Shown here in pieces: positions 1-64,000 of a stretch of 64,000 nt of DNA (the first letter of the stretch is position 1; each line of letters opens with the position of its first letter). The notes beneath the pieces were generated by a model. That model searched no databases and was not told the DNA's origin. It worked only from the letters and a program-made list of their open reading frames with translations. Made by a program: the position numbers and the translations under genes. The stretch spans positions 227,957 through 291,956 of the forward strand of contig NZ_VYIX01000002.1 of the NCBI RefSeq assembly GCF_009755885.1, written 5' to 3'. Source of the stretch: Brachyspira sp. SAP_772. GTDB taxonomy: Bacteria > Spirochaetota > Brachyspiria > Brachyspirales > Brachyspiraceae.

Positions 1-669
1 AAAATCTATAGCCATAATACCGCCAATAGAACAACCCATCTGATCCATAAGTCCGCAAGGCTTTCCAAAATATTTGTTTTCAGCAAACTGTCCAATTTTA
101 GCAATATCTACTTTTGATATTTTGTCTTCATTATAAATGGCATTTACTATCTCTCCTACCAAAGACTCAAAACTAGCAGAAGAGCTAAGTCCGCTTCCTA
201 TTAAAACTTTGTTTGAAAGAGAAGCTGTAAAACCGCCTAATTCGTATCCTAATTCTTTTATGCGAGCACATACCCCTCTAATTAAAGCACTAGATTTTCC
301 ATATTCATTTTTATTTATATTTAATTCATTTATGTTGATATAGTTTGGATTGTCAGAATAGTCTGTATAAATAACTATTTTTTCATCATTTCTCTTTGAT
401 ACCACAGCCAATTTATCTAAATTAATAGAAGCTGCTAATACACATCCATTATTATGATCTGTATGGTTTCCAGATAATTCTGTTCTTCCTGAAGCACTAA
501 ATATATGAATATCTTGAGTATTATCTATATTTTTAAAATGATTTAATGCTGAAGTTAGTCTTATATAAGCCTCTTTAATGGTGTTATCATCAGCACCATA
601 TATATGAGAAAATTGCTCATCAAGCTTATTATTTTTTAATAGTTCTTCTAATTGTGATATTTTATACAT
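1..669 (-). CDS. galK: Galactokinase, N-terminal part (runs off the window)
   Basis: Phosphorylates galactose to galactose-1-phosphate in the Leland pathway (GHMP kinase family). Read from the start codon at 669, the first 223 residues carry the galactokinase signature GRTELSGNHTDHNNG near residue 55, the GHMP ATP-binding loop GSGLSSSASFE near residue 155, and PCGLMDQMGCSIGG near the window edge. The C-terminal part lies outside the window. The N-terminus has about 45 residues before the signature, somewhat longer than in enterobacterial GalK. The family call is firm; sugar specificity is inferred from the signature. Confidence 0.92.
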   Translation of the reverse strand, partial: MYKISQLEELLKNNKLDEQFSHIYGADDNTIKEAYIRLTSALNHFKNIDNTQDIHIFSASGRTELSGNHTDHNNGCVLAASINLDKLAVVSKRNDEKIVIYTDYSDNPNYININELNINKNEYGKSSALIRGVCARIKELGYELGGFTASLSNKVLIGSGLSSSASFESLVGEIVNAIYNEDKISKVDIAKIGQFAENKYFGKPCGLMDQMGCSIGGIMAIDF

Positions 670-806
670 AAAAATGAATCCTAATTAAAGTGTTATACTT
701 ATATAATAGTATTTTTTTTATCAAAAATCAAATTGTTATTTAATAAAAAAATGTTCATAATCTTGTTTATTAATGAAATTATTATATAATAACATAGGAG
801 TAAATT

Positions 807-1283
807 ATGGATAGAGATGAAGTTATTATATGCAAAAATGAAAGTGATATAGTTGATTCTATTATGAGAGATGAAGAAGTTATATATATAGAATCTTCTT
901 TAGGAAAAAAAATATCTAATATCAAAAATACAGGTAAAATAGCTTGGGGGCTTCTTATAGGAGGAGTTGTAGTTGCTGTAACAGCAATCATATCTTCCAA
1001 AACTTTAAGTAAGGGAAAAAGCGTATTAGTTTCATCATTAGCTACAATTCCTTCTTTGGGTGTAGCAATAGCTTATATTGGTTTTCCTTCAACAATATCT
1101 CTTCTTCAGATTATGATAGATTCTTATAAAAAAAATGATGGTATTAATGGTGCTAAGAATATAGTTTTAGCTTTAAGAAATAATTATTATATTGCCGAGT
1201 TTGACAGAGAAAAGATGACATTAAAAAAAGTTTCTAATACTGAAGAAGTAAAAGAAGTGAAAATATCAGAAATAAAAAGTTAA
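807..1283 (+). CDS. Small membrane protein of unknown function
   Basis: 158 residues, preceded by AGGAG at the right spacing for the ATG at 807. The N-terminal 45 residues are charged. Two hydrophobic stretches follow, about residues 48-65 and 72-98, then a charged C-terminal tail, so it is probably a two-helix inner-membrane protein. No family is recognised. Its 3' end overlaps the convergent lipoprotein gene by 4 bp. Confidence 0.7.
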   Translation: MDRDEVIICKNESDIVDSIMRDEEVIYIESSLGKKISNIKNTGKIAWGLLIGGVVVAVTAIISSKTLSKGKSVLVSSLATIPSLGVAIAYIGFPSTISLLQIMIDSYKKNDGINGAKNIVLALRNNYYIAEFDREKMTLKKVSNTEEVKEVKISEIKS

Positions 1284-1687
1284 TTATTTAAAGGCAATTT
1301 ATCTATAGTTTCTATTTTCCATTTAGAAGATTCGTATACTAAAGTTATATAATAGTAGGTAGGGCTTAATTTTGTATTTCTTATAATATAGCTTCCTCTA
1401 TCATTTTGATTAGCTTCTGCTGTTATATAATTTATCGTAGCAGAATATTCTCCGTCTTCTAATGAGAGCATGTTTTTAATAGAATCATTATTGTTTAGTA
1501 TTATGTCTTCTAATGAAGATATATTTTCCATATTAGAGTTTTTTTCTATCCAGTTTATATTTTCATTAATTATTTCGTTTTTCATATCTGTGTAAAAAGA
1601 AAACAAACTCTCTTTTTTTATAGTGTTAATATCATCAAGACAAGATATAGTAAATAGGCTTATTATTATTAAAATGATTTTTTTCAT
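1280..1687 (-). CDS. Putative lipoprotein
   Basis: 135 residues beginning with a lipoprotein signal: Lys-Lys, a hydrophobic core and the lipobox TISC with Cys16. The mature part is short, Asn/Glu-rich and has no recognised domain. AAGGAT precedes the ATG. It lies downstream of, and on the same strand as, another small lipoprotein. Both end with a similar phrase (YESSKWKIETI here, YLNDKWNILTI in the neighbour), so they may be distant paralogues. Function unknown. Confidence 0.75.
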   Translation of the reverse strand: MKKIILIIISLFTISCLDDINTIKKESLFSFYTDMKNEIINENINWIEKNSNMENISSLEDIILNNNDSIKNMLSLEDGEYSATINYITAEANQNDRGSYIIRNTKLSPTYYYITLVYESSKWKIETIDKLPLNN

Positions 1688-1711
1688 TTGTTATCCTTAA
1701 ATATTTATTTT

Positions 1712-2200
1712 TTAATTAAAAAAGTTAATAGTTAAAATATTCCATTTATCATTTAAATATATTCCTACAATTTCAATAGAGTTTTTAGAAATTTTATTAA
1801 ATGAAGGATATTCTATTTGTGCTATTTTTATATCCTTATATTCTCTATATGTTATAGCTACATCATAATATCCGCCGTCTCTAGGCAAATAATTACAAAG
1901 AGCCTCTTCATCATCTGAAAATATTCTCTGATATATAGAAGCCCTGTTTTTTATAGATTCTATAATATCTGCAGTTGTAAGCTCATATAATACATACATC
2001 TCATTTATTTTTTCTACAGTATTTTCATCGAGATTAGTAACAATGTTTGATGTAAACTCCAAAGTATCTTTTGCAGATATTAATGTTGATATATACTTTT
2101 CAAACATATAAGCACCATATTCTGAATCTTCTTTATATTCTTTTTTGCAAGATGCAAGTATAAAAATAGTTATTATAATTAATAAAAACTTTTTATTCAT
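1712..2200 (-). CDS. Putative lipoprotein
   Basis: 162 residues with a lipoprotein signal peptide (MNKKFLLIIITIFILASC, Cys18). The body is Glu/Tyr/Ile-rich with no recognised domain. The start codon nearly abuts the cheB stop at 2202, and AAAGGAC precedes the ATG, so it is probably co-transcribed with lnt, cheB and the next lipoprotein. The C-terminal DKWNILTIN phrase resembles the end of the neighbouring lipoprotein. Confidence 0.75.
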   Translation of the reverse strand: MNKKFLLIIITIFILASCKKEYKEDSEYGAYMFEKYISTLISAKDTLEFTSNIVTNLDENTVEKINEMYVLYELTTADIIESIKNRASIYQRIFSDDEEALCNYLPRDGGYYDVAITYREYKDIKIAQIEYPSFNKISKNSIEIVGIYLNDKWNILTINFFN

Positions 2201-2201
2201 T

Positions 2202-3335
2202 TTAATATAGTCCTTTTAATTTTATTGTTGTATATTGTACTAAAAAATCTGCCATATCATAAAGCGATACTATAAAATGAACAGCATTATTTTCTATAGC
2301 ACTTTTAGGCATACCAAATATAGTGCTTGTAGTTTTATCTTGTGCGATAGTGAGATTTTTGTTGTTGTATAAATTAATCATTCCTTCAGTGCCGTCATTG
2401 CCCATACCTGTCATTATTACTGCTATTGCTTGATCTTTTAAATTATCATTAATTGTATTAAATAAATAATTAATTGATGGAGTATAAGGTAAGTCTGTTT
2501 TTAAATCTTCTCTTAATTTTATTTTTATATTATTATCATCTAAATATATACCCATATTATTTTCTCCGGGGCAAATATATACAAAACCAGCTTTAACTTC
2601 TTCATTATCCTCTGCTTCTTTAACTATAATTTGCGATACATCATTTAAACCTTTTGCCAGAGAAGATGAAAAATCTTTTGGTATATGCTGAGATATAAGT
2701 ATTGGTATTGGGAAGTTTTTTGGTATGGCTGGTATTAATATTCTTAAGGCTTTTGGACCTCCTGTAGATATTCCTATTGCTAAAAGTTTTGGATTTTTAA
2801 AATCAGAATAATTTATTTTATTTATTGTATCATTAAGCCTATTTATATGATATGGAAAAGTGTTTATTGTATTTTTGGGCATAACAATTTTTTTTAATAA
2901 ATGTTCTTTTATAAGTTCATCTATTTTTATTTCATTTATTTCTTCTTGTTTGTTTTTTTTATTTGTTATGGTATTTAATATTTCTTTTTCTATATATTCT
3001 ATATTTATATTTTTATTTATAATTTTAAATGCACCTAAGTTGATTAATCTATTATTGAAATCATCGTTTTTATCTGTAGTTGATAATACTATTATTTTAG
3101 TATTTATATTATCTTTTTTTAATAGCCTAAGAATCTCAGATGCACTCATAAGCGGTAAATTAAACTCAATGAATGCAAAATCTATTTTATTATTTATTAT
3201 AGTTTTGTATGCATCTATGCCGTTATTTACAATATTTATTATTTTTACAGTAGGATTTTTTAGAAGTATTTTTTTTATATTATCAGAAATTTCTTTGGAA
3301 TCTTCTGCTATTAATACATTGATAAATAATCCCAT
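2202..3335 (-). CDS. cheB: CheB-type chemotaxis protein-glutamate methylesterase with a Glu-substituted receiver
   Basis: Demethylates chemoreceptor glutamates (adaptation arm of chemotaxis). Residues 5-120 form a receiver domain and 183-377 the methylesterase. The catalytic triad is visible: Ser190 in GISTGGPKAL, His217 in ISQHIP and Asp314 in MTGMGNDG. In the receiver the acidic pocket is Glu11-Asp12 and the switch lysine Lys108 is present, but the phospho-acceptor position reads IDFAFIEFNLP, so Glu57 replaces the usual Asp. Family members are activated by CheA phosphorylation at that Asp; a Glu could mimic the phosphorylated state. The gene follows lnt by 12 bp in the same direction; no cheA/cheR is in the window. 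Confidence 0.9.
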   Translation of the reverse strand: MGLFINVLIAEDSKEISDNIKKILLKNPTVKIINIVNNGIDAYKTIINNKIDFAFIEFNLPLMSASEILRLLKKDNINTKIIVLSTTDKNDDFNNRLINLGAFKIINKNINIEYIEKEILNTITNKKNKQEEINEIKIDELIKEHLLKKIVMPKNTINTFPYHINRLNDTINKINYSDFKNPKLLAIGISTGGPKALRILIPAIPKNFPIPILISQHIPKDFSSSLAKGLNDVSQIIVKEAEDNEEVKAGFVYICPGENNMGIYLDDNNIKIKLREDLKTDLPYTPSINYLFNTINDNLKDQAIAVIMTGMGNDGTEGMINLYNNKNLTIAQDKTTSTIFGMPKSAIENNAVHFIVSLYDMADFLVQYTTIKLKGLY

Positions 3336-3347
3336 AATACACCAAAA

Positions 3348-5384
3348 TTATTTATTATTTTTTTCATCTTCCTCTATAATTTCATTTAAAGTATTATATA
3401 TTTCTGAAGTACTTTGATCGAATATGCTTTGAGTGTTTTCTTCTTTTTTATTTATATCGTAAATATGTTTTTCATTGTCTATTGTATATTTAATATCTTT
3501 TTTATTGTTTTTTAGTTTAGTTTTTTTAATTTGGTTGTATATTTTATCTTTTATTTTTTTATAAATATTTTTGATAACATTGCTTAACTTTATGATAAAT
3601 AAAGCAATAATTCCAATAAAACATAATACAACAAACCATTCACCAAATCTAGTGTATATTGTAATATTATCATTTAAAGCAACATTAGCAATCATATAAT
3701 CAGGTTTCCAAAAAGGAAGAGTAGATATCACCTTTCCGCTGCTTGATATATGACCAGTTACGCCAGAGTTTCCATTATGTACTATATCTCTTCTGTTTTC
3801 TATTGCTCTAAATACAGACATATAAAAGTGCTGAAGTAACGAATTATCGCTATAAGACCAAGCATCTTCTGTAATAACGGCTATAGTTTCTGCTCCATAA
3901 TATGCAAACTGTCTTACAAAATCACCAAAAGCACTTTCATAACATATTATACCAGAGAATCTATAACCATTTGGATGTTCAAATACAGATATTTTATCAC
4001 CTATCTCCCATCTGCTTGCACCTGCTTTATCAAACTGCTCATATATAAGAGCTATAATATTTTTAAATGGGAAAGTGTTTAAAAGAAACTTATTATTTTG
4101 AAAAGGATAAGCCTCTCCTCCGGGAACAAGTTTTATTTTTTTGTAATCATCAACAATATTTCCTTGCTCATTTATAAATGCTATTCCATTATAGTATTTA
4201 TAAGGATTGTATGCATTTTTATTAGTATTTTCTTCTATAATTGTTGTACCAAGTAAATGATGAGTTTGCGTATCTCTTATTGTACTATATAAAAGATATG
4301 TATTATAAATTGCAGGATATGTAGAGTTAGAAGCCATACCATATCTGAACATCTCTTCATAACGTGATAAATAATAGTTGTATGAATCCATTGTTACAGA
4401 TTCAGGGTATACTATTAGAGAAGGTTTTGACAATGCTGCGTCGGTTGCTAATTTGCATATTCTCTTTACAGATATAGTGCTGTTTTGAGTATATCCGTCT
4501 GGTTTCTCTTCACTTTGGAATTTTTCTGATTTTAATAAAAACCTTTCAGCAAGTCCCTGTATACCGGGAGAGTTTCTTTTATAAGGCTCTCCTGTGTATA
4601 TGCTGTTCCAAGGAATATTAGGGTCAAAAGATTTTTGTATGAGAGCCATTTTTGTTTTAGGCATAGAAACTCTTTTTGCTTCTACATAATTTACTTTTAT
4701 AAAACCGTATATTAAAACAATAAAAAATACTGCTGCAGTTGCTATGGCTGGTATAAAAATCTTTTTGTTAGATATTTTTTTATTATTTTTCACACTCTCA
4801 GATTTTTCTACGTACAATATTAAATAATGAGTAATAACAGCATTAGATAAATAAATCAAAAAACTTATGCCAAGCACACCTATAGTATCAGCTATTTGTA
4901 TAAATGGAATAAAGTTCCACTGAGAATATCCTATAATACCCCAAGGAAAACCTAAATATCCAACATTTCTCATATATTCCATAACAGTAAAAACAGCAGG
5001 CACTATTAAAAATCTTATATTAGGAAAAGCTTTTGAAAGATAACCACTTACTATCATAGCAGGGAAATAAAAGAGCAGTGTAAGTAAAAATAATATTGTA
5101 AATAAAGCTAAAAAAGAAACAGCAGCCTCTGTCTCTTTAAGCATAAATGCTGCTACCCAAACAAGCAAATAACCAAAAAACACTATTACAAATAAAAAAG
5201 AAGATAATACATAATATCTAATTTTATCTGCTTTGTATATAATAATATTTAAAGGAAATAGAGCTATAAATGCCACAGGGAAAAAATTAAGAGGCGGAAA
5301 AGCCAAAGTTAAAAGCATGGCAGCCGAAATGCTCAATATAATTATTCCATAAGTATACGAATTGCTTTTATTAGTCACTTTCAT
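3348..5384 (-). CDS. lnt: Apolipoprotein N-acyltransferase
   Basis: Adds the third acyl chain to the N-terminal Cys of lipoproteins at the inner membrane. The N-terminal 230 residues hold the multi-helix membrane region, including the family-like VMEYMRNVGYLGFPWG. The nitrilase-like domain follows with the expected triad: Glu328 (VYPES), Lys416 (YKKIKLVPGGE) and Cys481 (IICYES). A final helix lies around 583-600. At 678 residues it is longer than typical (about 500): there is an insertion around 255-310 and a charged Lys/Glu/Asn-rich tail of about 75 residues. This fits the many lipoproteins in the window. AGGAAATT precedes the ATG. Confidence 0.93.
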   Translation of the reverse strand: MKVTNKSNSYTYGIIILSISAAMLLTLAFPPLNFFPVAFIALFPLNIIIYKADKIRYYVLSSFLFVIVFFGYLLVWVAAFMLKETEAAVSFLALFTILFLLTLLFYFPAMIVSGYLSKAFPNIRFLIVPAVFTVMEYMRNVGYLGFPWGIIGYSQWNFIPFIQIADTIGVLGISFLIYLSNAVITHYLILYVEKSESVKNNKKISNKKIFIPAIATAAVFFIVLIYGFIKVNYVEAKRVSMPKTKMALIQKSFDPNIPWNSIYTGEPYKRNSPGIQGLAERFLLKSEKFQSEEKPDGYTQNSTISVKRICKLATDAALSKPSLIVYPESVTMDSYNYYLSRYEEMFRYGMASNSTYPAIYNTYLLYSTIRDTQTHHLLGTTIIEENTNKNAYNPYKYYNGIAFINEQGNIVDDYKKIKLVPGGEAYPFQNNKFLLNTFPFKNIIALIYEQFDKAGASRWEIGDKISVFEHPNGYRFSGIICYESAFGDFVRQFAYYGAETIAVITEDAWSYSDNSLLQHFYMSVFRAIENRRDIVHNGNSGVTGHISSSGKVISTLPFWKPDYMIANVALNDNITIYTRFGEWFVVLCFIGIIALFIIKLSNVIKNIYKKIKDKIYNQIKKTKLKNNKKDIKYTIDNEKHIYDINKKEENTQSIFDQSTSEIYNTLNEIIEEDEKNNK

Positions 5385-5457
5385 AATTTCCTAATTTTTT
5401 TGTATATATTATATTGTATAATGCTAAAAATATCAAAATATTTATAAGATTTAATAT

Positions 5458-8259
5458 TTACCATTTCAAAACAAACTCAGTATAAAGCTCTCCGTCTTTA
5501 ATAGATTTAGTTATCTTTAAAGAAGATTTAACGTGTGTAATAGAGCCTAATAGCAAAGAAGACCAAGCCATTAAAGATAGTTCTAATATTTCAGGGTTTC
5601 CTGTGAAGTTTTTCATATGAACTACCAATAATCTTTTTCTACTTTTAATAACTTCAAGTTTAACAGGGTCATGTATCTCTTTAAATACTACCTCAGCTAC
5701 ATAACGTAAAATATAATATCTAGGCACAAATAATAATATTACATTGAAGTATTTCGGTACAAGTCTATGATAATGGTATTCAGCAATATCTCTTATACCA
5801 GCATTATCACCATCATAAAATAAATCACATACAAGTTTATGAGGGTTATGGAAACCAGCCATAAAAGGATACCATTCTTTTGCTGATATATCATTTTTAA
5901 ATATTAATGAAGAAGAAGGCTCCATAGCAGTAATCCATCTTTGATAACCATCCTCTCCAAATTTCTCTCTTACAAAATCTTTTAATATTATTAAAGACAC
6001 TCCTCTTACTCTTTGTGTTGTTGCTCCTGAAGAAGCTTTTGTATTTATAGTATATTTTGATATTTCATTATCCAAATCTGTTAATATTTTATTGTTATCA
6101 TTTGCAAATTTGTTCATTGTATTGGCATAAATAGAAAGCTCATTAGAGTTAGAATATATTTTATCAATATCTTCGTATATAGCATTTGATGTAGTTCTAA
6201 GCTTAGTCATAGACTTAGAAGCACTAACAGATAAAGTATTTAAAGTGTTAATATTGTTTTTTATATCGCCCAATTTGCTTGCTACGTTAATGTATTGCTT
6301 TTTAATATTTTCACTTGAACTAGATATTGTAGTAATTGAATTAACAATTTCATTAATGGCTTTTAATTGTTCAACAGAAGAGTTGTGTACGCTTCCCATT
6401 ATCTCTGTAACTTCTTGTACATCTCTAGCCAAAGTATCAAATTGTGCGGTAGATTCTGTTAAATCATTACTTGTTACTATAATTTTTTCTTCTATTGTTT
6501 GTAATACTTTATTTGCATTATCAGCCTGCTCATTTGAAACTTCTGATAATTTTCTTATCTCTTCAGCAACTACTGCAAAACCAGAACTATATTTACCAGC
6601 ATGTGCTGCTTCAATGGCAGCATTCATAGCAAGTAAGTTTGTTTGATGTGCTATGTTTCTTATAGAACTTACGAAATTCGATATAAAACCTAAAGCATTT
6701 CTTAAATCGCTTGTTGCTGTTGATGTAGCTTGCATTTTCTCTTTACTTTTCATAGAAGCTATATGTAAGTCTTTTGCCTTATTAGAAGCATTAAATATAA
6801 TATTATCTATGCCTTCTATTGTTTTAGACATTTGTTCTACAGATACTGATATTTGCTCTATACTATCTCCTTCTTTTATTATTTTTTCTTGAAGGTCTTT
6901 TGTATCTCTGTCTATTTCATCTATATTGTTGGAGTTAATACCTATGTATTCCAAAATATTTTTATTGCTGTTTTCTACTATCTCTAAATTGTTTAATTCT
7001 TCATTAATATTGGTTTTTATGTTTTCTATAGAGTCATTTATATTATTTATTATATCTGCATTTGAAGATATTTGATTGGTAAATCTGTCACTTTGTTTTT
7101 TTGATATAGATATAATTTTTTTTATGTTTGCTATAGTAGCTTGGAAATTCCCATTTAATATGCCCATCCATCTTGTAATCTCAGATACTTCATCTCCTCC
7201 AGAAAGCTCTGGTATTTCAACAGATAAATCTTTATTATCAATAGAGTCTCCTACTACATCAGATATTCTAGTTAATGATGAGAATATTAATTTTATGAAA
7301 AATCCTATTATAATAGCAGATATAACAAATACCATAATAATAGTATAAACTATAGATCTGTTCATATAACTTATCTGCGAATCATAATAAGAATTAGGTA
7401 TAATCATAACAACATTTAAAGCATTAGATATACTTTTTATATAAACTCTATACTCTCTTCCAGATATATTTATATTTTCTGTTACAATTTCATCTTTAGC
7501 TAAATTTGAATTAAATAATTGATAATAAACAGGATAAATTATATCTAATTTACTTTTATTTAATCTACTATCTCTAGAATTAATAATAGTTAAATCATTT
7601 TTATCAATAACTAATAATTCAGATGAATTTATATCAAATATATTGTTTATTTCACTGCTGTTAGTATAATCAAAAAATAAGGCCACATTTGCAACACCAA
7701 TAGTAGTATCATTTTCAACAATAGTTTTAGATATATTAAATAATGTTGTATTAAACATAGAAGATAAAAAAGTTTTATAATACGTGTCTGTAGGAGAGTA
7801 TGTATTTAGATTGCTCCATATTCCATTTACATCATTAGTAATAATTGTAAAATTGCTTGTTTTTGTATCAATGTTGTATGATTTAGGAAGTTCATTAAAT
7901 GCTAGAGTATAATTTGGTATAAACAAAATGCTTAATACTCTATTAATATATGGATTTGATTCGTTAACATTTTCAATTAAAAAGTTGGAGGCATTATCAT
8001 TTAAGTATGTATCAGTTCTTTTATCTGCTGTATTGAATGTTAGGGCTGATCTGTAGGATAATTTATTGACTTCTTCTTGGGCTGCGTAGAACTTATTTTC
8101 AAAATTATTAGCTATTATTTTGAAATTATTATTCATATTATCATCTATTACTTTGTAGAAAGTTTCTATATTAAGGTTGCTGCTTAAGAAATTAGAACTA
8201 ATAGCAACAAAAGCCATTACAGCAAATATCATTAAAGTGATACGAAGTCTTATACTCAT
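5458..8259 (-). CDS. Methyl-accepting chemotaxis protein with an extra C-terminal domain
   Basis: Transmembrane chemoreceptor. There is a TM helix near residues 6-26, a periplasmic sensor of about 275 residues, a second TM near 302-326, a HAMP-like stretch, and the long helical cytoplasmic domain. The signalling hairpin is recognisable ([20 protein letters not shown] then [13 protein letters not shown]). Most receptors end soon after the methylation helices. This one continues for about 180 residues (from about 755) into a Trp/His/Tyr/Phe-rich globular segment that includes [12 protein letters not shown] and [13 protein letters not shown] do not recognise that domain; a faint likeness to Myxococcus DUF2378/TIGR02265 or H-NOX-type domains is a guess. 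GGAG precedes the ATG by 11 nt. Confidence 0.9.
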
Positions 8260-8350
8260 TTTTTAAAATGCTCCTACTATATTACTATTAATGTCGGAAT
8301 AACTAAATGTATTTTTTAGCATTATACAATATTTAATTATACAATACTTA

Positions 8351-8389
8351 AATTAAAAAAGCGATATCCATAAATATGAATACCGCTTT
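8351..8389 (-). terminator. Rho-independent terminator of flgK
   Basis: On the minus strand AAAGCGGTAT pairs with ATATCGCTTT (one G-U wobble) around a short loop, followed by TTTAATT. It lies about 30 bp beyond the flgK stop. Confidence 0.75.
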
Positions 8390-8415
8390 GTTTATTGTAT
8401 TTTTAAAAAAATGTT

Positions 8416-10329
8416 TTATACACCCATTCTATTTATTACCACATCTAGAAGCTGATCCATCACACTTACAACCCTCGCAGAAGCATTATATCCATGCTGA
8501 TACATTGCCATTTGTGCTACTTCTTCATCTAAGTTAACCCCAGAAACAGATTGTCTTAACTTTTCAAGATATTCCATAACAATAGTTTGTTTTTCGCTTT
8601 CGGAATTTGCTGTTTCTGTTCTTGAAGCTATTTGAGCAATACTTCCAGTGTAGAAATCATTAAATGTAGATTTACTGTCTACCATTATTTCTTTATTTTT
8701 CAAATTAGCTATAGCCAAAGCATTAGAGCCATCACCAATTCCGTTCCATTTATCATTGAAACCATTACCAGTAGTGTCTATACCTTTTGAAGCTGCTATA
8801 TAATTAATATCATTTCTTATTATATCGTTTACACTAATTGCAGCTGCAGGGTGTTTTTCTGGTGTTACAGTAAAGTTTCTAAAATCTCCAGCCAATTGAT
8901 TAACCTGATTTGTAGCCTGCCAATTATAAGCACCATTAGCTCCGGATTGATTTAATACACCAGATATACCAACCAAAAAATCTCCAGAATCTTCTATATG
9001 CTTAATAAAGTATGAAGGCTTAATATAATCATCAAAACCCTTAGCTTTTAATACAAGTCTGTTATTATCATCTAAATAAGCTGATACATTAGCATCACTT
9101 GAGTTTATTTTGTCTATTAATTCTCCAACTTTCATTTGTGCAGTATAATCTATAGCAACATCAGCACCCTCTCTTGTTTTGCTTCCAAACACCAATGTTC
9201 CAGAGCTTCCTATACTATCATTAACATTAACGCTGTTTACACCGCTTACCTTAAACATTATAGTAGAATCTTCTGTGCCGTCATTATTTAAATCATAGTT
9301 TCCTATTACAGAAGGAGTTTGTTTAGTCATAGTAAAGAAATCAATTCCTGTTTCCTGATTTAAACCAAAACCGCTTCTATGTATTTCGTTTACTCCGTCA
9401 GCTAAATTCATAGCTAAAGTATCTAAATCATTTATAGCATCAACAGTGTCTATATCTCTAAGCTCTAATAAAGCCTTTAATTCTCCGCCTTCCAAATTAA
9501 GCTGTACATGGTCATTTTCCCAATAAACATCAAACATACCCTCATTGAGAGCACTTCTCTCTAAAGTTAATTTGTTTACAACATTTCCCTGTATTAATGA
9601 GCGACTTCCTATATAAATCATAGTCTCATCAGGGTCAATAGATTTTATATCAACGTTAGCCAAAGAAGATAATTCATCTAATAATAAATCTCTTTTGTCT
9701 AATAAATCATTAGGGCTTTGTCCCAATGCTTCTTGTTTTACTATAGCAGTATTTAAACTTCTAATAGAGTTAGCTATGTCATTAATTCTATTAACTTTGC
9801 TTTCTACAAGAGAGTTTAAATTGTTTCTCATAGAATCCATTTGATTATACATCTGATTAAATGAGTTATTTATTCTGTCAGCCCTCTCTACCAAAGTCAT
9901 TCTTGTTCCTCTTTCGGTAGGGTTGATACTCATCTCCTGCCAAGCATCCCAGAATGCATCCAAATCATTTCTCAAATTATATTCACCGGGCTCATTATAT
10001 ATTGCCTCTAATTGCTGTAAATAATTATTTTTTGTCTTCCAATAACCATCGCTTCCAAGTTCTACCATTATTTTTGAATCTATAAATTTATCTCTTAATC
10101 TTTCTATTGTAGCTATTTCAGCACCTTGACCTATTTGTCCTGCACGTTCTGCTCTATTTAAACTAGGCTCTTCTAAAGGTTTATCGAATGTACGCATTAC
10201 TACTCTTTGTCTGCTGTATCCTTTAGTGGCTACATTATTTATATTATGTCCTGTTACTTCTAAAGCTGTTTTGAAGTTTTGAAGGGATCTTTTACCTAAT
10301 TCTATGCCAAAAAATGAGCTTGTTGACAT
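8416..10329 (-). CDS. flgK: Flagellar hook-associated protein 1
   Basis: First hook-filament junction protein. The N-terminus has the flagellar rod/hook signature (ALEVTGHNINNVATKGYSRQ, about residues 22-41) and the C-terminus the matching coiled helix (EEVAQMAMYQHGYNASARVV). At 637 residues it is within the family's usual range. The central 300 residues are the variable region. GGAG sits 7 nt before the ATG. Upstream on the minus strand a TACGATAA sequence weakly resembles a sigma28 -10 box. No flgL or flgM follows; the next genes are a chemoreceptor and CDF transporter. Confidence 0.95.
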   Translation of the reverse strand: MSTSSFFGIELGKRSLQNFKTALEVTGHNINNVATKGYSRQRVVMRTFDKPLEEPSLNRAERAGQIGQGAEIATIERLRDKFIDSKIMVELGSDGYWKTKNNYLQQLEAIYNEPGEYNLRNDLDAFWDAWQEMSINPTERGTRMTLVERADRINNSFNQMYNQMDSMRNNLNSLVESKVNRINDIANSIRSLNTAIVKQEALGQSPNDLLDKRDLLLDELSSLANVDIKSIDPDETMIYIGSRSLIQGNVVNKLTLERSALNEGMFDVYWENDHVQLNLEGGELKALLELRDIDTVDAINDLDTLAMNLADGVNEIHRSGFGLNQETGIDFFTMTKQTPSVIGNYDLNNDGTEDSTIMFKVSGVNSVNVNDSIGSSGTLVFGSKTREGADVAIDYTAQMKVGELIDKINSSDANVSAYLDDNNRLVLKAKGFDDYIKPSYFIKHIEDSGDFLVGISGVLNQSGANGAYNWQATNQVNQLAGDFRNFTVTPEKHPAAAISVNDIIRNDINYIAASKGIDTTGNGFNDKWNGIGDGSNALAIANLKNKEIMVDSKSTFNDFYTGSIAQIASRTETANSESEKQTIVMEYLEKLRQSVSGVNLDEEVAQMAMYQHGYNASARVVSVMDQLLDVVINRMGV

Positions 10330-10555
10330 TATTATGCTCCTTAATAAATAGTTTACTGCTAATACTTTATTTATCGTAAGTTTTTAATTTTTAATTAGTT
10401 TTTTTTGTCGTTATTGTAACGCAAGGTAACATAATAATTATATATTATGTTAAATAGATGAGCTTAAAATGTGTTTCAAATATGGTATTTAGAAATTTAT
10501 AAATGTTTGTTTTTAATAAAAAATAATAATGCTAAAAATAATTATATTAATGTAT

Positions 10556-11437
10556 TTAATTCTTGTAGCATTCTATATGTATAGTTGATTCCATATTCAT
10601 TTTATCTCTTATGTATTTTTCTAAAAGACTTACTTTGTTGTGGGCCTCTTCTACAGTCATATCTTTTGGAAAACGCATGTGAAAAGTTATTTCTGTATGG
10701 TCTCCGTATGTGTGTATATGAAAATGATGAAGATTTGAATTATCATTATTTATATTAAGTTCATTAGCAATACTGTTAATATCTTTGATAATATCTTCTG
10801 AAGGGTATTCTCCTATTAAAGGCTCTATGCTTGATTTTATAACATCGAAAGCAGCATAAAAAATTACAAGTGAAACTAGTATACTTAAAACACTGTCCAT
10901 CCACCATAAATTCTTTCCTACTAATATACCAACCAATATAATTATAGAAGTAATACTGTCGCTTCTATGATGCCAAGCGTCTGCATACAATGACTTTGAA
11001 CCAGATTTTCTATATCCCCAAAGTGAATACTGTGCTAGTAGCTCTTTTACTACAATAGAAATAATCATTGCAATAATAGCCATTATTGTAAAAGATGCAG
11101 TTTTTTTGTTTAGAATGTTTTTTATAGCTTCAGAAAAGAAACTATATCCTATAAATACAAGCATAATACCAACAATAAAACTAGTTATAAGCTCTATTCT
11201 TCCATGACCGAAGGGGTGTTCTTTGTCTGCTGGTTTTTTAGAGAATAGTCCTCCTATAATAACTATAATACTGCTTATGCAATCGCTTAATGAATGCCAT
11301 GCATCTGCTATTATAGAAAGTGAACCTGTAAGCATTCCAACTATATACTTAAATGCAAATAATAATACATTTATAATTACAGATACTATACCTTCAATTA
11401 TCATATATTTAGATTTTTTTTCATTGCTTATATTCAT
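10556..11437 (-). CDS. Cation diffusion facilitator family metal/proton antiporter
   Basis: Exports divalent cations (Zn, Fe, Mn or similar) across the inner membrane. 293 residues. Paired metal-binding signatures are in TM2 and TM5: IADAWHSLSD (about 43-52) and YADAWHHRSD (about 151-160). A cytoplasmic C-terminal ferredoxin-like domain contains the His-rich HHFHIHTYGDH, expected for the dimeric metal-sensing domain. Substrate cannot be told from sequence. It is a single gene between flgK and trmB, with AAGG before the ATG. Confidence 0.92.
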   Translation of the reverse strand: MNISNEKKSKYMIIEGIVSVIINVLLFAFKYIVGMLTGSLSIIADAWHSLSDCISSIIVIIGGLFSKKPADKEHPFGHGRIELITSFIVGIMLVFIGYSFFSEAIKNILNKKTASFTIMAIIAMIISIVVKELLAQYSLWGYRKSGSKSLYADAWHHRSDSITSIIILVGILVGKNLWWMDSVLSILVSLVIFYAAFDVIKSSIEPLIGEYPSEDIIKDINSIANELNINNDNSNLHHFHIHTYGDHTEITFHMRFPKDMTVEEAHNKVSLLEKYIRDKMNMESTIHIECYKN

Positions 11438-11516
11438 TGTTTTTTACCTTCATTCATTTTTTAAACTATTTTAAATATAGTGAATTTATTAAAAATATCA
11501 ATAATAAAATTACATG

Positions 11517-12161
11517 TTAAGATTTTTTATGTGCGAAAAAATATATATTATGCCCAATAGCCCTCATTTTCTCTTCATAAAGTGTAACGCCGTATCCTTC
11601 CAAACTATGAACATAATCTTCTTCTAAAATATTTTTGAAACTATTATCCTCTTTATATATAGGGTTCATTATTTCAAGTGCATAATTGTCATCATCTGTA
11701 ACAGAATAAAATATACCATCATCTTTTAAGAGTGGATGCATTTTACTTAAAAACTCTTTATTAAATATTCTTCTATGAGCATGTTTTTTCTTTGGCCAAG
11801 GGTCTGGGAAATTTAAGTATATTTTATCAAAATAGTATTTGTTTTTTATGTAATTATCTATTACATTATTAGCTTCACCAAATATAATAACGAGGTTTTT
11901 TATATCTCTTTTATAAGCTTTAGATATAGCTTTTTTAGCAGCCTTAAAAGAATATTCTATGCCTACAAAATATTTATCTTTATTATTCATGGCAAGTTCT
12001 ACTATAAATTTTCCATTTCCGCTTCCTATCTCAAGTTCTAAGTTTTTATTATTGGATAGTCTTTTTTTTAGTTCTTCTACTATAATATTTTTATCTTCTG
12101 TATTAAAATCATCTATCATATAAAAATTAAGTATTTCTTGATTTAGGTTTAAACTTCTCAA
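11517..12161 (-). CDS. trmB: tRNA (guanine-N7-)-methyltransferase
   Basis: Makes m7G46 in tRNA variable loops using S-adenosylmethionine. 214 residues. The SAM-binding motif is LELEIGSGNGKFIVELA (about 39-55) and the family-defining catalytic loop is LNFPDPWPKKKHAHRR (about 116-131). The predicted start is TTG at 12161, chosen because AGGAG lies about 9 nt upstream. The next in-frame ATG, about 14 codons later, is the alternative start. Confidence 0.93.
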   Translation of the reverse strand: MRSLNLNQEILNFYMIDDFNTEDKNIIVEELKKRLSNNKNLELEIGSGNGKFIVELAMNNKDKYFVGIEYSFKAAKKAISKAYKRDIKNLVIIFGEANNVIDNYIKNKYYFDKIYLNFPDPWPKKKHAHRRIFNKEFLSKMHPLLKDDGIFYSVTDDDNYALEIMNPIYKEDNSFKNILEEDYVHSLEGYGVTLYEEKMRAIGHNIYFFAHKKS

Positions 12162-12245
12162 ACTAACAAACTCCTCATAATTTTCTTTGAATGATATATT
12201 AATTAATCTTTATGTCAATATATAAAGAGTTGAATAAATAATTAT

Positions 12246-12670
12246 AACGCACGGTAAGCGAAGTTTATTATTTAATAAATTTTGCATGTTAATCAATTTA
12301 GCAATAAAATTTTGTTCAACGTGAGGTTAATATGCTGTAAATTTAAAAAACGCTAGGGTGGGTATTTATAGTTACAGTATAAATAAAAAAGAAAAGTAAT
12401 ACAAAATAGCAGATAATTTAAAAAGCCTAGAGGGTGGGGAATGTGAATAAAATTTAAAACTTTACTTACGTACCCCGCCCTTTATTTTTTATATAATATT
12501 TTGAAATTTTAATTTAAATTATTTTTATTGATTAATTAGAAATGTTAACACCCGCCCATGTTATTATTAGATTGTGAATCTATTTAACGCACGGTGAGCA
12601 AGTTTTGTTATTTAATAAATTTTGCATTGTTAATTAATTTAGAGATAAAATTTCATTTATCGTGCGGGGG
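12246..12670. repeat. Family 1 composite repeat, full A-B-C-C'-B'-A' copy
   Basis: Fills the 530-bp gap between trmB and the outer-membrane protein gene. Outer A units (about 12246-12328 and 12585-12670) start with ACGCACGGT and end near CGTGAGGTT or CGTGCGG. They are direct copies of each other and share TTTAATAAATTTTGCAT. Between them lie B (GCTAGGGTGGG, 12352-12362), C (AGAGGGTGGGG, 12430-12440), C' (ACCCCGCCC, 12472-12480) and B' (CACCCGCCC, 12549-12557), a nested inverted set. No ORF or transposase is present. Confidence 0.8.
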
Positions 12671-12693
12671 AGAATTTTTTATTAATTTATAAA

Positions 12694-13842
12694 TTAGAAT
12701 AAAGCTTTCATTGCTATATAATATCTTCCGTCTGTAGAGCCTTGAAAACCAAAATAAACAGGGTCAAATTTTACATAAGCACTATATTCTAAACAAAATA
12801 AATCTTTATTGTTATTAAGTCTATTTCTTTCATCATCGTGTTTAACAGGTATATAAAACAAAGGACGTATAGCAATATTAAGCATTTTCCATTCAAGCCC
12901 TAATTCAAACCTTAAATAATGAGCATCATTGTCTCTCCAAGTATACTCCCCAAGCATATTAAGCCAAAGTTCATTATTCAAGAAAGGTACTCTTCCCATA
13001 GCATAAAGCTGTATTATATGATGAGTATAATTGTTTTCTAAACTGTAATTAATATTGTCAAAAGCTTCTGGAGAGAGGGAAGATTTTTTATTGTACTGAT
13101 ATAAAAATTGTAATTTAAAATAATCAGCATTGATTTTAAAAACTGCAGCCAAAGGAGAAGAGTTTTCAGTAAAACCTTGTGAATAAGAAAGCTCATAATA
13201 ATGACCAATAATACCAGTTCTAAACCCCATAGCATTGTTTATTCTTGGTAAATACCAATGAGGAACATCTTCAAAACTTTCTGTAGAGCTATCAACCACA
13301 GAAGGCAAAAGCATAAAAGTAGATTCATTAATATCATTAACAGCCCTCATTCTAAATGATAATAAAAGCCTTGTTAATGTTACAGTTTCTATACCAGCAT
13401 CATAAACCTCTATGTTTCCATTAGCTTTCACTTTTCCATTTTCACTAAATACATTTAATTTGCTTGAAAGTGTTACAAAAGGAGTTGCTGAAAATATCCA
13501 ATCATAATGAAAACTTTTACCCACAGAAAGATACATGTTAGGCATAGAAAAATAACCGTTTTTTAAATTAGCTTGTATAACTGTGTTCATATGAATCTCT
13601 ATAGTTGATAGTTCATATAATAATCTAGAAGAGAAAATTCTAGGGTCTGGATTATCTCTCTTATAGCTTTCATGTATATAGTCATAAGGTATATATGATG
13701 TAGTAGGTCTAATAGGCTCTAAACCTATATATGGCCAAACATTTATTATGCCTTTTAATAATTCCTGCTCTTTTTCAGAATATGGAGATTGTGCGTAGAG
13801 TGCTAAACAATTAAGAATGAGAATAAATATTAGTTTTTTCAT
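12694..13842 (-). CDS. Putative outer-membrane beta-barrel protein
   Basis: 382 residues. It begins with a cleavable signal peptide (hydrophobic residues 4-16, likely cleavage after LYAQS). The rest alternates hydrophobic and polar residues with many Tyr/Trp/Phe, and the last residue is Phe (IAMKALF), typical of outer-membrane barrels that need BAM insertion. No named family is recognised; it may be a spirochaete-specific porin-like protein. Single gene flanked by a repeat block and a divergent promoter region. Confidence 0.7.
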   Translation of the reverse strand: MKKLIFILILNCLALYAQSPYSEKEQELLKGIINVWPYIGLEPIRPTTSYIPYDYIHESYKRDNPDPRIFSSRLLYELSTIEIHMNTVIQANLKNGYFSMPNMYLSVGKSFHYDWIFSATPFVTLSSKLNVFSENGKVKANGNIEVYDAGIETVTLTRLLLSFRMRAVNDINESTFMLLPSVVDSSTESFEDVPHWYLPRINNAMGFRTGIIGHYYELSYSQGFTENSSPLAAVFKINADYFKLQFLYQYNKKSSLSPEAFDNINYSLENNYTHHIIQLYAMGRVPFLNNELWLNMLGEYTWRDNDAHYLRFELGLEWKMLNIAIRPLFYIPVKHDDERNRLNNNKDLFCLEYSAYVKFDPVYFGFQGSTDGRYYIAMKALF

Positions 13843-13900
13843 TATATATGTTTTAGTAATTTTTATTTTATTTGTTCAATTCTATCATATAAATAAAAAA

Positions 13901-13928
13901 TTGACAATTGCATTATATGTGATATAAT
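13901..13928 (+). promoter_or_regulatory. Sigma70-type promoter for the coiled-coil/zapA operon
   Basis: TTGACA at 13901-13906, a 16-bp spacer and TATAAT at 13923-13928. The GTG start of the next gene is about 28 bp downstream of the -10 box. Confidence 0.75.
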
Positions 13929-13956
13929 TTTTACATTATGTTATGGGGGGCTGAAA

Positions 13957-14925
13957 GTGAAAGAATTTAGTGTATTGGAAAACAAAGTAAAAGAATTATT
14001 AGAAGAGTGGAAGATTCTTTCTGCAGAAAAAAGTGCTTTACATAAAAATATCAAAGAGCTTCTTTTAGAAAAAGAAAATCTTCAAAATAATATAAATGAA
14101 TTACAAACACAATTGCAATCAATAAGAGAAGATAAAACTATATTAGAAACAGATAAAAGAAATATCAATGATAATTATAATTCTCTAAAAGAAGAAAGAG
14201 ATAATATATTAAGAGAAAAAGAAAATCTATTAAAAGAATTAGAAGTTACAAAAATAGAAAGAGATAGCCTTAAAACAAATATAGAAAGGTTTGAAAAAGA
14301 TTGTTTAACTCTTATGGAAGAAAATGATAATCTTAAAAAAGAACTTCAAACTATAAGCAATAATATAGATAATATCAAAAAAGAAAATGAAGAAGTTCAA
14401 AGCAGTGTATTTAGTTTAATCAGTAAAATAGATAAGGCTATGATAGATGATAATATATCTAGTAAATTAAATGCAGATAATAATATCACTGATTTGGATA
14501 TTAAAAAAATTAAAGAAAGCATAGAACAGAGCTATACTTCAGAAAATAGCATAGAAGATAAAGAAGAGGAATTAGAAGAATTAAAATCAAATATTGTTGA
14601 AGAAAGTTTAACTAGTGAAGTAGAAGAGAATATTCAATCAGCTAATACTCAAAAAGAAGAGTCTAATAATTATAATAATGTTCATAGTGTTGCTAATGTG
14701 AAAGTTAATGAAGATGAGGATCCTTTTTCTAGTGCTTATGATGCAAGTTGGGATTCAGATATAGAAAATAATAATGATAAAACAGAAATTATTGAAGAGG
14801 AATATAAAGAAGTAAGTCATCAAGATAATAATTCTTCTTATGATTTTGATGTTAATGAAGAAGATCAATATATGTTTGGTGATGATGATGAGGAAGATTT
14901 CTTCTTTGATGATGATTCTAAATAA
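13957..14925 (+). CDS. Long coiled-coil protein upstream of zapA
   Basis: 322 residues. Residues 5-150 are a near-continuous heptad-rich coiled coil (Leu/Glu/Lys/Asn). The C-terminal half is acidic and probably disordered, ending in an Asp/Glu/Phe tract (YMFGDDDEEDFFFDDD). The start is GTG, behind a G-rich stretch; upstream ATGs are out of frame. It sits 21 bp before zapA. The architecture suggests a ZapB-like or division/scaffold partner, but that is inference from adjacency and coiled-coil content. No family is recognised. Confidence 0.8.
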   Translation: MKEFSVLENKVKELLEEWKILSAEKSALHKNIKELLLEKENLQNNINELQTQLQSIREDKTILETDKRNINDNYNSLKEERDNILREKENLLKELEVTKIERDSLKTNIERFEKDCLTLMEENDNLKKELQTISNNIDNIKKENEEVQSSVFSLISKIDKAMIDDNISSKLNADNNITDLDIKKIKESIEQSYTSENSIEDKEEELEELKSNIVEESLTSEVEENIQSANTQKEESNNYNNVHSVANVKVNEDEDPFSSAYDASWDSDIENNNDKTEIIEEEYKEVSHQDNNSSYDFDVNEEDQYMFGDDDEEDFFFDDDSK

Positions 14926-14946
14926 TAACAATAATTAGGAAGTATT

Positions 14947-15261
14947 ATGGGAAGCAATTTAGAAGTTAATATATTTGGAAGAAGTTTAAATATAAAATAT
15001 AATGAAGAGAATGTTGAATATTTAAAAGAATTAGCCTCATTTGTTAATGAAAGTATGCAAGAGATATCAGAGATTTATGGGGATAAGCAGCCAAGAGATG
15101 TTATAGCTATACTTGCTTGCCTTAATATTGCTGATGCTTTTAAAAGAGAATCAAAAAACACTAAAGCTGGAGAGGATACTTTATCGGCTTTTAAAGAGAG
15201 CATAGCATCAAGGTCTAATGAACTTATTAGACTTATAAATGAAGTAACATTAAAAGAATAA
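14947..15261 (+). CDS. zapA: ZapA-like cell division protein
   Basis: 104 residues matching the short ZapA family, which cross-links FtsZ filaments at the division ring. The N-terminal beta strands (LEVNIFGRSLNIKYNEENVEYLKELASFVN) are followed by a C-terminal helix. AGGAAG precedes the ATG. It is co-transcribed with the upstream coiled-coil gene. No 6S RNA, often found near zapA elsewhere, is visible in the following 107 bp. Confidence 0.82.
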   Translation: MGSNLEVNIFGRSLNIKYNEENVEYLKELASFVNESMQEISEIYGDKQPRDVIAILACLNIADAFKRESKNTKAGEDTLSAFKESIASRSNELIRLINEVTLKE

Positions 15262-15368
15262 ATAAAAAAATTAATAAAAAATCATAATTATAATATATTT
15301 TATCTTTTCAAATTCTATGAAAAATATATAATGAAATCCATTTTATTATAATAAAAAAAGGAAAATTT

Positions 15369-15995
15369 ATGGAAAAAAACTACGAATACAAACTTTCATT
15401 TATTAGTATAATCATTATAGGCTCTTATATAGCTTGTCAGATGATATCAAATATAGCAAGCGTAAAGATAGCAAATGTATTAAACTTAGCAGTAGACGGC
15501 GGTACTTTTCTCTATCCATTAGCTTTTACAATAAGAGATATGGCTCATAAAACAATAGGCAAAAAAAATACACAAAAGCTTATATTAGTATCAGCTATTA
15601 TAAATATATTTAGCCCAATTTATTTTTATATAGTATCGAATATACCAGCAGACAGCAGCTGGCAATTTAATGAAGCTTTTCAATTAACGTTAAGCCCAGT
15701 GCTTAGAATAGCAATAGCATCAATAGTAGGCTCTACAATAGCAGAATTAGTTGATACTGAGATATATCATTTCTTTGTAACAAAAATAACTAAAAGATAT
15801 CAATGGCTTAGAGTGTTAATTAGTAATGCTTTTAGTATACCAGTTGATAACTTGTTGTTTGTAGTGATAGCATTTTATGGGGCATTGCCTTTTGAAGCTT
15901 TAGTTGGAATATTCGTATTTAACTTCTTTGTAAAATATGCAGTAACTATTGTAAGCGTACCTATGATATATTTGGTAAAAGAAAATAAAGAGTAA
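15369..15995 (+). CDS. Queuosine precursor transporter family (YhhQ/DUF165)
   Basis: 208 residues with about six membrane helices. It matches the VUT/YhhQ family that imports preQ0/preQ1 for queuosine tRNA modification. Family-typical pieces are the early NIASVKIANVLNLAVDGGTFLYPLAFTIRD segment and the conserved Asp/Arg pair before helix 3. AAAAGGAAA precedes the ATG. It converges on flaB with a shared terminator. Substrate is inferred from the family. Confidence 0.85.
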   Translation: MEKNYEYKLSFISIIIIGSYIACQMISNIASVKIANVLNLAVDGGTFLYPLAFTIRDMAHKTIGKKNTQKLILVSAIINIFSPIYFYIVSNIPADSSWQFNEAFQLTLSPVLRIAIASIVGSTIAELVDTEIYHFFVTKITKRYQWLRVLISNAFSIPVDNLLFVVIAFYGALPFEALVGIFVFNFFVKYAVTIVSVPMIYLVKENKE

Positions 15996-16026
15996 ATAAA
16001 AAATTATTTAAAAATTATATGGCAAT

Positions 16027-16067
16027 AAAAAAGCTGCTCTCATTTTGAGAACAGCTTTTTCTTTTTT
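16027..16067. terminator. Bidirectional terminator between yhhQ-like gene and flaB
   Basis: AAAAAGCTG(C)TCTC-loop-GAGA(A)CAGCTTTTT hairpin with A-tract on the left and TTTTTCTTTTTT on the right, so it can stop transcripts from both converging genes. Confidence 0.88.
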
Positions 16068-16087
16068 CAATCAATCAATAAAAATCA

Positions 16088-16948
16088 TCATTGAACTAAG
16101 CGTAATACACCTTGAGTCATAGTGTTAGCCTGAGCAAGCATAGCTAAGTTAGTTTGACTAAGTATTTGATCTTTAGCAAATTTAACAGAAGCTTCAGCCA
16201 TATCAGTATCTCTTATTCTGCTTTCAGAAGCCATAGTGTTTTCATAACCTATCATTAAACCTTGAGCAGTAAGTTCAAGTCTGTTTTGATAAGCACCAAG
16301 ATTAGATCTTTGTTTAGAAACTTTCATTAAAGCTTCGTCTAATAAACCTATAGCAGTATTAGCACTATCAATAGAAGAAATAGAAAGGCTAGTACCATCA
16401 TTAGCATTTTGTAAACCTAAAGCAGCAGCAGTCATAGTACCTATATAAACTCTTCTTCTTTCGTCCATATTAGCTCCCATGTGAAACCACATACTTGCAG
16501 CAGGGTTTCCGCCGGCATTAGGATCAGCAAATCTACCAGTAAGCATATTAAGAGTGTTGAATTGAGCTTGACTAGCAATACGATTAACTTCATCTACTAA
16601 TTGAGAAACTTCAACTTGAATGAGCATTCTGTCATCATCGGTGTAAATACCATTAGCAGATTGTACAGCCAATTCACGAATTCTTTGTAATATGTCTTGA
16701 CTTTCTTGAAGGTAGCCTTCAGTAGTTTGAATAAAAGAGATACCGTCTTGAGTATTTCTTTCAGCTTGACGTAAACCGCGAATTTGTGTACGCATTTTTT
16801 CTGATACTGCTAAACCAGAAGCATCATCTCCAGCTCTGTTAATTCTTAAACCAGAAGATAAAGAAGCCATATCTTTAGCAAGATCTACATTCCTGAATTT
16901 TAAAGTACGTTGTGCATTTACTGCACTGATATTATTATTGATGATCAT
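16088..16948 (-). CDS. flaB: Flagellar filament core flagellin FlaB
   Basis: Periplasmic flagellar filament protein. 286 residues, the spirochaetal FlaB size. The N-terminal D0/D1 region ([16 protein letters not shown]..., [22 protein letters not shown]) and the C-terminal coiled region ([23 protein letters not shown]) are intact. The short centre has the spirochaete-type [18 protein letters not shown] chose the ATG at 16948 over the one at 16954 because GGGAGG (16955-16960) abuts the first but is 6 nt from the second, and FlaB proteins normally begin MIIN. Which paralogue (FlaB1/2/3) cannot be said. It is monocistronic behind a sigma28-like promoter with a long leader. Confidence 0.96.
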
Positions 16949-16953
16949 TGTCA

Positions 16954-16991
16954 TCCTCCCTGATATATTTATTCAAAAAGGCATCCGTGCC
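16954..16991 (-). promoter_or_regulatory. Putative CsrA target in the flaB leader
   Basis: A hairpin GGCACGGATGCC (16980-16991, minus strand) presents GGA in its loop. A second and third GGA lie in the Shine-Dalgarno region GGGAGGATG. A loop GGA plus a ribosome-site GGA about 28 nt apart is the layout known for CsrA control of flagellin mRNA (for example hag in Bacillus). The sequence is seen; binding is inferred. Confidence 0.5.
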
Positions 16992-17013
16992 TAATTGTCA
17001 AAAAAATATTAAA

Positions 17014-17076
17014 GAGAATTTATGACTTTCCGAGATTTTAAACAAATTAAGGTTTTTTGGTAAGTCATAAACTCTC
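17014..17076 (-). promoter_or_regulatory. Long stem-loop in the flaB leader
   Basis: GAGAATTTATGACTT (17014-17028) and AAGTCATAAACTCTC (17062-17076) are near-perfect inverted repeats. They would form a 14-15 bp stem in the flaB 5' leader. No protein-coding explanation is seen. Confidence 0.6.
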
Positions 17077-17131
17077 AAGGCATTTTTATCTGCAAATAAA
17101 AATACCTAAATATGGTTTATCAACTAATAAT

Positions 17132-17177
17132 AAAAACGAAAGGTTCGAGACCGCCAAATCTTTGGACCTTCGTTTTT
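17132..17177 (-). terminator. Terminator-like hairpin at the 5' end of the flaB leader
   Basis: On the minus strand AAAAACGAAGGT pairs with ACCTTTCGTTTTT (one bulge) and contains an inner CCAAA/TTTGG stem. It is followed by TTTTTATTATT. It lies only about 15-20 nt downstream of the expected transcription start, so it could be an attenuator or the end of a short leader RNA. Confidence 0.5.
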
Positions 17178-17197
17178 CTATATATTAATTCTCGGCA

Positions 17198-17225
17198 CTA
17201 TCGGCATAAACTTAAATTAGGTTTA
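17198..17225 (-). promoter_or_regulatory. Sigma28 (FliA)-type promoter of flaB
   Basis: Minus strand reads TAAA (17225-17222), a 16-bp spacer, then GCCGATAG (17205-17198), close to the TAAA-N15-GCCGATAA flagellar consensus. It implies a leader of about 240 nt. Confidence 0.72.
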
Positions 17226-17271
17226 GCATTTTTTTTATTTTTTTAAATTTTTTTATTATAAGTAAATAATT

Positions 17272-17474
17272 CACCGCACGCTGTGTAAAACAAAGTATAT
17301 TAATAAGATTAGAATAGAAATTTTATTATGTTTTTTAATTTGTTTAACGTGCGGTTAGTAAGTTTTTAAAATTTAAAAAAGCTTGGGCGGGCAGCTTATA
17401 ATTCTTAGTTATCTGATAATAAAATAGAGGCTATATTTTTATTTTAGGCAATCAACATAAAGGGCGGGGTGTGT
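17272..17474. repeat. Family 1 composite repeat, partial A-B-C copy
   Basis: A unit 17272-17356 is bounded by ACCGCACG and AACGTGCGGT. B (GCTTGGGCGGGC, 17381-17392) and C (AAAGGGCGGGGTGTG, 17460-17474) follow; no C'B'A' half is present. It occupies the gap between the flaB promoter and the next lipoprotein gene. Confidence 0.75.
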
Positions 17475-17568
17475 AATAAAAAGTGCTAGCTTTTTTGCTA
17501 TTATATTGTATAATATAGGAACAATATAAGAAGTTATTGTAAAAATAATTTACTAAAAAGGATATAAA

Positions 17569-18438
17569 ATGATAAAAAAATTACAATATGTGCTGATTTG
17601 TATTAGCGTTTTTACTATAGTGGCTTGTAGTTCAAAGAATAATGACATAACAAATCCTATTAATAATGATAATAATTCAAAAACTCTTACTACATCTTAT
17701 ACAATTAACGGTATAGATGAAAAATATAGTGGAACTTGGAAATTTTTTAATGCTGATGACACAGGCAATGTAGCTGTTGATGTTAATGTAATAGAAGGAG
17801 GAGTAAGCGGTTTAGTTATATCAAATAGTAAAGCAAAGAATAATACAGTAAATTTTACAAAAAACAATATTTACAGCAAACCAAAAAAAGAGGATAATCA
17901 ATATTATGATAGATATTTTGGTTATATAATAAGTGATGGTACTTGGGTTGGCGAGATACATTTCCCTATATATGATGATGAAACAGTAGGGTATGTTTAT
18001 GTAACAAATAAAAAAACTTCAGATATAATAATTGGAATGATAGATAAAGCACCTGCTGACAAAGAAGGTATTGAAGTATCTTTTCAAGGTACATTCAATG
18101 CTGATAATAATAGAAGTGTAAATATAACAAAAGACTTTGTAGTATACTTAGAAAATGGAGTTGCAAAGGCAAAAATACCTTCATCTTTTCTTGAACTATC
18201 AAGAGATGATAAAAATAATTTAGGTTATGCAGTATTTTATGGACCTTTATATAGCGGAGTTTTTATTAATACATCTAATAATAAAATTAGTGATCCTGTA
18301 AATCAATTAATTTTTGTTTATATAGATTATAATAATAAATTAGAAATAACATTAAAAGAAGATGGGACTCCTATTTCTGCTAAATACAATAAGAAAACAA
18401 CTACTATATCACCTGATAATTTGACATATACTAAGTAA
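17569..18438 (+). CDS. Putative lipoprotein
   Basis: 289 residues with a lipoprotein signal peptide (lipobox VACS, Cys20) followed by a Ser/Asn/Asp-rich linker. The mature part has a beta-rich composition (YSGTWKFFNADDTGNVAVDVN...) with no recognised domain. AAAGGATAT precedes the ATG. It stands alone between a repeat block and a strong terminator. Likely surface- or periplasm-anchored; function unknown. Confidence 0.8.
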   Translation: MIKKLQYVLICISVFTIVACSSKNNDITNPINNDNNSKTLTTSYTINGIDEKYSGTWKFFNADDTGNVAVDVNVIEGGVSGLVISNSKAKNNTVNFTKNNIYSKPKKEDNQYYDRYFGYIISDGTWVGEIHFPIYDDETVGYVYVTNKKTSDIIIGMIDKAPADKEGIEVSFQGTFNADNNRSVNITKDFVVYLENGVAKAKIPSSFLELSRDDKNNLGYAVFYGPLYSGVFINTSNNKISDPVNQLIFVYIDYNNKLEITLKEDGTPISAKYNKKTTTISPDNLTYTK

Positions 18439-18460
18439 TAATCACTAATGCCATATACAA

Positions 18461-18509
18461 CAAGAATGCTTTAAGTAAAAGTTTTTTATTTAAAGCATTC
18501 TTGTTTTTA
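18461..18509 (+). terminator. Rho-independent terminator after the lipoprotein gene
   Basis: CAAGAATGCTTTAA and TTAAAGCATTCTTG form a perfect 14-bp stem followed by TTTTT. Confidence 0.9.
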
Positions 18510-18556
18510 AACGACAATAAAAAAGATAGAGTAAATTAAAAATTGGCGTAAGATAA

Positions 18557-19792
18557 ATGAAAAAAATAATTATAATACTTTTTATTACCATTAATTCACT
18601 ATTTGCTAATAATTTTAAGGTGATATCAAGACAAGGGGAGGCTTCTGTTATTGTAAACAAGGAGCATTCTGATATAGATATAAAAAAAAGTTTTCCTGAA
18701 GATTATTTTTCAATATCAACAAAAGAATCTTCATATATGGTAATAGATAATGGCGAGAAATCTATAATATTAATGCCAGAATCTAAATTAACATTTCAAG
18801 ACAATCAATTTACACTTCATTTTGGATATATATATATAAAAAGCAAACATAATGATGAAGTAAAAATAACATTAACTAAAGATGATAAAGCATATAGTTT
18901 CAAAGGAAAATCATTTGCTATAATTTCTTATGATAATGATATGACAATATTAAGCCATAATAATGCGGTAAAAATAGAGCCAGTTCAATCTTTAGGTATA
19001 TCATACTATTTAGAGCCTTTTAACAAAACTTTAATAAACTCATCTATGAATGGACCATATAATATCAATGAGAATGAAAGGACTTTATTAGAGAATGTAT
19101 CAAGACAATTAGAAATAGAGATGAATGACCATTTAAATGAGGGTATAGAAAGATATAACTTTACTATATTAGAAGGCAGTAAAAATGAAACTACAATATA
19201 TAGAATAGTGCATCCGAAAAAAGGACCTAATGTATTTTTAATAGTCCCTCATGGAAGTGAAAGAGTGGGTACTGATGTGGCAATAGAGAGACTTAATATG
19301 CCTATAAAAAAGGGAAGTTTAACCATAGTACCTATAGCAGTTCCTGAAGCTTATAGATTAAATACCCGTGCAATAGAGGGGCAAGACATTAATAATAGAT
19401 TTTTTGATAAGAAAATTAACAGAACAGACACAGATAAATTAGCACAAAAATATATGGACATGCTTGATGAATATGATATAGATGTTGTACTTACGCTTCA
19501 TGAAGGTAATGGTTTTAAAGAGTTTTTTGGAGACTCTATTATATATGACACAAGAAAGCTAGATGATAATGTAAAAAAAGTGCTTGATAATATTAACTCA
19601 AGAATAGAGCCTATGAAGTTTAAATTCAAGCAAATGTATTATCCAATGCCTACAACAATAACCTATTATGCTACAGAAAAAGGAATAGATGCATATGGTA
19701 TAGAGCTTACTCGTAATTTGGATTATGATAAAAAAAGAATAATAATGCATACCATATTAAGTGAGTTTTTTAAAATATATGGCTTAGAATAA
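18557..19792 (+). CDS. Exported FecR-like/M14-type zinc peptidase or deacylase fusion
   Basis: 411 residues. Signal peptide 1-17. Residues about 20-150 look like a FecR-type beta domain (VISRQGEASVIVNK..., ESSYMVIDNGEKSIILMPESKL). The C-terminal half resembles the M14 carboxypeptidase/succinylglutamate desuccinylase superfamily: HGSE (His232, Glu235) for the first two zinc ligands, His315 in LTLHEG for the third, and Glu383 in YGIELTR as catalytic glutamate. It probably acts on cell-wall peptides or acylated substrates in the periplasm, which is inference. The domain pairing is unusual. Alternative: a metal-binding pseudo-enzyme. Confidence 0.68.
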   Translation: MKKIIIILFITINSLFANNFKVISRQGEASVIVNKEHSDIDIKKSFPEDYFSISTKESSYMVIDNGEKSIILMPESKLTFQDNQFTLHFGYIYIKSKHNDEVKITLTKDDKAYSFKGKSFAIISYDNDMTILSHNNAVKIEPVQSLGISYYLEPFNKTLINSSMNGPYNINENERTLLENVSRQLEIEMNDHLNEGIERYNFTILEGSKNETTIYRIVHPKKGPNVFLIVPHGSERVGTDVAIERLNMPIKKGSLTIVPIAVPEAYRLNTRAIEGQDINNRFFDKKINRTDTDKLAQKYMDMLDEYDIDVVLTLHEGNGFKEFFGDSIIYDTRKLDDNVKKVLDNINSRIEPMKFKFKQMYYPMPTTITYYATEKGIDAYGIELTRNLDYDKKRIIMHTILSEFFKIYGLE

Positions 19793-19795
19793 AAA

Positions 19796-19823
19796 TTGTA
19801 TTTAATTTGTTATAATATATAAT
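19796..19823 (+). promoter_or_regulatory. Likely sigma70-type promoter
   Basis: TTGTAT (19796-19801), 16-bp spacer, TATAAT (19818-19823), 27 bp before the membrane-protein ATG at 19851. Confidence 0.5.
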
Positions 19824-19850
19824 GTAGTATCATTTTATTTAAGGATTATT

Positions 19851-20621
19851 ATGCTGTCATTAAGAAAGGCATTAGAAAAAAGAGATTTTGAAGTAGTAGA
19901 TTTATTTACTTTAGCATTTTCACTTTTTAGACATAATTTTATTAATTTTTTGTTGGTTGGTTTTTTATGTGCAATGCCAACAATAATCACAACTATATAT
20001 TTTCCTCCAGTTATGTTTGACCCTACAAAAATAGAAACAGTTAAAGATCTTGTTGATTGGTTTCAAAATGAGGTTAATGAAGGTTTTTATATTAATTTAT
20101 TTTTATCTTGGTTTTTGGATATTATTTCTGCAGTATCAATTGCATTATTAGTAGAAGGCTTAATTTATGATAAGATTAGAACAGCATCCTATGCAATAGT
20201 TAAAACTTTTCAAATGATAATTCCAATATTAGCAACTTCTATTATTACAATGATTATATATTTCTTTGGGCTTTCTTTCTTTATATTTCCGGGCATAATA
20301 CTTATGATTTTATTTATGTTCACTACAAACATATGTGCTTTAAGACATACTTGGGGTATAGATGCTATTAGATATTCTTTTTCTTTGGTGAAGCCTAAGT
20401 TTTTTAAATCATTATCTATGCTTGCTTTTATAGTATTATTTCAAAATGTACTTGTAATTACTTTCCCATCTGCACCAATGGATACAAGAGAGGGAGTATT
20501 ATATTATATTTTATCTATGATAATACTATACTTCTTTGACACTTATTTTAAAATATTAATATCATTATATTTCTTAAACAGAGATTTTGTTACTAGTGCA
20601 ACATTAGATGATGATATTTAA
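19851..20621 (+). CDS. Polytopic membrane protein of unknown function
   Basis: 256 residues with about five or six hydrophobic helices, after an N-terminal amphipathic segment (LRKALEKRDFEVVDLFTLAFSLFRHNFINFLLVGF). The arrangement resembles glycerophosphodiesterase-type membrane domains or DUF975-like proteins, but no diagnostic motif is seen. TAAGGAT precedes the ATG. Its 3' end overlaps the convergent DUF4340 gene by 4 bp. Confidence 0.7.
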   Translation: MLSLRKALEKRDFEVVDLFTLAFSLFRHNFINFLLVGFLCAMPTIITTIYFPPVMFDPTKIETVKDLVDWFQNEVNEGFYINLFLSWFLDIISAVSIALLVEGLIYDKIRTASYAIVKTFQMIIPILATSIITMIIYFFGLSFFIFPGIILMILFMFTTNICALRHTWGIDAIRYSFSLVKPKFFKSLSMLAFIVLFQNVLVITFPSAPMDTREGVLYYILSMIILYFFDTYFKILISLYFLNRDFVTSATLDDDI

Positions 20622-21529
20622 TTTTGTATTATATTATTTATTTTTGTTTCTAAGTCTTGAAAACTAGACTCTAATAAATAATATCTAGTATCATCATTTA
20701 CTAATTCTATCTCATAATTATCTGTTTTAGCATATATATTATAATTTACAGTTGTACCATCTGATAAATATATCTCTACTTTATATAATAAATTAGCTCT
20801 TTGAATATTATCTTTTATAAGGCCATCTGCCCTAAGATTTACAATAAAATATAGAGAAGTATATATATCATCTTGATTAATATTTTGATTATTCCAAGTT
20901 TTAGTCCAATTAGTAGAATCAGTTTTTTCTAAGGTGTATGAATTGTTATTATATGATATAGTTATTTTATTTATATCATCAATTCTTACAGATGATATAG
21001 TTTTATTTATCAAGTCATCTTCAGTTTTATCAAATATATCTTTGGGGTTAATGGGAGTATTTCCAATCAAATAAACATTTTTATCATTATTAATTTGACC
21101 GTATACTAAGTTTCCAAAATTAGCCTTCATACCAAATTTTATATTTCTTACTTCTTTAGATGAAGTATCTTTTGCTTTTACAATAAGAGCTTCATTATCT
21201 GTGAGGCTGTATTTATCTAATATTTCAGTGTTTCCTCTAGATAATAATTCAACTGGCTGTATATTATTAAATGCATTAGTGATTGATTCTATTGCTTTAG
21301 TATCAGCATTATATTTATCATTTACTGTCCATTTATTATCATTAAATTTTATTGTAATAGTTTCATTACCATTTCTTGTAATAGTGATTTCACTTAATTG
21401 AGTGTTAATAGCTTTTAGTTGAGGCAGAGAATAGCCTTTATTTTTTAATGTAACTGTGAGTATTAAAATTACTGCTAGAACTACCACTATAGAAGAGAGT
21501 ATTATATATTTCTTTTGAATGTTTGCCAT
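20618..21529 (-). CDS. DUF4340-type membrane-anchored protein
   Basis: About 303 residues. One N-terminal TM helix is followed by a periplasmic domain with the DUF4340 pattern (ITITRNGNETITIKFNDNKWTVNDKYNADTKAIESITNAFNNI). Such proteins often accompany GldFG-type ABC exporters, but none is nearby. I prefer the ATG at 21529 (MANIQKK) to the one at 21544, because GGAG lies between them at the right distance for the inner ATG. Role unknown. Confidence 0.78.
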   Translation of the reverse strand: MANIQKKYIILSSIVVVLAVILILTVTLKNKGYSLPQLKAINTQLSEITITRNGNETITIKFNDNKWTVNDKYNADTKAIESITNAFNNIQPVELLSRGNTEILDKYSLTDNEALIVKAKDTSSKEVRNIKFGMKANFGNLVYGQINNDKNVYLIGNTPINPKDIFDKTEDDLINKTISSVRIDDINKITISYNNNSYTLEKTDSTNWTKTWNNQNINQDDIYTSLYFIVNLRADGLIKDNIQRANLLYKVEIYLSDGTTVNYNIYAKTDNYEIELVNDDTRYYLLESSFQDLETKINNIIQN

Positions 21530-21649
21530 CAAATGATTCTCCATTTTTAAATTTAAAATTTATTATACAAAAATAAACAAAATTGTAAAGCGTTTAGAAA
21601 TAAAACATATATTTGAATATATAGTAAATATTTTAAGTTATCAATTTTT

Positions 21650-21905
21650 TGTTGTTCTTTTCCCGCGTACGAGCTGTACCACCTTGCCGCACGGTAATGC
21701 GATGCTTTAATTATAACTTCTTAGTTGTGCGGGGGAGTGCATTTTAATGTACAATTAAATTATAAAATTTATAATAAAAATGCAGTTCTTTTATACCAAT
21801 ACCGAAGGCACTTCCTACGGTCGTACCGAGTAGGTGCCTATCGGCAAAAAAACTTTGGCTTTACCATTCGGATACGCTTCGCAAAAGTGCAAATAAAAAA
21901 ACAAT
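21650..21905. repeat. Family 2 GC-rich-loop repeat (inverted partner of 34983-35340)
   Basis: From left to right: TTCTTTTCCCGCGTACGAGC, GTGCGG/CCGCAC-bounded 50-bp unit (about 21690-21735), GGGGGAGTGCATTTTAATG, then TTCTTTTATACCAATACCG with a GC-rich loop containing CGGTCGTACCGAGTAGGTGC and ending at TATCGGCAAAA. A last segment has CGGATACGCTTCGCAAAAGTG. The reverse complement closely matches 35014-35337. It occupies the gap before fabD; short ORFs here are not credible genes. Confidence 0.8.
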
Positions 21906-21986
21906 ACCAAACCATAGAATTATGATTTATATATACATTACAAATTTAAGATAAAATATAAATGTAATATAGTTATAAAAAGTTAC

Positions 21987-22014
21987 TTGATAAAAGTGTA
22001 ATTTATTGTTAATA
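21987..22014 (+). promoter_or_regulatory. Possible promoter of fabD
   Basis: TTGATA (21987-21992), 16-bp spacer, TTAATA (22009-22014), about 65 bp upstream of the fabD ATG. Confidence 0.35.
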
Positions 22015-22079
22015 TTTTGAATATAGTTAATATAACTTATAAAATATATAAAGTTAAAAAACGAAGGAGAATAATACTT

Positions 22080-22988
22080 ATGTCAATAGCTTTTTTATTT
22101 CCGGGACAAGGCTCTCAAACTGTTGGAATGGGTAAATCTTTATACGACAATGTAGCAGAGTCTAAGGCTATATTTGATAAAGCTGCTAATATATTAGATG
22201 ATGTAGATATTAAGGCATTATGTTTTGAAGGAAGTGAAGAGGATTTAAAGAAAACAGAAAATACTCAGCCTGCTTTAGTTACTGTTGGTATGGCTGTTTA
22301 TGAGGCTTTAAAAGCTAAAGGAATAAAGGGAAATTATTTTGCAGGACACAGTTTAGGAGAAATTACTGCACTTTCTGCTGCTGGATATATTTCTTTTGAA
22401 GATGCTGTAAAAATTGCTAGAACTAGAGGGCTACTTATGGCAAAAGCTGGTTCTGATGCTCCTTATGGTATGGCTGCTGTACTTGGTTTGGATTATGACA
22501 CTGTTTCTAAGTGCATGCCTGAAAGCAAAGAAGTAGTTGCTGCTAATTATAACTTAAAAGACCAAATTGTTATATCTGGTTTACTTAGTTCTATAGAAGC
22601 TGTTACTCCTAAACTTCAAGAGGCTGGTGCTAAGAGGGTTATGCCTTTAAAAGTTTCTGGTGCTTTTCACTCGCCATTTATGAAACCTGCCGCAGATGAA
22701 CTTAAAAAATTCTTGGATAATGTTCAATTTACTAATAGCGGTAATAAGGTTTTATCTAATGTTACGGCAGATGTGCATAACTTTGATGATATAAAAGAAA
22801 ACCTTTACAAACAAATGTTCTCTACTGTAAGATGGTATGACAGTATGATTAATCTTCAAAGCAAATGCGTTAATAAAATATATGAATGCGGACCGGGTAA
22901 GGTTTTAGTTGGTATGTCTAAAAAGATAGCTCCAGAAATAGAAGCTGTTTGCGTATTTGATAACGACTCACTAAACTCAGTACAATAA
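22080..22988 (+). CDS. fabD: Malonyl-CoA:ACP transacylase
   Basis: Loads malonyl groups on acyl carrier protein for fatty-acid synthesis. 302 residues from the ATG at 22080, chosen because AAGGAG is about 11 nt upstream and the protein begins with the family's FLFPGQGSQ. The nucleophile Ser is in GHSLGE and the catalytic His in SGAFHSPFM. An upstream in-frame ATG would add 21 Lys/Ile-rich residues without a ribosome site. It is not in a fab cluster here; a strong terminator follows directly. Confidence 0.95.
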   Translation: MSIAFLFPGQGSQTVGMGKSLYDNVAESKAIFDKAANILDDVDIKALCFEGSEEDLKKTENTQPALVTVGMAVYEALKAKGIKGNYFAGHSLGEITALSAAGYISFEDAVKIARTRGLLMAKAGSDAPYGMAAVLGLDYDTVSKCMPESKEVVAANYNLKDQIVISGLLSSIEAVTPKLQEAGAKRVMPLKVSGAFHSPFMKPAADELKKFLDNVQFTNSGNKVLSNVTADVHNFDDIKENLYKQMFSTVRWYDSMINLQSKCVNKIYECGPGKVLVGMSKKIAPEIEAVCVFDNDSLNSVQ

Positions 22989-23025
22989 ACTTTTTAAAAA
23001 TAATTTTTTAAGTTTTTATAAAAAT

Positions 23026-23056
23026 AAAAAGGAGGCTTGAGAAAGCCTCCTTTTTT
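23026..23056. terminator. Bidirectional terminator between fabD and ahpC
   Basis: AAAAAGGAGGCTT-loop-AAGCCTCCTTTTTT, an A-tract on one side and a T-tract on the other, between converging genes. Confidence 0.92.
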
Positions 23057-23080
23057 ACTATATTTTAAAGGTTTAAATAA

Positions 23081-23644
23081 TTAGATTTTTCCAACCAAAT
23101 CAATTCCTGGTTTCAAAGTTTTAGCACCTGGTTTCCATTTAGCAGGACAAACTTCGCCGCCATGTTCAGCTACATATTGAGCAGCTTGTACTTTACGAAC
23201 TAATTCATTAGCATCTCTACCTATGCCCATATCATGTACTTCGTAAGCTTTAATTTCGCCTTCAGGGTTTACAATAAAGCTTCCGCGTAAATCTTGTCCA
23301 ACTTCTTCTACAAATACTTCAAAGAATCTTCCCAATATTCCTGTTGGGTCTCCAAGCATAGTGTATTTTAAGTTTTTGATAGTTGGTGAAGCGTCTGCCC
23401 AAGCTTTATGTACAAAATGTGTATCTGCAGATACTGAATAAACTTCACAGTTAATTTTTTTAAGTTCATCATAAACAGTACCTAAATCTTCTAATTCTGT
23501 AGGACATACAAAAGTAAAGTCTGCAGGATAAAAGAAGAATACACTCCATTTACCTAATACATCTTTTGTAGTAACTTCTTTAAACTCTCCATTTTGATAA
23601 GCGTCAACTTTGAAATCTATAAGTTTTTTATTTATTAAACTCAT
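23081..23644 (-). CDS. ahpC: 2-Cys peroxiredoxin (alkyl hydroperoxide reductase C)
   Basis: Reduces H2O2 and organic peroxides. 187 residues, the AhpC length. The peroxidatic Cys47 is in FTFVCPTE and the resolving Cys166 in GEVCPAKW. The DLRGSFIVNPEGEI strand is typical of the subfamily. No ahpF is adjacent, so the reductant may be a thioredoxin-like or distant AhpF partner. It has its own sigma70-like promoter and ends at the terminator shared with fabD. Confidence 0.95.
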   Translation of the reverse strand: MSLINKKLIDFKVDAYQNGEFKEVTTKDVLGKWSVFFFYPADFTFVCPTELEDLGTVYDELKKINCEVYSVSADTHFVHKAWADASPTIKNLKYTMLGDPTGILGRFFEVFVEEVGQDLRGSFIVNPEGEIKAYEVHDMGIGRDANELVRKVQAAQYVAEHGGEVCPAKWKPGAKTLKPGIDLVGKI

Positions 23645-23678
23645 TATAAACTCCTTTTATTTATGTTTGTATGTTCTA

Positions 23679-23707
23679 ACAATACATTAAATAATAAATT
23701 TTGTCAA
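23679..23707 (-). promoter_or_regulatory. Sigma70-type promoter of ahpC
   Basis: Minus strand TTGACA (23707-23702), 17-bp spacer, TATTGT (23684-23679). No clear PerR box was recognised around it. Confidence 0.7.
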
Positions 23708-23755
23708 GTAAAAAAATGTACAAATTAGTAAAAATTCCTAAAAAATACATATTTT

Positions 23756-25285
23756 TTAATGTTTGAAATGCCTTATGCCAGTGAACACCATAGCAATGCC
23801 ATGTTCATTACAAGCATCTATTGACTCTTGGTCTCTCATTGAACCGCCGGGCTGAATTATAGCCTTAATATTATACTTAGCACAAGCGTCCACTACATCT
23901 CTAAATGGGAAGAAAGCATCAGATGCCATTACAACCCCGTCTCCTGCTCTCTCTAAAGCATCTTCACAAGCCCAAATTCTATTTGTCTGTCCGCTTCCTA
24001 TACCCTTAGCCATAAAATCTTTTATAACCACTATAGCATTAGACTTAGCATATTTTACAACCTTCATTCCAAATATTAAGTTTTTCATCTCTTCTTCTGT
24101 AGGTTTTTTCTCTGTTACAACCTTATAATCTTCTATTAAAGTAGTGTCTTCATCTTGTACAAGTAATCCTCCGTCTACTTTAACAAGATTGATTTTATCA
24201 TTAGTATTAGTTTTATATTTTATAACTCTTAAATTCTTTTTAGTTTTCAATACTTCCAAAGCTTCAGGTGTAAAGTCTTTAGCTATAACAATTTCTAAGA
24301 ATATTTTTATAAGTTCTTTTGCAGTAGCTTCATCTACAGTGCTGTTAAAAGCCACTATTCCACCAAATATAGAAGTAGGGTCGCAATTATAAGTTCTATT
24401 ATAAGCCTCTAATACGCTACCACCTAAAGCAGCACCGCAAGGAGTAGAGTGTTTTATAGCAGAGCATGCATACTCTTTTTTAGATTCATCAAACTCCAAC
24501 ACTATTTTTAAAGCTATATCCATATCTCTAATATTGTTAAATGAAAGCTCTTTTCCGTTTAACTGTTCATAATCTTTCATAGAGCCTTTATCTGTAGTTG
24601 ATACATAATAGCTTGCTCCTTGATGAGGATTCTCTCCATATCTTAATTTTTCTTGTAAAGCATAAGACATATTCAAATAATTAAGTTTTTTATCTTCCTT
24701 ATTTTCTAATGAATTAAACATAAACTCAGACACTGCAGCATCATAAGCAGAAGTTAAATTAAATACTTTAGAAGCTAAATATTTTTTTGTTTCAAAACTC
24801 ACTTCACCATTTTCCATTTCACTTTTTACCAAATCATAATCTTTAACATCGCTTATAACCACAACATCTTTGAAAGACTTAGCAGCAGAACGAAGCATAG
24901 TAGGTCCGCCTATATCAATAAACTCTATCTTCTCTTCAAATTTCAAATTATCATCTTGTACTTTTTCAAAGAAAGGATAAAGATTAACTACCACCATATC
25001 TATAGGAGTTATTCCTCTTTCTTTAATAGTTTCCATATGAACAGGATTATCTCTTATAGCAAGTATTGCACCATGTATTTTTGGGTCTAAAGTTTTTACT
25101 CTTCCGTCAAGCATCTCTTTAGCCCCTGTAACTTCAGCAACCTCTATTACAGATATGTTATTTTCTTTTAAATATTTATAGGTTCCGCCTGTAGAAACAA
25201 TTTCCACATTCTTTGAAGTTAGAAACTTAGCAAAATCTAATATTCCGTCTTTGTAAAATACAGATATTAACGCCCTTTTAATCAT
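23756..25285 (-). CDS. purH: Bifunctional AICAR transformylase/IMP cyclohydrolase
   Basis: Last two steps of purine synthesis. About 509 residues. The N-terminal cyclohydrolase domain has [12 protein letters not shown] and the [18 protein letters not shown] signature. The C-terminal transformylase domain has [10 protein letters not shown], the [12 protein letters not shown] Lys-His pair and the end motif [10 protein letters not shown] place the start at the ATG at 25285: GGAG (25293-25296) is 7 nt away, whereas the TTG two codons upstream would be only 1 nt from it. No other pur genes are adjacent. Confidence 0.96.
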
Positions 25286-25370
25286 AAACAATCTCCATAA
25301 AAAATATAGTTTTTAATGAAGACATTATAATATAAAAGTCGCTATTGTAAAGAGTAATAATTATTTTTAG

Positions 25371-25398
25371 TTGATTTTTAGTAAATTTATGATAAAAT
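25371..25398 (+). promoter_or_regulatory. Likely promoter of the ATPase/TOPRIM pair
   Basis: TTGATT (25371-25376), 16-bp spacer, TAAAAT (25393-25398), 36 bp before the ATPase ATG. Confidence 0.45.
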
Positions 25399-25433
25399 GT
25401 AATAAAAATTAAAAAAATAAAGGTAAAATTAGA

Positions 25434-26759
25434 ATGTTTACTTATGTAAGACTTAAAAATTATAAATCATTAGTTGATTTTGAAGTAGATTTAACATCAT
25501 CAAAAAATAATCCTAAAAAAATGATTATAATTTATGGCGAAAATGGAGCTGGTAAAACCAATTTTATAAATGCATTTTTTACTTTATTTGAAACATTAAA
25601 TACTAAAATATATAAAACAGCTATAGATAAATTTATGCTAGAAAATTCTGATGATAAAAAAAATAAAAAAGAATTGGAATTCTTTTTTAATAAAGTATTA
25701 AAAGATAATTTTAAAAATTTGGATACTATAATAGAAAAAAGTAAAACAATAGGTTCTAAAGATAATATGGTTTTAGAATTTGGTTTTAAATTAAATGGTA
25801 AAAATGGAGTATATTATATTGAAACTGATAATGAAAATATTGTAAAAGAAAAATTAGAATATGTTTTAGATAAAAATAAAACAAAGTACTTTGAATTATC
25901 AAATAAAGAAATATATATAAATAAATCTTTGTTTAAATCTGATAAATATTTTAATGAAATAAAAGATCTAATAGATAAATTTTGGGGTAAACATTCATTT
26001 TTATCTATTCTATTATTTGAACAGCATGATAAAACAAAAAAATATATATCAAAAAATATAAATAATAATATATTTGATGTTATTAAATATTTTTTATCAA
26101 TGTCTATTTATATAAAAAATGAAAGTAATATAGAAAAAGGAAAAATAAGTGTAGATAAAAACATTATTTCTATTATGGATAATAGTTACATAAAAATAAA
26201 AGAAGAAGAAAAACTTAATCATACAGAAAAAATATTAAATAACTTTTTTACATCTATATATAGTGATATAAAAAAAGTATACTATAAAAAAGAAATAAAA
26301 GATGATAAGCTTCATTATAATTTATTTATAAAAAAACAAATATATGGAAAAATTATAGATATAGATTTTAAATTAGAGGCAACAGGCACACAAAAATTAC
26401 TCAGATTATTTCCATTAATATTATCATCTATGAAAAAAAATAATATAGTAGCAATAGATGAATTAGACAGCGGTATACATGATATTTTAACAGCATCAAT
26501 ATTAAAATCATTATTTTGTGATATTAAAGGACAATTTATATTAACAACTCATAATACAACTATTTTAGAATCAGATATAAAAAAAGAATGTATATATATA
26601 TTTAATATAGACAGCGAAGGAAAAAAAATACTAGTTCCTATAACAGAATATGATAAAGAACATCCAAATATAAACTTTAGAAAAAGATATTTGAAAGGAA
26701 TATATTATGGTATTCCAATTGTTTCTGATATAGATTTTAAAGATATATTGGAGGAATAA
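25434..26759 (+). CDS. AAA/ABC-type ATPase of a putative two-gene defence cassette
   Basis: 441 residues. Overall build of AAA_15/AAA_21 (OLD-like, ABC-fold) ATPases. N-terminal beta strand FTYVRLKNYKSLVDFEVDL, Walker A YGENGAGKT (34-42), a long Lys/Asn-rich helical insertion (about 60-310), an ABC-signature-like EATGTQKLLRL, Walker B IVAIDELDSG (Asp342-Glu343), and H-loop His373 in LTTHNTT. The gene downstream begins 4 nt after the stop and encodes a TOPRIM-like protein. ATPase plus TOPRIM pairs of this shape are known in anti-phage systems (PARIS AriA/AriB, OLD/Gabija relatives). That role is inferred. Confidence 0.78.
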   Translation: MFTYVRLKNYKSLVDFEVDLTSSKNNPKKMIIIYGENGAGKTNFINAFFTLFETLNTKIYKTAIDKFMLENSDDKKNKKELEFFFNKVLKDNFKNLDTIIEKSKTIGSKDNMVLEFGFKLNGKNGVYYIETDNENIVKEKLEYVLDKNKTKYFELSNKEIYINKSLFKSDKYFNEIKDLIDKFWGKHSFLSILLFEQHDKTKKYISKNINNNIFDVIKYFLSMSIYIKNESNIEKGKISVDKNIISIMDNSYIKIKEEEKLNHTEKILNNFFTSIYSDIKKVYYKKEIKDDKLHYNLFIKKQIYGKIIDIDFKLEATGTQKLLRLFPLILSSMKKNNIVAIDELDSGIHDILTASILKSLFCDIKGQFILTTHNTTILESDIKKECIYIFNIDSEGKKILVPITEYDKEHPNINFRKRYLKGIYYGIPIVSDIDFKDILEE

Positions 26760-26763
26760 CTAT

Positions 26764-27354
26764 ATGTACTATAAAGGAAATTATCTTAAAGCTATAGTTA
26801 TTGTTCATGGTAAATCTGAATTACAAATGTGTGATTTTATAAAAAAGAATTTAAGATTGAAAATTGATATTATATCTAAAAATAAAGGGAAAAATTCTAT
26901 ACAAATATCAAGTGTAATGAAAAGATTAGAGGGGAAAGATATTAATCCTTCAAGTAATTTTATAAATACATATAAGGATGATTTGGAAATTAAAGATAAT
27001 AAAATAAATAATGATTTCAAAATATTTATAATAATGGATACAGATGACTGTAAAAATGATGAAGAAAAAAATAATTTCATATATAAAAATATGTTCAAAA
27101 ATCATTGGGCTTATAATTATATAGTTCCAATATATAATAATGATAACTTAGAATGCGTATTAAATAAAGCTAAAATAAAAGTAGAAAAGAAAAAAGACTA
27201 TATAAAAATATTTCCTACTGACAAAAAATATATAAAAAGTGATACCATTCAAATAGAAGAATTTTACCAAAAACTTTTAAAAGTTAAAAATATTTCAAAT
27301 ATGCATATCTTTATCAAATTTTGTTTAGATAATAAATTAATAATTCATAAATAA
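26764..27354 (+). CDS. TOPRIM-like (RloB/AriB-like) putative nuclease partner
   Basis: 196 residues. The start of a TOPRIM fold is visible: hydrophobic strand AIVIVHGKSE with the conserved Glu19, then strand FKIFIIMDTDD with Asp92-x-Asp94. A later NNDNLECVLNKA resembles the Asn/Glu-containing helix of RloB-like proteins. TOPRIM Glu/DxD residues bind Mg2+ for nuclease or primase chemistry. GGAGGAA overlaps the end of the ATPase gene, so translation is probably coupled. It ends 2 bp before the convergent yihY-like gene. Alternative: a DUF4435 or DUF3226 relative. Confidence 0.65.
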   Translation: MYYKGNYLKAIVIVHGKSELQMCDFIKKNLRLKIDIISKNKGKNSIQISSVMKRLEGKDINPSSNFINTYKDDLEIKDNKINNDFKIFIIMDTDDCKNDEEKNNFIYKNMFKNHWAYNYIVPIYNNDNLECVLNKAKIKVEKKKDYIKIFPTDKKYIKSDTIQIEEFYQKLLKVKNISNMHIFIKFCLDNKLIIHK

Positions 27355-27356
27355 TA

Positions 27357-28976
27357 TTATTTTCTTTTATTTTCAACTAAAGCCAAAAGCGTTGTATTAT
27401 AATCTTTAGCAGATATTGCTTTATTTTGATATATGATATTTTTGTATTTATCATTACGGTTAAAATGTTTAGCTCTGAAACCGCCTGTCATTTTTAGTTT
27501 ATATAAAATATCTCCAACAGTTATATGTTCTGGAGGGCATGCTAATGTGTATGAAGTAGTTGTGCCTTCTACTATTTTTACTATGTAGTTAGCTTGTTCC
27601 AAAGAATCTGCTATGTCGTTTAATACAGAAGGTGCAACTTTTAAATCTCTTGCCAAATCATACATAGACATGCATTTTTTATTATTTACAAATCTATAAG
27701 CTATTGTATGCATAAACTCTAAAGCTATCATCTCTTTTTCTGCAAAAGATAATTTTATATTTGTTACATCCACTCCATAAGACCTGAAATATTGAAGCGA
27801 GTAAGTTAACTCTGCACCAAATAAAATGATTATCCATACAATATAAAGTAAGAGCAAAAGTACTGGTATTTGTGCAAAGGCACTTGCTGATGATAACTCT
27901 GCAGGCTCTATGCTCGTTAGAAGAGAGTTTTCACTTGTAATTGTTACTATGTCATCTAATTGAAAATTATATTTTCTCACCTGCTCATATATGTTAGGAG
28001 AGAAGTTTGTAAATAACAAATTATTACTAGATATCATTTCTCTTTCATATGTAGCAGCAGATATTCCTGTGCCTTCATCTTCTATTATTCTATAACTTAT
28101 TCTATCTAATTTTATGTCTACTAATTCATTTTTATTATTTAGTAGGTTTACCTCTCTTACAATATATTCTGTTTTATATTTATCACTGTCAAATATCTGT
28201 TTATAATTTTTTACGTTAATATTTAATTTAAAATATACACTAAATAAAGTAATAATAGCAATAGCTACAAGCACAGAAGATATTAAAGCATTAGACCAAT
28301 TAACTTTAGTTTGCGGTACCAATACATAAGAAAACAATATAAGCATGCTCATAGCAATAACAGGAGTTACCCAAGATATTAATATTCTTAAAATAGCAGG
28401 CAAATAATATAAAGCTATAGAAGAATAAGTTATTAAAGTAAAAGATATACCAATAGAAACAGGAATCAATATTAGAAGTGCAATATAGTTTACAGCAACT
28501 CTTGGTATAGAAGTTCTAATTTTTACACGCCAAATTTTAATAAGTGATTTTTGAATATTATGAAGTATTAAACTAGCACTCACTAAAGTAGATATTACAC
28601 CTATAATACCAAAACTTGCTAAATCAGTATTATCAGCAATATTTAAAATCTGCCTTACCATAGGTTCATAGAAAGGTGCATTTTTTTCCATCCAATCGAA
28701 TATTAAAATAAATATGTTTTGATAAATATTAAATATTCTAAGCACAAACAAACCAACTATTAATGCTGGTATAAAAGAAAGTGTAACAAGATAAGTAAGA
28801 GAAGCTGCTCTTATAGTACAGTCATCTTTAAAAAAGTCTGTTATTGCAAAGGTTATTACTCTATATAGGTTGATTAAAAATCTATAAAAACGGTTTACAT
28901 TAGCAGTATCTATAGAATAAATTTCTTTTTGAAAAAAACTTTTGATTTTGTTTGTAAAAATTTTGAATTTCGTCAT
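27357..28976 (-). CDS. YihY/BrkB family membrane protein with C-terminal winged-helix region
   Basis: 539 residues. The N-terminal signature RAASLTYLVTLSFIPALIVGL belongs to the YihY/UPF0761 family (once mis-called RNase BN). About six TM helices span residues 30-370, with an unusual extracytoplasmic insertion of about 90 residues (about 255-340) before the last helix. The C-terminal 120 residues (EKEMIALEFMHTIAYRF..., MYDLARDLKVAPSVLNDIADSLEQ) look like a winged-helix domain. Family function is unclear. The start codon lies just before the divergent tRNA-Leu promoter. Confidence 0.85.
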   Translation of the reverse strand: MTKFKIFTNKIKSFFQKEIYSIDTANVNRFYRFLINLYRVITFAITDFFKDDCTIRAASLTYLVTLSFIPALIVGLFVLRIFNIYQNIFILIFDWMEKNAPFYEPMVRQILNIADNTDLASFGIIGVISTLVSASLILHNIQKSLIKIWRVKIRTSIPRVAVNYIALLILIPVSIGISFTLITYSSIALYYLPAILRILISWVTPVIAMSMLILFSYVLVPQTKVNWSNALISSVLVAIAIITLFSVYFKLNINVKNYKQIFDSDKYKTEYIVREVNLLNNKNELVDIKLDRISYRIIEDEGTGISAATYEREMISSNNLLFTNFSPNIYEQVRKYNFQLDDIVTITSENSLLTSIEPAELSSASAFAQIPVLLLLLYIVWIIILFGAELTYSLQYFRSYGVDVTNIKLSFAEKEMIALEFMHTIAYRFVNNKKCMSMYDLARDLKVAPSVLNDIADSLEQANYIVKIVEGTTTSYTLACPPEHITVGDILYKLKMTGGFRAKHFNRNDKYKNIIYQNKAISAKDYNTTLLALVENKRK

Positions 28977-28986
28977 AAAACACTTC

Positions 28987-29014
28987 TTGCAAAAAATATT
29001 TTTTAATGTATAAT
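28987..29014 (+). promoter_or_regulatory. Promoter of tRNA-Leu(UAG)
   Basis: TTGCAA (28987-28992), 16-bp spacer, TATAAT (29009-29014), 13 bp before the tRNA 5' end. Confidence 0.7.
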
Positions 29015-29027
29015 TAATGATACAAAA

Positions 29028-29108
29028 GCGAGGGTGGCGGAACTGGCAGACGCACTAGACTTAGGATCTAGCGCCCTAGGCATGAGGGTTCGATTCCCTC
29101 CTCTCGCA
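29028..29108 (+). tRNA. tRNA-Leu, anticodon UAG
   Basis: 81 nt with a seven-pair acceptor stem GCGAGGG/CTCTCGC (one G-U), anticodon stem CTAGA/TCTAG with loop carrying TAG at 29062-29064, a long class II variable arm, and the T-arm GGGTTCGATTCCC. CCA is not encoded. It reads CUA and probably other CUN codons. Confidence 0.95.
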
Positions 29109-29115
29109 AATATCC

Positions 29116-29370
29116 TTATTTTTCTTCTTTATCTTCTACTTCTATAGAAAATTTACACTTATTACATACCTTTTTATATCCATTATATGTCTTTATTATC
29201 CTCATAGAGTTCTTAGTATTACAAAAAGGACAATCCTCATGATTTCTAAATACTATAGAAGATATAAAATCAACTATCTTACCAATACCAGATACAAAAA
29301 ATAGTATCCCAAACATAGAAATAAATATTATTAATATAATAATAATAAATACAATAAATATAATATTCAC
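29116..29370 (-). CDS. Small membrane protein with a zinc-ribbon tail
   Basis: 84 residues. The N-terminal 36 residues are one or two membrane helices. The C-terminal half carries two Cys pairs, CPFC (about residues 51-54) and CNKC (about 71-74), a probable zinc ribbon. The ATG is preceded by AAAGGGATT on the minus strand. No family recognised. It ends 8 bp after the tRNA-Leu gene on the other strand. Confidence 0.72.
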   Translation of the reverse strand: MNIIFIVFIIIILIIFISMFGILFFVSGIGKIVDFISSIVFRNHEDCPFCNTKNSMRIIKTYNGYKKVCNKCKFSIEVEDKEEK

Positions 29371-29426
29371 AATAATCCCTTTTACAAAATTATAACCTAA
29401 AACACTTTTTTTTGAAAGGATAATTT

Positions 29427-30152
29427 TTATTTTATAGCATCCTCTGGAAATATAGTATAAATTTCTGATAATTTCTGTAATACCTTTTGAACTTCTGTTG
29501 TACTATAAACAGCAAACACAGGTATATCTCCATTTATTAAATCAGAAATAGCTAAAAAAGAAGAAGTAAAAAATATTCTATAATCTCTTCTTGAAGAGCC
29601 CGGACCATTTCCTATATTATGATCATTTAATATATAAGCCTTATAACCAACATCTGTTTTATAATACCCAACTCTCACAGTTCTTGGTATATAATCACCA
29701 TAGTTTGGAAAATAAGCTCTATATTCATTTAATAATTCTCTGTAATATTCACCATTTTGTGGTATTAAAGAGTCATATATATTTAAAGCATAATCTTCTT
29801 CTTTAAACAAAGTAGGAGGATTATAAGTTCCATTTGTGTAATTATTATAATCATTATAATCTATAGTATCAGATATTTTATTTGCTTCAAAAGTTTCTTT
29901 TTTTTGATTATCTTGATATATGTTTATAATAATTTTTTCTTCACTTACATCAAAAGTTATTGTAGCATTATATATTTTAGCTTCGTTTGATGTAGTATTA
30001 ACTCCAAGCTCATAGCATAATATATTGCCATTATTTAAATATATCTTTCCATATTTGCTTGAATATGTTCCTTTATAGTTTGGACTATTTGGAGAAGAAC
30101 AAGATATTATTAGACAAAATATTAATACATGTATTATTTTTTTTATAAACAT
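29427..30152 (-). CDS. Putative lipoprotein
   Basis: 241 residues. Lipoprotein signal with lipobox IISC (Cys17), then SSPNSPNYKGTYSSKYGKIYLNNG, a pattern often seen at the start of small beta-barrel lipoproteins of this genome. No recognised domain. AGGATAA precedes the ATG. Function unknown. Confidence 0.78.
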   Translation of the reverse strand: MFIKKIIHVLIFCLIISCSSPNSPNYKGTYSSKYGKIYLNNGNILCYELGVNTTSNEAKIYNATITFDVSEEKIIINIYQDNQKKETFEANKISDTIDYNDYNNYTNGTYNPPTLFKEEDYALNIYDSLIPQNGEYYRELLNEYRAYFPNYGDYIPRTVRVGYYKTDVGYKAYILNDHNIGNGPGSSRRDYRIFFTSSFLAISDLINGDIPVFAVYSTTEVQKVLQKLSEIYTIFPEDAIK

Positions 30153-30305
30153 TATTTATCCTAATAATTTTTATAATATAAAAAATTATATAAATAAAAT
30201 ATATTATAATTAAAATAAAATATATATATTTTTTAATTTAAAAGTTTACATTATTTAATTTATATATATAATATAGTAAAAATAATTTATATTTTGGATA
30301 AATCT

Positions 30306-30896
30306 ATGAAAACTTCGAATAATAAATCTACTCTCAAGGTGAATAAGACAAAAAAAACATTAGAAGACGCTTTAGGTGCTCTACTTGAAGAAAAACCGTT
30401 TGAAGAAATTAGAGTAATAGATATATGTTCAAAAGCTAATATGCATAGAAGTACTTTTTATACTTATTTTAATGATAAATACGAACTTTTAAAATCAAAG
30501 TTAGATGAATATGAGGCAAAGTTTTTAGAAGATTTGCAGAGATATAAAATAGAAGATAAATTAAAAGATTTTCATATAGATATAATGATAAAGATATTAC
30601 AGTTCTTTTACTTAAACAGAAAATACTTAAAAATAATCTTTCAAAATGATAGAGATAATAGCATCATAAAAATCTTACAAAAATATTTAGAAGATTATGT
30701 TATAGAAGGTGTAAAGGATATGAAGCTTGCGAAGCCTGATAAGCCTTATTTCTTTAATGTGATAGCTGCTTTTTATTCTGGAGCTTTTATTACTGTTATT
30801 AGCGAGTGGATTTTAAATGATTGCAATATTAAACCTGAGGAACTTGCTGAGTGCATATCTGATATTATCATGCAAAGAATATTTGTATATGAATAA
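30306..30896 (+). CDS. TetR-family transcriptional regulator
   Basis: 196 residues from the ATG at 30306 (GGAT 9 nt upstream); a TTG four codons earlier is the alternative. The N-terminal HTH is clear: ALGALLEEKPFEEIRVIDICSKANMHRSTFYTYFNDKYELL. The C-terminal ligand domain is of the DhaS/TetR_C_33-like type (FFNVIAAFYSGAFITVISEWILND...). No obvious operator palindrome was found. The next gene starts about 115 bp downstream on the same strand, so targets are unknown. Confidence 0.88.
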   Translation: MKTSNNKSTLKVNKTKKTLEDALGALLEEKPFEEIRVIDICSKANMHRSTFYTYFNDKYELLKSKLDEYEAKFLEDLQRYKIEDKLKDFHIDIMIKILQFFYLNRKYLKIIFQNDRDNSIIKILQKYLEDYVIEGVKDMKLAKPDKPYFFNVIAAFYSGAFITVISEWILNDCNIKPEELAECISDIIMQRIFVYE

Positions 30897-31012
30897 ATTC
30901 TATATTTTTTAAGAAATAAGCAAATAATTTACGATAATATTTACATAATATTTTTACTTTTACTAATTTTATTTATTTTTAATTAGTATGAGTATATTAT
31001 GGAGTATGTATT

Positions 31013-31543
31013 ATGAGAAAAGTATTATTTTGTTTATTGTTCTCTATTAGTTTTTTTGGTTTATTGAATGCCCAGAATATCACAAAAGATAGTGATTATT
31101 CTAAGAATTGGGCAAGTTTTATTAACAGAAAAACTATAGATATGCAAGGGGCTTTATACGAAGGAATACCGGGAGGTAATTTAGTATTAGTTTCTGGAAG
31201 GACTCCTTTTTTATTGATAAAAGAATATCATTTTTTGGGTGCTAGATCAGATACTCAAGTTTATTATACACATCAAGTTCCTTTAAGTTATTTCTATCAA
31301 AGTGCTCCTAGTCTTGGAGTGGTATTAGTTGAAGGATATGCTTTAAATGGTTCTAAATTAACTAGATATATTAATTATATAGATAGTTATAAAGCAAAAT
31401 TAAAAAATTGGGAAGATAATAATATTGTATTAAGCAATGATATGAAGGTTGCAAAGCCAGATGCTAAGTGGACAGACTATCCTATACCTCAGCCTGAAGA
31501 TGTTAACTGGGCTGAAGGTGCTTATGCGGGAGAATTGTATTAA
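31013..31543 (+). CDS. Exported protein of unknown function (paralogue of next gene)
   Basis: 176 residues with a cleavable signal peptide (cleavage likely after LLNAQ). Mature protein is Tyr/Trp-rich, ending KWTDYPIPQPEDVNWAEGAYAGELY. That ending matches the downstream neighbour's, so the two are diverged tandem paralogues. GGAG precedes the ATG. No known domain. Confidence 0.75.
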   Translation: MRKVLFCLLFSISFFGLLNAQNITKDSDYSKNWASFINRKTIDMQGALYEGIPGGNLVLVSGRTPFLLIKEYHFLGARSDTQVYYTHQVPLSYFYQSAPSLGVVLVEGYALNGSKLTRYINYIDSYKAKLKNWEDNNIVLSNDMKVAKPDAKWTDYPIPQPEDVNWAEGAYAGELY

Positions 31544-31555
31544 GGTTTTAGCATA

Positions 31556-32077
31556 GTGCAATATGTATTTATTATAGCTGTAATAGTTGCTGTTACTACA
31601 GTTTTATTTTTTATTACTAACAATAGAGTTATATCTTATGATAGAGATTGGATTAAAACAATTAAAAAGAGAGTTGTAAATGGTGATAAAAAATATGTGT
31701 TTGAAGAGAATGGTGATATTGTTATAGATAATAAAAAAAAACTTACCATAATAAAAGCTAAAAATAATAAGATGGCTGTTTATAGCAATAGCGATTTTAT
31801 TAATAAGTTCATGCTTGTATTTTCTGCTTACACTTCTGTAAAAGTTACATTTATGGAAGGGTATATTGTAGATAATAATAAGCTTTATTATACTTATGCT
31901 TATAAGGCTTCATATTATAAAAAACTTAATAATTGGATGAAGAATAACGGAGTTTTTGAATCTAAAGAAGTTTGGGTGGCGAATAAAAAAGTTAATTGGA
32001 AAACATTTCCTGCTCCGAGAGAAAATGATATAAATTGGGAGAAAAAAGTTTTAATAGGGGATATTGTTAAAATATAA
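31556..32077 (+). CDS. Membrane-anchored paralogue of the upstream exported protein
   Basis: 173 residues starting at GTG (AAGG about 10 nt upstream, 12 bp after the previous stop). An N-terminal TM helix (YVFIIAVIVAVTTVLFFI) probably stays as an anchor instead of a cleaved signal. The C-terminal segment NWKTFPAPRENDINWEKKVLIGDI aligns with the upstream protein's end, as does the VTFMEGYIVDNNKLYYTYAYKASYYKKLNNW block. Function unknown. Confidence 0.72.
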   Translation: MQYVFIIAVIVAVTTVLFFITNNRVISYDRDWIKTIKKRVVNGDKKYVFEENGDIVIDNKKKLTIIKAKNNKMAVYSNSDFINKFMLVFSAYTSVKVTFMEGYIVDNNKLYYTYAYKASYYKKLNNWMKNNGVFESKEVWVANKKVNWKTFPAPRENDINWEKKVLIGDIVKI

Positions 32078-32163
32078 AAAAAATAAAACTTTTTTATTAT
32101 ATTGCTATAGCATTATTGTTAATAGTATTGTATAATAGTAAAAAATTATTTATGGATTTGTAT

Positions 32164-33357
32164 ATGAAATTAAGATTATCTAAAAGAGCATTGCAAGAAG
32201 ATTTTCAAGGCGATTTTGTTAAGATGATGTTAGAGGTTGCTGCGAAGGGTAATTTAATATCATTTGCAGGAGGACTTCCTAACCCTTCATCATTTCCAGT
32301 GGAAGCTGTGAAAGAGGCTTGTATTAAAGTATTATCAAACAATGGAACTGCTGCTTTACAGTATAACAGTGTTGATGGTTATTTGCCTTTAAGAGAGTTT
32401 ATAGCCAACAGGTATAAGAAGAGCGGAGTTAATGTTGAGGCTAGTGATATTGTTATTACAAATGGTTCTCAGCAGGCATTAGATATTATATCTTCAGTAT
32501 TAGTAGATGCGGGTGATAATATTATGCTTGAAGACCCTTCATATTTGGCAGCGTTGCAAACTTTCCACTTATATAACGCAAATATTCAAACAGTAAATCT
32601 TAGAGAAGATGGTGCTGATGTTGAAGAGGTTAAAAATGTAATAGAGAAATATAACCCTAAATTCTTCTATTCTATTTCTACTTTCCAAAATCCAACAGGT
32701 ATAACATATACTAATGAAGTTAGAGAAAAAATAGCTAATGTAGTAAAGAATAGCGATACTTTTTTAATAGAAGATAACCCTTATGGAGAATTGAGATTTA
32801 AGGGTGAACATCAAAATTCTTTTGGTAAATTATTGGGTGAACAGGCTATACTTCTTGGCACTTTCTCTAAAACAGTTGCTCCGGGTTTAAGATTAGGCTG
32901 GATTGCTTCAACTGTAAAAGAGCTTGTTACAAAGATGAAAGAGTATAAACAGCTTGTTGACATGCATACTAATATATTTTCTCAGATGGTTGTTGCTGAA
33001 TATTTAAAAGATAATGATTATGATGAGCATATAAAAACAATTATAGATTTATATGGCAAGCAATGTAATTGTATGCTTGAGTGTTTAGATAAATATATGC
33101 CTAAAGATGTACATTGGACACACCCTGAAGGCGGTATGTTTATATGGGCTACTTTACCTAAAGGTTTGGATGCAATAGAGTTGGGTAAGAGAGCAGCAGC
33201 GGCAGGAGTTGCAGTTACACCGGGAGAGCCTTTCTATGAGAGAAAGAGAGGAGAAGGTACTTTTAGATTAAACTATACTAACTCTTCTTTTGAGAATATA
33301 GACAAAGGTATATCAATACTTGGTAAAGTAATAGAAGATATGAAACAATCTCAATAA
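32164..33357 (+). CDS. PLP-dependent aminotransferase (class I/II, LysN/2-aminoadipate type)
   Basis: 397 residues. Fold-type I aminotransferase: substrate loop ISFAGGLPNPSSFP, cofactor region NGSQQALDII, FQNPTG, and the PLP lysine in LGTFSKTVAPGLRLGW. It lacks the N-terminal GntR domain of MocR regulators, so it is an enzyme resembling LysN or aromatic/branched-chain aminotransferases; substrate not determinable. I prefer the ATG at 32164 (GGAT upstream; protein begins MKLRLSKRA) over the upstream in-frame ATGs, which would add Tyr/Leu/Lys residues unlike the family. Confidence 0.9.
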   Translation: MKLRLSKRALQEDFQGDFVKMMLEVAAKGNLISFAGGLPNPSSFPVEAVKEACIKVLSNNGTAALQYNSVDGYLPLREFIANRYKKSGVNVEASDIVITNGSQQALDIISSVLVDAGDNIMLEDPSYLAALQTFHLYNANIQTVNLREDGADVEEVKNVIEKYNPKFFYSISTFQNPTGITYTNEVREKIANVVKNSDTFLIEDNPYGELRFKGEHQNSFGKLLGEQAILLGTFSKTVAPGLRLGWIASTVKELVTKMKEYKQLVDMHTNIFSQMVVAEYLKDNDYDEHIKTIIDLYGKQCNCMLECLDKYMPKDVHWTHPEGGMFIWATLPKGLDAIELGKRAAAAGVAVTPGEPFYERKRGEGTFRLNYTNSSFENIDKGISILGKVIEDMKQSQ

Positions 33358-33385
33358 TTTTCCTTATTATTATAATATATTTTAA

Positions 33386-33411
33386 GGGCGGCTGTGAAGC
33401 CGCCTGTTTTG
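33386..33411 (+). terminator. Rho-independent terminator of the aminotransferase gene
   Basis: GGGCGGCT-GTGA-AGCCGCC stem followed by TGTTTTG, 29 bp past the stop codon. Confidence 0.78.
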
Positions 33412-33414
33412 CTT

Positions 33415-34215
33415 TGACACTCATAGTTTTTTATTTATATAAAAGAATCAAAAGAACTTTATTTATTTAGCCTAAAATACAAGTATTATTTTATATTAAT
33501 ACATATTCCAACATATAAAGTGCACTTTTCGCGAAGCGTACCCGGAGGGTAAAAACTTTTTGCGGCGGGAAAAAGTTGAATAAAAATCATATAACAAAAT
33601 ATAGTTATTTTAGAATATTTAAGTTTTTATTTGTGGGGACTAGTCCCCACGCCCCTACTTCTTTTGCCGATAGGCACCTACTCGGTATTGGTATAAAAGA
33701 AGCAAAAGAACTGCATTTAATAAAATATAGCTTTTATGCATAGACGAAGACATAGATATTATTTTATATATTCCAAAGCTATAAAGCTAAAACATTTGCA
33801 CTTTTTGCAACTTTTTGCGGCGGGAAAAAGTTGAATAAAAAAAATCATATAACAAAATAAGTTATTTTAGAATACATTGATTTTAGTTGGTCAGAAAATA
33901 TTTTTTAAGTTTTTTATTCTCGAGGGCTAGCCCCCGTACCCCCACTTCTTTTGGTGGCCCAAAGAAGCAAAAGGACTGCATTTTTTTAGCCTAAAATATA
34001 TATATTATATTTTATTCATACATATTCAAAATATGCAAAGCTAAAACACTTGCGTTTTTTGCAACTTTTTGACGAAGTCCGCACCGCGAGAGCGACAAAA
34101 AAGTTGATAGAAACTATTTTAATAAATACTAAAAATTTTTAACTCCTTTATTTTAGTTATTTTCATGGCTTTGCCATTAACGAAGTCCGTACTGCGACTA
34201 TAAGAAGTGCATATG
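33415..34215. repeat. Family 2 repeat array (about three 300-bp units)
   Basis: Fills the 970-bp gap before the acetyltransferase gene. Each unit runs hairpin 1 (GTGGGGACTAGTCCCCAC, 33633-33650; CGAGGGCTAGCCCCCG, 33921-33936), hairpin 2 (TTCTTTT ... AAAAGAA with variable loop) and hairpin 3 (CAACTTTTT ... AAAAAGTTG at 33554-33577, 33808-33833 and 34062-34106). Loops differ: GCGGCGGG in two, GACGAAGTCCGCACCGCGAG in the third. ATCATATAACAAAATA recurs after the first two hairpin 3 copies. No ORF is credible. Confidence 0.82.
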
Positions 34216-34325
34216 TGTTAGAGTTATATAGAAAGTTGAAAAGCAGTTAAAAGTTATATATAATTTATTAATAAAATAGTTTTATAAAATATATACAAAT
34301 ATAATATTAAATAGGAATTAATAAA

Positions 34326-34919
34326 ATGAATGAATTCGAAAAAATGATTAATGGACTTGAATATAAAAGTAGTGAAAAAGATTTGGAGGAGATGAGAAAT
34401 AAGGCTAAAGATTTATGTTTGGATTATAATTTATTAAAGTCTAATCAATTAAAAGAAAAAGAAAATATTATTAAAAAATTATTTGGAAAAATAGGTGAAA
34501 ATTTTGGAATTACTGCTCCGTTTTATTGTGATTATGGATTTAATATAGAGGCTGGGGATAATATTTATATTAATTATAACTGTGTAATATTAGATTGTGC
34601 TAAGGTTAAATTTGGCAATAATGTATTTATAGCTCCAAACTGCGGTTTTTATACAGCTGGGCACCCTGTAGATATAGAGAGAAGAAATAGTTATATAGAA
34701 TATGCTTATCCTATATCAATAGGCAATGATGTATGGATTGGTGCTAATACAATAGTTTTAGGCGGAGTAAAAATAGGCAATGGTTGTGTTATTGGTGCTG
34801 GAAGCGTTGTTGTAAAAGATATACCTGATAATGTTATTGCTTTTGGAAATCCTTGCAAAGTTATTAGAGATATAACCGATGAAGATAAAAAGAAATGTTT
34901 AGATTGGAATAGAAAATAA
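34326..34919 (+). CDS. Maltose O-acetyltransferase-like left-handed beta-helix acetyltransferase
   Basis: 197 residues. N-terminal Mac domain (EKMINGLEYKSSEKDLEEMRNKAKDL) followed by hexapeptide repeats of the LbH fold, with catalytic His in FYTAGHPVD and the ending VIAFGNPCKVIRDI typical of Maa/LacA/NodL proteins. It transfers acetyl from acetyl-CoA to a sugar or similar hydroxyl; substrate uncertain. AGGAATT precedes the ATG. A second, diverged Maa-type gene is at 40712-41278. Flanked on both sides by family 2 repeats. Confidence 0.9.
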   Translation: MNEFEKMINGLEYKSSEKDLEEMRNKAKDLCLDYNLLKSNQLKEKENIIKKLFGKIGENFGITAPFYCDYGFNIEAGDNIYINYNCVILDCAKVKFGNNVFIAPNCGFYTAGHPVDIERRNSYIEYAYPISIGNDVWIGANTIVLGGVKIGNGCVIGAGSVVVKDIPDNVIAFGNPCKVIRDITDEDKKKCLDWNRK

Positions 34920-34982
34920 TTGTTTTACTATGTACTAAAAATTTTTAAATCTGTCAAAAATATTTTTATGTTTTTTTATTCT

Positions 34983-35340
34983 CGGGGGCTAGCCCCCGCA
35001 CCCCAGTTCTTTTGCCGATAGGCACCTACTCGGTATTGGTATAAAAGAAGCAAAATAACTGCATTTTTATTATAAATGCTATAATTTAATTGTACATTAA
35101 AATGCACTCCCCCGCACGACTAAGAAGTTATAATTAAAGCATAGCATTATCGTGCAGAAAACTCATATGGCGAACACTTCAAAGAAAAAAATAATTGTGA
35201 ATAAAAAAGCACTCCTCCGCACGCGTAGAAGGTTATGATTAAAACAGAGTATTGTCGTGCGGCAAGCCACCGACCGTAGGGAGTGCACAGCTAGGCTAGT
35301 AGTGGTACAGCTCGTACGCGGGAAAAAGAACAACAAAAAA
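34983..35340. repeat. Family 2 repeat, inverted copy of 21650-21905 plus an extra tandem unit
   Basis: Starts with the perfect palindrome CGGGGGCTAGCCCCCG (34983-34998), then TTCTTTTGCCGATAGGCACC ... ATAAAAGAAGC. A CCGCACG ... CGTGCAG unit (about 35112-35158) follows, then a second diverged unit CCGCACGCGTAG ... GTCGTGCGGC (35216-35265), and the end GGTACAGCTCGTACGCGGGA. Apart from the extra unit and small indels this is the reverse complement of 21650-21855. Short ORFs inside it are spurious. Confidence 0.82.
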
Positions 35341-35417
35341 AGTCCTAAAAAATTGCTAAAGCCTTTTTTTATTAAACCGACACTTAACATAAGTATTATT
35401 TTATTAGGATTATAATT

Positions 35418-35846
35418 ATGAGCATGTTTGCAGATACAACTTATGCCAAAACTATGACTATCGCAAAAAAGCTATTAAATGTTTATGGGCTTAGAGCAGA
35501 AGTGATAGCAGACAATATAGCTAATGTTTCTACACCAAATTTCAAAAGAAGCGATGTTACTTTTGAATATCAATTAGCAAGAGCTTTGGATAGTGAGAAA
35601 TATGACGGCATGGAAGCAAAAAGAACAGACCCAAGACATTTTCCTTTTAATATGCCTATGGATTATAAAGAAGTATCTCCTACTATTACAGTAGATTATG
35701 ATACCAACTACAGAAACGATAAAAATAATGTTGATATAGATAAAGAAATGGCTGAGGAAGCTAAAAACACTTTACGCTATCAAATGTTTTCACAAATAGT
35801 AAATGCTCAATATAGAGACATTAGAAGAATGATAGGCAATGCTTAA
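35418..35846 (+). CDS. flgB: Flagellar basal-body rod protein FlgB
   Basis: Proximal rod subunit of the periplasmic flagellum. 142 residues with the rod signature ADNIANVSTPNFKRSDVTFE (about 35-54) and the C-terminal helix (MFSQIVNAQYRDIRRMI) that pairs with it. AGGATTATAATT precedes the ATG. First gene of flgB-flgC-fliE, spaced 30 and 32 bp. Confidence 0.96.
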   Translation: MSMFADTTYAKTMTIAKKLLNVYGLRAEVIADNIANVSTPNFKRSDVTFEYQLARALDSEKYDGMEAKRTDPRHFPFNMPMDYKEVSPTITVDYDTNYRNDKNNVDIDKEMAEEAKNTLRYQMFSQIVNAQYRDIRRMIGNA

Positions 35847-35876
35847 AAATTGTTAATCATTTGAAGGAGTGAGTAA

Positions 35877-36338
35877 ATGGGAATATTTTCAATAATTAAT
35901 ACATCTGGAAGCGGATTAACTGCTCAAAGAACAAGACTTGATGTAATAGCAGACAACATAGCTAATGTTAATACAACACGCACTACAGAGGGCGGAGCTT
36001 TTAGAAGAAGCAGAGTAGTATTTAAGCCAAGAGATGACGGCAACAAATATAGAACTCCTTTTTTACCTGATGCTTTACAGCCTAATGTTGGTACTGGGGT
36101 GAGAGTATTCAGCATAGAAAAAGATATGGAAACTGCAACAAGATTTGTTTATGACCCTTCACACCCTGATGCTATTAAATATGGAGAGAAGGCTGGATAT
36201 GTAGAGATGCCTAATGTTAATCCTGTTACAGAGATGGTTGATATGATGGAAGCTTCTAGGGCTTATGAGGCTAACTCTACTATGATTCAATCGGCTAAAA
36301 CTATGTTTGGAAGTGCTTTGAATATTATTAGATATTAA
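35877..36338 (+). CDS. flgC: Flagellar basal-body rod protein FlgC
   Basis: Proximal rod subunit. 153 residues with DVIADNIANVNTTRT near the N-terminus and the C-terminal NPVTEMVDMMEASRAYEANSTM helix characteristic of FlgC. GAAGGAGTGAGTAA precedes the ATG, the strongest ribosome site of the three genes. Confidence 0.96.
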   Translation: MGIFSIINTSGSGLTAQRTRLDVIADNIANVNTTRTTEGGAFRRSRVVFKPRDDGNKYRTPFLPDALQPNVGTGVRVFSIEKDMETATRFVYDPSHPDAIKYGEKAGYVEMPNVNPVTEMVDMMEASRAYEANSTMIQSAKTMFGSALNIIRY

Positions 36339-36370
36339 TTATTAAATATATATTTGTTAAGGATATTTTT

Positions 36371-36730
36371 ATGGATATTAACAGTGTAATGAGTGCTTAT
36401 TCTAAAACAGGTAATGTTGGTGATAATTATGGATTTGTATTAAAGACTACAGACCCTCGTCATTATGGACCAGCTCAAATGTTGAGAAGAAGTTCTAACA
36501 ATGATTTGATAAGCAATTTTGGTACTATGCTTAGCGATGCAATAGAATCTGTTAATCAGAAGCAAGTTGATAAGGATAATATTATAGTTCAAGCTGGAAT
36601 TAGACCTGATCAGGTTGATGTTTCTGATGTAATGAACGCTATTGCTGAGGCTGAATTATCACTCAGTTTTACTAAGGCAGTAGTTGATAGAGCTGTAAGA
36701 GCTTATCAGGAAGTAACTTCATATAGATAA
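36371..36730 (+). CDS. fliE: Flagellar hook-basal body protein FliE
   Basis: Connects the MS ring to the rod. 119 residues; the C-terminal FliE motif is clear (ISNFGTMLSDAIESVNQKQ..., VSDVMNAIAEAELSLSFTKAVVDRAVRAYQEV). AAGGATATT precedes the ATG. Usually followed by fliF; here the next gene is a membrane protein of unknown function, so the operon continues differently or ends. Confidence 0.95.
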   Translation: MDINSVMSAYSKTGNVGDNYGFVLKTTDPRHYGPAQMLRRSSNNDLISNFGTMLSDAIESVNQKQVDKDNIIVQAGIRPDQVDVSDVMNAIAEAELSLSFTKAVVDRAVRAYQEVTSYR

Positions 36731-36750
36731 TTTTTTTAATTAAACAAATA

Positions 36751-37521
36751 ATGGAAAAAAAGTTCTCCTTCAAAAAAGAGTTATTAAGGGCAAGCGTTTA
36801 TGGTTTAATCGCCATAGCGTTTGCCAACTTAATATTCTTATCTATTTATAACAACAATAAAATATATATCACTATAATTTTAATAGCATTAGAAATAATA
36901 ACAATAATTTTTGCTTATTTAAATATATCAAACATCAACAAAAGATATTTAAACTTTATTAGATACAATTCAATATTAGAACATAATTTAAAAACAACAG
37001 TTACAAAAGAGCATATCATAGAAAGACTTAAATATTTTGGCTATAGTATGTATTCTATAAACTCTTCTAGGGTTTTTATTAATATAGATGTTGTAAAAAA
37101 TAAAAAGTCTATAACAATATATGCCTATTATTTTTTGCTTTTGGATATAGATAAAGATACAGAAGCAGTGCTTACAACTGTAAAAAATGAATTAAATGAA
37201 ATATTGGATTTATATATAGATGACAATCAAAAACTATTTAAAACAGAAAATGAAAAACAAAAAATATTAAAAGCAAAACTCTATAATCATGCTGTATTTA
37301 TTTTCTTTGGAGATAATGTTTCTGAGAGAATAATTAATATATCTAAAGAAGGCTACACTAAAGAAAAACTTCTTAATTCTAATGCACAAATATTTTCAGT
37401 TTCTTATATACCTTCAGAAAATAAATTGTATTATGCAGAGAAAGTAGAAGATGTTGTAACAATTCAAAAGTTTCCAAAGCAGGATTTTGTTTATATAATA
37501 AAAGATATATTTTCTTTATAA
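36751..37521 (+). CDS. Two-helix membrane protein of unknown function
   Basis: 256 residues. Two TM helices (about 15-30 and 36-57) then a cytoplasmic mixed alpha/beta domain of about 190 residues without a recognised motif. It starts 20 bp after fliE without a clear Shine-Dalgarno, and the ankyrin gene follows within 15 bp, so the pair is probably read with the flagellar operon. Function unknown. Confidence 0.7.
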   Translation: MEKKFSFKKELLRASVYGLIAIAFANLIFLSIYNNNKIYITIILIALEIITIIFAYLNISNINKRYLNFIRYNSILEHNLKTTVTKEHIIERLKYFGYSMYSINSSRVFINIDVVKNKKSITIYAYYFLLLDIDKDTEAVLTTVKNELNEILDLYIDDNQKLFKTENEKQKILKAKLYNHAVFIFFGDNVSERIINISKEGYTKEKLLNSNAQIFSVSYIPSENKLYYAEKVEDVVTIQKFPKQDFVYIIKDIFSL

Positions 37522-37536
37522 TATTTGGATAATATA

Positions 37537-38073
37537 ATGAAAAATAAAAAGAGAGTTAAACGAAATAAAAAAACATATTATTATATAGGCACTATAATTT
37601 TAATAGCTGTGTTATGTTATTTACTATTTATGTTTTATAATTTAAAAAACTCTTCTTTCGATATAAACAAAAAAGATAATGGGGGTCTTACTATTTTGAT
37701 GCATCTTTTATCTGATAATAATTCAAACAAAAACGAAATAAAAAAGATAATATTAGACAACAGAAAAAAAATTGATTATACATTAAAAGATAATAACGGC
37801 AGAAATATTTTGATGTATGCTGTGTTTTATGGGGATACTGACATTATAAAAGACATTGCAAACAAAATTGATAATATAAACGATATAGACAATGACGGAA
37901 GAACAGCTTTGCATTTAGCAGCACAATATGGAAAGTATGAAGCTGTAGTATCGCTTGTAGAGTTAGGGGCAGACATTAATATTAAAGACAATCTTTCATT
38001 AACCTCAATAGACATAGCAGAGTTTGAAGGTTTTGAAGATATATACAATTATTTACAAAGCAAAGCAAATTAG
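37537..38073 (+). CDS. Membrane-anchored ankyrin-repeat protein
   Basis: 178 residues from ATG 37537 (GGAT upstream; an earlier TTG is the alternative). A Lys/Arg-rich N-terminus and one TM helix (about 17-36) precede about three ankyrin repeats: DNNGRNILMYAVFYGDTDII, DNDGRTALHLAAQYGKYEAV and a partial last one. Probably a protein-protein binding module facing the periplasm. Confidence 0.8.
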   Translation: MKNKKRVKRNKKTYYYIGTIILIAVLCYLLFMFYNLKNSSFDINKKDNGGLTILMHLLSDNNSNKNEIKKIILDNRKKIDYTLKDNNGRNILMYAVFYGDTDIIKDIANKIDNINDIDNDGRTALHLAAQYGKYEAVVSLVELGADINIKDNLSLTSIDIAEFEGFEDIYNYLQSKAN

Positions 38074-38168
38074 TTTTATTATTCTTAATTATTAAAAATT
38101 AAATATATAATTATTTACAAAAACTTATATAATCTATAATAAAAAATTATTTCTCAAGGTTTTAAATT

Positions 38169-39062
38169 ATGGAAATTAGGGTATTAAAATATTTTTTAAC
38201 AACTATAAGAGAAGGCAACATCACTAAAGCTGCAAAATATCTTAATCTCACTCAGCCTAATTTATCCAGACAGATAAACATGCTTGAAAGGGATATTGGT
38301 CATAAACTTTTTGAAAGAAAGCATAACAATATAATTCTCACCCCTGAGGGTATTTTATTAAAAAAGAGAGCTGAAGAAATAATAAACATGGTAGATAAAA
38401 CAAGAGCTGAGTTTAATTTTACTGATAAAGTTATAGCGGGAGATATATTTATTGGTGCGGGGGAGACTTGGGCTATGAGTTTGGTTGCTTCAGTGATGAA
38501 AGATGTGCAGAAAGATTACCCTCATATAAAATATAATATTTACAGCGGCAATTTTCAAGACATTACAGAAAAGCTTGATAAGGGGCTACTCGATTTTGGT
38601 TTATTAATTGACCCTGCTGATTTATCTAAATATGATTATTTAAAAATGCCTGTAAAAGATACTTGGGGGCTAGCGATGAGAAAAGATTCGCCTCTTTCAA
38701 ATAAAAAAAATATAACAAAGAAAGATTTATTAAATATTCCTTTAATAATTTCAAGGCAGGTAATGGAAACAGAAATGCAGGATAATGATTTTTCAAGGTG
38801 GTTTGCGGACACTTTTGACAATCTTAATATAACAGCAACCTATAACCTAATTTACAATGCATTAATTATGGTAACTGAAGGCATGGGGTATGCTTTATGT
38901 TTAGACAAGTTAATAGACAATATGGAGCATCAAAATATTTGTTTTATACCTTTAAAGCCAAAATTAGAATCTGGTATTAATATAGTTTGGAAGAAGAATC
39001 AGGAGTTTTCAAGGGCTTCTAAAATATTTTTGGACAGGCTTACAAATAAATTTAAGATTTGA
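38169..39062 (+). CDS. LysR-family transcriptional regulator
   Basis: 297 residues. N-terminal winged HTH MEIRVLKYFLTTIREGNITKAAKYLNLTQPNLSRQINMLERDIGHKLF..., then a substrate-binding domain. The family usually regulates a divergent neighbour, but none is divergent here: the upstream genes are on the same strand. AAGG precedes the ATG. Effector unknown. Confidence 0.93.
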   Translation: MEIRVLKYFLTTIREGNITKAAKYLNLTQPNLSRQINMLERDIGHKLFERKHNNIILTPEGILLKKRAEEIINMVDKTRAEFNFTDKVIAGDIFIGAGETWAMSLVASVMKDVQKDYPHIKYNIYSGNFQDITEKLDKGLLDFGLLIDPADLSKYDYLKMPVKDTWGLAMRKDSPLSNKKNITKKDLLNIPLIISRQVMETEMQDNDFSRWFADTFDNLNITATYNLIYNALIMVTEGMGYALCLDKLIDNMEHQNICFIPLKPKLESGINIVWKKNQEFSRASKIFLDRLTNKFKI

Positions 39063-39067
39063 TTTAT

Positions 39068-39497
39068 AACGCACGTTAATATAAATAAAAAACATAAATT
39101 TATTGCTATTTTTTATATAGTCATCAAATTAAAACTGTTAAAACGTGCGGTGTATATATAACAAATTAAAAAAATGCTTGGGTGGGTGTTTAAAATTCTA
39201 ATTAAAACAAAAAATATAAAATAATTTCTAATGCAAAATAAAATTATAAAATCTCGAGGGTGGGGAGAGAGAAAAAAATTTTTAACTTTATTTACGCTTG
39301 CCCGCCCTTTATACCTTATTGTTTGAATAGTTAATTTTATTTTTTTAATTTTTTAGAGCTTAAACTGAAAATTAAAGCCCACCCAAGTTTTATTTAATTT
39401 TAAAATAATTCCACCACACGGTGAGTAGAATTATAAAAAATAAATTAATTAATAATTATAATTTTTATTATAAATAAGAGTCTGTTTACCGTGCGTT
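39068..39497. repeat. Family 1 composite repeat, full A-B-C-C'-B'-A' copy
   Basis: A 39068-39152 (ACGCACGTTAA ... AACGTGCGGTG), B GCTTGGGTGGG (39176-39186), C CGAGGGTGGGG (39255-39265), C' GCTTGCCCGCCC (39296-39307), B' GCCCACCCAAG (39377-39387), A' 39411-39497 (ACACGGTGAG ... ACCGTGCG). B/B' and C/C' can pair as nested stems. It fills the gap after the LysR gene; no coding potential seen. Confidence 0.82.
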
Positions 39498-39512
39498 ATT
39501 TGCTGATAATTA

Positions 39513-39552
39513 CAAATAAAAATCCAAGCATTATAAAATAACACTTGGATTT
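39513..39552 (-). terminator. Rho-independent terminator of the hydrolase gene
   Basis: On the minus strand AAATCCAAG pairs with CTTGGATTT, followed by TTATTTG, 32 bp past the stop. Confidence 0.78.
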
Positions 39553-39583
39553 AAAGAGAAAATTAGTTATAAAGGTATATTAA

Positions 39584-40678
39584 TTATTTTAAATTTTCAG
39601 TAAAAAACTGTGATAATTTTTCAAAAGGAATTTTATCCATATTGTCATATAAATCAACATGGTCAGCATCTTCTACTATTACTAACTCTTTTGGCTCTAA
39701 TGCTTCTTTATAAACATCTTCAGAGTAGTATCTTGAATGAGCTCTATCACCAGCTACTAAAAGTATAGGAGTAGGTGAAACATCTTTAATATTAGACATT
39801 AAAGGAAAGTTCCAGAATGATACAGGCATTGTAGCAGTCCAAGAAGTAACAAAGTTTATAGCACGAGGATGATAAGCTCTTTTAGCATAATAGTTGTAAA
39901 ATGCAGCAAATACAGGGTCAGCATTTTCTGGGAGCTCTTCTGGTACAACCATTGCAGAAGCTTGTATATTATTATTGGCATCAAAAGTAGGTTCATGATT
40001 TCCTAAAGCATAAGTTTTGTTTTCTGCATCTTTCCAACGCTGTTCGCTTAAATATTCCCTTATTATTCTTCTTTGCTCAGGTGTGTAATAATCTTGATGA
40101 CCTCTGCTCATATCTCTTGACATATCATACATTGAAAGAGTTGCAACAGCTTTTATTCTAGTGTCGGTTCCTGCAGCAGTAATAGCCATGCCAGAAAGTC
40201 CGCAAATACCTATTGCACCAATGCGGTTTCTATCTACATAATCAAGTAAACCCAAATAATCTACAGCAGCACTATAATCTTCAGTAAATATATCAGGTGA
40301 AGAAGTGTTTCTTACATCGCCTCCGCTCTCACCTGTAAAAGATGGATCAAATGCTAAAGCAACAAAACCATAAGTAGCCATCTCTTGAGCATATAATCCT
40401 GAAGCTTGTTCTTTAACAGCCCCAAATGGTCCAGATACAACTATAGCCGGATTTTTTTTATTTGTGTAATTTTCTGGTAAATATAAATTTCCTGCTATTT
40501 CTATTCCATAACGATTTTTGAATCTTACTTTTTTCATTTCTATGTTTGTGTAAATTTTAAAAACTCTTGTATCCATTTCATCTCCTCCTTTAGATTGATT
40601 ATTTTGGTTGTTTTGTGATTGATTACAAGACATTAAAAAAGTTAGTATTAAAATTGTTGCTAATATTATTTTTTTCAT
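39584..40678 (-). CDS. Lipoprotein alpha/beta-hydrolase
   Basis: 364 residues. Lipoprotein signal with lipobox LMSC (Cys18), a Gln/Asn linker, then an alpha/beta-hydrolase of the dienelactone-hydrolase-like group: oxyanion region VSGPFG, nucleophile Ser162 in GICGLSGMA, an Asp in LLVAGDRAHSR and His in EDADHVDLYD near the end. Probably a membrane-tethered esterase; substrate unknown. AAGGAGCG precedes the ATG. It lies 33 bp after the acetyltransferase gene, likely one operon. Confidence 0.85.
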   Translation of the reverse strand: MKKIILATILILTFLMSCNQSQNNQNNQSKGGDEMDTRVFKIYTNIEMKKVRFKNRYGIEIAGNLYLPENYTNKKNPAIVVSGPFGAVKEQASGLYAQEMATYGFVALAFDPSFTGESGGDVRNTSSPDIFTEDYSAAVDYLGLLDYVDRNRIGAIGICGLSGMAITAAGTDTRIKAVATLSMYDMSRDMSRGHQDYYTPEQRRIIREYLSEQRWKDAENKTYALGNHEPTFDANNNIQASAMVVPEELPENADPVFAAFYNYYAKRAYHPRAINFVTSWTATMPVSFWNFPLMSNIKDVSPTPILLVAGDRAHSRYYSEDVYKEALEPKELVIVEDADHVDLYDNMDKIPFEKLSQFFTENLK

Positions 40679-40711
40679 TTAACGCTCCTTATCATTAATT
40701 TTTTATTTTTA

Positions 40712-41278
40712 TTATAAATTTTTTATAATTTTAGCAGGCACTCCTCCAACTATTACATTAGAAGGCACATCTTTATTAACCAAAGCACCAGCAGCTATTA
40801 TTGAGTTGTCCCCTATAGTTACACCGCCTAGTATATTTGCCCCCGAGCCTATCCAAACATTATTTCCTATCACCACTTTTGACGGATATGTTGTGCTTCT
40901 ATGCTCTAAATCAAAACCATGATTTAAAGTTGATATAGTAACATTCATTCCAAGAAATACATTGTCTCCGATAGTTATTCCTCCTCTGTCTTGAAATGAG
41001 CATCCGCAGTTAAAAAATACATTCTTTCCAATTTTAATGTTTCTTCCAAAGTCACTGTAAAATGGCGGGAAGCATGTAAAACTTTCATCTATATTTTCAC
41101 CCGTTAGCTTTTCAAATAATTTTCTCACTTCATCTGGAGTGTGATAACTATTATTAATTTCCATAGTTGTCTTTATTGCATTTTGTGCACATTCATGCAA
41201 AAATGGTGAAAGCTCTTTATCAACACTTGATACAGGGTTTCCATCTTTGCAGTATTTTATAAACTCTTCGATATTCAT
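40712..41278 (-). CDS. Maa-type hexapeptide O-acetyltransferase
   Basis: 188 residues. An N-terminal helical domain ([18 protein letters not shown]..., about 1-70) then LbH hexapeptide repeats with [14 protein letters not shown] (catalytic His) and the ending [22 protein letters not shown]. Acetyl-CoA-dependent transferase of sugars or similar; substrate uncertain. Diverged from the 34326 gene. AAGGAAT precedes the ATG. Confidence 0.88.
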
Positions 41279-41429
41279 TTGTTATTCCTTATTTTTATTA
41301 ACTAAGTTGTATTTTACAAAGAAAATAAATTATATCAAATATTTATGTGTTATAACTTTGTATGCCTAAAAGGTATAGTTTAGTTATTTGAATAATCTAT
41401 CAACTAAATACAAAAATTATTATGAAAGA

Positions 41430-41458
41430 TTGACAAATAGGTATGAAAAGTATATAAT
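41430..41458 (+). promoter_or_regulatory. Consensus sigma70 promoter upstream of the pentanucleotide repeat
   Basis: TTGACA (41430-41435), exactly 17-bp spacer, TATAAT (41453-41458). Transcription should start near 41465, placing the GCATC array in the 5' leader of the 41732 lipoprotein gene. Confidence 0.82.
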
Positions 41459-41492
41459 TATTAACATAATATTAGTAGTGTAAGGTTTGGTT

Positions 41493-41603
41493 ATGTTGTT
41501 TAATCGCATCGCATCGCATCGCATCGCATCGCATCGCATCGCATCGCATCGCATCGCATCGCATCGCATCGCATCGCATCGCATCGCATCGCATCGCATC
41601 TAG
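41493..41603 (+). CDS. Putative leader peptide running through the GCATC array
   Basis: An ATG at 41493, with AAGG about 7 nt upstream, opens 36 codons: MLFNRI then repeated ASHRI pentapeptides. The frame reaches TAG at 41601-41603, immediately after the last repeat. Because the unit is 5 bp, one unit gained shifts the exit to a frame open until TAA at 41785, past the lipoprotein start. Coding is possible but unproven; the peptide could equally be an accident of the repeat. Confidence 0.35.
   Translation: MLFNRIASHRIASHRIASHRIASHRIASHRIASHRI
41506..41600 (+). repeat. Tandem pentanucleotide array (GCATC)19
   Basis: Nineteen perfect GCATC units with no interruption, 50 bp downstream of a consensus promoter and 131 bp before a lipoprotein gene. 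Perfect short repeats of this length usually mutate by slippage. Confidence 0.98.
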
Positions 41604-41731
41604 CATTATATTAAACTTTATAATTTCTCAAATCATAACAAAAAAATTATTCCAGTCTTTGGAAATACTTAAATATATTAATGCCTTTTCTTTCGGCATT
41701 GCAATAAAAAATAAAATAGGAGATATAAAAA

Positions 41732-42532
41732 ATGAGAAAAATATTATTTTTACTGACTATTTTAGTGTTTTTAATTGTTTCTTGTAATAAAAGAGATAGT
41801 ATAGAAGAACACTTAGGAAGTATATATTATGATATAAATGATGAAACAAAAGAAACTAATTATTTATATTTAGATAAAAGTGGAACTATTATTTATGAAG
41901 ATATTTTAAATATAACTGATTTTAATGTGTTATATTATAAATATGATTCAAATAATATATATGTTTTTGAAAATGGAGAATTAGCTTATTATGGAGGTGA
42001 GCCTACAGCATTCTTTTTGAATAAAGACGGATTAACAATTATAGAAAGTTTTTATGAAGTAAAACCAATAAAAACATATGAATTATTAGATAAAAATTTA
42101 GATGAAAATAGGGAATATTATTCAATTGCTAATGAGTATGATAAACAAAGGAATATATCATATAATAAAAGTAATTTTATTAATGGTAAAGAGCCTTATG
42201 AAAAAAGAGAATATGAAAGTTCAGAATATGAAAATACAAAAATAGAAACAAAATCACTATTACCAGATTTTAGAACTATGAATGATAAAGAAATACAAAA
42301 TATTATATTTCAGATAGAACAAATGCAAAGCAAAAATACTTATGAGGTTACAGCTTATGGTTATTTTTTGATGGCTTTTGATGATGTTATACGAAAATAC
42401 GGAGCTAACTCTCAAAGAGTAAAAAATTATATAAATAGGGTTAAGAATTATAATAGCTATACTGATTGGTATAATGATTTAATAAATTTTAATAGCGAAT
42501 ATGAAGACGGTCCTGAATCAGATATTTATTAA
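41732..42532 (+). CDS. Putative lipoprotein, first structural gene behind the repeat
   Basis: 266 residues; lipoprotein signal with lipobox IVSC (Cys18). Mature part rich in Tyr/Asn/Glu, no recognised domain. AGGAGATAT precedes the ATG. It heads a run of four exported-protein genes on the same strand (to 46195), with a 31-bp gap to the next. Expression may depend on the leader repeat. Confidence 0.8.
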   Translation: MRKILFLLTILVFLIVSCNKRDSIEEHLGSIYYDINDETKETNYLYLDKSGTIIYEDILNITDFNVLYYKYDSNNIYVFENGELAYYGGEPTAFFLNKDGLTIIESFYEVKPIKTYELLDKNLDENREYYSIANEYDKQRNISYNKSNFINGKEPYEKREYESSEYENTKIETKSLLPDFRTMNDKEIQNIIFQIEQMQSKNTYEVTAYGYFLMAFDDVIRKYGANSQRVKNYINRVKNYNSYTDWYNDLINFNSEYEDGPESDIY

Positions 42533-42563
42533 ATAATAATAAAAATTTTTTAAGGAGAATACA

Positions 42564-43151
42564 ATGAAAAAAATTTTTATATTGTTTTTAATGTTTAGCT
42601 TTTTACTTTATCCATTTACAAAATCAGAACAATCATATATAGATAAAAGTAAAATAACTAAAACTTCTTTACCAGATGATATGATTAATACTACAGGAGA
42701 CACATCTTATATAATTACTTCTATAGCAATAGCATATTATGATTTTAATAAGAAAATGATAGATTATGAAGAACCAAATGAACTTGTTGATAACTATAAA
42801 TTATATATAAAATATGCAAAAAAAAGTGATGTTAACGAATATGTTCCATATGCACAATTCACTGAAAAAGGTAATACATATAATTTAATTTTCATGGATC
42901 ATCAAGCACCTATAAAAAATTCATATGAAAAAAATTTTTTATTAAATAATGTCAGAGATTTCGTAAGTGCGAATTCTGTTTCATATTATTCTGGTAAAAG
43001 TATGAACTGGAGATTATCATATCAAACTGATAATGAGATACTAGTATTATCTACCGTTGGATTGTATGCTGAATATGATAATATGGAATATAAAGGTAAA
43101 AAAGTTTCAGCTATTGAGTATGTATATGTTTTTAGAAAAATAATTGAATGA
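42564..43151 (+). CDS. Exported protein of unknown function
   Basis: 195 residues with a signal peptide (MKKIFILFLMFSFLLYPFTKS). The rest is predicted soluble, Tyr/Asn-rich, with no recognised domain. AAGGAGAAT precedes the ATG. It lies between a lipoprotein and a TPR protein with short gaps (31 and 21 bp), consistent with one operon. Confidence 0.75.
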   Translation: MKKIFILFLMFSFLLYPFTKSEQSYIDKSKITKTSLPDDMINTTGDTSYIITSIAIAYYDFNKKMIDYEEPNELVDNYKLYIKYAKKSDVNEYVPYAQFTEKGNTYNLIFMDHQAPIKNSYEKNFLLNNVRDFVSANSVSYYSGKSMNWRLSYQTDNEILVLSTVGLYAEYDNMEYKGKKVSAIEYVYVFRKIIE

Positions 43152-43172
43152 TGATTCATTTAGGATTTATTT

Positions 43173-44984
43173 ATGAAAAAAATTATAATTATATTGTTTA
43201 TTTTTACAAGTATATTATTCTCTTATGAAAATTATGATAAGGTTGATAGATATTTAAAAGAATATTCCAAAGAACTATCTTTGATTACTGATAATATTTG
43301 GGGATATAACTATATTATTTATGGTCAGAAGAATGAAGTTATTCCTAGGTACAATATGGCATTTGTAAAACTTACAAATCAAAATGGTATAATAAGATTA
43401 TATATGATAAAATTTTGTGCTAATGAAAAACATTTAGTTGATGAAACAGATGATTATGTATATGATACAAAAAATATAAATGAATTTTATTATCAAGTGT
43501 ATATAGCTACTGATATAAAATATAATACAACTTTTGATATTGAATTTACAAGTATGTATAAAATAACAAAAGATAATAGGTATTTATCAAAAGCTGTTAG
43601 GAGGGGTAATGGTGCTTATATATTAAATAAATTACCTCTAATAAGTGATAGTCAAAAAAATGACTCTTTTTATATGGAACTTGGACATGCATATGTTAAT
43701 GAAAAAGTACAATATCTTAAAACAGGCATGTTAACTTACTATTATGTAGATTATGAATTTGAAGATTTTGATTTGTTAAATGATATAATATATAATGGAG
43801 CTTTTATCTCTATGACAAGACCTTCTAAAGCATTTTTAAATAATAGGAAAAATCTTTTAATAAGAAATGGAGAAGCCATAAAAAAGGAAATAGAAGATTT
43901 TGAAAGAAAAGAGGCAGAAGAAGCCAAGAGAAAGGAAATGGAAAAAATTAATCAGGCAAAAGAAAAAGAAAATTTAGCTGAAAAATATTACAATGAAGGA
44001 AATTATTATGAAGCTATAAATTTGTTAAATGAAGCTATAAATTTAAATACTAAGTCTGAAAAAAGTTATTTTTTATTGGGAAAATCACATTTAGCTAGGA
44101 AAGAGTATGAAGCAGCTGCTGATAATTTTTATCAAGTATTATCATACAATAAAAATGATATAACAACTTGGTATTTATTGGGAAAAACATATTTTGAAGC
44201 AGAAGATTATACTAGGTGTTTAAATGCCTTATCTAAAGTAGAAGAATTAGATCCTAAAAATAAAGAAAATTTATTTATGATAGCAGCAGCCAATTATAAT
44301 TATGGATATGTAGATGAGGCAATAGAATATTTTAAAAAATATATAGAACTTGATAATAAAAATGATACTGTTTGGTATTGGCTTGGAAAATCATATGAAA
44401 GTATAAAAAATAATGAAGAAGCTGAGAATGCTTATTTATCAGGATTAAAAGTAAATCCAAAAAATTCTGATATTTTATATGCTTTAGGGGAATTGAATAA
44501 AAATACAGGAAATGTTAAAGAGGCTAAAAAATATTATGAGGAAGCTTTAGAAGCAAATCCTAATAACAATTCTTCTAAGAATAAATTAGAGCTTATAAAT
44601 AGAGCTGAAAATATACAAAAGTTAAATAGAAGTTTAAATACTGCTAAAATTTTTAGAACTACTGGAGGAGTATTAATGTTAGGAGGTGCTTTAACAGTTG
44701 TTAGTCCTTTTGTTATTCAGTATGTTAATACAAAGAGTATAAATAATATGAATTTTGACTTTTTAAACTCTTCTAAAACTGATAAAGATTCTAAACTTCA
44801 ACGTACTTTATTTTATACAGGGATTGGGATATTTGGAGCAGGATTAATTACAACTATTATATCATCATTTACAATTAGTAATTTGGAAAGACAAATATCT
44901 TACGCTTTTGTTCCTATTATTAATAAAAATGAATATGGTATTATGGATTATGGGTATGCATTTAATTTTAGTTATAAATTTTAG
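43173..44984 (+). CDS. Exported TPR-repeat protein with C-terminal membrane helices
   Basis: 603 residues. Signal peptide 1-17, an N-terminal domain of about 220 residues of unknown fold, a charged helix (about 230-265), then about six TPR motifs (AEKYYNEGNYYEAINLLNEAINLN, AADNFYQVLSYNKND, ALSKVEELDPKN, AIEYFKKYIELDNKN and so on). Two hydrophobic helices follow (about 500-520 and 545-570). TPRs mediate protein-protein contacts, probably periplasmic. AGGATT precedes the ATG. Confidence 0.82.
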   Translation: MKKIIIILFIFTSILFSYENYDKVDRYLKEYSKELSLITDNIWGYNYIIYGQKNEVIPRYNMAFVKLTNQNGIIRLYMIKFCANEKHLVDETDDYVYDTKNINEFYYQVYIATDIKYNTTFDIEFTSMYKITKDNRYLSKAVRRGNGAYILNKLPLISDSQKNDSFYMELGHAYVNEKVQYLKTGMLTYYYVDYEFEDFDLLNDIIYNGAFISMTRPSKAFLNNRKNLLIRNGEAIKKEIEDFERKEAEEAKRKEMEKINQAKEKENLAEKYYNEGNYYEAINLLNEAINLNTKSEKSYFLLGKSHLARKEYEAAADNFYQVLSYNKNDITTWYLLGKTYFEAEDYTRCLNALSKVEELDPKNKENLFMIAAANYNYGYVDEAIEYFKKYIELDNKNDTVWYWLGKSYESIKNNEEAENAYLSGLKVNPKNSDILYALGELNKNTGNVKEAKKYYEEALEANPNNNSSKNKLELINRAENIQKLNRSLNTAKIFRTTGGVLMLGGALTVVSPFVIQYVNTKSINNMNFDFLNSSKTDKDSKLQRTLFYTGIGIFGAGLITTIISSFTISNLERQISYAFVPIINKNEYGIMDYGYAFNFSYKF

Positions 44985-45106
44985 CTTATAAAGCGAACGA
45001 TAAAAATATATTATTATCAATTTTATTAAGGATATTATATAGATTATTTAGAAAAGCTTAAAAATGAATATTTAAAAGAGTTAAATAAAAAATAATGGAG
45101 TCATAT

Positions 45107-46195
45107 ATGAAAAAGATATTATTAATATTTATAATACTACTGTTTAATATAGCTCATATATATTCTAAAACTATAGAAGAAGATTTTTTATCCTATGTGT
45201 TAATAGGAGATGCTAAGAAAGTTTTATATTATATAAATAAGGAAAAGGTTGATATAAATTTAAAAAATGAATATGGATTAACTCCTTTAATATTGTCTAT
45301 AATAGCTAATCAAAATGAAATAACAGAAATACTTATAAGAAAAGGTGCTAATTTCGATTTAAAAGATAATGAAGGTAAGACAGCTTTATTATGGGCTATT
45401 TCTAAAGATAATATAGAAGCACTAAAAATGCTTATGGATGCAGGAGTTAATTTTGATATTGCATATGAAATTAGAAATGAAGACAATTTTTTTAAAAATC
45501 TTACACCTTTATTATGGGCATCTATAAATAATAATATTGAAGCTTTAAAAATACTTATTAATGCGGGTGCTAATATAAACATTACATGTGAAATTAGAAA
45601 TGAAGACGATTTTATTAAAAATTTTACGCCTCTAATCTGGGTTAGTGGCGAAGGTAATATCGAAGCTTTAAAAATACTTATTAATGCAGGTGCTGATCTT
45701 GATATCAAATTTGAATATAGAGAAGGTGGAAGGCATTTAAAAAATATGACAGCTTTAAATTTTGCTGCTATGATTCATAATACAGAAGTTTTAAGAATAC
45801 TTATTAATGCAGGTGCTAATCTTGATATTAAATCTGAATATAGAGAAGATGAAATGTATTTAAAAAATGCTACAGCTTTAATATTGGCTCTTCCTAGATA
45901 TGATTCTCCTTATTCTGATTACGAAAATATAAAAATGCTCATTGATGCTGGGGCTGATATTGATATGAAATTTGAAATGCAAACTAATGAGGGATATTTT
46001 AAAAATGCTACAGCTTTAATACTGGCTATCACTGACGATTATACTGCAATATATTTAAAAGTGCTTATTGATGCTGGTGCTGATATTAATGCTATTGTAC
46101 AATTAGATAATATTGATTATAGTGCATTAGATTTAGCCAAAAAAATTGGAAATGAGGTTATTATAAATATGCTTGTTTCTGCAGGTGCCAAATAA
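45107..46195 (+). CDS. Exported ankyrin-repeat protein
   Basis: 362 residues from ATG 45107; GGAG 6 nt upstream argues against the in-frame ATG at 45095. Signal peptide, then about eight ankyrin repeats (NEYGLTPLILSIIANQNEITEILIRKGAN, ...ALKILINAGA...). Several repeats carry an insertion of about ten residues (for example YREGGRHLKN), longer than the 33-residue standard. A binding protein of unknown partner, last of this gene run. Confidence 0.85.
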   Translation: MKKILLIFIILLFNIAHIYSKTIEEDFLSYVLIGDAKKVLYYINKEKVDINLKNEYGLTPLILSIIANQNEITEILIRKGANFDLKDNEGKTALLWAISKDNIEALKMLMDAGVNFDIAYEIRNEDNFFKNLTPLLWASINNNIEALKILINAGANINITCEIRNEDDFIKNFTPLIWVSGEGNIEALKILINAGADLDIKFEYREGGRHLKNMTALNFAAMIHNTEVLRILINAGANLDIKSEYREDEMYLKNATALILALPRYDSPYSDYENIKMLIDAGADIDMKFEMQTNEGYFKNATALILAITDDYTAIYLKVLIDAGADINAIVQLDNIDYSALDLAKKIGNEVIINMLVSAGAK

Positions 46196-46209
46196 TTTTT
46201 ATACATATT

Positions 46210-46257
46210 AAAAGACAGGAGTTTTAATAAAAAAGCTCTTGTCTTTTTATTTTTTTA
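46210..46257 (+). terminator. Rho-independent terminator after the ankyrin gene
   Basis: AAAAGACAGGAG pairs with CTCTTGTCTTTT (one G-U) and is followed by T-rich sequence. Confidence 0.85.
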
Positions 46258-46383
46258 TATAAAAATTTTTCACTAAATACATTTTTCTAAAAATTTGATT
46301 TTTTATCTCTTTTGTATAATACTTATTATATAGCGTTTATTATATTCAAATATAATAAATTATCTTAAAAATAAGGATTTGCG

Positions 46384-47739
46384 ATGATAGAAAATTTTAT
46401 ACCTAATAAAAAAGTATTCGTTTTTGATACAAATGTTATACTGCATGATTTTAAATCAATATTTTCTTTTGAAGAAACTAATATTGTTATACCTATTACG
46501 GTTTTGGAGGAAGTTGATAAGTTCAAAAAAGGAAGCGATACAATTAATTTTAATGCAAGAGAGTTTATAAGGGAGCTTGACGCTATAGTTGAAAAAAATG
46601 AAAAAACTGAAGGGGTAAAAGACATATTCAAAAAAGGTGCTTTGCTTGATAATAAAAGTAAAGTATTTGTTGATGTTAATAACGAAGAGAAAGAAGATTT
46701 TAAAAAGATATTTGCAGGAAACATCCCTGATCATAAGATACTTTCTTGTGCTTATAATTTGAAATCTGAAAATTATAGAGTAGTTCTCATTACAAAAGAT
46801 ATTAATATGAGGATGAAGGCAAGAAGTTTAGGTATAGATACTCAGGATTATAACACTGATAAAATAGATAAATTATCTTCATTATTTACAGGTATAGAAA
46901 GTATCTCTGGAGATAATGCACGCATTTATATAAAAGAGCTTCAAGAAAGTAAAGAGATAGGAGTTAAAGAAGAGCATTCAATTTATCCTAATACATATTT
47001 TTGTTATAGAGTAAATGAAGAAGATGATGCCGTAATAGGTAAATATAAAGATGATACTAATACAATAGTTTATGTTGATAGTGATATTAATGCTTATGGT
47101 ATAAGTCCAAGAAACGAAGAGCAGGCTATGGCTTTGGATGTTTTGCTTGATAACAACATACCTTTAGTTACAATAATGGGTAAGGCAGGAACAGGTAAAA
47201 CACTTTTAGCTCTTGCTGCTGCTTTAGAAAAAAGAAGGGAGTATAGGCAAATACTTTTAGCTCGTCCGATTGTTGCACTTTCTAATAAAGATTTAGGTTT
47301 TTTACCGGGCGATGTTAATAGTAAATTAGACCCTTATATGCAGCCTTTATTTGACAACCTCTCAGTAATACAGCATATTCATTCTGATGACAGCGATGAA
47401 AGTAAGAATATAAAGAAAATGCTTGAAAATGAAAAGATAGTAATTTCTCCGCTTGCGTATATTAGAGGAAGAAGCTTAAATAGAATATATTTTATAGTAG
47501 ATGAAGCACAGAACTTAACTCCTCATGAAATAAAAACCATCATAACAAGGGCAGGCGAAGGCACAAAAATAGTATTTACAGGAGATATTCACCAGATAGA
47601 TACTCCTTATTTGGATGAAAGAAACAATGGACTTACTTATTTAATAGACAGAACCAAAGGAGAAATTTTAAGCGGTACTGTAACACTTGAGAAAGGAGAG
47701 CGTTCAAAACTTGCCGAGCTTGCTGCGAACGTGTTATAA
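46384..47739 (+). CDS. PIN-domain/PhoH-family ATPase
   Basis: 451 residues. N-terminal PIN nuclease domain (VFVFDTNVILHDFKSI, with Asp residues for metal) and C-terminal PhoH ATPase: Walker A GKAGTGKTLLALAA, Walker B IYFIVDEAQNLTPHE, and the end motif GDIHQIDTPYLDERNNGLTYL. YlaK-type proteins of this layout are linked to RNA unwinding and cleavage. AAGGATTTGCG precedes the ATG. Single gene with its own terminator. Confidence 0.94.
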   Translation: MIENFIPNKKVFVFDTNVILHDFKSIFSFEETNIVIPITVLEEVDKFKKGSDTINFNAREFIRELDAIVEKNEKTEGVKDIFKKGALLDNKSKVFVDVNNEEKEDFKKIFAGNIPDHKILSCAYNLKSENYRVVLITKDINMRMKARSLGIDTQDYNTDKIDKLSSLFTGIESISGDNARIYIKELQESKEIGVKEEHSIYPNTYFCYRVNEEDDAVIGKYKDDTNTIVYVDSDINAYGISPRNEEQAMALDVLLDNNIPLVTIMGKAGTGKTLLALAAALEKRREYRQILLARPIVALSNKDLGFLPGDVNSKLDPYMQPLFDNLSVIQHIHSDDSDESKNIKKMLENEKIVISPLAYIRGRSLNRIYFIVDEAQNLTPHEIKTIITRAGEGTKIVFTGDIHQIDTPYLDERNNGLTYLIDRTKGEILSGTVTLEKGERSKLAELAANVL

Positions 47740-47756
47740 AATTATTAAATAATAGT

Positions 47757-47793
47757 AAAGCATAGAGAGTGAAGCCCACCCTTTATGCTTTTT
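47757..47793 (+). terminator. Rho-independent terminator of the PIN-PhoH gene
   Basis: AAAGCATA and TATGCTTT stem around a 19-nt loop containing GCCCACCC, followed by TTT ATTT. Confidence 0.7.
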
Positions 47794-47869
47794 ATTTACT
47801 TTTTCGCTGTAATCCTATATATTTTTTAATTTAATGCTAAAAATATAAATTAGTGCTTTTGCAACTTTG

Positions 47870-48005
47870 ACGAAGTCCGCACCGCGACCGAAGGAAGTGC
47901 CTGTGGGTGCGACTGAAAGGAGTGCCTGCGACCGAAGGGAGTCCTTCAGGGCGACTGTAGGAAGTACCTTTAGGTATGGGTGCGAGCCACTGGAAAAGTT
48001 GATAA
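47870..48005. repeat. Family 2 hairpin 3 with an expanded GC-rich loop
   Basis: The conserved stem CAACTTT (47872-47878)/AAAAGTTG (47994-48001) encloses about 115 nt. The loop starts GACGAAGTCCGCACCGCGA, as at 34071, and continues with four diverged copies of a 20-30 bp motif CGACYGWAGGRAGT. It makes up most of the gap between the PhoH-type gene and the toxin-antitoxin pair. Confidence 0.82.
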
Positions 48006-48085
48006 AAAATAATATATTAAAAAATAAAACTTGATAAATATTATCTAAATTATATAATTCAATTAAAAATTGTTGGAAATATTTT

Positions 48086-48505
48086 ATGGAAGAAAATATT
48101 CGTTGGAAACAGAGATTTAATCATTTTGAAAAAGCATTTAATTTATTAAAAAGTGTATTTGAAGAAAAAGATATAAACGAATTATCATTATTAGAAAAAG
48201 AAGGTGTTGTTCAGAGATTTGAATATACTTATGAATTAGCTTGTAAAACTTTAAAAGATTATTTGGAATATAATGGAAGTTTAAACAATATAGATATATC
48301 TCCAAGAAACATTTTTAAAGAAGCATACTCTGCAAAAATTATTAAAAATGAAAATGTATTTATAGATATGATGTTAAGCCGTAATTTGCTTTCACATACT
48401 TATGATTTTGTTAAGTTTACAGAGATTTTTAAAAGAATAGAAAATGATTATTTAAAAGTATTAAATGAATTATATAATTTCTTTTTGGAGAGGATAAACT
48501 CTTAA
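48086..48505 (+). CDS. hepT: HepT-type HEPN toxin
   Basis: 139 residues, all-helical HEPN protein of the HI0074/HepT group. The RX4HXY motif is intact: Arg99-Asn-Leu-Leu-Ser-His104-Thr-Tyr106. In HepT/MntA systems the HEPN protein is an RNase neutralised by AMPylation of that Tyr. The next gene, overlapping by 1 bp (TAATG), encodes the matching nucleotidyltransferase. TTGGAAAT precedes the ATG. Assignment rests on motif and operon. Confidence 0.88.
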   Translation: MEENIRWKQRFNHFEKAFNLLKSVFEEKDINELSLLEKEGVVQRFEYTYELACKTLKDYLEYNGSLNNIDISPRNIFKEAYSAKIIKNENVFIDMMLSRNLLSHTYDFVKFTEIFKRIENDYLKVLNELYNFFLERINS

Positions 48506-48795
48506 TGCTTGATGAAAAAATTATAAAAGAAATTCAAAATATTTGCCTTAAATATCAAAATATAGAAAAGGTTATACTGTTTGGCTCGAGGGCAATAGAC
48601 AAAGAAAAATATAATTCTGATATAGATTTAGCTATTGTTGGAAAATTTGATTTTTTATTTTGTGAGAGATTAAAAGAAGAGTTTGAAAATATACCAACAC
48701 TTTTAAAATTTGATATTGTGGATTATAATAATATTACTAATGGTGAATTAATAAACGATATAAACAAATACGGCAAAGTTATTTATAGTAAATAA
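48505..48795 (+). CDS. mntA: MntA-type minimal nucleotidyltransferase antitoxin
   Basis: 96 residues. The GSX10DXD motif is complete: Gly27-Ser28 then Asp39-Ile-Asp41 (FGSRAIDKEKYNSDIDLAIVG), the hallmark of MntA AMP-transferases. GGAGAGGATAAA inside the hepT end gives coupled translation. Chromosomal, beside family 2 repeats. Confidence 0.88.
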   Translation: MLDEKIIKEIQNICLKYQNIEKVILFGSRAIDKEKYNSDIDLAIVGKFDFLFCERLKEEFENIPTLLKFDIVDYNNITNGELINDINKYGKVIYSK

Positions 48796-48880
48796 TATAA
48801 AAATTAGTTATTATATTTTTGTATAAAGTTAATTTTTGTATTGTGTTGTTTTATATTAAATATTCAAGGAAGTAAAATAT

Positions 48881-51469
48881 ATGGATATTTTAAATTATAT
48901 TGATAAAGGAGCTACTTTATCAAAGTTAGGCAGATATGAAGAGGCTATAGAATGTTATAATAAGTTATTAAAATTGGATGATAAAAATATTCATGCTTAT
49001 AATAAGAAAGGAGTTGCTTTATCAAAGTTAGGCAGATATGAAGAGGCTATAGAATGTTATAATAAGTTATTAAAATTGGATGATAAAAATATTAATGCTT
49101 ATAATAATAAAGGAAATGCTTTATCAGAGTTAGGCAAATATGAAGAAGCTATAGAATGCTACAATAAAGCATTAGAATTAGATGATAAAAATATTCTTGC
49201 TTATAATAATAAAGGAGCTACTTTATCAGAGTTAGGCAAATATGAAGAAGCTATAGAATGTTACAATAGAGTTATTAATATTGACAGTAAAAATAGTAAG
49301 GCTCACCATTACAAAGCAAGGTCTTTATTACAATTAAATAAGCATAGAGAAGCATTGGTTAATTTCAATAATGTTAATGATGACTATTTATCTTCATTTG
49401 ATAAAGAAAAAACATTAATTTTTTATTCACAAAAATTAAGATGTTTAGCTTATTCTAATAATTATAAAGACACTATATATTGCTGTGATAAAATATTAGA
49501 ATTAGATGATAGAAATATTGTTGCTTATAATAATAAAGGAAATGCTTTATTAGATTTAGGCAGATGCGAAGAGGCTATAAAATGTTTTGATAAAGTATTA
49601 GAATTAGATGATAAAGATATTGATGCTTATAATAATAAAGGAGTTGCTTTATCAGAGTTAGGCAGATATGAAGAAGCTATAAAATGTTTTGATAAAGTAT
49701 TAGAATTAGATGATAAAAATATTTTTGCTTATAATTTTAAAGGAAATGCTTTATTAGAGTTAGGCAGATATGAAGAAGCTATAAAATGTTTTGATAAAGT
49801 ATTAGAATTAGATGATAAAAGTATTTATGCTTATAATTTTAAAGGAAATGTTTTATCAAAGTTAGGCAGATATGAAGAGGCTATAGAATGTTATAATAAG
49901 TTATTAAAATTGGATGATAAAAATATTGCTATTTATAATAATAAAGGAGAGGCTTTATTAGAGTTAGGCAGATATGAAGAAGCTATAGAATGTTACAATA
50001 GAGTTATTAATATTGACAGTAAAAATAGTATGGCTCACCATTACAAAGCAATGTCTTTATTACAATTAAATAAGCATAGAGAAGCATTGGTTAATTTCAA
50101 TAATGTTAATGATGACTATTTATCTTCATTTGATAAAGAAAAAACATTAATTTTTTATTCACAAAAATTAGAATGTTTAAATTATTCTAATAATTATAAA
50201 GACACTATATATTGCTGTGATAAAATATTAGAATTAGATGATAAAGATATTGATGCTTATAATAATAAAGGAAATGCTTTATCAGATTTAGGCAGATATG
50301 AAGAGGCTATAGAATGTTATAATAAGTCATTAAAATTAGATGATAAAAGTATTGATGCTTATAATGGTCAAGGAGAGGCTTTATCAGAGTTAGGCAGATA
50401 TGAAGAGGCTATAGAATGTTATAATAAGTCATTAAAATTAGATGATAAAGATATTGTAGCTTATAATAATAAAGGAAATGCTTTATTAGATTTAGGCAGA
50501 TATGAAGAGGCTATAGAATGTTATAATAAGTTATTAAAATTAGATGATAAAGATATTGATGCTTATAATAATAAAGGAAATGCTTTATCAGATTTAGGCA
50601 GATATGAAGAGGCTATAGAATGTTATAATAAGTCATTAAAATTAGATGATAAAAGTATTGATGCTTATAATGGTCAAGGAGTTGCTTTATCAGAGTTAGG
50701 CAGATATGAAGAAGCTATAGAATGTTTTGATAAAGTATTAGAATTAGATGATAAAAATATTATTGCTTATAATAATAAAGGAGAGGCTTTATCACATTTA
50801 GGCAGATATGAGGAAGCTATAGGATGTTTTAATAAAGCATTAAAATTAGATAATAAAGATATTGATTTATTAAAAAACAAATTGGAATGTTTGGAAAGAT
50901 TAAATAATTATAAAAATATTATAAGCTGTATAGATGACATATTAAAAATACATGATTTATTTGAAAGTGATTATATAAAAGAATTGAAATTAAAAAAAGC
51001 TGATTATCTTTTCTCTTTGGAAGATTATAAAAGGGCGTTAAAATCCTATGAAGAATTAAAAACTGAAGAATTAAAAACTGATGATTATGAAATAAAAAAG
51101 AAAATAATTATTTGTTTTATAAAATTAAATAATTTTCAGAAGGCTCAAAAATATATTTCTAAATTAATAACAAATAATAAAAATGATGAGCTTTATTATT
51201 ACAGAGGCATTTGTTTGTTTAATAATAATAAATATCAGGAATGTATAAAAGATTTTGATTCTGCTATAGATTATGAAGATTCAAAGTTTTATAAAGGATT
51301 GTCTTTGCATTATCTTGGAAGAGATTTTGAGGCTTCAATATTAATTACAGAATATAAGAATATAAATGAAGAAGACTATAGTAAAAAATATAATCAATTT
51401 AAAGAAGTGATAGATAAAATATTTGTTCAAGATGATAAATCCGATTTGGCAGAAAAAACAGATAATTAA
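48881..51469 (+). CDS. Large TPR protein with near-identical tandem repeats
   Basis: 862 residues, no signal peptide, so probably cytoplasmic. The first 660 residues hold 15 canonical 34-residue TPRs, each with G(R/K)(Y/C)EEAI, KLDDK and AYNNKG phrases almost unchanged. They are interrupted twice by the same irregular block (VINIDSKNS ... NYKDTIYCCDKILELDD). The last 200 residues are diverged TPR-like helices and an acidic tail. A protein-binding scaffold; partner unknown. AAGGAAG precedes the ATG. Repeat homogeneity suggests recent expansion; copy number probably differs between strains. Confidence 0.88.
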   Translation: MDILNYIDKGATLSKLGRYEEAIECYNKLLKLDDKNIHAYNKKGVALSKLGRYEEAIECYNKLLKLDDKNINAYNNKGNALSELGKYEEAIECYNKALELDDKNILAYNNKGATLSELGKYEEAIECYNRVINIDSKNSKAHHYKARSLLQLNKHREALVNFNNVNDDYLSSFDKEKTLIFYSQKLRCLAYSNNYKDTIYCCDKILELDDRNIVAYNNKGNALLDLGRCEEAIKCFDKVLELDDKDIDAYNNKGVALSELGRYEEAIKCFDKVLELDDKNIFAYNFKGNALLELGRYEEAIKCFDKVLELDDKSIYAYNFKGNVLSKLGRYEEAIECYNKLLKLDDKNIAIYNNKGEALLELGRYEEAIECYNRVINIDSKNSMAHHYKAMSLLQLNKHREALVNFNNVNDDYLSSFDKEKTLIFYSQKLECLNYSNNYKDTIYCCDKILELDDKDIDAYNNKGNALSDLGRYEEAIECYNKSLKLDDKSIDAYNGQGEALSELGRYEEAIECYNKSLKLDDKDIVAYNNKGNALLDLGRYEEAIECYNKLLKLDDKDIDAYNNKGNALSDLGRYEEAIECYNKSLKLDDKSIDAYNGQGVALSELGRYEEAIECFDKVLELDDKNIIAYNNKGEALSHLGRYEEAIGCFNKALKLDNKDIDLLKNKLECLERLNNYKNIISCIDDILKIHDLFESDYIKELKLKKADYLFSLEDYKRALKSYEELKTEELKTDDYEIKKKIIICFIKLNNFQKAQKYISKLITNNKNDELYYYRGICLFNNNKYQECIKDFDSAIDYEDSKFYKGLSLHYLGRDFEASILITEYKNINEEDYSKKYNQFKEVIDKIFVQDDKSDLAEKTDN
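48884..50863 (+). repeat. 102-bp tandem DNA repeats inside the TPR gene
   Basis: The unit of about 102 bp contains AGGCAGATATGAAGAGGCTA and recurs 15 times with few differences. A larger block of about 245 bp at 49261 is repeated at 49993 (732 bp apart). Hence the array grew by both single-unit and multi-unit duplication. Confidence 0.9.
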
Positions 51470-51487
51470 TTAAACAATTATTTTAAA

Positions 51488-51799
51488 ACCCCGCCCTTTA
51501 TATTTGTTGTTTTATATAGAAATATTAACGTTATTTATTTTTTAGTTTAAATCAGAAATTAAAGCCCCCGCCCAAGCGATTATTAAATTTAAAATCTCTT
51601 TAACGCATGGTTAATTAATTTTATAATATTATATAATTTAAATTTCAAATAAAACTATATTTTTAGATTAATTCTACGTGCGGTAGATACCCAACAAAAT
51701 TAAAAAAATCTTGGGTGGGCAGCTAAAATAACTGTTAAAATTTTTAGAGAAAATAACATAAAAATACCAGAAAAATATAAAAAATATAGAGGGTGGGCA
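51488..51799. repeat. Family 1 composite repeat in C'-B'-A-B-C order
   Basis: C' ACCCCGCCCTTTA (51488-51500), B' GCCCCCGCCCAAG (51564-51576), A about 51600-51686 (AACGCATGGTTAA ... ACGTGCGGTAG), B TCTTGGGTGGGC (51709-51720), C TATAGAGGGTGGGC (51785-51798). Here one A unit sits in the centre and the half-sites outside, the reverse of the three full loci. It fills the gap between the TPR gene and aroD. Confidence 0.8.
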
Positions 51800-51806
51800 T
51801 TTGGAG

Positions 51807-52538
51807 TTAAATTTTATAAATGCTGTCTATCATATATTTTAATTTTGTGGCTTCTATTTGTCCGGGTGCTGATGCTCTTTTGGCTGAAGCAAATGTAATT
51901 GCAGAATAAAATAGTCTTGTTATGACGCCTTCTTCTCCCATGGATATTGCTATGAGCGGTATATTGTTTATTTCATTATGAAGCTCTAATATTGTTAATA
52001 CATCTTTTTGTTTTTTTGGAGTGTAGGCTACTTTTGCTATATCAGCTTTTAATTTTATCATTTTTTTTATTCTGTGAATTATTTCCATTTTGTTTGGAGT
52101 TTTACTAAAGTCATGATTAGAGATTATTGTTTTTATGTTTTCTTCTTTTGATAGTTTTATTAATTCTTTTATATCATTTTCTTTTAGAGTTAATAATTCT
52201 ATGTCTATAATAGAAAAAAGTTTTTTATCTATTATAGTTTTATAAATATCAATCATACTGTCATATGTATTAGGTTTTATATTTAGATTTCCGCCTTCTT
52301 TAACGCTTCTTAAAGTAAATATTATAGGTTTAGTTGTGCATTTTTTTATCTCTTTAGAAATCTCTTCTATATTGTTGTCGCTGTCTTCATAAAAGTCTGC
52401 ACGCCATTCTATTAAATCTATTGGAAGTTTATCTATTTCTTTTATATATTTTAAAACATCCTTTTTATGTTTTTCTATAACAGGAATACATATCTTAGGA
52501 ACACCATCACCAATATTAACATTTTTTACTTTAATCAT
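51807..52538 (-). CDS. aroD: 3-Dehydroquinate dehydratase, type I
   Basis: Third step of the shikimate pathway. 243 residues, the type I length. Active-site residues fit: His142 in TIISNHDFSKTP and the Schiff-base Lys169 in LKADIAKVAYTP; the N-terminal DLIEWRADF and the late ISMGEEGVITRL are family motifs. GGAG precedes the ATG. It is 20 bp downstream of aroE on the same strand. Confidence 0.95.
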   Translation of the reverse strand: MIKVKNVNIGDGVPKICIPVIEKHKKDVLKYIKEIDKLPIDLIEWRADFYEDSDNNIEEISKEIKKCTTKPIIFTLRSVKEGGNLNIKPNTYDSMIDIYKTIIDKKLFSIIDIELLTLKENDIKELIKLSKEENIKTIISNHDFSKTPNKMEIIHRIKKMIKLKADIAKVAYTPKKQKDVLTILELHNEINNIPLIAISMGEEGVITRLFYSAITFASAKRASAPGQIEATKLKYMIDSIYKI

Positions 52539-52558
52539 AATAACTCCGCTAATAGTTT

Positions 52559-53410
52559 TTAATTAAATATAATATTTTTTATATAATCTACAGGCATCTC
52601 TTTAGAAGTCCACATCTCAAAAGCTAATGCCCCCTGATATAAAAGCATACCCATTCCATTAATTATTTTGCAATTTTCTTTTTCTGCTATTTGTAACAAT
52701 TTTGTTTTTGCTGGGCTATATATACAATCGGCAACAATTAAATCATCTCTAAAAAATGTTTTATCTTCTATAATTGAAGCATCATCTTTCATACCAACAC
52801 TTGTAGCATTAATTAATAATTTACTTTTGTCTATTTGTTTTTTTAATTCTTTTTTATTATCCAAAGTATAAAGCTCTATTTTGCAATTAGTTTTATCTTG
52901 AACATTGTCTATTATTTTTTTTTGCTCAGCCCAATTATTATCTCTTTTAAAAACAGATATTTCTTTTACACCGTAAAGAGCAAACTCAGTAATAATAGAT
53001 ATAGAAGCACCTCCAATACCAAGTATTGTAACATTGCTATTCTTTATATTAATATTTTCTTCTTCAAGTGATTTTATAAAGCCCTTTCCATCTGTAGAAT
53101 GTCCTGTTAAAACTCCATTATCATTAACTATAGTGTTTACGCTTTGAGAGAGTCTTGCAGATTCTGAAATATTATCCAAATACTGTATAACTTCTTTTTT
53201 GTTTGGCATAGATAAGTTAACGCCTCTCATATTAAGAGTTTTTATAGAGGCTACAGCTTCTTTTAAATTATTTTTATCTACCTCAAAAGCCAAATACACA
53301 TAATCTAATGATAATTTTTCAAAAGATTTATTATGCATGATTGGAGATAAACTATGTCTGCAAGGTGAAGCAAAGAGTGCTGTTAATGTTGTTTTTGCTG
53401 TTATATTCAT
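52559..53410 (-). CDS. aroE: Shikimate dehydrogenase (NADP)
   Basis: Fourth shikimate-pathway step. 283 residues. Substrate site SPCRHSLSPIMHNKSF and catalytic Lys in NLSMPNKKEV; the nucleotide loop is LGIGGASISI, a little unlike the usual GxGGxxxA. End motif INGMGMLLYQGALAFEMWT is typical. AGGATAATT overlaps the upstream gene's end, 7 bp away. Confidence 0.93.
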   Translation of the reverse strand: MNITAKTTLTALFASPCRHSLSPIMHNKSFEKLSLDYVYLAFEVDKNNLKEAVASIKTLNMRGVNLSMPNKKEVIQYLDNISESARLSQSVNTIVNDNGVLTGHSTDGKGFIKSLEEENINIKNSNVTILGIGGASISIITEFALYGVKEISVFKRDNNWAEQKKIIDNVQDKTNCKIELYTLDNKKELKKQIDKSKLLINATSVGMKDDASIIEDKTFFRDDLIVADCIYSPAKTKLLQIAEKENCKIINGMGMLLYQGALAFEMWTSKEMPVDYIKNIIFN

Positions 53411-53417
53411 TTTTTAA

Positions 53418-54866
53418 TTATCCTGTATATTCTTCTATATATTTTTTCATCAGCAGTTTTATTGTATCTTTATCGGCATCGAGTGAGGCTATGTCGAATG
53501 CATCAATCATTATTTTGCGTTCTTCTGGAGTTAAACATTGTACAGGGTCTTTTGCTATAAATAATTTTTTGTATTGTGAAGGTATTAATGTTTCATCATC
53601 CATTAGAATTTCTTCGTATAGTTTTTCACCTTCTCTTATGCCTGTAAATATAATTGGAATATCTTTCTCTGTAAGACCGTATATCTTAAGCATGTTTTTT
53701 GCCAAATCTAATATTTTTACAGGTTTACCCATGTCCAAAGTAAATATAACTCCGTCATTAAGTGTGCAAGCTTTTATCACAAGTCTTGCGGCCTCTCTTA
53801 TAGACATGAAAAATCTAACCATCTCAGGATGAGTAACTGTTAGAGGTTTTCCTTCTCTAATCTGTCTTTCAAAAACAGGTATTACGCTGCCGCTGCTTCC
53901 TAATACATTGCCGAATCTTGTTATTTTAAATTTAGTGATGTTTTGTTCATGCGAGAGAGACATTATCATTCTTTCGCATATTCTTTTGCTTGCCCCCATA
54001 AGCGATGTTGGACGTACGGCTTTATCTGTTGATATAAATATAAAGTTCTTGATATTGTTTTTTATTGCTAATGTAGCTATGTTTTCTGTTGCGAGTATAT
54101 TATTTTTAATAGCTTCTTCTGGATATTCTTCCATAAATGGCAAATGTTTATGTGCTGCTGCATGAAATATTATATCTGGATTTTCTTGTTTTAATATTTT
54201 ATCTACTTTCACATAATCTCTAACATTAGATATAATATATTTAAACTTATGTTTGTTCTTTTCATTTTTTCTATCGTTCAAAGACATTATAAGGCTATGT
54301 ATAGCACTTTCAGAATTGTCTAAAGCCATTACTTTTTTTACAGGGAGTGTAACTAATTGTCTTACAAGTTCACTTCCAATAGAGCCTCCGCCTCCTGTAA
54401 CAAGTATTGTTTTATCTTTATAATAGTCTGATATCTCTTTTTCATCAAAGCCTATCTCTTCTCTTCCAAGCAAATCTGAAGGTTCTATATTTCTAATATC
54501 TTTAATAGAAGCATTTCCTTTTATAATCTCAAAAAATCCCGGAAGTATTTTATATCTTATTGATGTAGGATATATTATATCTAATATTTCAAGAAGTTCT
54601 TTTTGTTTTAATGTAGGTATTGCTATAATGATTTCTTCTATTTTTATATTATTATTTTTATATTTATTTATGATTTTTTCTATATCTTTAACTTTGCCTT
54701 CAACTTTTATAATATGATTATCAATATTAATTTCTTTTTTGTTTTCATCGTCATCTAAAAAGCAAAGTATATTATATTCATTACTATCATCAGAAGCTAA
54801 TATTTCATAAGCGAGAGTTTCTCCTGCATTGCCAGCCCCGATAATAACAATATTTTTTTTATCCAT
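53418..54866 (-). CDS. CapD/WbpM-like nucleotide-sugar 4,6-dehydratase lacking the membrane domain
   Basis: 482 residues. N-terminal CoA-binding-like Rossmann domain (NIVIIGAGNAGETLAYEIL) then the extended SDR domain: TGGGGSIGSELVRQL (glycine loop), ISTDKAVRPTSLMGASKR, where Met replaces the usual Tyr of YxxxK as in WbpM/PglF, and EGEKLYEEIL near the end. Family members make UDP-4-keto-6-deoxy sugars for surface glycans. They normally start with four TM helices, which are absent here, so this is a soluble form or lost them. First gene of an operon with aroE-aroD. Confidence 0.88.
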   Translation of the reverse strand: MDKKNIVIIGAGNAGETLAYEILASDDSNEYNILCFLDDDENKKEINIDNHIIKVEGKVKDIEKIINKYKNNNIKIEEIIIAIPTLKQKELLEILDIIYPTSIRYKILPGFFEIIKGNASIKDIRNIEPSDLLGREEIGFDEKEISDYYKDKTILVTGGGGSIGSELVRQLVTLPVKKVMALDNSESAIHSLIMSLNDRKNEKNKHKFKYIISNVRDYVKVDKILKQENPDIIFHAAAHKHLPFMEEYPEEAIKNNILATENIATLAIKNNIKNFIFISTDKAVRPTSLMGASKRICERMIMSLSHEQNITKFKITRFGNVLGSSGSVIPVFERQIREGKPLTVTHPEMVRFFMSIREAARLVIKACTLNDGVIFTLDMGKPVKILDLAKNMLKIYGLTEKDIPIIFTGIREGEKLYEEILMDDETLIPSQYKKLFIAKDPVQCLTPEERKIMIDAFDIASLDADKDTIKLLMKKYIEEYTG

Positions 54867-54939
54867 TAAATATCCTAAAATTATTTTTTGATAATTAATT
54901 ATAGTATAAATTTTTTATTATACAAGTTTTTTAATATAT

Positions 54940-55366
54940 TTACCGCACGGTGAGTAATTTTTTATTTATTATTGAAGTTTTGTTTTAATTTAGCTTATAT
55001 TTTATGTTGATTTACCGTGCGTTGTATAAGCAAACGAATTTAAAAAAATCTAGGGCGGGTGCTAATATTAGAGTTTAAAACAAAAAATGAATATGAATAA
55101 AGAATAACAGTAAATGCCAAAAAACTTGAGGGCGGGGATTGTGATTTAAATTTTAAAACTATTTACAAACCCCACCCTATAGGCTTATTGTTTAGCTTTA
55201 AAATATAGCAGTTTTTTTTCATTTAGCTTAAATTAGTAATAGCACTGCCCACCCAGAGTTTTTATTATAAATGTTATATCTTTTACCGCACGATAAGCGA
55301 TTTTTTATTTATTATTTAAGTTGTATTTTAATTTGTCTTATACTTTATGTTGATTTATCGTGCGTA
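54940..55366. repeat. Family 1 composite repeat, full A-B-C-C'-B'-A' copy
   Basis: A about 54940-55023 (ACCGCACGGTGAG ... ACCGTGCGTT), B TCTAGGGCGGGTGC (55049-55062), C GAGGGCGGGGATTG (55128-55141), C' ACCCCACCCTAT (55169-55180), B' CTGCCCACCCAGAG (55245-55258), A' about 55281-55366. A and A' are direct copies, about 85% alike by eye. The gap between the capD-like gene and HAD gene holds only this and the promoter at 55424. Confidence 0.83.
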
Positions 55367-55423
55367 GAGTTTATGCGGTATTTTATTGTTCATAAAATAT
55401 TCTAATTTAAAGCATCGTAAAAC

Positions 55424-55451
55424 TTGACAAATAGAAGTATAAAAATATAAT
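55424..55451 (+). promoter_or_regulatory. Sigma70-type promoter of the HAD/kinase operon
   Basis: TTGACA (55424-55429), 16-bp spacer, TATAAT (55446-55451), 27 bp before the ATG at 55478. Confidence 0.78.
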
Positions 55452-55477
55452 GATTGTATTATATTAAAGGACTTTAA

Positions 55478-56089
55478 ATGATAAAAAATATTATATCCGA
55501 TATAGGAAATGTTTTATTGAAATTTGATATGGCTTCTTATCTTTGTAAACATAGTGATAATGTAGATGTAGATGAGTTTTTAAGTAAAACGGTAGGAGAT
55601 AAAAATTGGAGCTTAATGGATAAAGGCGATTTGTCATTTAATGATGCTAAAAATTATTTTTTATCATCTTGTCCTAAATATAAATTTGTATTAAAACAAA
55701 TATTTGATTCCTATTTAGGTGATGTGTTATCTATACATCATAATATAGAAATATTAAAAGAGTATAAATTGAAAGGTTATAATATATATTATTTATCTAA
55801 TATGCCAGTAGAGACTTTTAATGTTATAAGAAAAAAAACAGACTTTTTTGATGCAACTTGTTTAGGTGGTATAATTTCTGCAGATGTAAAGCTTATTAAA
55901 CCAAGCAGAGCTATATATGAATTATTGCTTAAAAAATATAAATTAAATGTAAAAGAATGTTTATTTATAGATGATAATTTGGATAATGTTTTATCAGCTG
56001 AAAAAATAGGAATAAAGTCTATACATCTGAAAAATATAGATGATTTATCTTTGGAATTAAAAAATATAGAGTGTTATGAAAATAATTAA
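55478..56089 (+). CDS. HAD-superfamily hydrolase (YihX-like)
   Basis: 203 residues. HAD motif I reads SDIGNVLLKFD (DxG form seen in YihX-type phosphatases), motif II YYLSNMP, Lys in KPSRAIYELL, and motif IV LFIDDNLDNV. Probably hydrolyses a small phosphorylated metabolite; substrate unknown. AAAGGACT precedes the ATG. The histidine kinase gene overlaps its end by 14 bp, so the two are co-translated. Confidence 0.88.
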   Translation: MIKNIISDIGNVLLKFDMASYLCKHSDNVDVDEFLSKTVGDKNWSLMDKGDLSFNDAKNYFLSSCPKYKFVLKQIFDSYLGDVLSIHHNIEILKEYKLKGYNIYYLSNMPVETFNVIRKKTDFFDATCLGGIISADVKLIKPSRAIYELLLKKYKLNVKECLFIDDNLDNVLSAEKIGIKSIHLKNIDDLSLELKNIECYENN

Positions 56090-57845
56090 AGAGTTTTTTT
56101 TAAAAATAAAAAATCGTTATGGCGGTTTATATTTATCAATAGTTTCTATATTTATATTGTTAGATTTAATTGCTTCTATCTATATAAGCAGTTTTGTATA
56201 TGAGCCTAATACTAGTAATTTGCTATATATGTTTTTAACTCTATTTTTACCATCATCAAGTATTATAGTTGGTATATTAACTATTATTAAATTTGTATTG
56301 GAAGCTCTCAAAAAGAAAGAAGGCTCTCACCTAAAGCTAGCTATAGTGTCAATAATGGCTTTTATGACAGTTTTTACAAGTTTAGTTATTAGTAAGATGT
56401 CATATTATATTATAGAGTCTAACCTAAACCTATTTACAGATAAAAGTATTAATGACTCTCTTTCATATATAATAGAAGTCTCTAATGATGATATAATTAA
56501 TAAGCAAAATAGTATATTAAATAGTATATCAAATGTATCTATAAGTTATTTAAATAATATAGATTTATCTAGTGCCTCTAAAATAAGTAATACAATATAT
56601 AGAGATAATATTTTTACTAATATCATTTTTGTTTCTAATTCATATTATGGCTATAGTACAATATTGTTTAATTCTCAAGATTATGTTCCTCTTGATATTA
56701 ATTATAGGTTTTCTCTAGATAAAATTACATTTGCAAATAGTGAATATAATGGCTTATTTTATATTAATGCTATAGTGCCATTAAGGGATATAAATCATTA
56801 TGCTATTATTTTTGACAGCATGCCTAGTAATTATATAAATGTTAGAAATAATGCTTTAAATGCTTTTAGAATATACAACTCTATTAACATGTTTACTGGA
56901 GAGTTCTCTATAGTTCTAAAACTTTTATATGTATTTATATTGGGTATATCTACTTTTATATCAATTATTTTTGGTATTATATTTTCTAGTTTTATAACAA
57001 GGCCTATAAGTTTGCTTCTTAATGCTACGAATTCTATTATTAATTCAGATTTTGATGTTGAAATGAAGTTTTCTGGTGTTCATGATCTTAGAAAATTAAT
57101 ATATAGATTTAATGTTATGGCTAGGGCTTTGAAATACCATAGAGATAAAGAAAAAATAAGAGTATCATTAGAAACTTGGAAAGAAGCTGCTATTAAGGTT
57201 GCACATGAAATAAAAAATCCGCTTATGCCTATTATGATGAATGCAGAACTAATAGAAAAGAGATTAAAAAATAATATGTCTGATGATGATTTAGATAAAA
57301 TAAAAAAATATATTAATACTATTATTAAAAATTCAAATAGTATTTTGTCCTTAGTTAAATCCTTTTCAGAGTTTTCTTTTAATATTAAACTTTCAGATGA
57401 AAAAGAGTCTATTAATAGTGTTCTTATTGAGGTTTTTGATTCTTTTAAAAATATGCAAAATATTAAGTTTCAAACATCATTTTCTAAAATAGATTGTTTT
57501 ATTAATATGGATAGAGATAAGCTAATTATTGCCTTTAGAAATTTAATCAAAAATGCTGTAGAGGCTATGGATAATAATACTAAAGAGTCATTAATATATT
57601 TATCTAGTTATCATGAAGTAATTGATAGTCAAGAGTTTTTCACTGTTAGTGTTACTGATACAGGTAATGGTATAGAAGAAAAAGATTTAAAAAGAATTTT
57701 TGAGCCATATTTTACTTCTAAAGATAAAGGTACAGGTATAGGTCTTGCTATAGTAGAAAAGATTATTAATGAACATAATGGCAGAATAGATGTAGATTCA
57801 ATAATTGGAGAGGGTACTACATTTTTTGTGAGATTTGAAGTTTAG
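56076..57845 (+). CDS. Membrane sensor histidine kinase (NtrY-like)
   Basis: 589 residues. TM helices near 16-38, 46-75, 85-108 and 285-310 with an extracytoplasmic sensor between the last two. A HAMP segment follows, then HisKA with the phosphorylated His377 in KVAHEIKNPLMP, and HATPase_c with N-box FRNLIKNAVEAMDN, G1 DTGNGIEEKD and G2 GTGIGLAIVEKI. No response regulator with an intact phospho-acceptor is adjacent; the convergent receiver (57850) is degenerate. Confidence 0.92.
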   Translation: MKIIKEFFLKIKNRYGGLYLSIVSIFILLDLIASIYISSFVYEPNTSNLLYMFLTLFLPSSSIIVGILTIIKFVLEALKKKEGSHLKLAIVSIMAFMTVFTSLVISKMSYYIIESNLNLFTDKSINDSLSYIIEVSNDDIINKQNSILNSISNVSISYLNNIDLSSASKISNTIYRDNIFTNIIFVSNSYYGYSTILFNSQDYVPLDINYRFSLDKITFANSEYNGLFYINAIVPLRDINHYAIIFDSMPSNYINVRNNALNAFRIYNSINMFTGEFSIVLKLLYVFILGISTFISIIFGIIFSSFITRPISLLLNATNSIINSDFDVEMKFSGVHDLRKLIYRFNVMARALKYHRDKEKIRVSLETWKEAAIKVAHEIKNPLMPIMMNAELIEKRLKNNMSDDDLDKIKKYINTIIKNSNSILSLVKSFSEFSFNIKLSDEKESINSVLIEVFDSFKNMQNIKFQTSFSKIDCFINMDRDKLIIAFRNLIKNAVEAMDNNTKESLIYLSSYHEVIDSQEFFTVSVTDTGNGIEEKDLKRIFEPYFTSKDKGTGIGLAIVEKIINEHNGRIDVDSIIGEGTTFFVRFEV

Positions 57846-57849
57846 ATTT

Positions 57850-58206
57850 TTATTTATTTAAATATTGTACGATCTTATTGATATTTGAATTATTATTAAT
57901 ATATTCTACATTTAATTTTTTTGCTTCTTCTTTTAGATTTTTATCTATATTTTCTGATATAAAGAATATTTTGAAATCTAATTCATTATTTACTTTTTTC
58001 AATTCAGTAATGAACTCTATAACATTAATCCATACTAAATTAGGATTAAATATTAAAGTTTCTATATTATATTTATAGATTTTACTCATAAGTTCATACA
58101 AGTTTTCTGCAGTTAATACTTTTATTGAAGAACTTTCGAGTAAAGCTTTGATTTTATTTAGGCTAATACCATCATCATCTACTAGTATAACAGTATTTTC
58201 TTTCAT
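57850..58206 (-). CDS. Stand-alone degenerate receiver domain
   Basis: 118 residues, a single CheY-like domain. The acidic pocket survives (LVDDDG, Asp10-Asp11), but the phospho-acceptor site reads LIFNPNL, Asn for Asp, and the conserved Lys near the end is Asn (YINNNS). It cannot be phosphorylated conventionally, so it would act as a protein-binding pseudo-receiver. It converges on the histidine kinase gene with a 4-bp gap. Confidence 0.75.
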   Translation of the reverse strand: MKENTVILVDDDGISLNKIKALLESSSIKVLTAENLYELMSKIYKYNIETLIFNPNLVWINVIEFITELKKVNNELDFKIFFISENIDKNLKEEAKKLNVEYINNNSNINKIVQYLNK

Positions 58207-58233
58207 AAATAATCCAAAGAATTAAGTTACATG

Positions 58234-58317
58234 TACCGAGAGAGGGAATCGAACCCTCACTGAGTTGCCCCAATCAGATTTTGAGTCTGACGTGTCTACC
58301 AATTTCACCATCTCGGC
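58234..58317 (-). tRNA. tRNA-Leu, anticodon CAA
   Basis: 84 nt. Minus strand: acceptor GCCGAGA/TCTCGGT (G1-U72 wobble), anticodon stem CAGA/TCTG with CAA in the loop, long class II variable arm, T-arm GGGTTCGATTCCC. No encoded CCA. Reads UUG codons. Confidence 0.94.
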
Positions 58318-58332
58318 TTAAAAAACACTTAT

Positions 58333-58361
58333 ATTATACTATATAATCATATAAAAATCAA
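58333..58361 (-). promoter_or_regulatory. Promoter of tRNA-Leu(CAA)
   Basis: Minus strand TTGATT (58361-58356), 17-bp spacer, TATAAT (58338-58333), 15 bp before the tRNA 5' end. Confidence 0.75.
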
Positions 58362-58540
58362 GTATCTTTTTATATTAAGAAGTTAGTTTATTTCTATGTA
58401 TATATTAATGTGATAAACAACACAATAATTTATTATTTATATGAGTGTAATATTTAAAAAAATTCTACAACAAGTATTGCTATTTATAGGAAAATTATAT
58501 ATTATAATTAATTTTATATTAAAAAATTAAGGAGTCGATT

Positions 58541-60028
58541 ATGAGTCATCAACACAGAGGGCAGTGGGGTACTCGTGCAGGATTTATATTAGCTGCTATA
58601 GGTTCTGCGGTTGGTTTGGGTAATATATGGCGTTTCCCATATATGGTAGCATCTAATGGCGGCGGAGCTTTTATGATAGTATTCCTCATCGCTATGCTTA
58701 CTGCTGGTATACCTATTATGATATTGGAGTTTTCTATTGGTCATAAAACACATAGGAGTGCACCCGGAGCTTTAAAATTCCTCAATTCTAAATGGGAATG
58801 GTTAGGCTGGCTTCAAGTATTTACTTGTTTTGCTATAGTTGTTTATTACTCTGTTATTATAGCTTGGTCATTATCTTATGGTTTATTTTCTCTTCAAGGC
58901 TTAAAATGGGGAACTGATACTGCTGCTTTTTTCACTGGTGAATATTTAAAATTAGAAAGCGGTTTTTCTCTTGGAAATTTTAATTTGGGAGTAGCTATTC
59001 CTTTAATTATAGTTTGGATAATAATATTAGTTTCTGTTATAGGCGGGGTTAAAGATGGTATAGAAAAAGCTAACAAGATTTTTATGCCTTTACTTGCTAT
59101 ACTTGTAGTAATTATACTTATCAGAGGTATCACTTTACCCGGTGCTTTAGCTGGACTTGATTATATGTTTAAGCCTGATTTCTCTAAATTGCTTAACCCT
59201 CAAGTATGGATTGCTGCTTATGGTCAAGTATTTTATAGTATGTCTGTAGCTTTTGGTATAATGATTACATATTCTAGTTATTTGCCTGATGATTCTGATA
59301 TTGCTAATAATGCATTTATGACTGGTTTTGCTGATACTAGCTTTAGTTTATTTGCTGGTTTAACTGTATTTAGCATAATGGGTTATATGGCTTATTCTCA
59401 AGGTAAAGAAGTGGCTGAAGTTGCAGGAAACGGCGGTATAGGTTTGGCTTTTATGGTATTCCCTGAGGCTATTAATGCTTTACCCGGTTTAAACGGAATA
59501 TTTGGTTTAGTATTCTTCTTGGTGCTTGCTTTTGCAGGACTTACTTCTGCTATATCACTTGCTGAGGTTGTTATATCTTCTTTTATAGATAAGTTCCATT
59601 TTAATAGAAAAAAAGTTTCTGTTGTTGTTATATTGATACAGGGTTTAATTTCTATGGTTTATGCTACAGGAAGCGGATTAAACATACTTGATATAGTGGA
59701 TGCTTTCCTCAACAACTATAACATAGTAGTAAGCGGTCTTATAGAGATAGTATTAATAGCTTGGGTATATAAATTGGGCGATTTCAAAGAGCTTATTAAT
59801 AAAGTGAGTGAGTTTAGAGTTGGATTATGGTGGGATTTCTGTTTGAAGTTTTTAACTCCTATATTCTTAGCTGTAATGTTGGCTTTAAAACTTATAAGCG
59901 ATTTCCAAAAACCTTATGGAAACTATCCGCAAGCTGCTTTAGTAATATTAGGCTGGTCTATGCCGATTTTAGGTTTTGTAGTTGGTATAGTACTTGCTAA
60001 ACTTAAAGACAGAACTTTAAATAGTTAA
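58541..60028 (+). CDS. Sodium-dependent neurotransmitter-symporter (NSS) family amino-acid transporter
   Basis: 495 residues, about 12 TM helices. The NSS signature GSAVGLGNIWRFPYMVASNGGGAF forms the Na+/substrate site in TM1, and ILEFSIGHKT and GLTSAISLAEVV follow the family pattern. AAGGAG precedes the ATG. A tiny MetS-like gene starts 14 bp downstream, so it resembles the MetP/MetS methionine-alanine importer of Corynebacterium; that substrate is a guess. Confidence 0.94.
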   Translation: MSHQHRGQWGTRAGFILAAIGSAVGLGNIWRFPYMVASNGGGAFMIVFLIAMLTAGIPIMILEFSIGHKTHRSAPGALKFLNSKWEWLGWLQVFTCFAIVVYYSVIIAWSLSYGLFSLQGLKWGTDTAAFFTGEYLKLESGFSLGNFNLGVAIPLIIVWIIILVSVIGGVKDGIEKANKIFMPLLAILVVIILIRGITLPGALAGLDYMFKPDFSKLLNPQVWIAAYGQVFYSMSVAFGIMITYSSYLPDDSDIANNAFMTGFADTSFSLFAGLTVFSIMGYMAYSQGKEVAEVAGNGGIGLAFMVFPEAINALPGLNGIFGLVFFLVLAFAGLTSAISLAEVVISSFIDKFHFNRKKVSVVVILIQGLISMVYATGSGLNILDIVDAFLNNYNIVVSGLIEIVLIAWVYKLGDFKELINKVSEFRVGLWWDFCLKFLTPIFLAVMLALKLISDFQKPYGNYPQAALVILGWSMPILGFVVGIVLAKLKDRTLNS

Positions 60029-60042
60029 TAGGAGGGATGAAT

Positions 60043-60138
60043 ATGAGTGTAGATTCTGCAATATTTATGGCACTTAGCCTTATAGTAATATGGGGCGGCT
60101 TTATCTTTTTTGTAAGCATAGGTGCTAGAAAGAAATAA
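60043..60138 (+). CDS. MetS-like small subunit of the NSS transporter
   Basis: 31 residues (MSVDSAIFMALSLIVIWGGF...SIGARKK), one TM helix with a positive C-terminus. GGAGGG lies 6 nt before the ATG. Tiny proteins of this kind follow NSS genes and are needed for function in the MetPS system. Coordinates and translation are directly readable; function is inferred from position and pattern. Confidence 0.85.
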   Translation: MSVDSAIFMALSLIVIWGGFIFFVSIGARKK

Positions 60139-60159
60139 AAACAAATAATTAAAAATAAT

Positions 60160-60186
60160 AGGGGGAGACAAAATCCCCCTTTTTTA
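60160..60186 (+). terminator. Rho-independent terminator of the NSS operon
   Basis: AGGGGG-AGACAAAAT-CCCCCTTTTTT, 22 bp past the small-subunit stop. Confidence 0.9.
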
Positions 60187-60293
60187 TTTATTAATATTTT
60201 CATTACACTAACATTATATTTTTAATTAGTATTTAATTCATCTAAGTATTTAAAAGCATATGGAAAATCTGAATATTTTTTATGCTTTTTTTT

Positions 60294-60425
60294 GTGGTGG
60301 CTTTGCCCCCACACCCCTAGTTCTTTTATTGATATAAAAGAACCAAAAGAACTGCATTTTAAGCTAAAAATATGCATTATGAAATATTTGCACTTTTTGC
60401 AACTTTTTGCGGCGGGAAAAAGTTG
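60294..60425. repeat. Family 2 repeat, single unit
   Basis: Hairpin 1 GTGGTGGCTTTGCCCCCAC (60294-60312), hairpin 2 TTCTTTTATTGATATAAAAGAA, then CAAAAGAACTGCATTTT and hairpin 3 CAACTTTTTGCGGCGGG...AAGTTG (60400-60425). It lies between two nearly identical terminator hairpins (60160 and 60454). Confidence 0.82.
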
Positions 60426-60453
60426 AATAAAAAAGTTTGATAAAATTTTATAT

Positions 60454-60478
60454 AGGGGGAACAAAATCCCCCTTTTTT
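60454..60478 (+). terminator. Second copy of the AGGGGG/CCCCC terminator
   Basis: AGGGGGAACAAAATCCCCCTTTTTT, matching the 60160 hairpin except in the loop. No gene ends just before it; only the family 2 repeat lies between the copies. Confidence 0.8.
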
Positions 60479-60512
60479 ATTAAATAAAATATTTATTATA
60501 CAATTAACCTTA

Positions 60513-60540
60513 TTGACATTTTATTTATATTGTTTAGAAT
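60513..60540 (+). promoter_or_regulatory. Sigma70-type promoter of the ATPase/nuclease pair
   Basis: TTGACA (60513-60518), 16-bp spacer, TAGAAT (60535-60540). It implies a start near 60547, supporting the ATG at 60597. Confidence 0.65.
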
Positions 60541-60596
60541 TTATAAAATATTACGAATATGTTTATTATAGTATTCAATTTGTGGATAAAATTATA

Positions 60597-61823
60597 ATGG
60601 CTAAAATAACTTTCAATAATAACGTAATAAATAACATAAAAATATCTAATTTCACAGTTTTTAAAAACGCTGAAATAAATTTTTCAAAAGGTTTAAATAT
60701 TTTTATAGGCAGAAATGGAACAGGTAAAACTCATTTGCTAAAACTTATAAATTGTTTAGATAAAAAATTATATAACTCAAATGAGAAATTAGAACTTAAA
60801 AAAATTGCTAATCTAAAGGAGATAAGTAAAGAACAAATAAATAATATGAAAAAATCTGATGAAAAATTTTTTAATGATATAGATGAGAATTCTTATCCAT
60901 TTGATATTGATATAAATAAAGTATTCAGCAGATTTGGTGATCTTGATAAAATAAAAAAAGCATTTTCAGAATATCGTTCTAGCTTAAAAAATAAGGATAA
61001 ATTTAAAGAAATATTAGAAGATACATTCAATAAACCTAAAGAATGTAATATTATATTTAATGAAAATATTAATTTAGAATTGATGCATAAAGGTTTTAAT
61101 ATTACAGATGATTGGATTCCAACTTTTGATTTTCTTTTATCATATAAAAATAGTTATTCATTAAAAAATAAAAATTTTACTTTTATTCCTTGTAAAGATA
61201 TACTTACCTCTTCAAACGGATTTACAGCTCTTTATGATAAAAGAGATATTCATTTCGAGTCAGTATATTATAATATAATAAAGAAAACAGAACTTCCAAA
61301 GTTAAGAGAATTAGATAAAGATTTATTTGAAATAGCTAAAAAAATAGAAGATGCCATAGGCGGAAAGACTATTTATAAAAATAATAATTTTTTTATAGAC
61401 TATAAAAATATAGGTGAAGTTTCTTTTGATATGGTAGCTGAAGGTCATAAAAAATTAGCACTTATATACATTTTAATAATGAATGGTGAAATAGATAAAA
61501 ATACTATACTGCTTTTAGATGAGCCTGAATCAAATTTAAACCCTAGTCTTACAGATTTACTAGTTAATATACTTTTGAGTTTATCTAAATTAGGTGTTCA
61601 AATATTTATAGCCACACATAATAGTTTTATACTTGATGATATAGAATTACAAAGAACTGATAAAGATTCTATTATGTATCATTCTTTTTATTTTGATGAA
61701 AATGATTTTAATAGCGGTGTGAAAATAGAAACTAAAGAAAGTTTGTCAGATTTGGAAAATAATCCTATAAATGAAAAAATAATAAAACAACATAATGAAT
61801 ATATTGACGATATGATTAAATAA
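60597..61823 (+). CDS. AAA/ABC-type ATPase of a second putative defence cassette
   Basis: 408 residues from ATG 60597; upstream in-frame codons overlap the promoter. AAA_21-like ABC-fold ATPase: N-terminal INNIKISNFTVFKNAEINFSKG, Walker A GRNGTGKT (38-45), helical insertion of about 200 residues, signature-like VAEGHKKLALI, Walker B ILLLDEPESNLNP (Asp308-Glu309) and H-loop IATHNSF. A separate PD-(D/E)XK-like gene follows after 12 bp. It differs from the 25434 ATPase in insert and partner, so it is not a simple duplicate. Anti-phage role inferred. Confidence 0.78.
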   Translation: MAKITFNNNVINNIKISNFTVFKNAEINFSKGLNIFIGRNGTGKTHLLKLINCLDKKLYNSNEKLELKKIANLKEISKEQINNMKKSDEKFFNDIDENSYPFDIDINKVFSRFGDLDKIKKAFSEYRSSLKNKDKFKEILEDTFNKPKECNIIFNENINLELMHKGFNITDDWIPTFDFLLSYKNSYSLKNKNFTFIPCKDILTSSNGFTALYDKRDIHFESVYYNIIKKTELPKLRELDKDLFEIAKKIEDAIGGKTIYKNNNFFIDYKNIGEVSFDMVAEGHKKLALIYILIMNGEIDKNTILLLDEPESNLNPSLTDLLVNILLSLSKLGVQIFIATHNSFILDDIELQRTDKDSIMYHSFYFDENDFNSGVKIETKESLSDLENNPINEKIIKQHNEYIDDMIK

Positions 61824-61835
61824 TCGGATATCTAT

Positions 61836-62393
61836 ATGAAAACTATTGAAAGAGATAATTTTAAAATACATTATAGAAATAATTTTGAAATTATAGATAT
61901 TGAAGAAAAAGATGAAAATAATAAAGAAAAAAGAAATCAATATTCACATTGCATGAGTAATGTTGATTTTATGATAAAAGCAAATGATAAAATAATATTT
62001 ATAGAATTAAAAAATTTCAAAATAAAAGATAAAAATCAATTAGAAGATAAAATAAAAAGTTTAAAAATAGAAGAACCTTTAAATAAAGATTCTATCATTT
62101 ATGAATTAATACAAAAAGGAAGAGGTACATTTATTAAAGAATATAGCTCTGGATATATTAATAATAATATAGATATTTATTATTTTATAATATTCTATTT
62201 TCCATTTAAAATAAGAAATATGAAATTTAAATCAAATATAAATAAGTATTTGAATAAAAATTTACCAATAATAAAAAATGATTCTGTATATAAAAAATCT
62301 TTTATAAAAACTATTTTATTTATAACTATAGATGAATGGAATGAGATATCAAAAGAAATGGATATTGAAAATATAATATTTGAGCCTATCTAA
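61836..62393 (+). CDS. Putative PD-(D/E)XK nuclease partner of the ATPase
   Basis: 185 residues, Lys/Asn/Ile-rich. A restriction-endonuclease-like core is visible: NVDFMIKANDKIIFIELKNFK, with Asp44, Glu57 and Lys59 spaced as D-X12-ELK. The rest has no recognised motif. GGATATC precedes the ATG and the gap to the ATPase gene is 12 bp. The likely effector of the cassette, cutting DNA or RNA when the ATPase is triggered; this is inference from the motif. Confidence 0.65.
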   Translation: MKTIERDNFKIHYRNNFEIIDIEEKDENNKEKRNQYSHCMSNVDFMIKANDKIIFIELKNFKIKDKNQLEDKIKSLKIEEPLNKDSIIYELIQKGRGTFIKEYSSGYINNNIDIYYFIIFYFPFKIRNMKFKSNINKYLNKNLPIIKNDSVYKKSFIKTILFITIDEWNEISKEMDIENIIFEPI

Positions 62394-62422
62394 TATATTT
62401 AAGTAAAAAATATGACCATTTA

Positions 62423-62806
62423 TTAACTTAGGTACTTGTTCATTACTATTTTTCGGCCGTAGTCTTCAAAGTGAAAACTGTCTGTGTAGAGTGATATTAA
62501 AAGTATGCCACGTCCGTTTTTTTTGTAAATGTCATCATCGTTGGTTTTTATTGATTTGTAATTAAAGCCCATGCCTTCATCTTTTATGCTGATTTCAAGC
62601 ATGTTTTCTTTTATATTAAATGATATATTTACATTTTTATTAGAATCATTATTATTGCCGTGAACTATAGCATTTGTTAAAGCCTCTTCAAAAGCTATTT
62701 GCATGGCATCGGCGTCTTTTATGTCATGTGCACGCAAATACTGAATAAAGATTTCAGATATATATGGTATCAACGTTTTTTTACTTGGTATTTCCATAGT
62801 CAGCAT
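62423..62806 (-). CDS. RsbW-type anti-sigma/serine kinase (HATPase_c_2)
   Basis: 127 residues of the RsbW/SpoIIAB-like histidine-kinase-fold group: N-box FEEALTNAIVHGN, G1 IKDEGMGFNY, then the G2 NGRGILLISLYTDSF. Such proteins bind a sigma factor or phosphorylate an STAS antagonist. The PP2C-type gene is directly upstream on the same strand, a partner-switching arrangement. No STAS gene is in the window. No convincing Shine-Dalgarno; MEIPS three codons in is an alternative start. Confidence 0.88.
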   Translation of the reverse strand: MLTMEIPSKKTLIPYISEIFIQYLRAHDIKDADAMQIAFEEALTNAIVHGNNNDSNKNVNISFNIKENMLEISIKDEGMGFNYKSIKTNDDDIYKKNGRGILLISLYTDSFHFEDYGRKIVMNKYLS

Positions 62807-62842
62807 ATTATTGTATGTAGTATTTTTTATAACTTATAATAA

Positions 62843-62870
62843 AGTATAGTTAAATAATATGCATTGTCAA
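62843..62870 (-). promoter_or_regulatory. Sigma70-type promoter of the RsbW-like gene
   Basis: Minus strand TTGACA (62870-62865), 16-bp spacer, TATACT (62848-62843), about 37 bp before the start. Confidence 0.6.
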
Positions 62871-62889
62871 GATTTTTACATATAAATTA

Positions 62890-63624
62890 TTAAATAGTGT
62901 AAAGATTTTTTAAGCCAAGTGCTGTTATATTTTCATTACTATTAATAGTTTTTAATTTGTTTATAGCCTCTTCTGTTGTTAAATTCATTATATTGTAAAC
63001 GCCCTCTTCTAATGAGCTGTAATTAGATGCTATAGCCTCACACATAGAATTAGTAGCAATAAAATAGTTGTGAGTTTTGTTTCTTCTAGAGCCTTCTATT
63101 GTAATGTAGTGTCCGCCGCCTGCACAAGCACAGTTTTCAAGAGCATATCCATTAATATGGTCTCTTGTTATTTGAGTAGCCTTGTTTTTGTCTATGCAAA
63201 ACACTTTAGCGTCTCCTGCATGAAACACAAATACACCAGCAAATTTATGATACAATACCCCAGCAATAGAGGCACCTGCCATAGATTTTTGAACATCGTC
63301 AGCAGATTCTCTAGCAGCATTAACCTCTAATTTAATGAAATTGTGCATTATCCAGTTTATTGCTTCCTGTTCGCCTACAAGTTCCACCAAGTCTAAAAAG
63401 TTTTCGTTGTAAACATCAGCAGCAAGTTTTGAAGCAAAAGTGTCCCCCAAACCATCGGCAACTAATGATATACAAGTGCCTTCTATTGAGTTTATAAAAT
63501 GACTGTAATTGTTTTGTTCATTTATTATTAATGGTCTTCCTAGTATCGCTTCGCTATTAAAAAGTATAGTGTCAGTATTTGTTTTATTATTGTTAGATTT
63601 ATTAGTAAAAGAGAAAATATCCAT
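62890..63624 (-). CDS. PP2C-family protein phosphatase
   Basis: 244 residues. PP2C metal and fold motifs: ISLVADGLGDTFASKLAAD (Asp-Gly pair), GASIAGVLYHK, VFHAGDAKVFCID, and the final Asn-containing NENITALGL. Likely dephosphorylates the antagonist of the neighbouring RsbW-like protein; that link is inferred from adjacency. AAGGAA precedes the ATG. Possible pseudo-phosphatase if a metal residue is lost, which I could not rule out. Confidence 0.82.
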   Translation of the reverse strand: MDIFSFTNKSNNNKTNTDTILFNSEAILGRPLIINEQNNYSHFINSIEGTCISLVADGLGDTFASKLAADVYNENFLDLVELVGEQEAINWIMHNFIKLEVNAARESADDVQKSMAGASIAGVLYHKFAGVFVFHAGDAKVFCIDKNKATQITRDHINGYALENCACAGGGHYITIEGSRRNKTHNYFIATNSMCEAIASNYSSLEEGVYNIMNLTTEEAINKLKTINSNENITALGLKNLYTI

Positions 63625-63858
63625 AATTGTTTTAAATTCCTTAGTTTTTTAATTTATATTGTATAGGTAAAAATATTTTTTTCAAGTTTATTAATATAAT
63701 AGATTTTAAAGTTGTATTTTTTAAAAAAAATCATTATTTTATAAATAGTTATTTTGTATGAAAATTTGATGTTTTTAATATAATTATAGTCTTGATTTTA
63801 AGAATATAATTTTATATAATATTATTATAAAAAAAATAAAATATATAAGGAATGTTTT

Positions 63859-64000
63859 ATGTCAAAAGGCTATTTAGCTTTAGTGCTTCATGCTCATCTC
63901 CCTTATGTTAGACACCCAGAGCATGAGAACTTTTTAGAGGAAGAATGGTTATACGAGGCCATCACAGAAACATATATACCTCTTCTTGATGCTTATGATA
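63859..64000 (+). CDS. GH57/DUF1957 family 1,4-alpha-glucan branching-type enzyme, N-terminus
   Basis: First 47 residues only; the gene runs off the window. It begins MSKGYLALVLHAHLPYVRHPEHENFLEEEWLYEAITETYIP, the typical start of GH57 DUF1957 proteins (glycogen branching). AAGGAATG precedes the ATG. Confidence 0.85.
   Translation, partial: MSKGYLALVLHAHLPYVRHPEHENFLEEEWLYEAITETYIPLLDAYD

Follow-up and report, generated by a model that had tools for sequence, protein, structure and literature searches.

We identified in Brachyspira sp. SAP_772 two adjacent genes that probably form a two-gene guard-and-effector immune module, in which an ABC ATPase (A) is combined with a TOPRIM-like protein (B), and which would represent a divergent sister lineage of the RloAB/AbiL systems. 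This reading draws on family relations, motifs, pairing, mobility, selection and the lesion pattern of the pair, all of which were computed here. The genes follow each other in tandem on the plus strand of the analysed stretch of 64,000 nucleotides (the window), 4 nt from stop to start, exactly where the original prediction, made from the sequence of the window, had placed them, and they are enclosed by purH and yihY as it had described. The features of the locus are as follows:

25434..26759, plus strand: gene A, a 441-aa RecF/AAA_21-type ABC ATPase of RloA/AbiLi-like kind (basis: ORF, Pfam, PADLOC, invariant residues, profile and own clade) and proposed sensor and guard (antitoxin), with Walker A at 35-43, signature-like EATGTQKLL at 315-323, Walker B at D342-E343, H-loop H373 and C-terminal YLKGIYYGIP
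26764..27354, plus strand: gene B, a 196-aa TOPRIM-like protein and proposed nuclease effector (toxin), with the motifs HGKSE (E19), MDTDD (D92, D94, D95) and YNNDNLECVL
26747..26766, plus strand: end of A with a GGAGG ribosome-binding site, and A stop and B start 4 nt apart, as read from the sequence
25292..25433, no strand: intergenic region common to A and the divergent purH, with promoter-like matches on both strands

On the left of the pair purH is divergent, and from the right a yihY/BrkB-family gene (PF03631) converges. The GGAGG ribosome-binding site of B sits within the 3' end of A (TTGGAGGAATAACTATATG), and the layout of this junction makes translational coupling of both genes probable. 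Promoter-like matches in the intergenic region were found on the minus strand (11/12 at 25351-25324) and on the plus strand (9/12 at 25371-25398), their number showing no excess over chance. With 18-19 %, the G+C content of A and B is the lowest among 38 coding sequences of the window (roughly ≥200 aa; mean 27 %). Between Brachyspira species, intact copies of both genes display a dN/dS of ~0.13-0.3 and are under purifying selection; these values, along with the same gene order in other phyla, phages and plasmids, argue that the two reading frames are not due to chance. Synonymous divergence was unequal between the genes when the window copy (G000) was compared with G009 and G021 (L168, L169), with a dS of ~0.23-0.27 for A and ~0.54-0.62 for B, hinting at recombination inside the cassette among Brachyspira species. 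As side observations on the surroundings, the converging gene (27357-28976) encodes a membrane protein of the YihY/BrkB family, fused at its C terminus to a winged-helix (Rrf2-like) domain, and the homologue of this protein is longer in several other Brachyspira genomes by additional residues in the middle. In addition, the window encodes at 48881-51469 an 862-aa protein consisting almost entirely of tetratricopeptide repeats.

Pfam matches of A comprised AAA_21 (4.4e-18), AAA_15 and SMC_N (4.3e-6), and the residues that had been singled out beforehand, i.e. Walker A (Y34-GENGAGKTN), D342-E343 and H373, are present and invariant or nearly so across the A family. The best PADLOC model was AbiLi (6.5e-41), well ahead of the AriA and PtuA models; AriA models matched with 1.3e-19 and 1.1e-15, and AbiLi thus fits far better. 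A profile of the A family aligned over its full length (hhalign, 9e-34, 369 columns), including the C-terminal YLxGxYGxIP motif, with ATPases that adjoin RloB in Spirochaetota. These RloB-linked ATPases match the same AbiLi model (up to 8e-95) and their RloB partners match AbiLii, hence the AbiL models of PADLOC and RloAB represent one family. A maximum likelihood tree was built from 61 ATPases, 28 of them paired with a B-type protein and 33 with RloB/AbiLii; one long branch with a support of 100/100 split the two groups, placing A outside the clade of RloB-partnered ATPases, and no partner swapping between both clades was seen among these 61 proteins. Two genomes (G1011 and G699) carry both kinds of pairs. 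Separately, at one locus of a Spirochaetota genome (L062, 1474-2139), the neighbour of the RloB homologue did not resemble the usual ATPase within the stretch covered, and a 417-aa protein with a VWA-like look was noticed nearby.

Protein B itself matched no family in Pfam, PADLOC, NCBIfam, PHROGs or the PDB sequences; in particular, the window copy matched neither the RloB (PF13707) nor the AbiLii model, and ten diverse relatives yielded nothing convincing in the family libraries, with PF15156 at 0.0012 (below its cut-off) and AbiLii at 0.013 in one member. Its relation to RloB emerged from profile comparison. A shallow hhalign run of 8 against 7 sequences had been indecisive (probability 7 %, P 0.005), and the match was settled by deeper sets of 25 B-type and 33 RloB/AbiLii sequences, which gave a score of 39.0 (P 2e-5, probability 77 %) as opposed to a maximum of 17.8 in 30 trials with column-shuffled RloB and 14.9 for a reversed profile. 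This alignment places VIVHGKSE (E19) on IVCEGTKTE, IIMDTDDC (D92, D94, D95) on CVFDRDDH and NLECVL on CFELW, so that the motifs fall in register: HGxSE on EGxxTE, DTDD on DRDD, and LExVL on FELW. The RloB profile in turn links to the OLD TOPRIM (P 3.5e-7) and to DUF4276 (2.3e-6), and B compared with the OLD TOPRIM profile scored 22 versus 16.7 for shuffled controls, covering the first motif only. Two further assignments of B were rejected: as DUF4276, where its profile score stayed at or below the shuffled controls, and as DUF4435/AriB, for which there was no Pfam or PADLOC match and hhalign did no better than shuffles, a profile comparison that is weak because the DUF4435 set held two sequences.

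In the TOPRIM fold, whose core alternates beta strands and alpha helices, a glutamate follows strand 1 and a DxD motif follows strand 3. Confident AlphaFold2 models of B (pLDDT 82.9 and then 86.6; pTM 0.83 and then 0.86) predict the order strand 10-14, helix 17-29, strand 34-37, helix 48-55, strand 86-92, helix 99-106, strand 120-125 and helix 129-135, in which E19 would be situated at the start of helix 1, D92 at the end of strand 3 and D94 directly thereafter. E19, D92 and D94, the residues on which the TOPRIM assignment had originally been based, are invariant in the B family alignments, as is D95, and taken together with the predicted secondary structure they reproduce the TOPRIM order. 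In Foldseek searches against the PDB, the top match in both runs was the TOPRIM-bearing retron Eco2, which was not significant (best E 0.02-0.04); the lists also contained topoisomerase II, 6njv and, in the first run, the OLD C-terminal domain, mixed with Rossmann-like folds of receiver and TIR type, and with such E values among receiver and TIR domains this search is supportive only. The predicted fold is therefore consistent with TOPRIM, in line with the initial proposal, and sequence profile and model together identify B as a putative divergent TOPRIM relative of RloB/AbiLii. A conserved SIQI element follows strand 2 of B and was not seen in a seven-sequence RloB alignment.

The pairing of both genes is obligate, as A was found directly upstream at every B locus with enough flanking sequence, which answers the co-occurrence check suggested at the outset. 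In its distribution, the pair is accessory and mobile. Intact or as remains, the pair is present in 12 of the 29 genomes of the window's family, all of a single genus (12/26 Brachyspira), and it was found in no other Spirochaetota among the remaining genomes of a phylum-wide sample of 296. Furthermore, 7 of 371 Clostridia and 8 of 376 Bacilli genomes carry it (~2 %; counts that include two seed genomes), and it is present on a conjugative plasmid of Enterococcus faecalis, with an integrase, a Fic and an HsdS gene nearby, as well as in Oenococcus phage phi9805 and several IMG/VR contigs. In three temperate phages the pair lies a little upstream of the terminase, two of them having a C5 DNA methylase or Mrr endonuclease gene on its other side. 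Within Brachyspira, B sits between housekeeping genes and was not near annotated defence genes.

In Brachyspira, the place beside purH is the ancestral one of the cassette, which is now undergoing loss. All Brachyspira copies of A form a single clade in the tree (support 100/100), and the pair adjoins purH in nine genomes (the window, G004, G008, G009, G010, G011, G018, G021 and G025). Both genes are intact in five (G000, G008, G009, G011 and G021), and in two others (G022 and G023) merely the last ~28 codons of B remain next to purH, a deletion scar situated near 5000-5238 of L174 and at 6605-6862 of L175. In the simplest history, the pair was acquired once, kept its place and was lost repeatedly. 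A recent insertion beside purH was ruled out, since the Brachyspira copies of A are one clade and all mapped loci adjoin purH; comparison with empty sites via yihY was uninformative, as in genomes lacking the pair purH lies outside the stretch examined beside yihY. This patchy occurrence also rules out that the pair represents universally conserved core housekeeping genes, the finding which the original prediction had named as speaking against it. Along the same lines, a RecF-like ATPase and a small partner serving host repair or metabolism, unrelated to phages, would fit the low dN/dS and the stable place beside purH at all mapped Brachyspira loci with the pair, but this explanation, already disfavoured, is very improbable: the pair is missing from 14 of the 26 Brachyspira genomes and from all other sampled Spirochaetota, it is carried by phages and a plasmid, it has the lowest G+C of the window, and B has been repeatedly and independently inactivated, in addition to two full deletions.

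These inactivations are one-sided. Of the ~33 separate loci, both genes are intact at 24 and damaged at two (G323 and one viral contig), and six carry stops or frameshifts in B next to a complete A (G004, G010, G018, G025, G576 and phage phi9805; the lesions of G576 lie at L074/L076, that of phi9805 at L044 and the others at L170-L173), whereas a broken A with an intact B was found at no locus; G003, which is split between contigs, was left out of the count. If weighted by gene length, six of six lesions in B correspond to p ~0.0009, a post hoc value from a small sample, in which G004 and G018 are close relatives with differing lesions. The B lesions comprise a homopolymer insertion (G025), an insertion of A (G018), a nonsense codon (G004) and a nonsense codon plus a 1-nt deletion (G010). 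Those of G025 and G018 fall in A-rich tracts, so that slippage or assembly error may have contributed; in contrast, the lesion of G004 is a substitution stop, and G010 shows two independent ones. A programmed frameshift or phase variation of B as a general rule was considered and is unsupported, as the lesions differ from each other. Loss of B alone is the pattern to be expected if B is harmful without A, and B is probably the toxic half of the pair.

The same asymmetry would also fit a rival idea, according to which the pair serves mobile elements mainly as a toxin-antitoxin or addiction module that stabilises plasmids and prophages or takes part in superinfection competition, with A acting only as antitoxin and with no broad phage sensing. 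The occurrence of the pair on conjugative plasmids and prophage-like contigs agrees with such a role, as do the toxicity-neutralisation assays in which AAA and TOPRIM_OLD pairs, including the RloB type, act as toxin-antitoxin pairs, and the finding that one other AAA-neutralised pair gave no protection in E. coli against a coliphage collection (PMC10440598). However, A retains all ATPase motifs and a large size that is conserved with the sensor ATPases AriA, AbiLi and PtuA, and such long vertical inheritance at one chromosomal site, beside purH in Brachyspira, is untypical of element addiction, so we regard a mere addiction module as unlikely.

Assuming the guard-and-effector reading, we propose that A, as an ATP-dependent oligomer, would bind and restrain B, and hence would also act as antitoxin, until A receives a phage cue, upon which B is freed or activated. 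The latter might then cleave nucleic acid via two metals held by E19, D92 and D94 (possibly also D95), with RNA or tRNA as the most likely target by analogy to AriB and retron Eco2, and its activity would stop translation, leading to abortive infection. Precedents exist for individual steps: in AriA-AriB, the TOPRIM tRNase is held by an ATPase hexamer and set free by a phage protein (PMC12409363), the TOPRIM domain of retron Eco2 is an RNase (PMC12405507), and in the neutralisation assays mentioned above, AAA ATPases counteract the toxicity of TOPRIM_OLD partners, the RloB type among them (PMC10440598). Restraint, trigger, substrate and the phage protection that had been suspected from the beginning are what we infer from these analogies, and the cassette may accordingly be pictured as working like AbiL or PARIS. 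Alternatively, the pair could act in the manner of OLD or Gabija as a nuclease module directed at DNA, where A positions B on phage DNA, which B nicks or cuts with no guard or toxin logic. The RecF/SMC-like nature of A, reflected in its SMC_N match, and the DNA-cutting TOPRIM nuclease GajA of Gabija (PMC10440598; PMC12405507) are in keeping with this mechanism. Yet A and B are made as two proteins, like their counterparts in PARIS and AbiL, the B profile is nearest to RloB/AbiLii and not to OLD, and inactivation of B alone suits a toxin in need of restraint, all of which renders a DNA-directed module improbable.

Pairs of an ATPase and a TOPRIM protein are a common and poorly understood class of bacterial immunity, most triggers and targets of which are unknown. 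The restrained-effector module proposed here, if confirmed, would provide Brachyspira with a candidate system of phage defence, and one literature search retrieved no paper on systems of this sort in the genus. Since the B effector went undetected by the libraries used, its carriers are probably counted as incomplete AbiL or missed. The 24 intact loci across Brachyspira, Clostridia, Bacilli, phages and plasmids constitute a comparison set, complemented by a natural series of effector-dead B alleles in a small two-gene unit. More tentatively, and with some doubt on our side, B with its SIQI element could found an unrecognised TOPRIM effector family; with the RloA-like ATPases of its private clade it would then form an undescribed immune system separate from the known ones, with a trigger and a nucleic-acid target of its own, and present detectors would score its loci as orphan AbiLi. 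The main uncertainty about the novelty of the cassette is the D60 TOPRIM_OLD toxin of S. agalactiae 2603V/R (Kurata et al. 2023, PMC10440598), which may be of the same family as B.

The original prediction had assigned the pair to the ATPase and TOPRIM logic of PARIS, OLD and RloB-type systems with no clean match to any of them. This logic holds, with A being RloA/AbiLi-like and B aligning with RloB/AbiLii at the profile level, and can now be refined in that the closest relative is RloAB/AbiL, and not PARIS or OLD. With AbiL (AbiLi/AbiLii of Lactococcus) and RloA/RloB, the cassette shares a two-gene operon with the ATPase first, an ATPase of ~430-440 aa ending in YLxGxYGxIP and matching AbiLi, and a second protein of ~200 aa with EGxxTE or HGxSE, DxD and FE/LE motifs. 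It differs in that B matches no Pfam RloB model and AbiLii was hit by a single family member (E 0.013), and in that both ATPase clades are fully supported, each with its own partner type. As B fails the RloB and AbiLii models and its ATPase stands outside the RloB-partnered clade, we do not classify the cassette as AbiL/RloAB proper. PARIS resembles it in encoding a separate ABC ATPase and TOPRIM protein and in the AriA matches of A, but lacks correspondence in the effector, as B is shorter and bears no DUF4435/AriB match, and A fits AbiLi much better; in the absence of AriB, the cassette is not PARIS. OLD and GajA of Gabija follow the same ABC ATPase and TOPRIM logic in single fused proteins, whereas A and B are two reading frames in every intact locus, hence it is not OLD either. 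Retron Eco2, whose TOPRIM protein is the best PDB fold match of B, is a fusion with a reverse transcriptase and has no ABC ATPase, and sequence links of B to OLD, GajA and Eco2 are marginal. In Septu (PtuAB), PtuB is an HNH nuclease, while B has no HNH match and is TOPRIM-like instead. The same architecture is found in the NetFlax pairs of the D29 AAA antitoxin with the TOPRIM_OLD toxins D44 (RloB-like) or D60, where the TOPRIM protein was assayed as a toxin and is neutralised by the AAA ATPase (PMC10440598).
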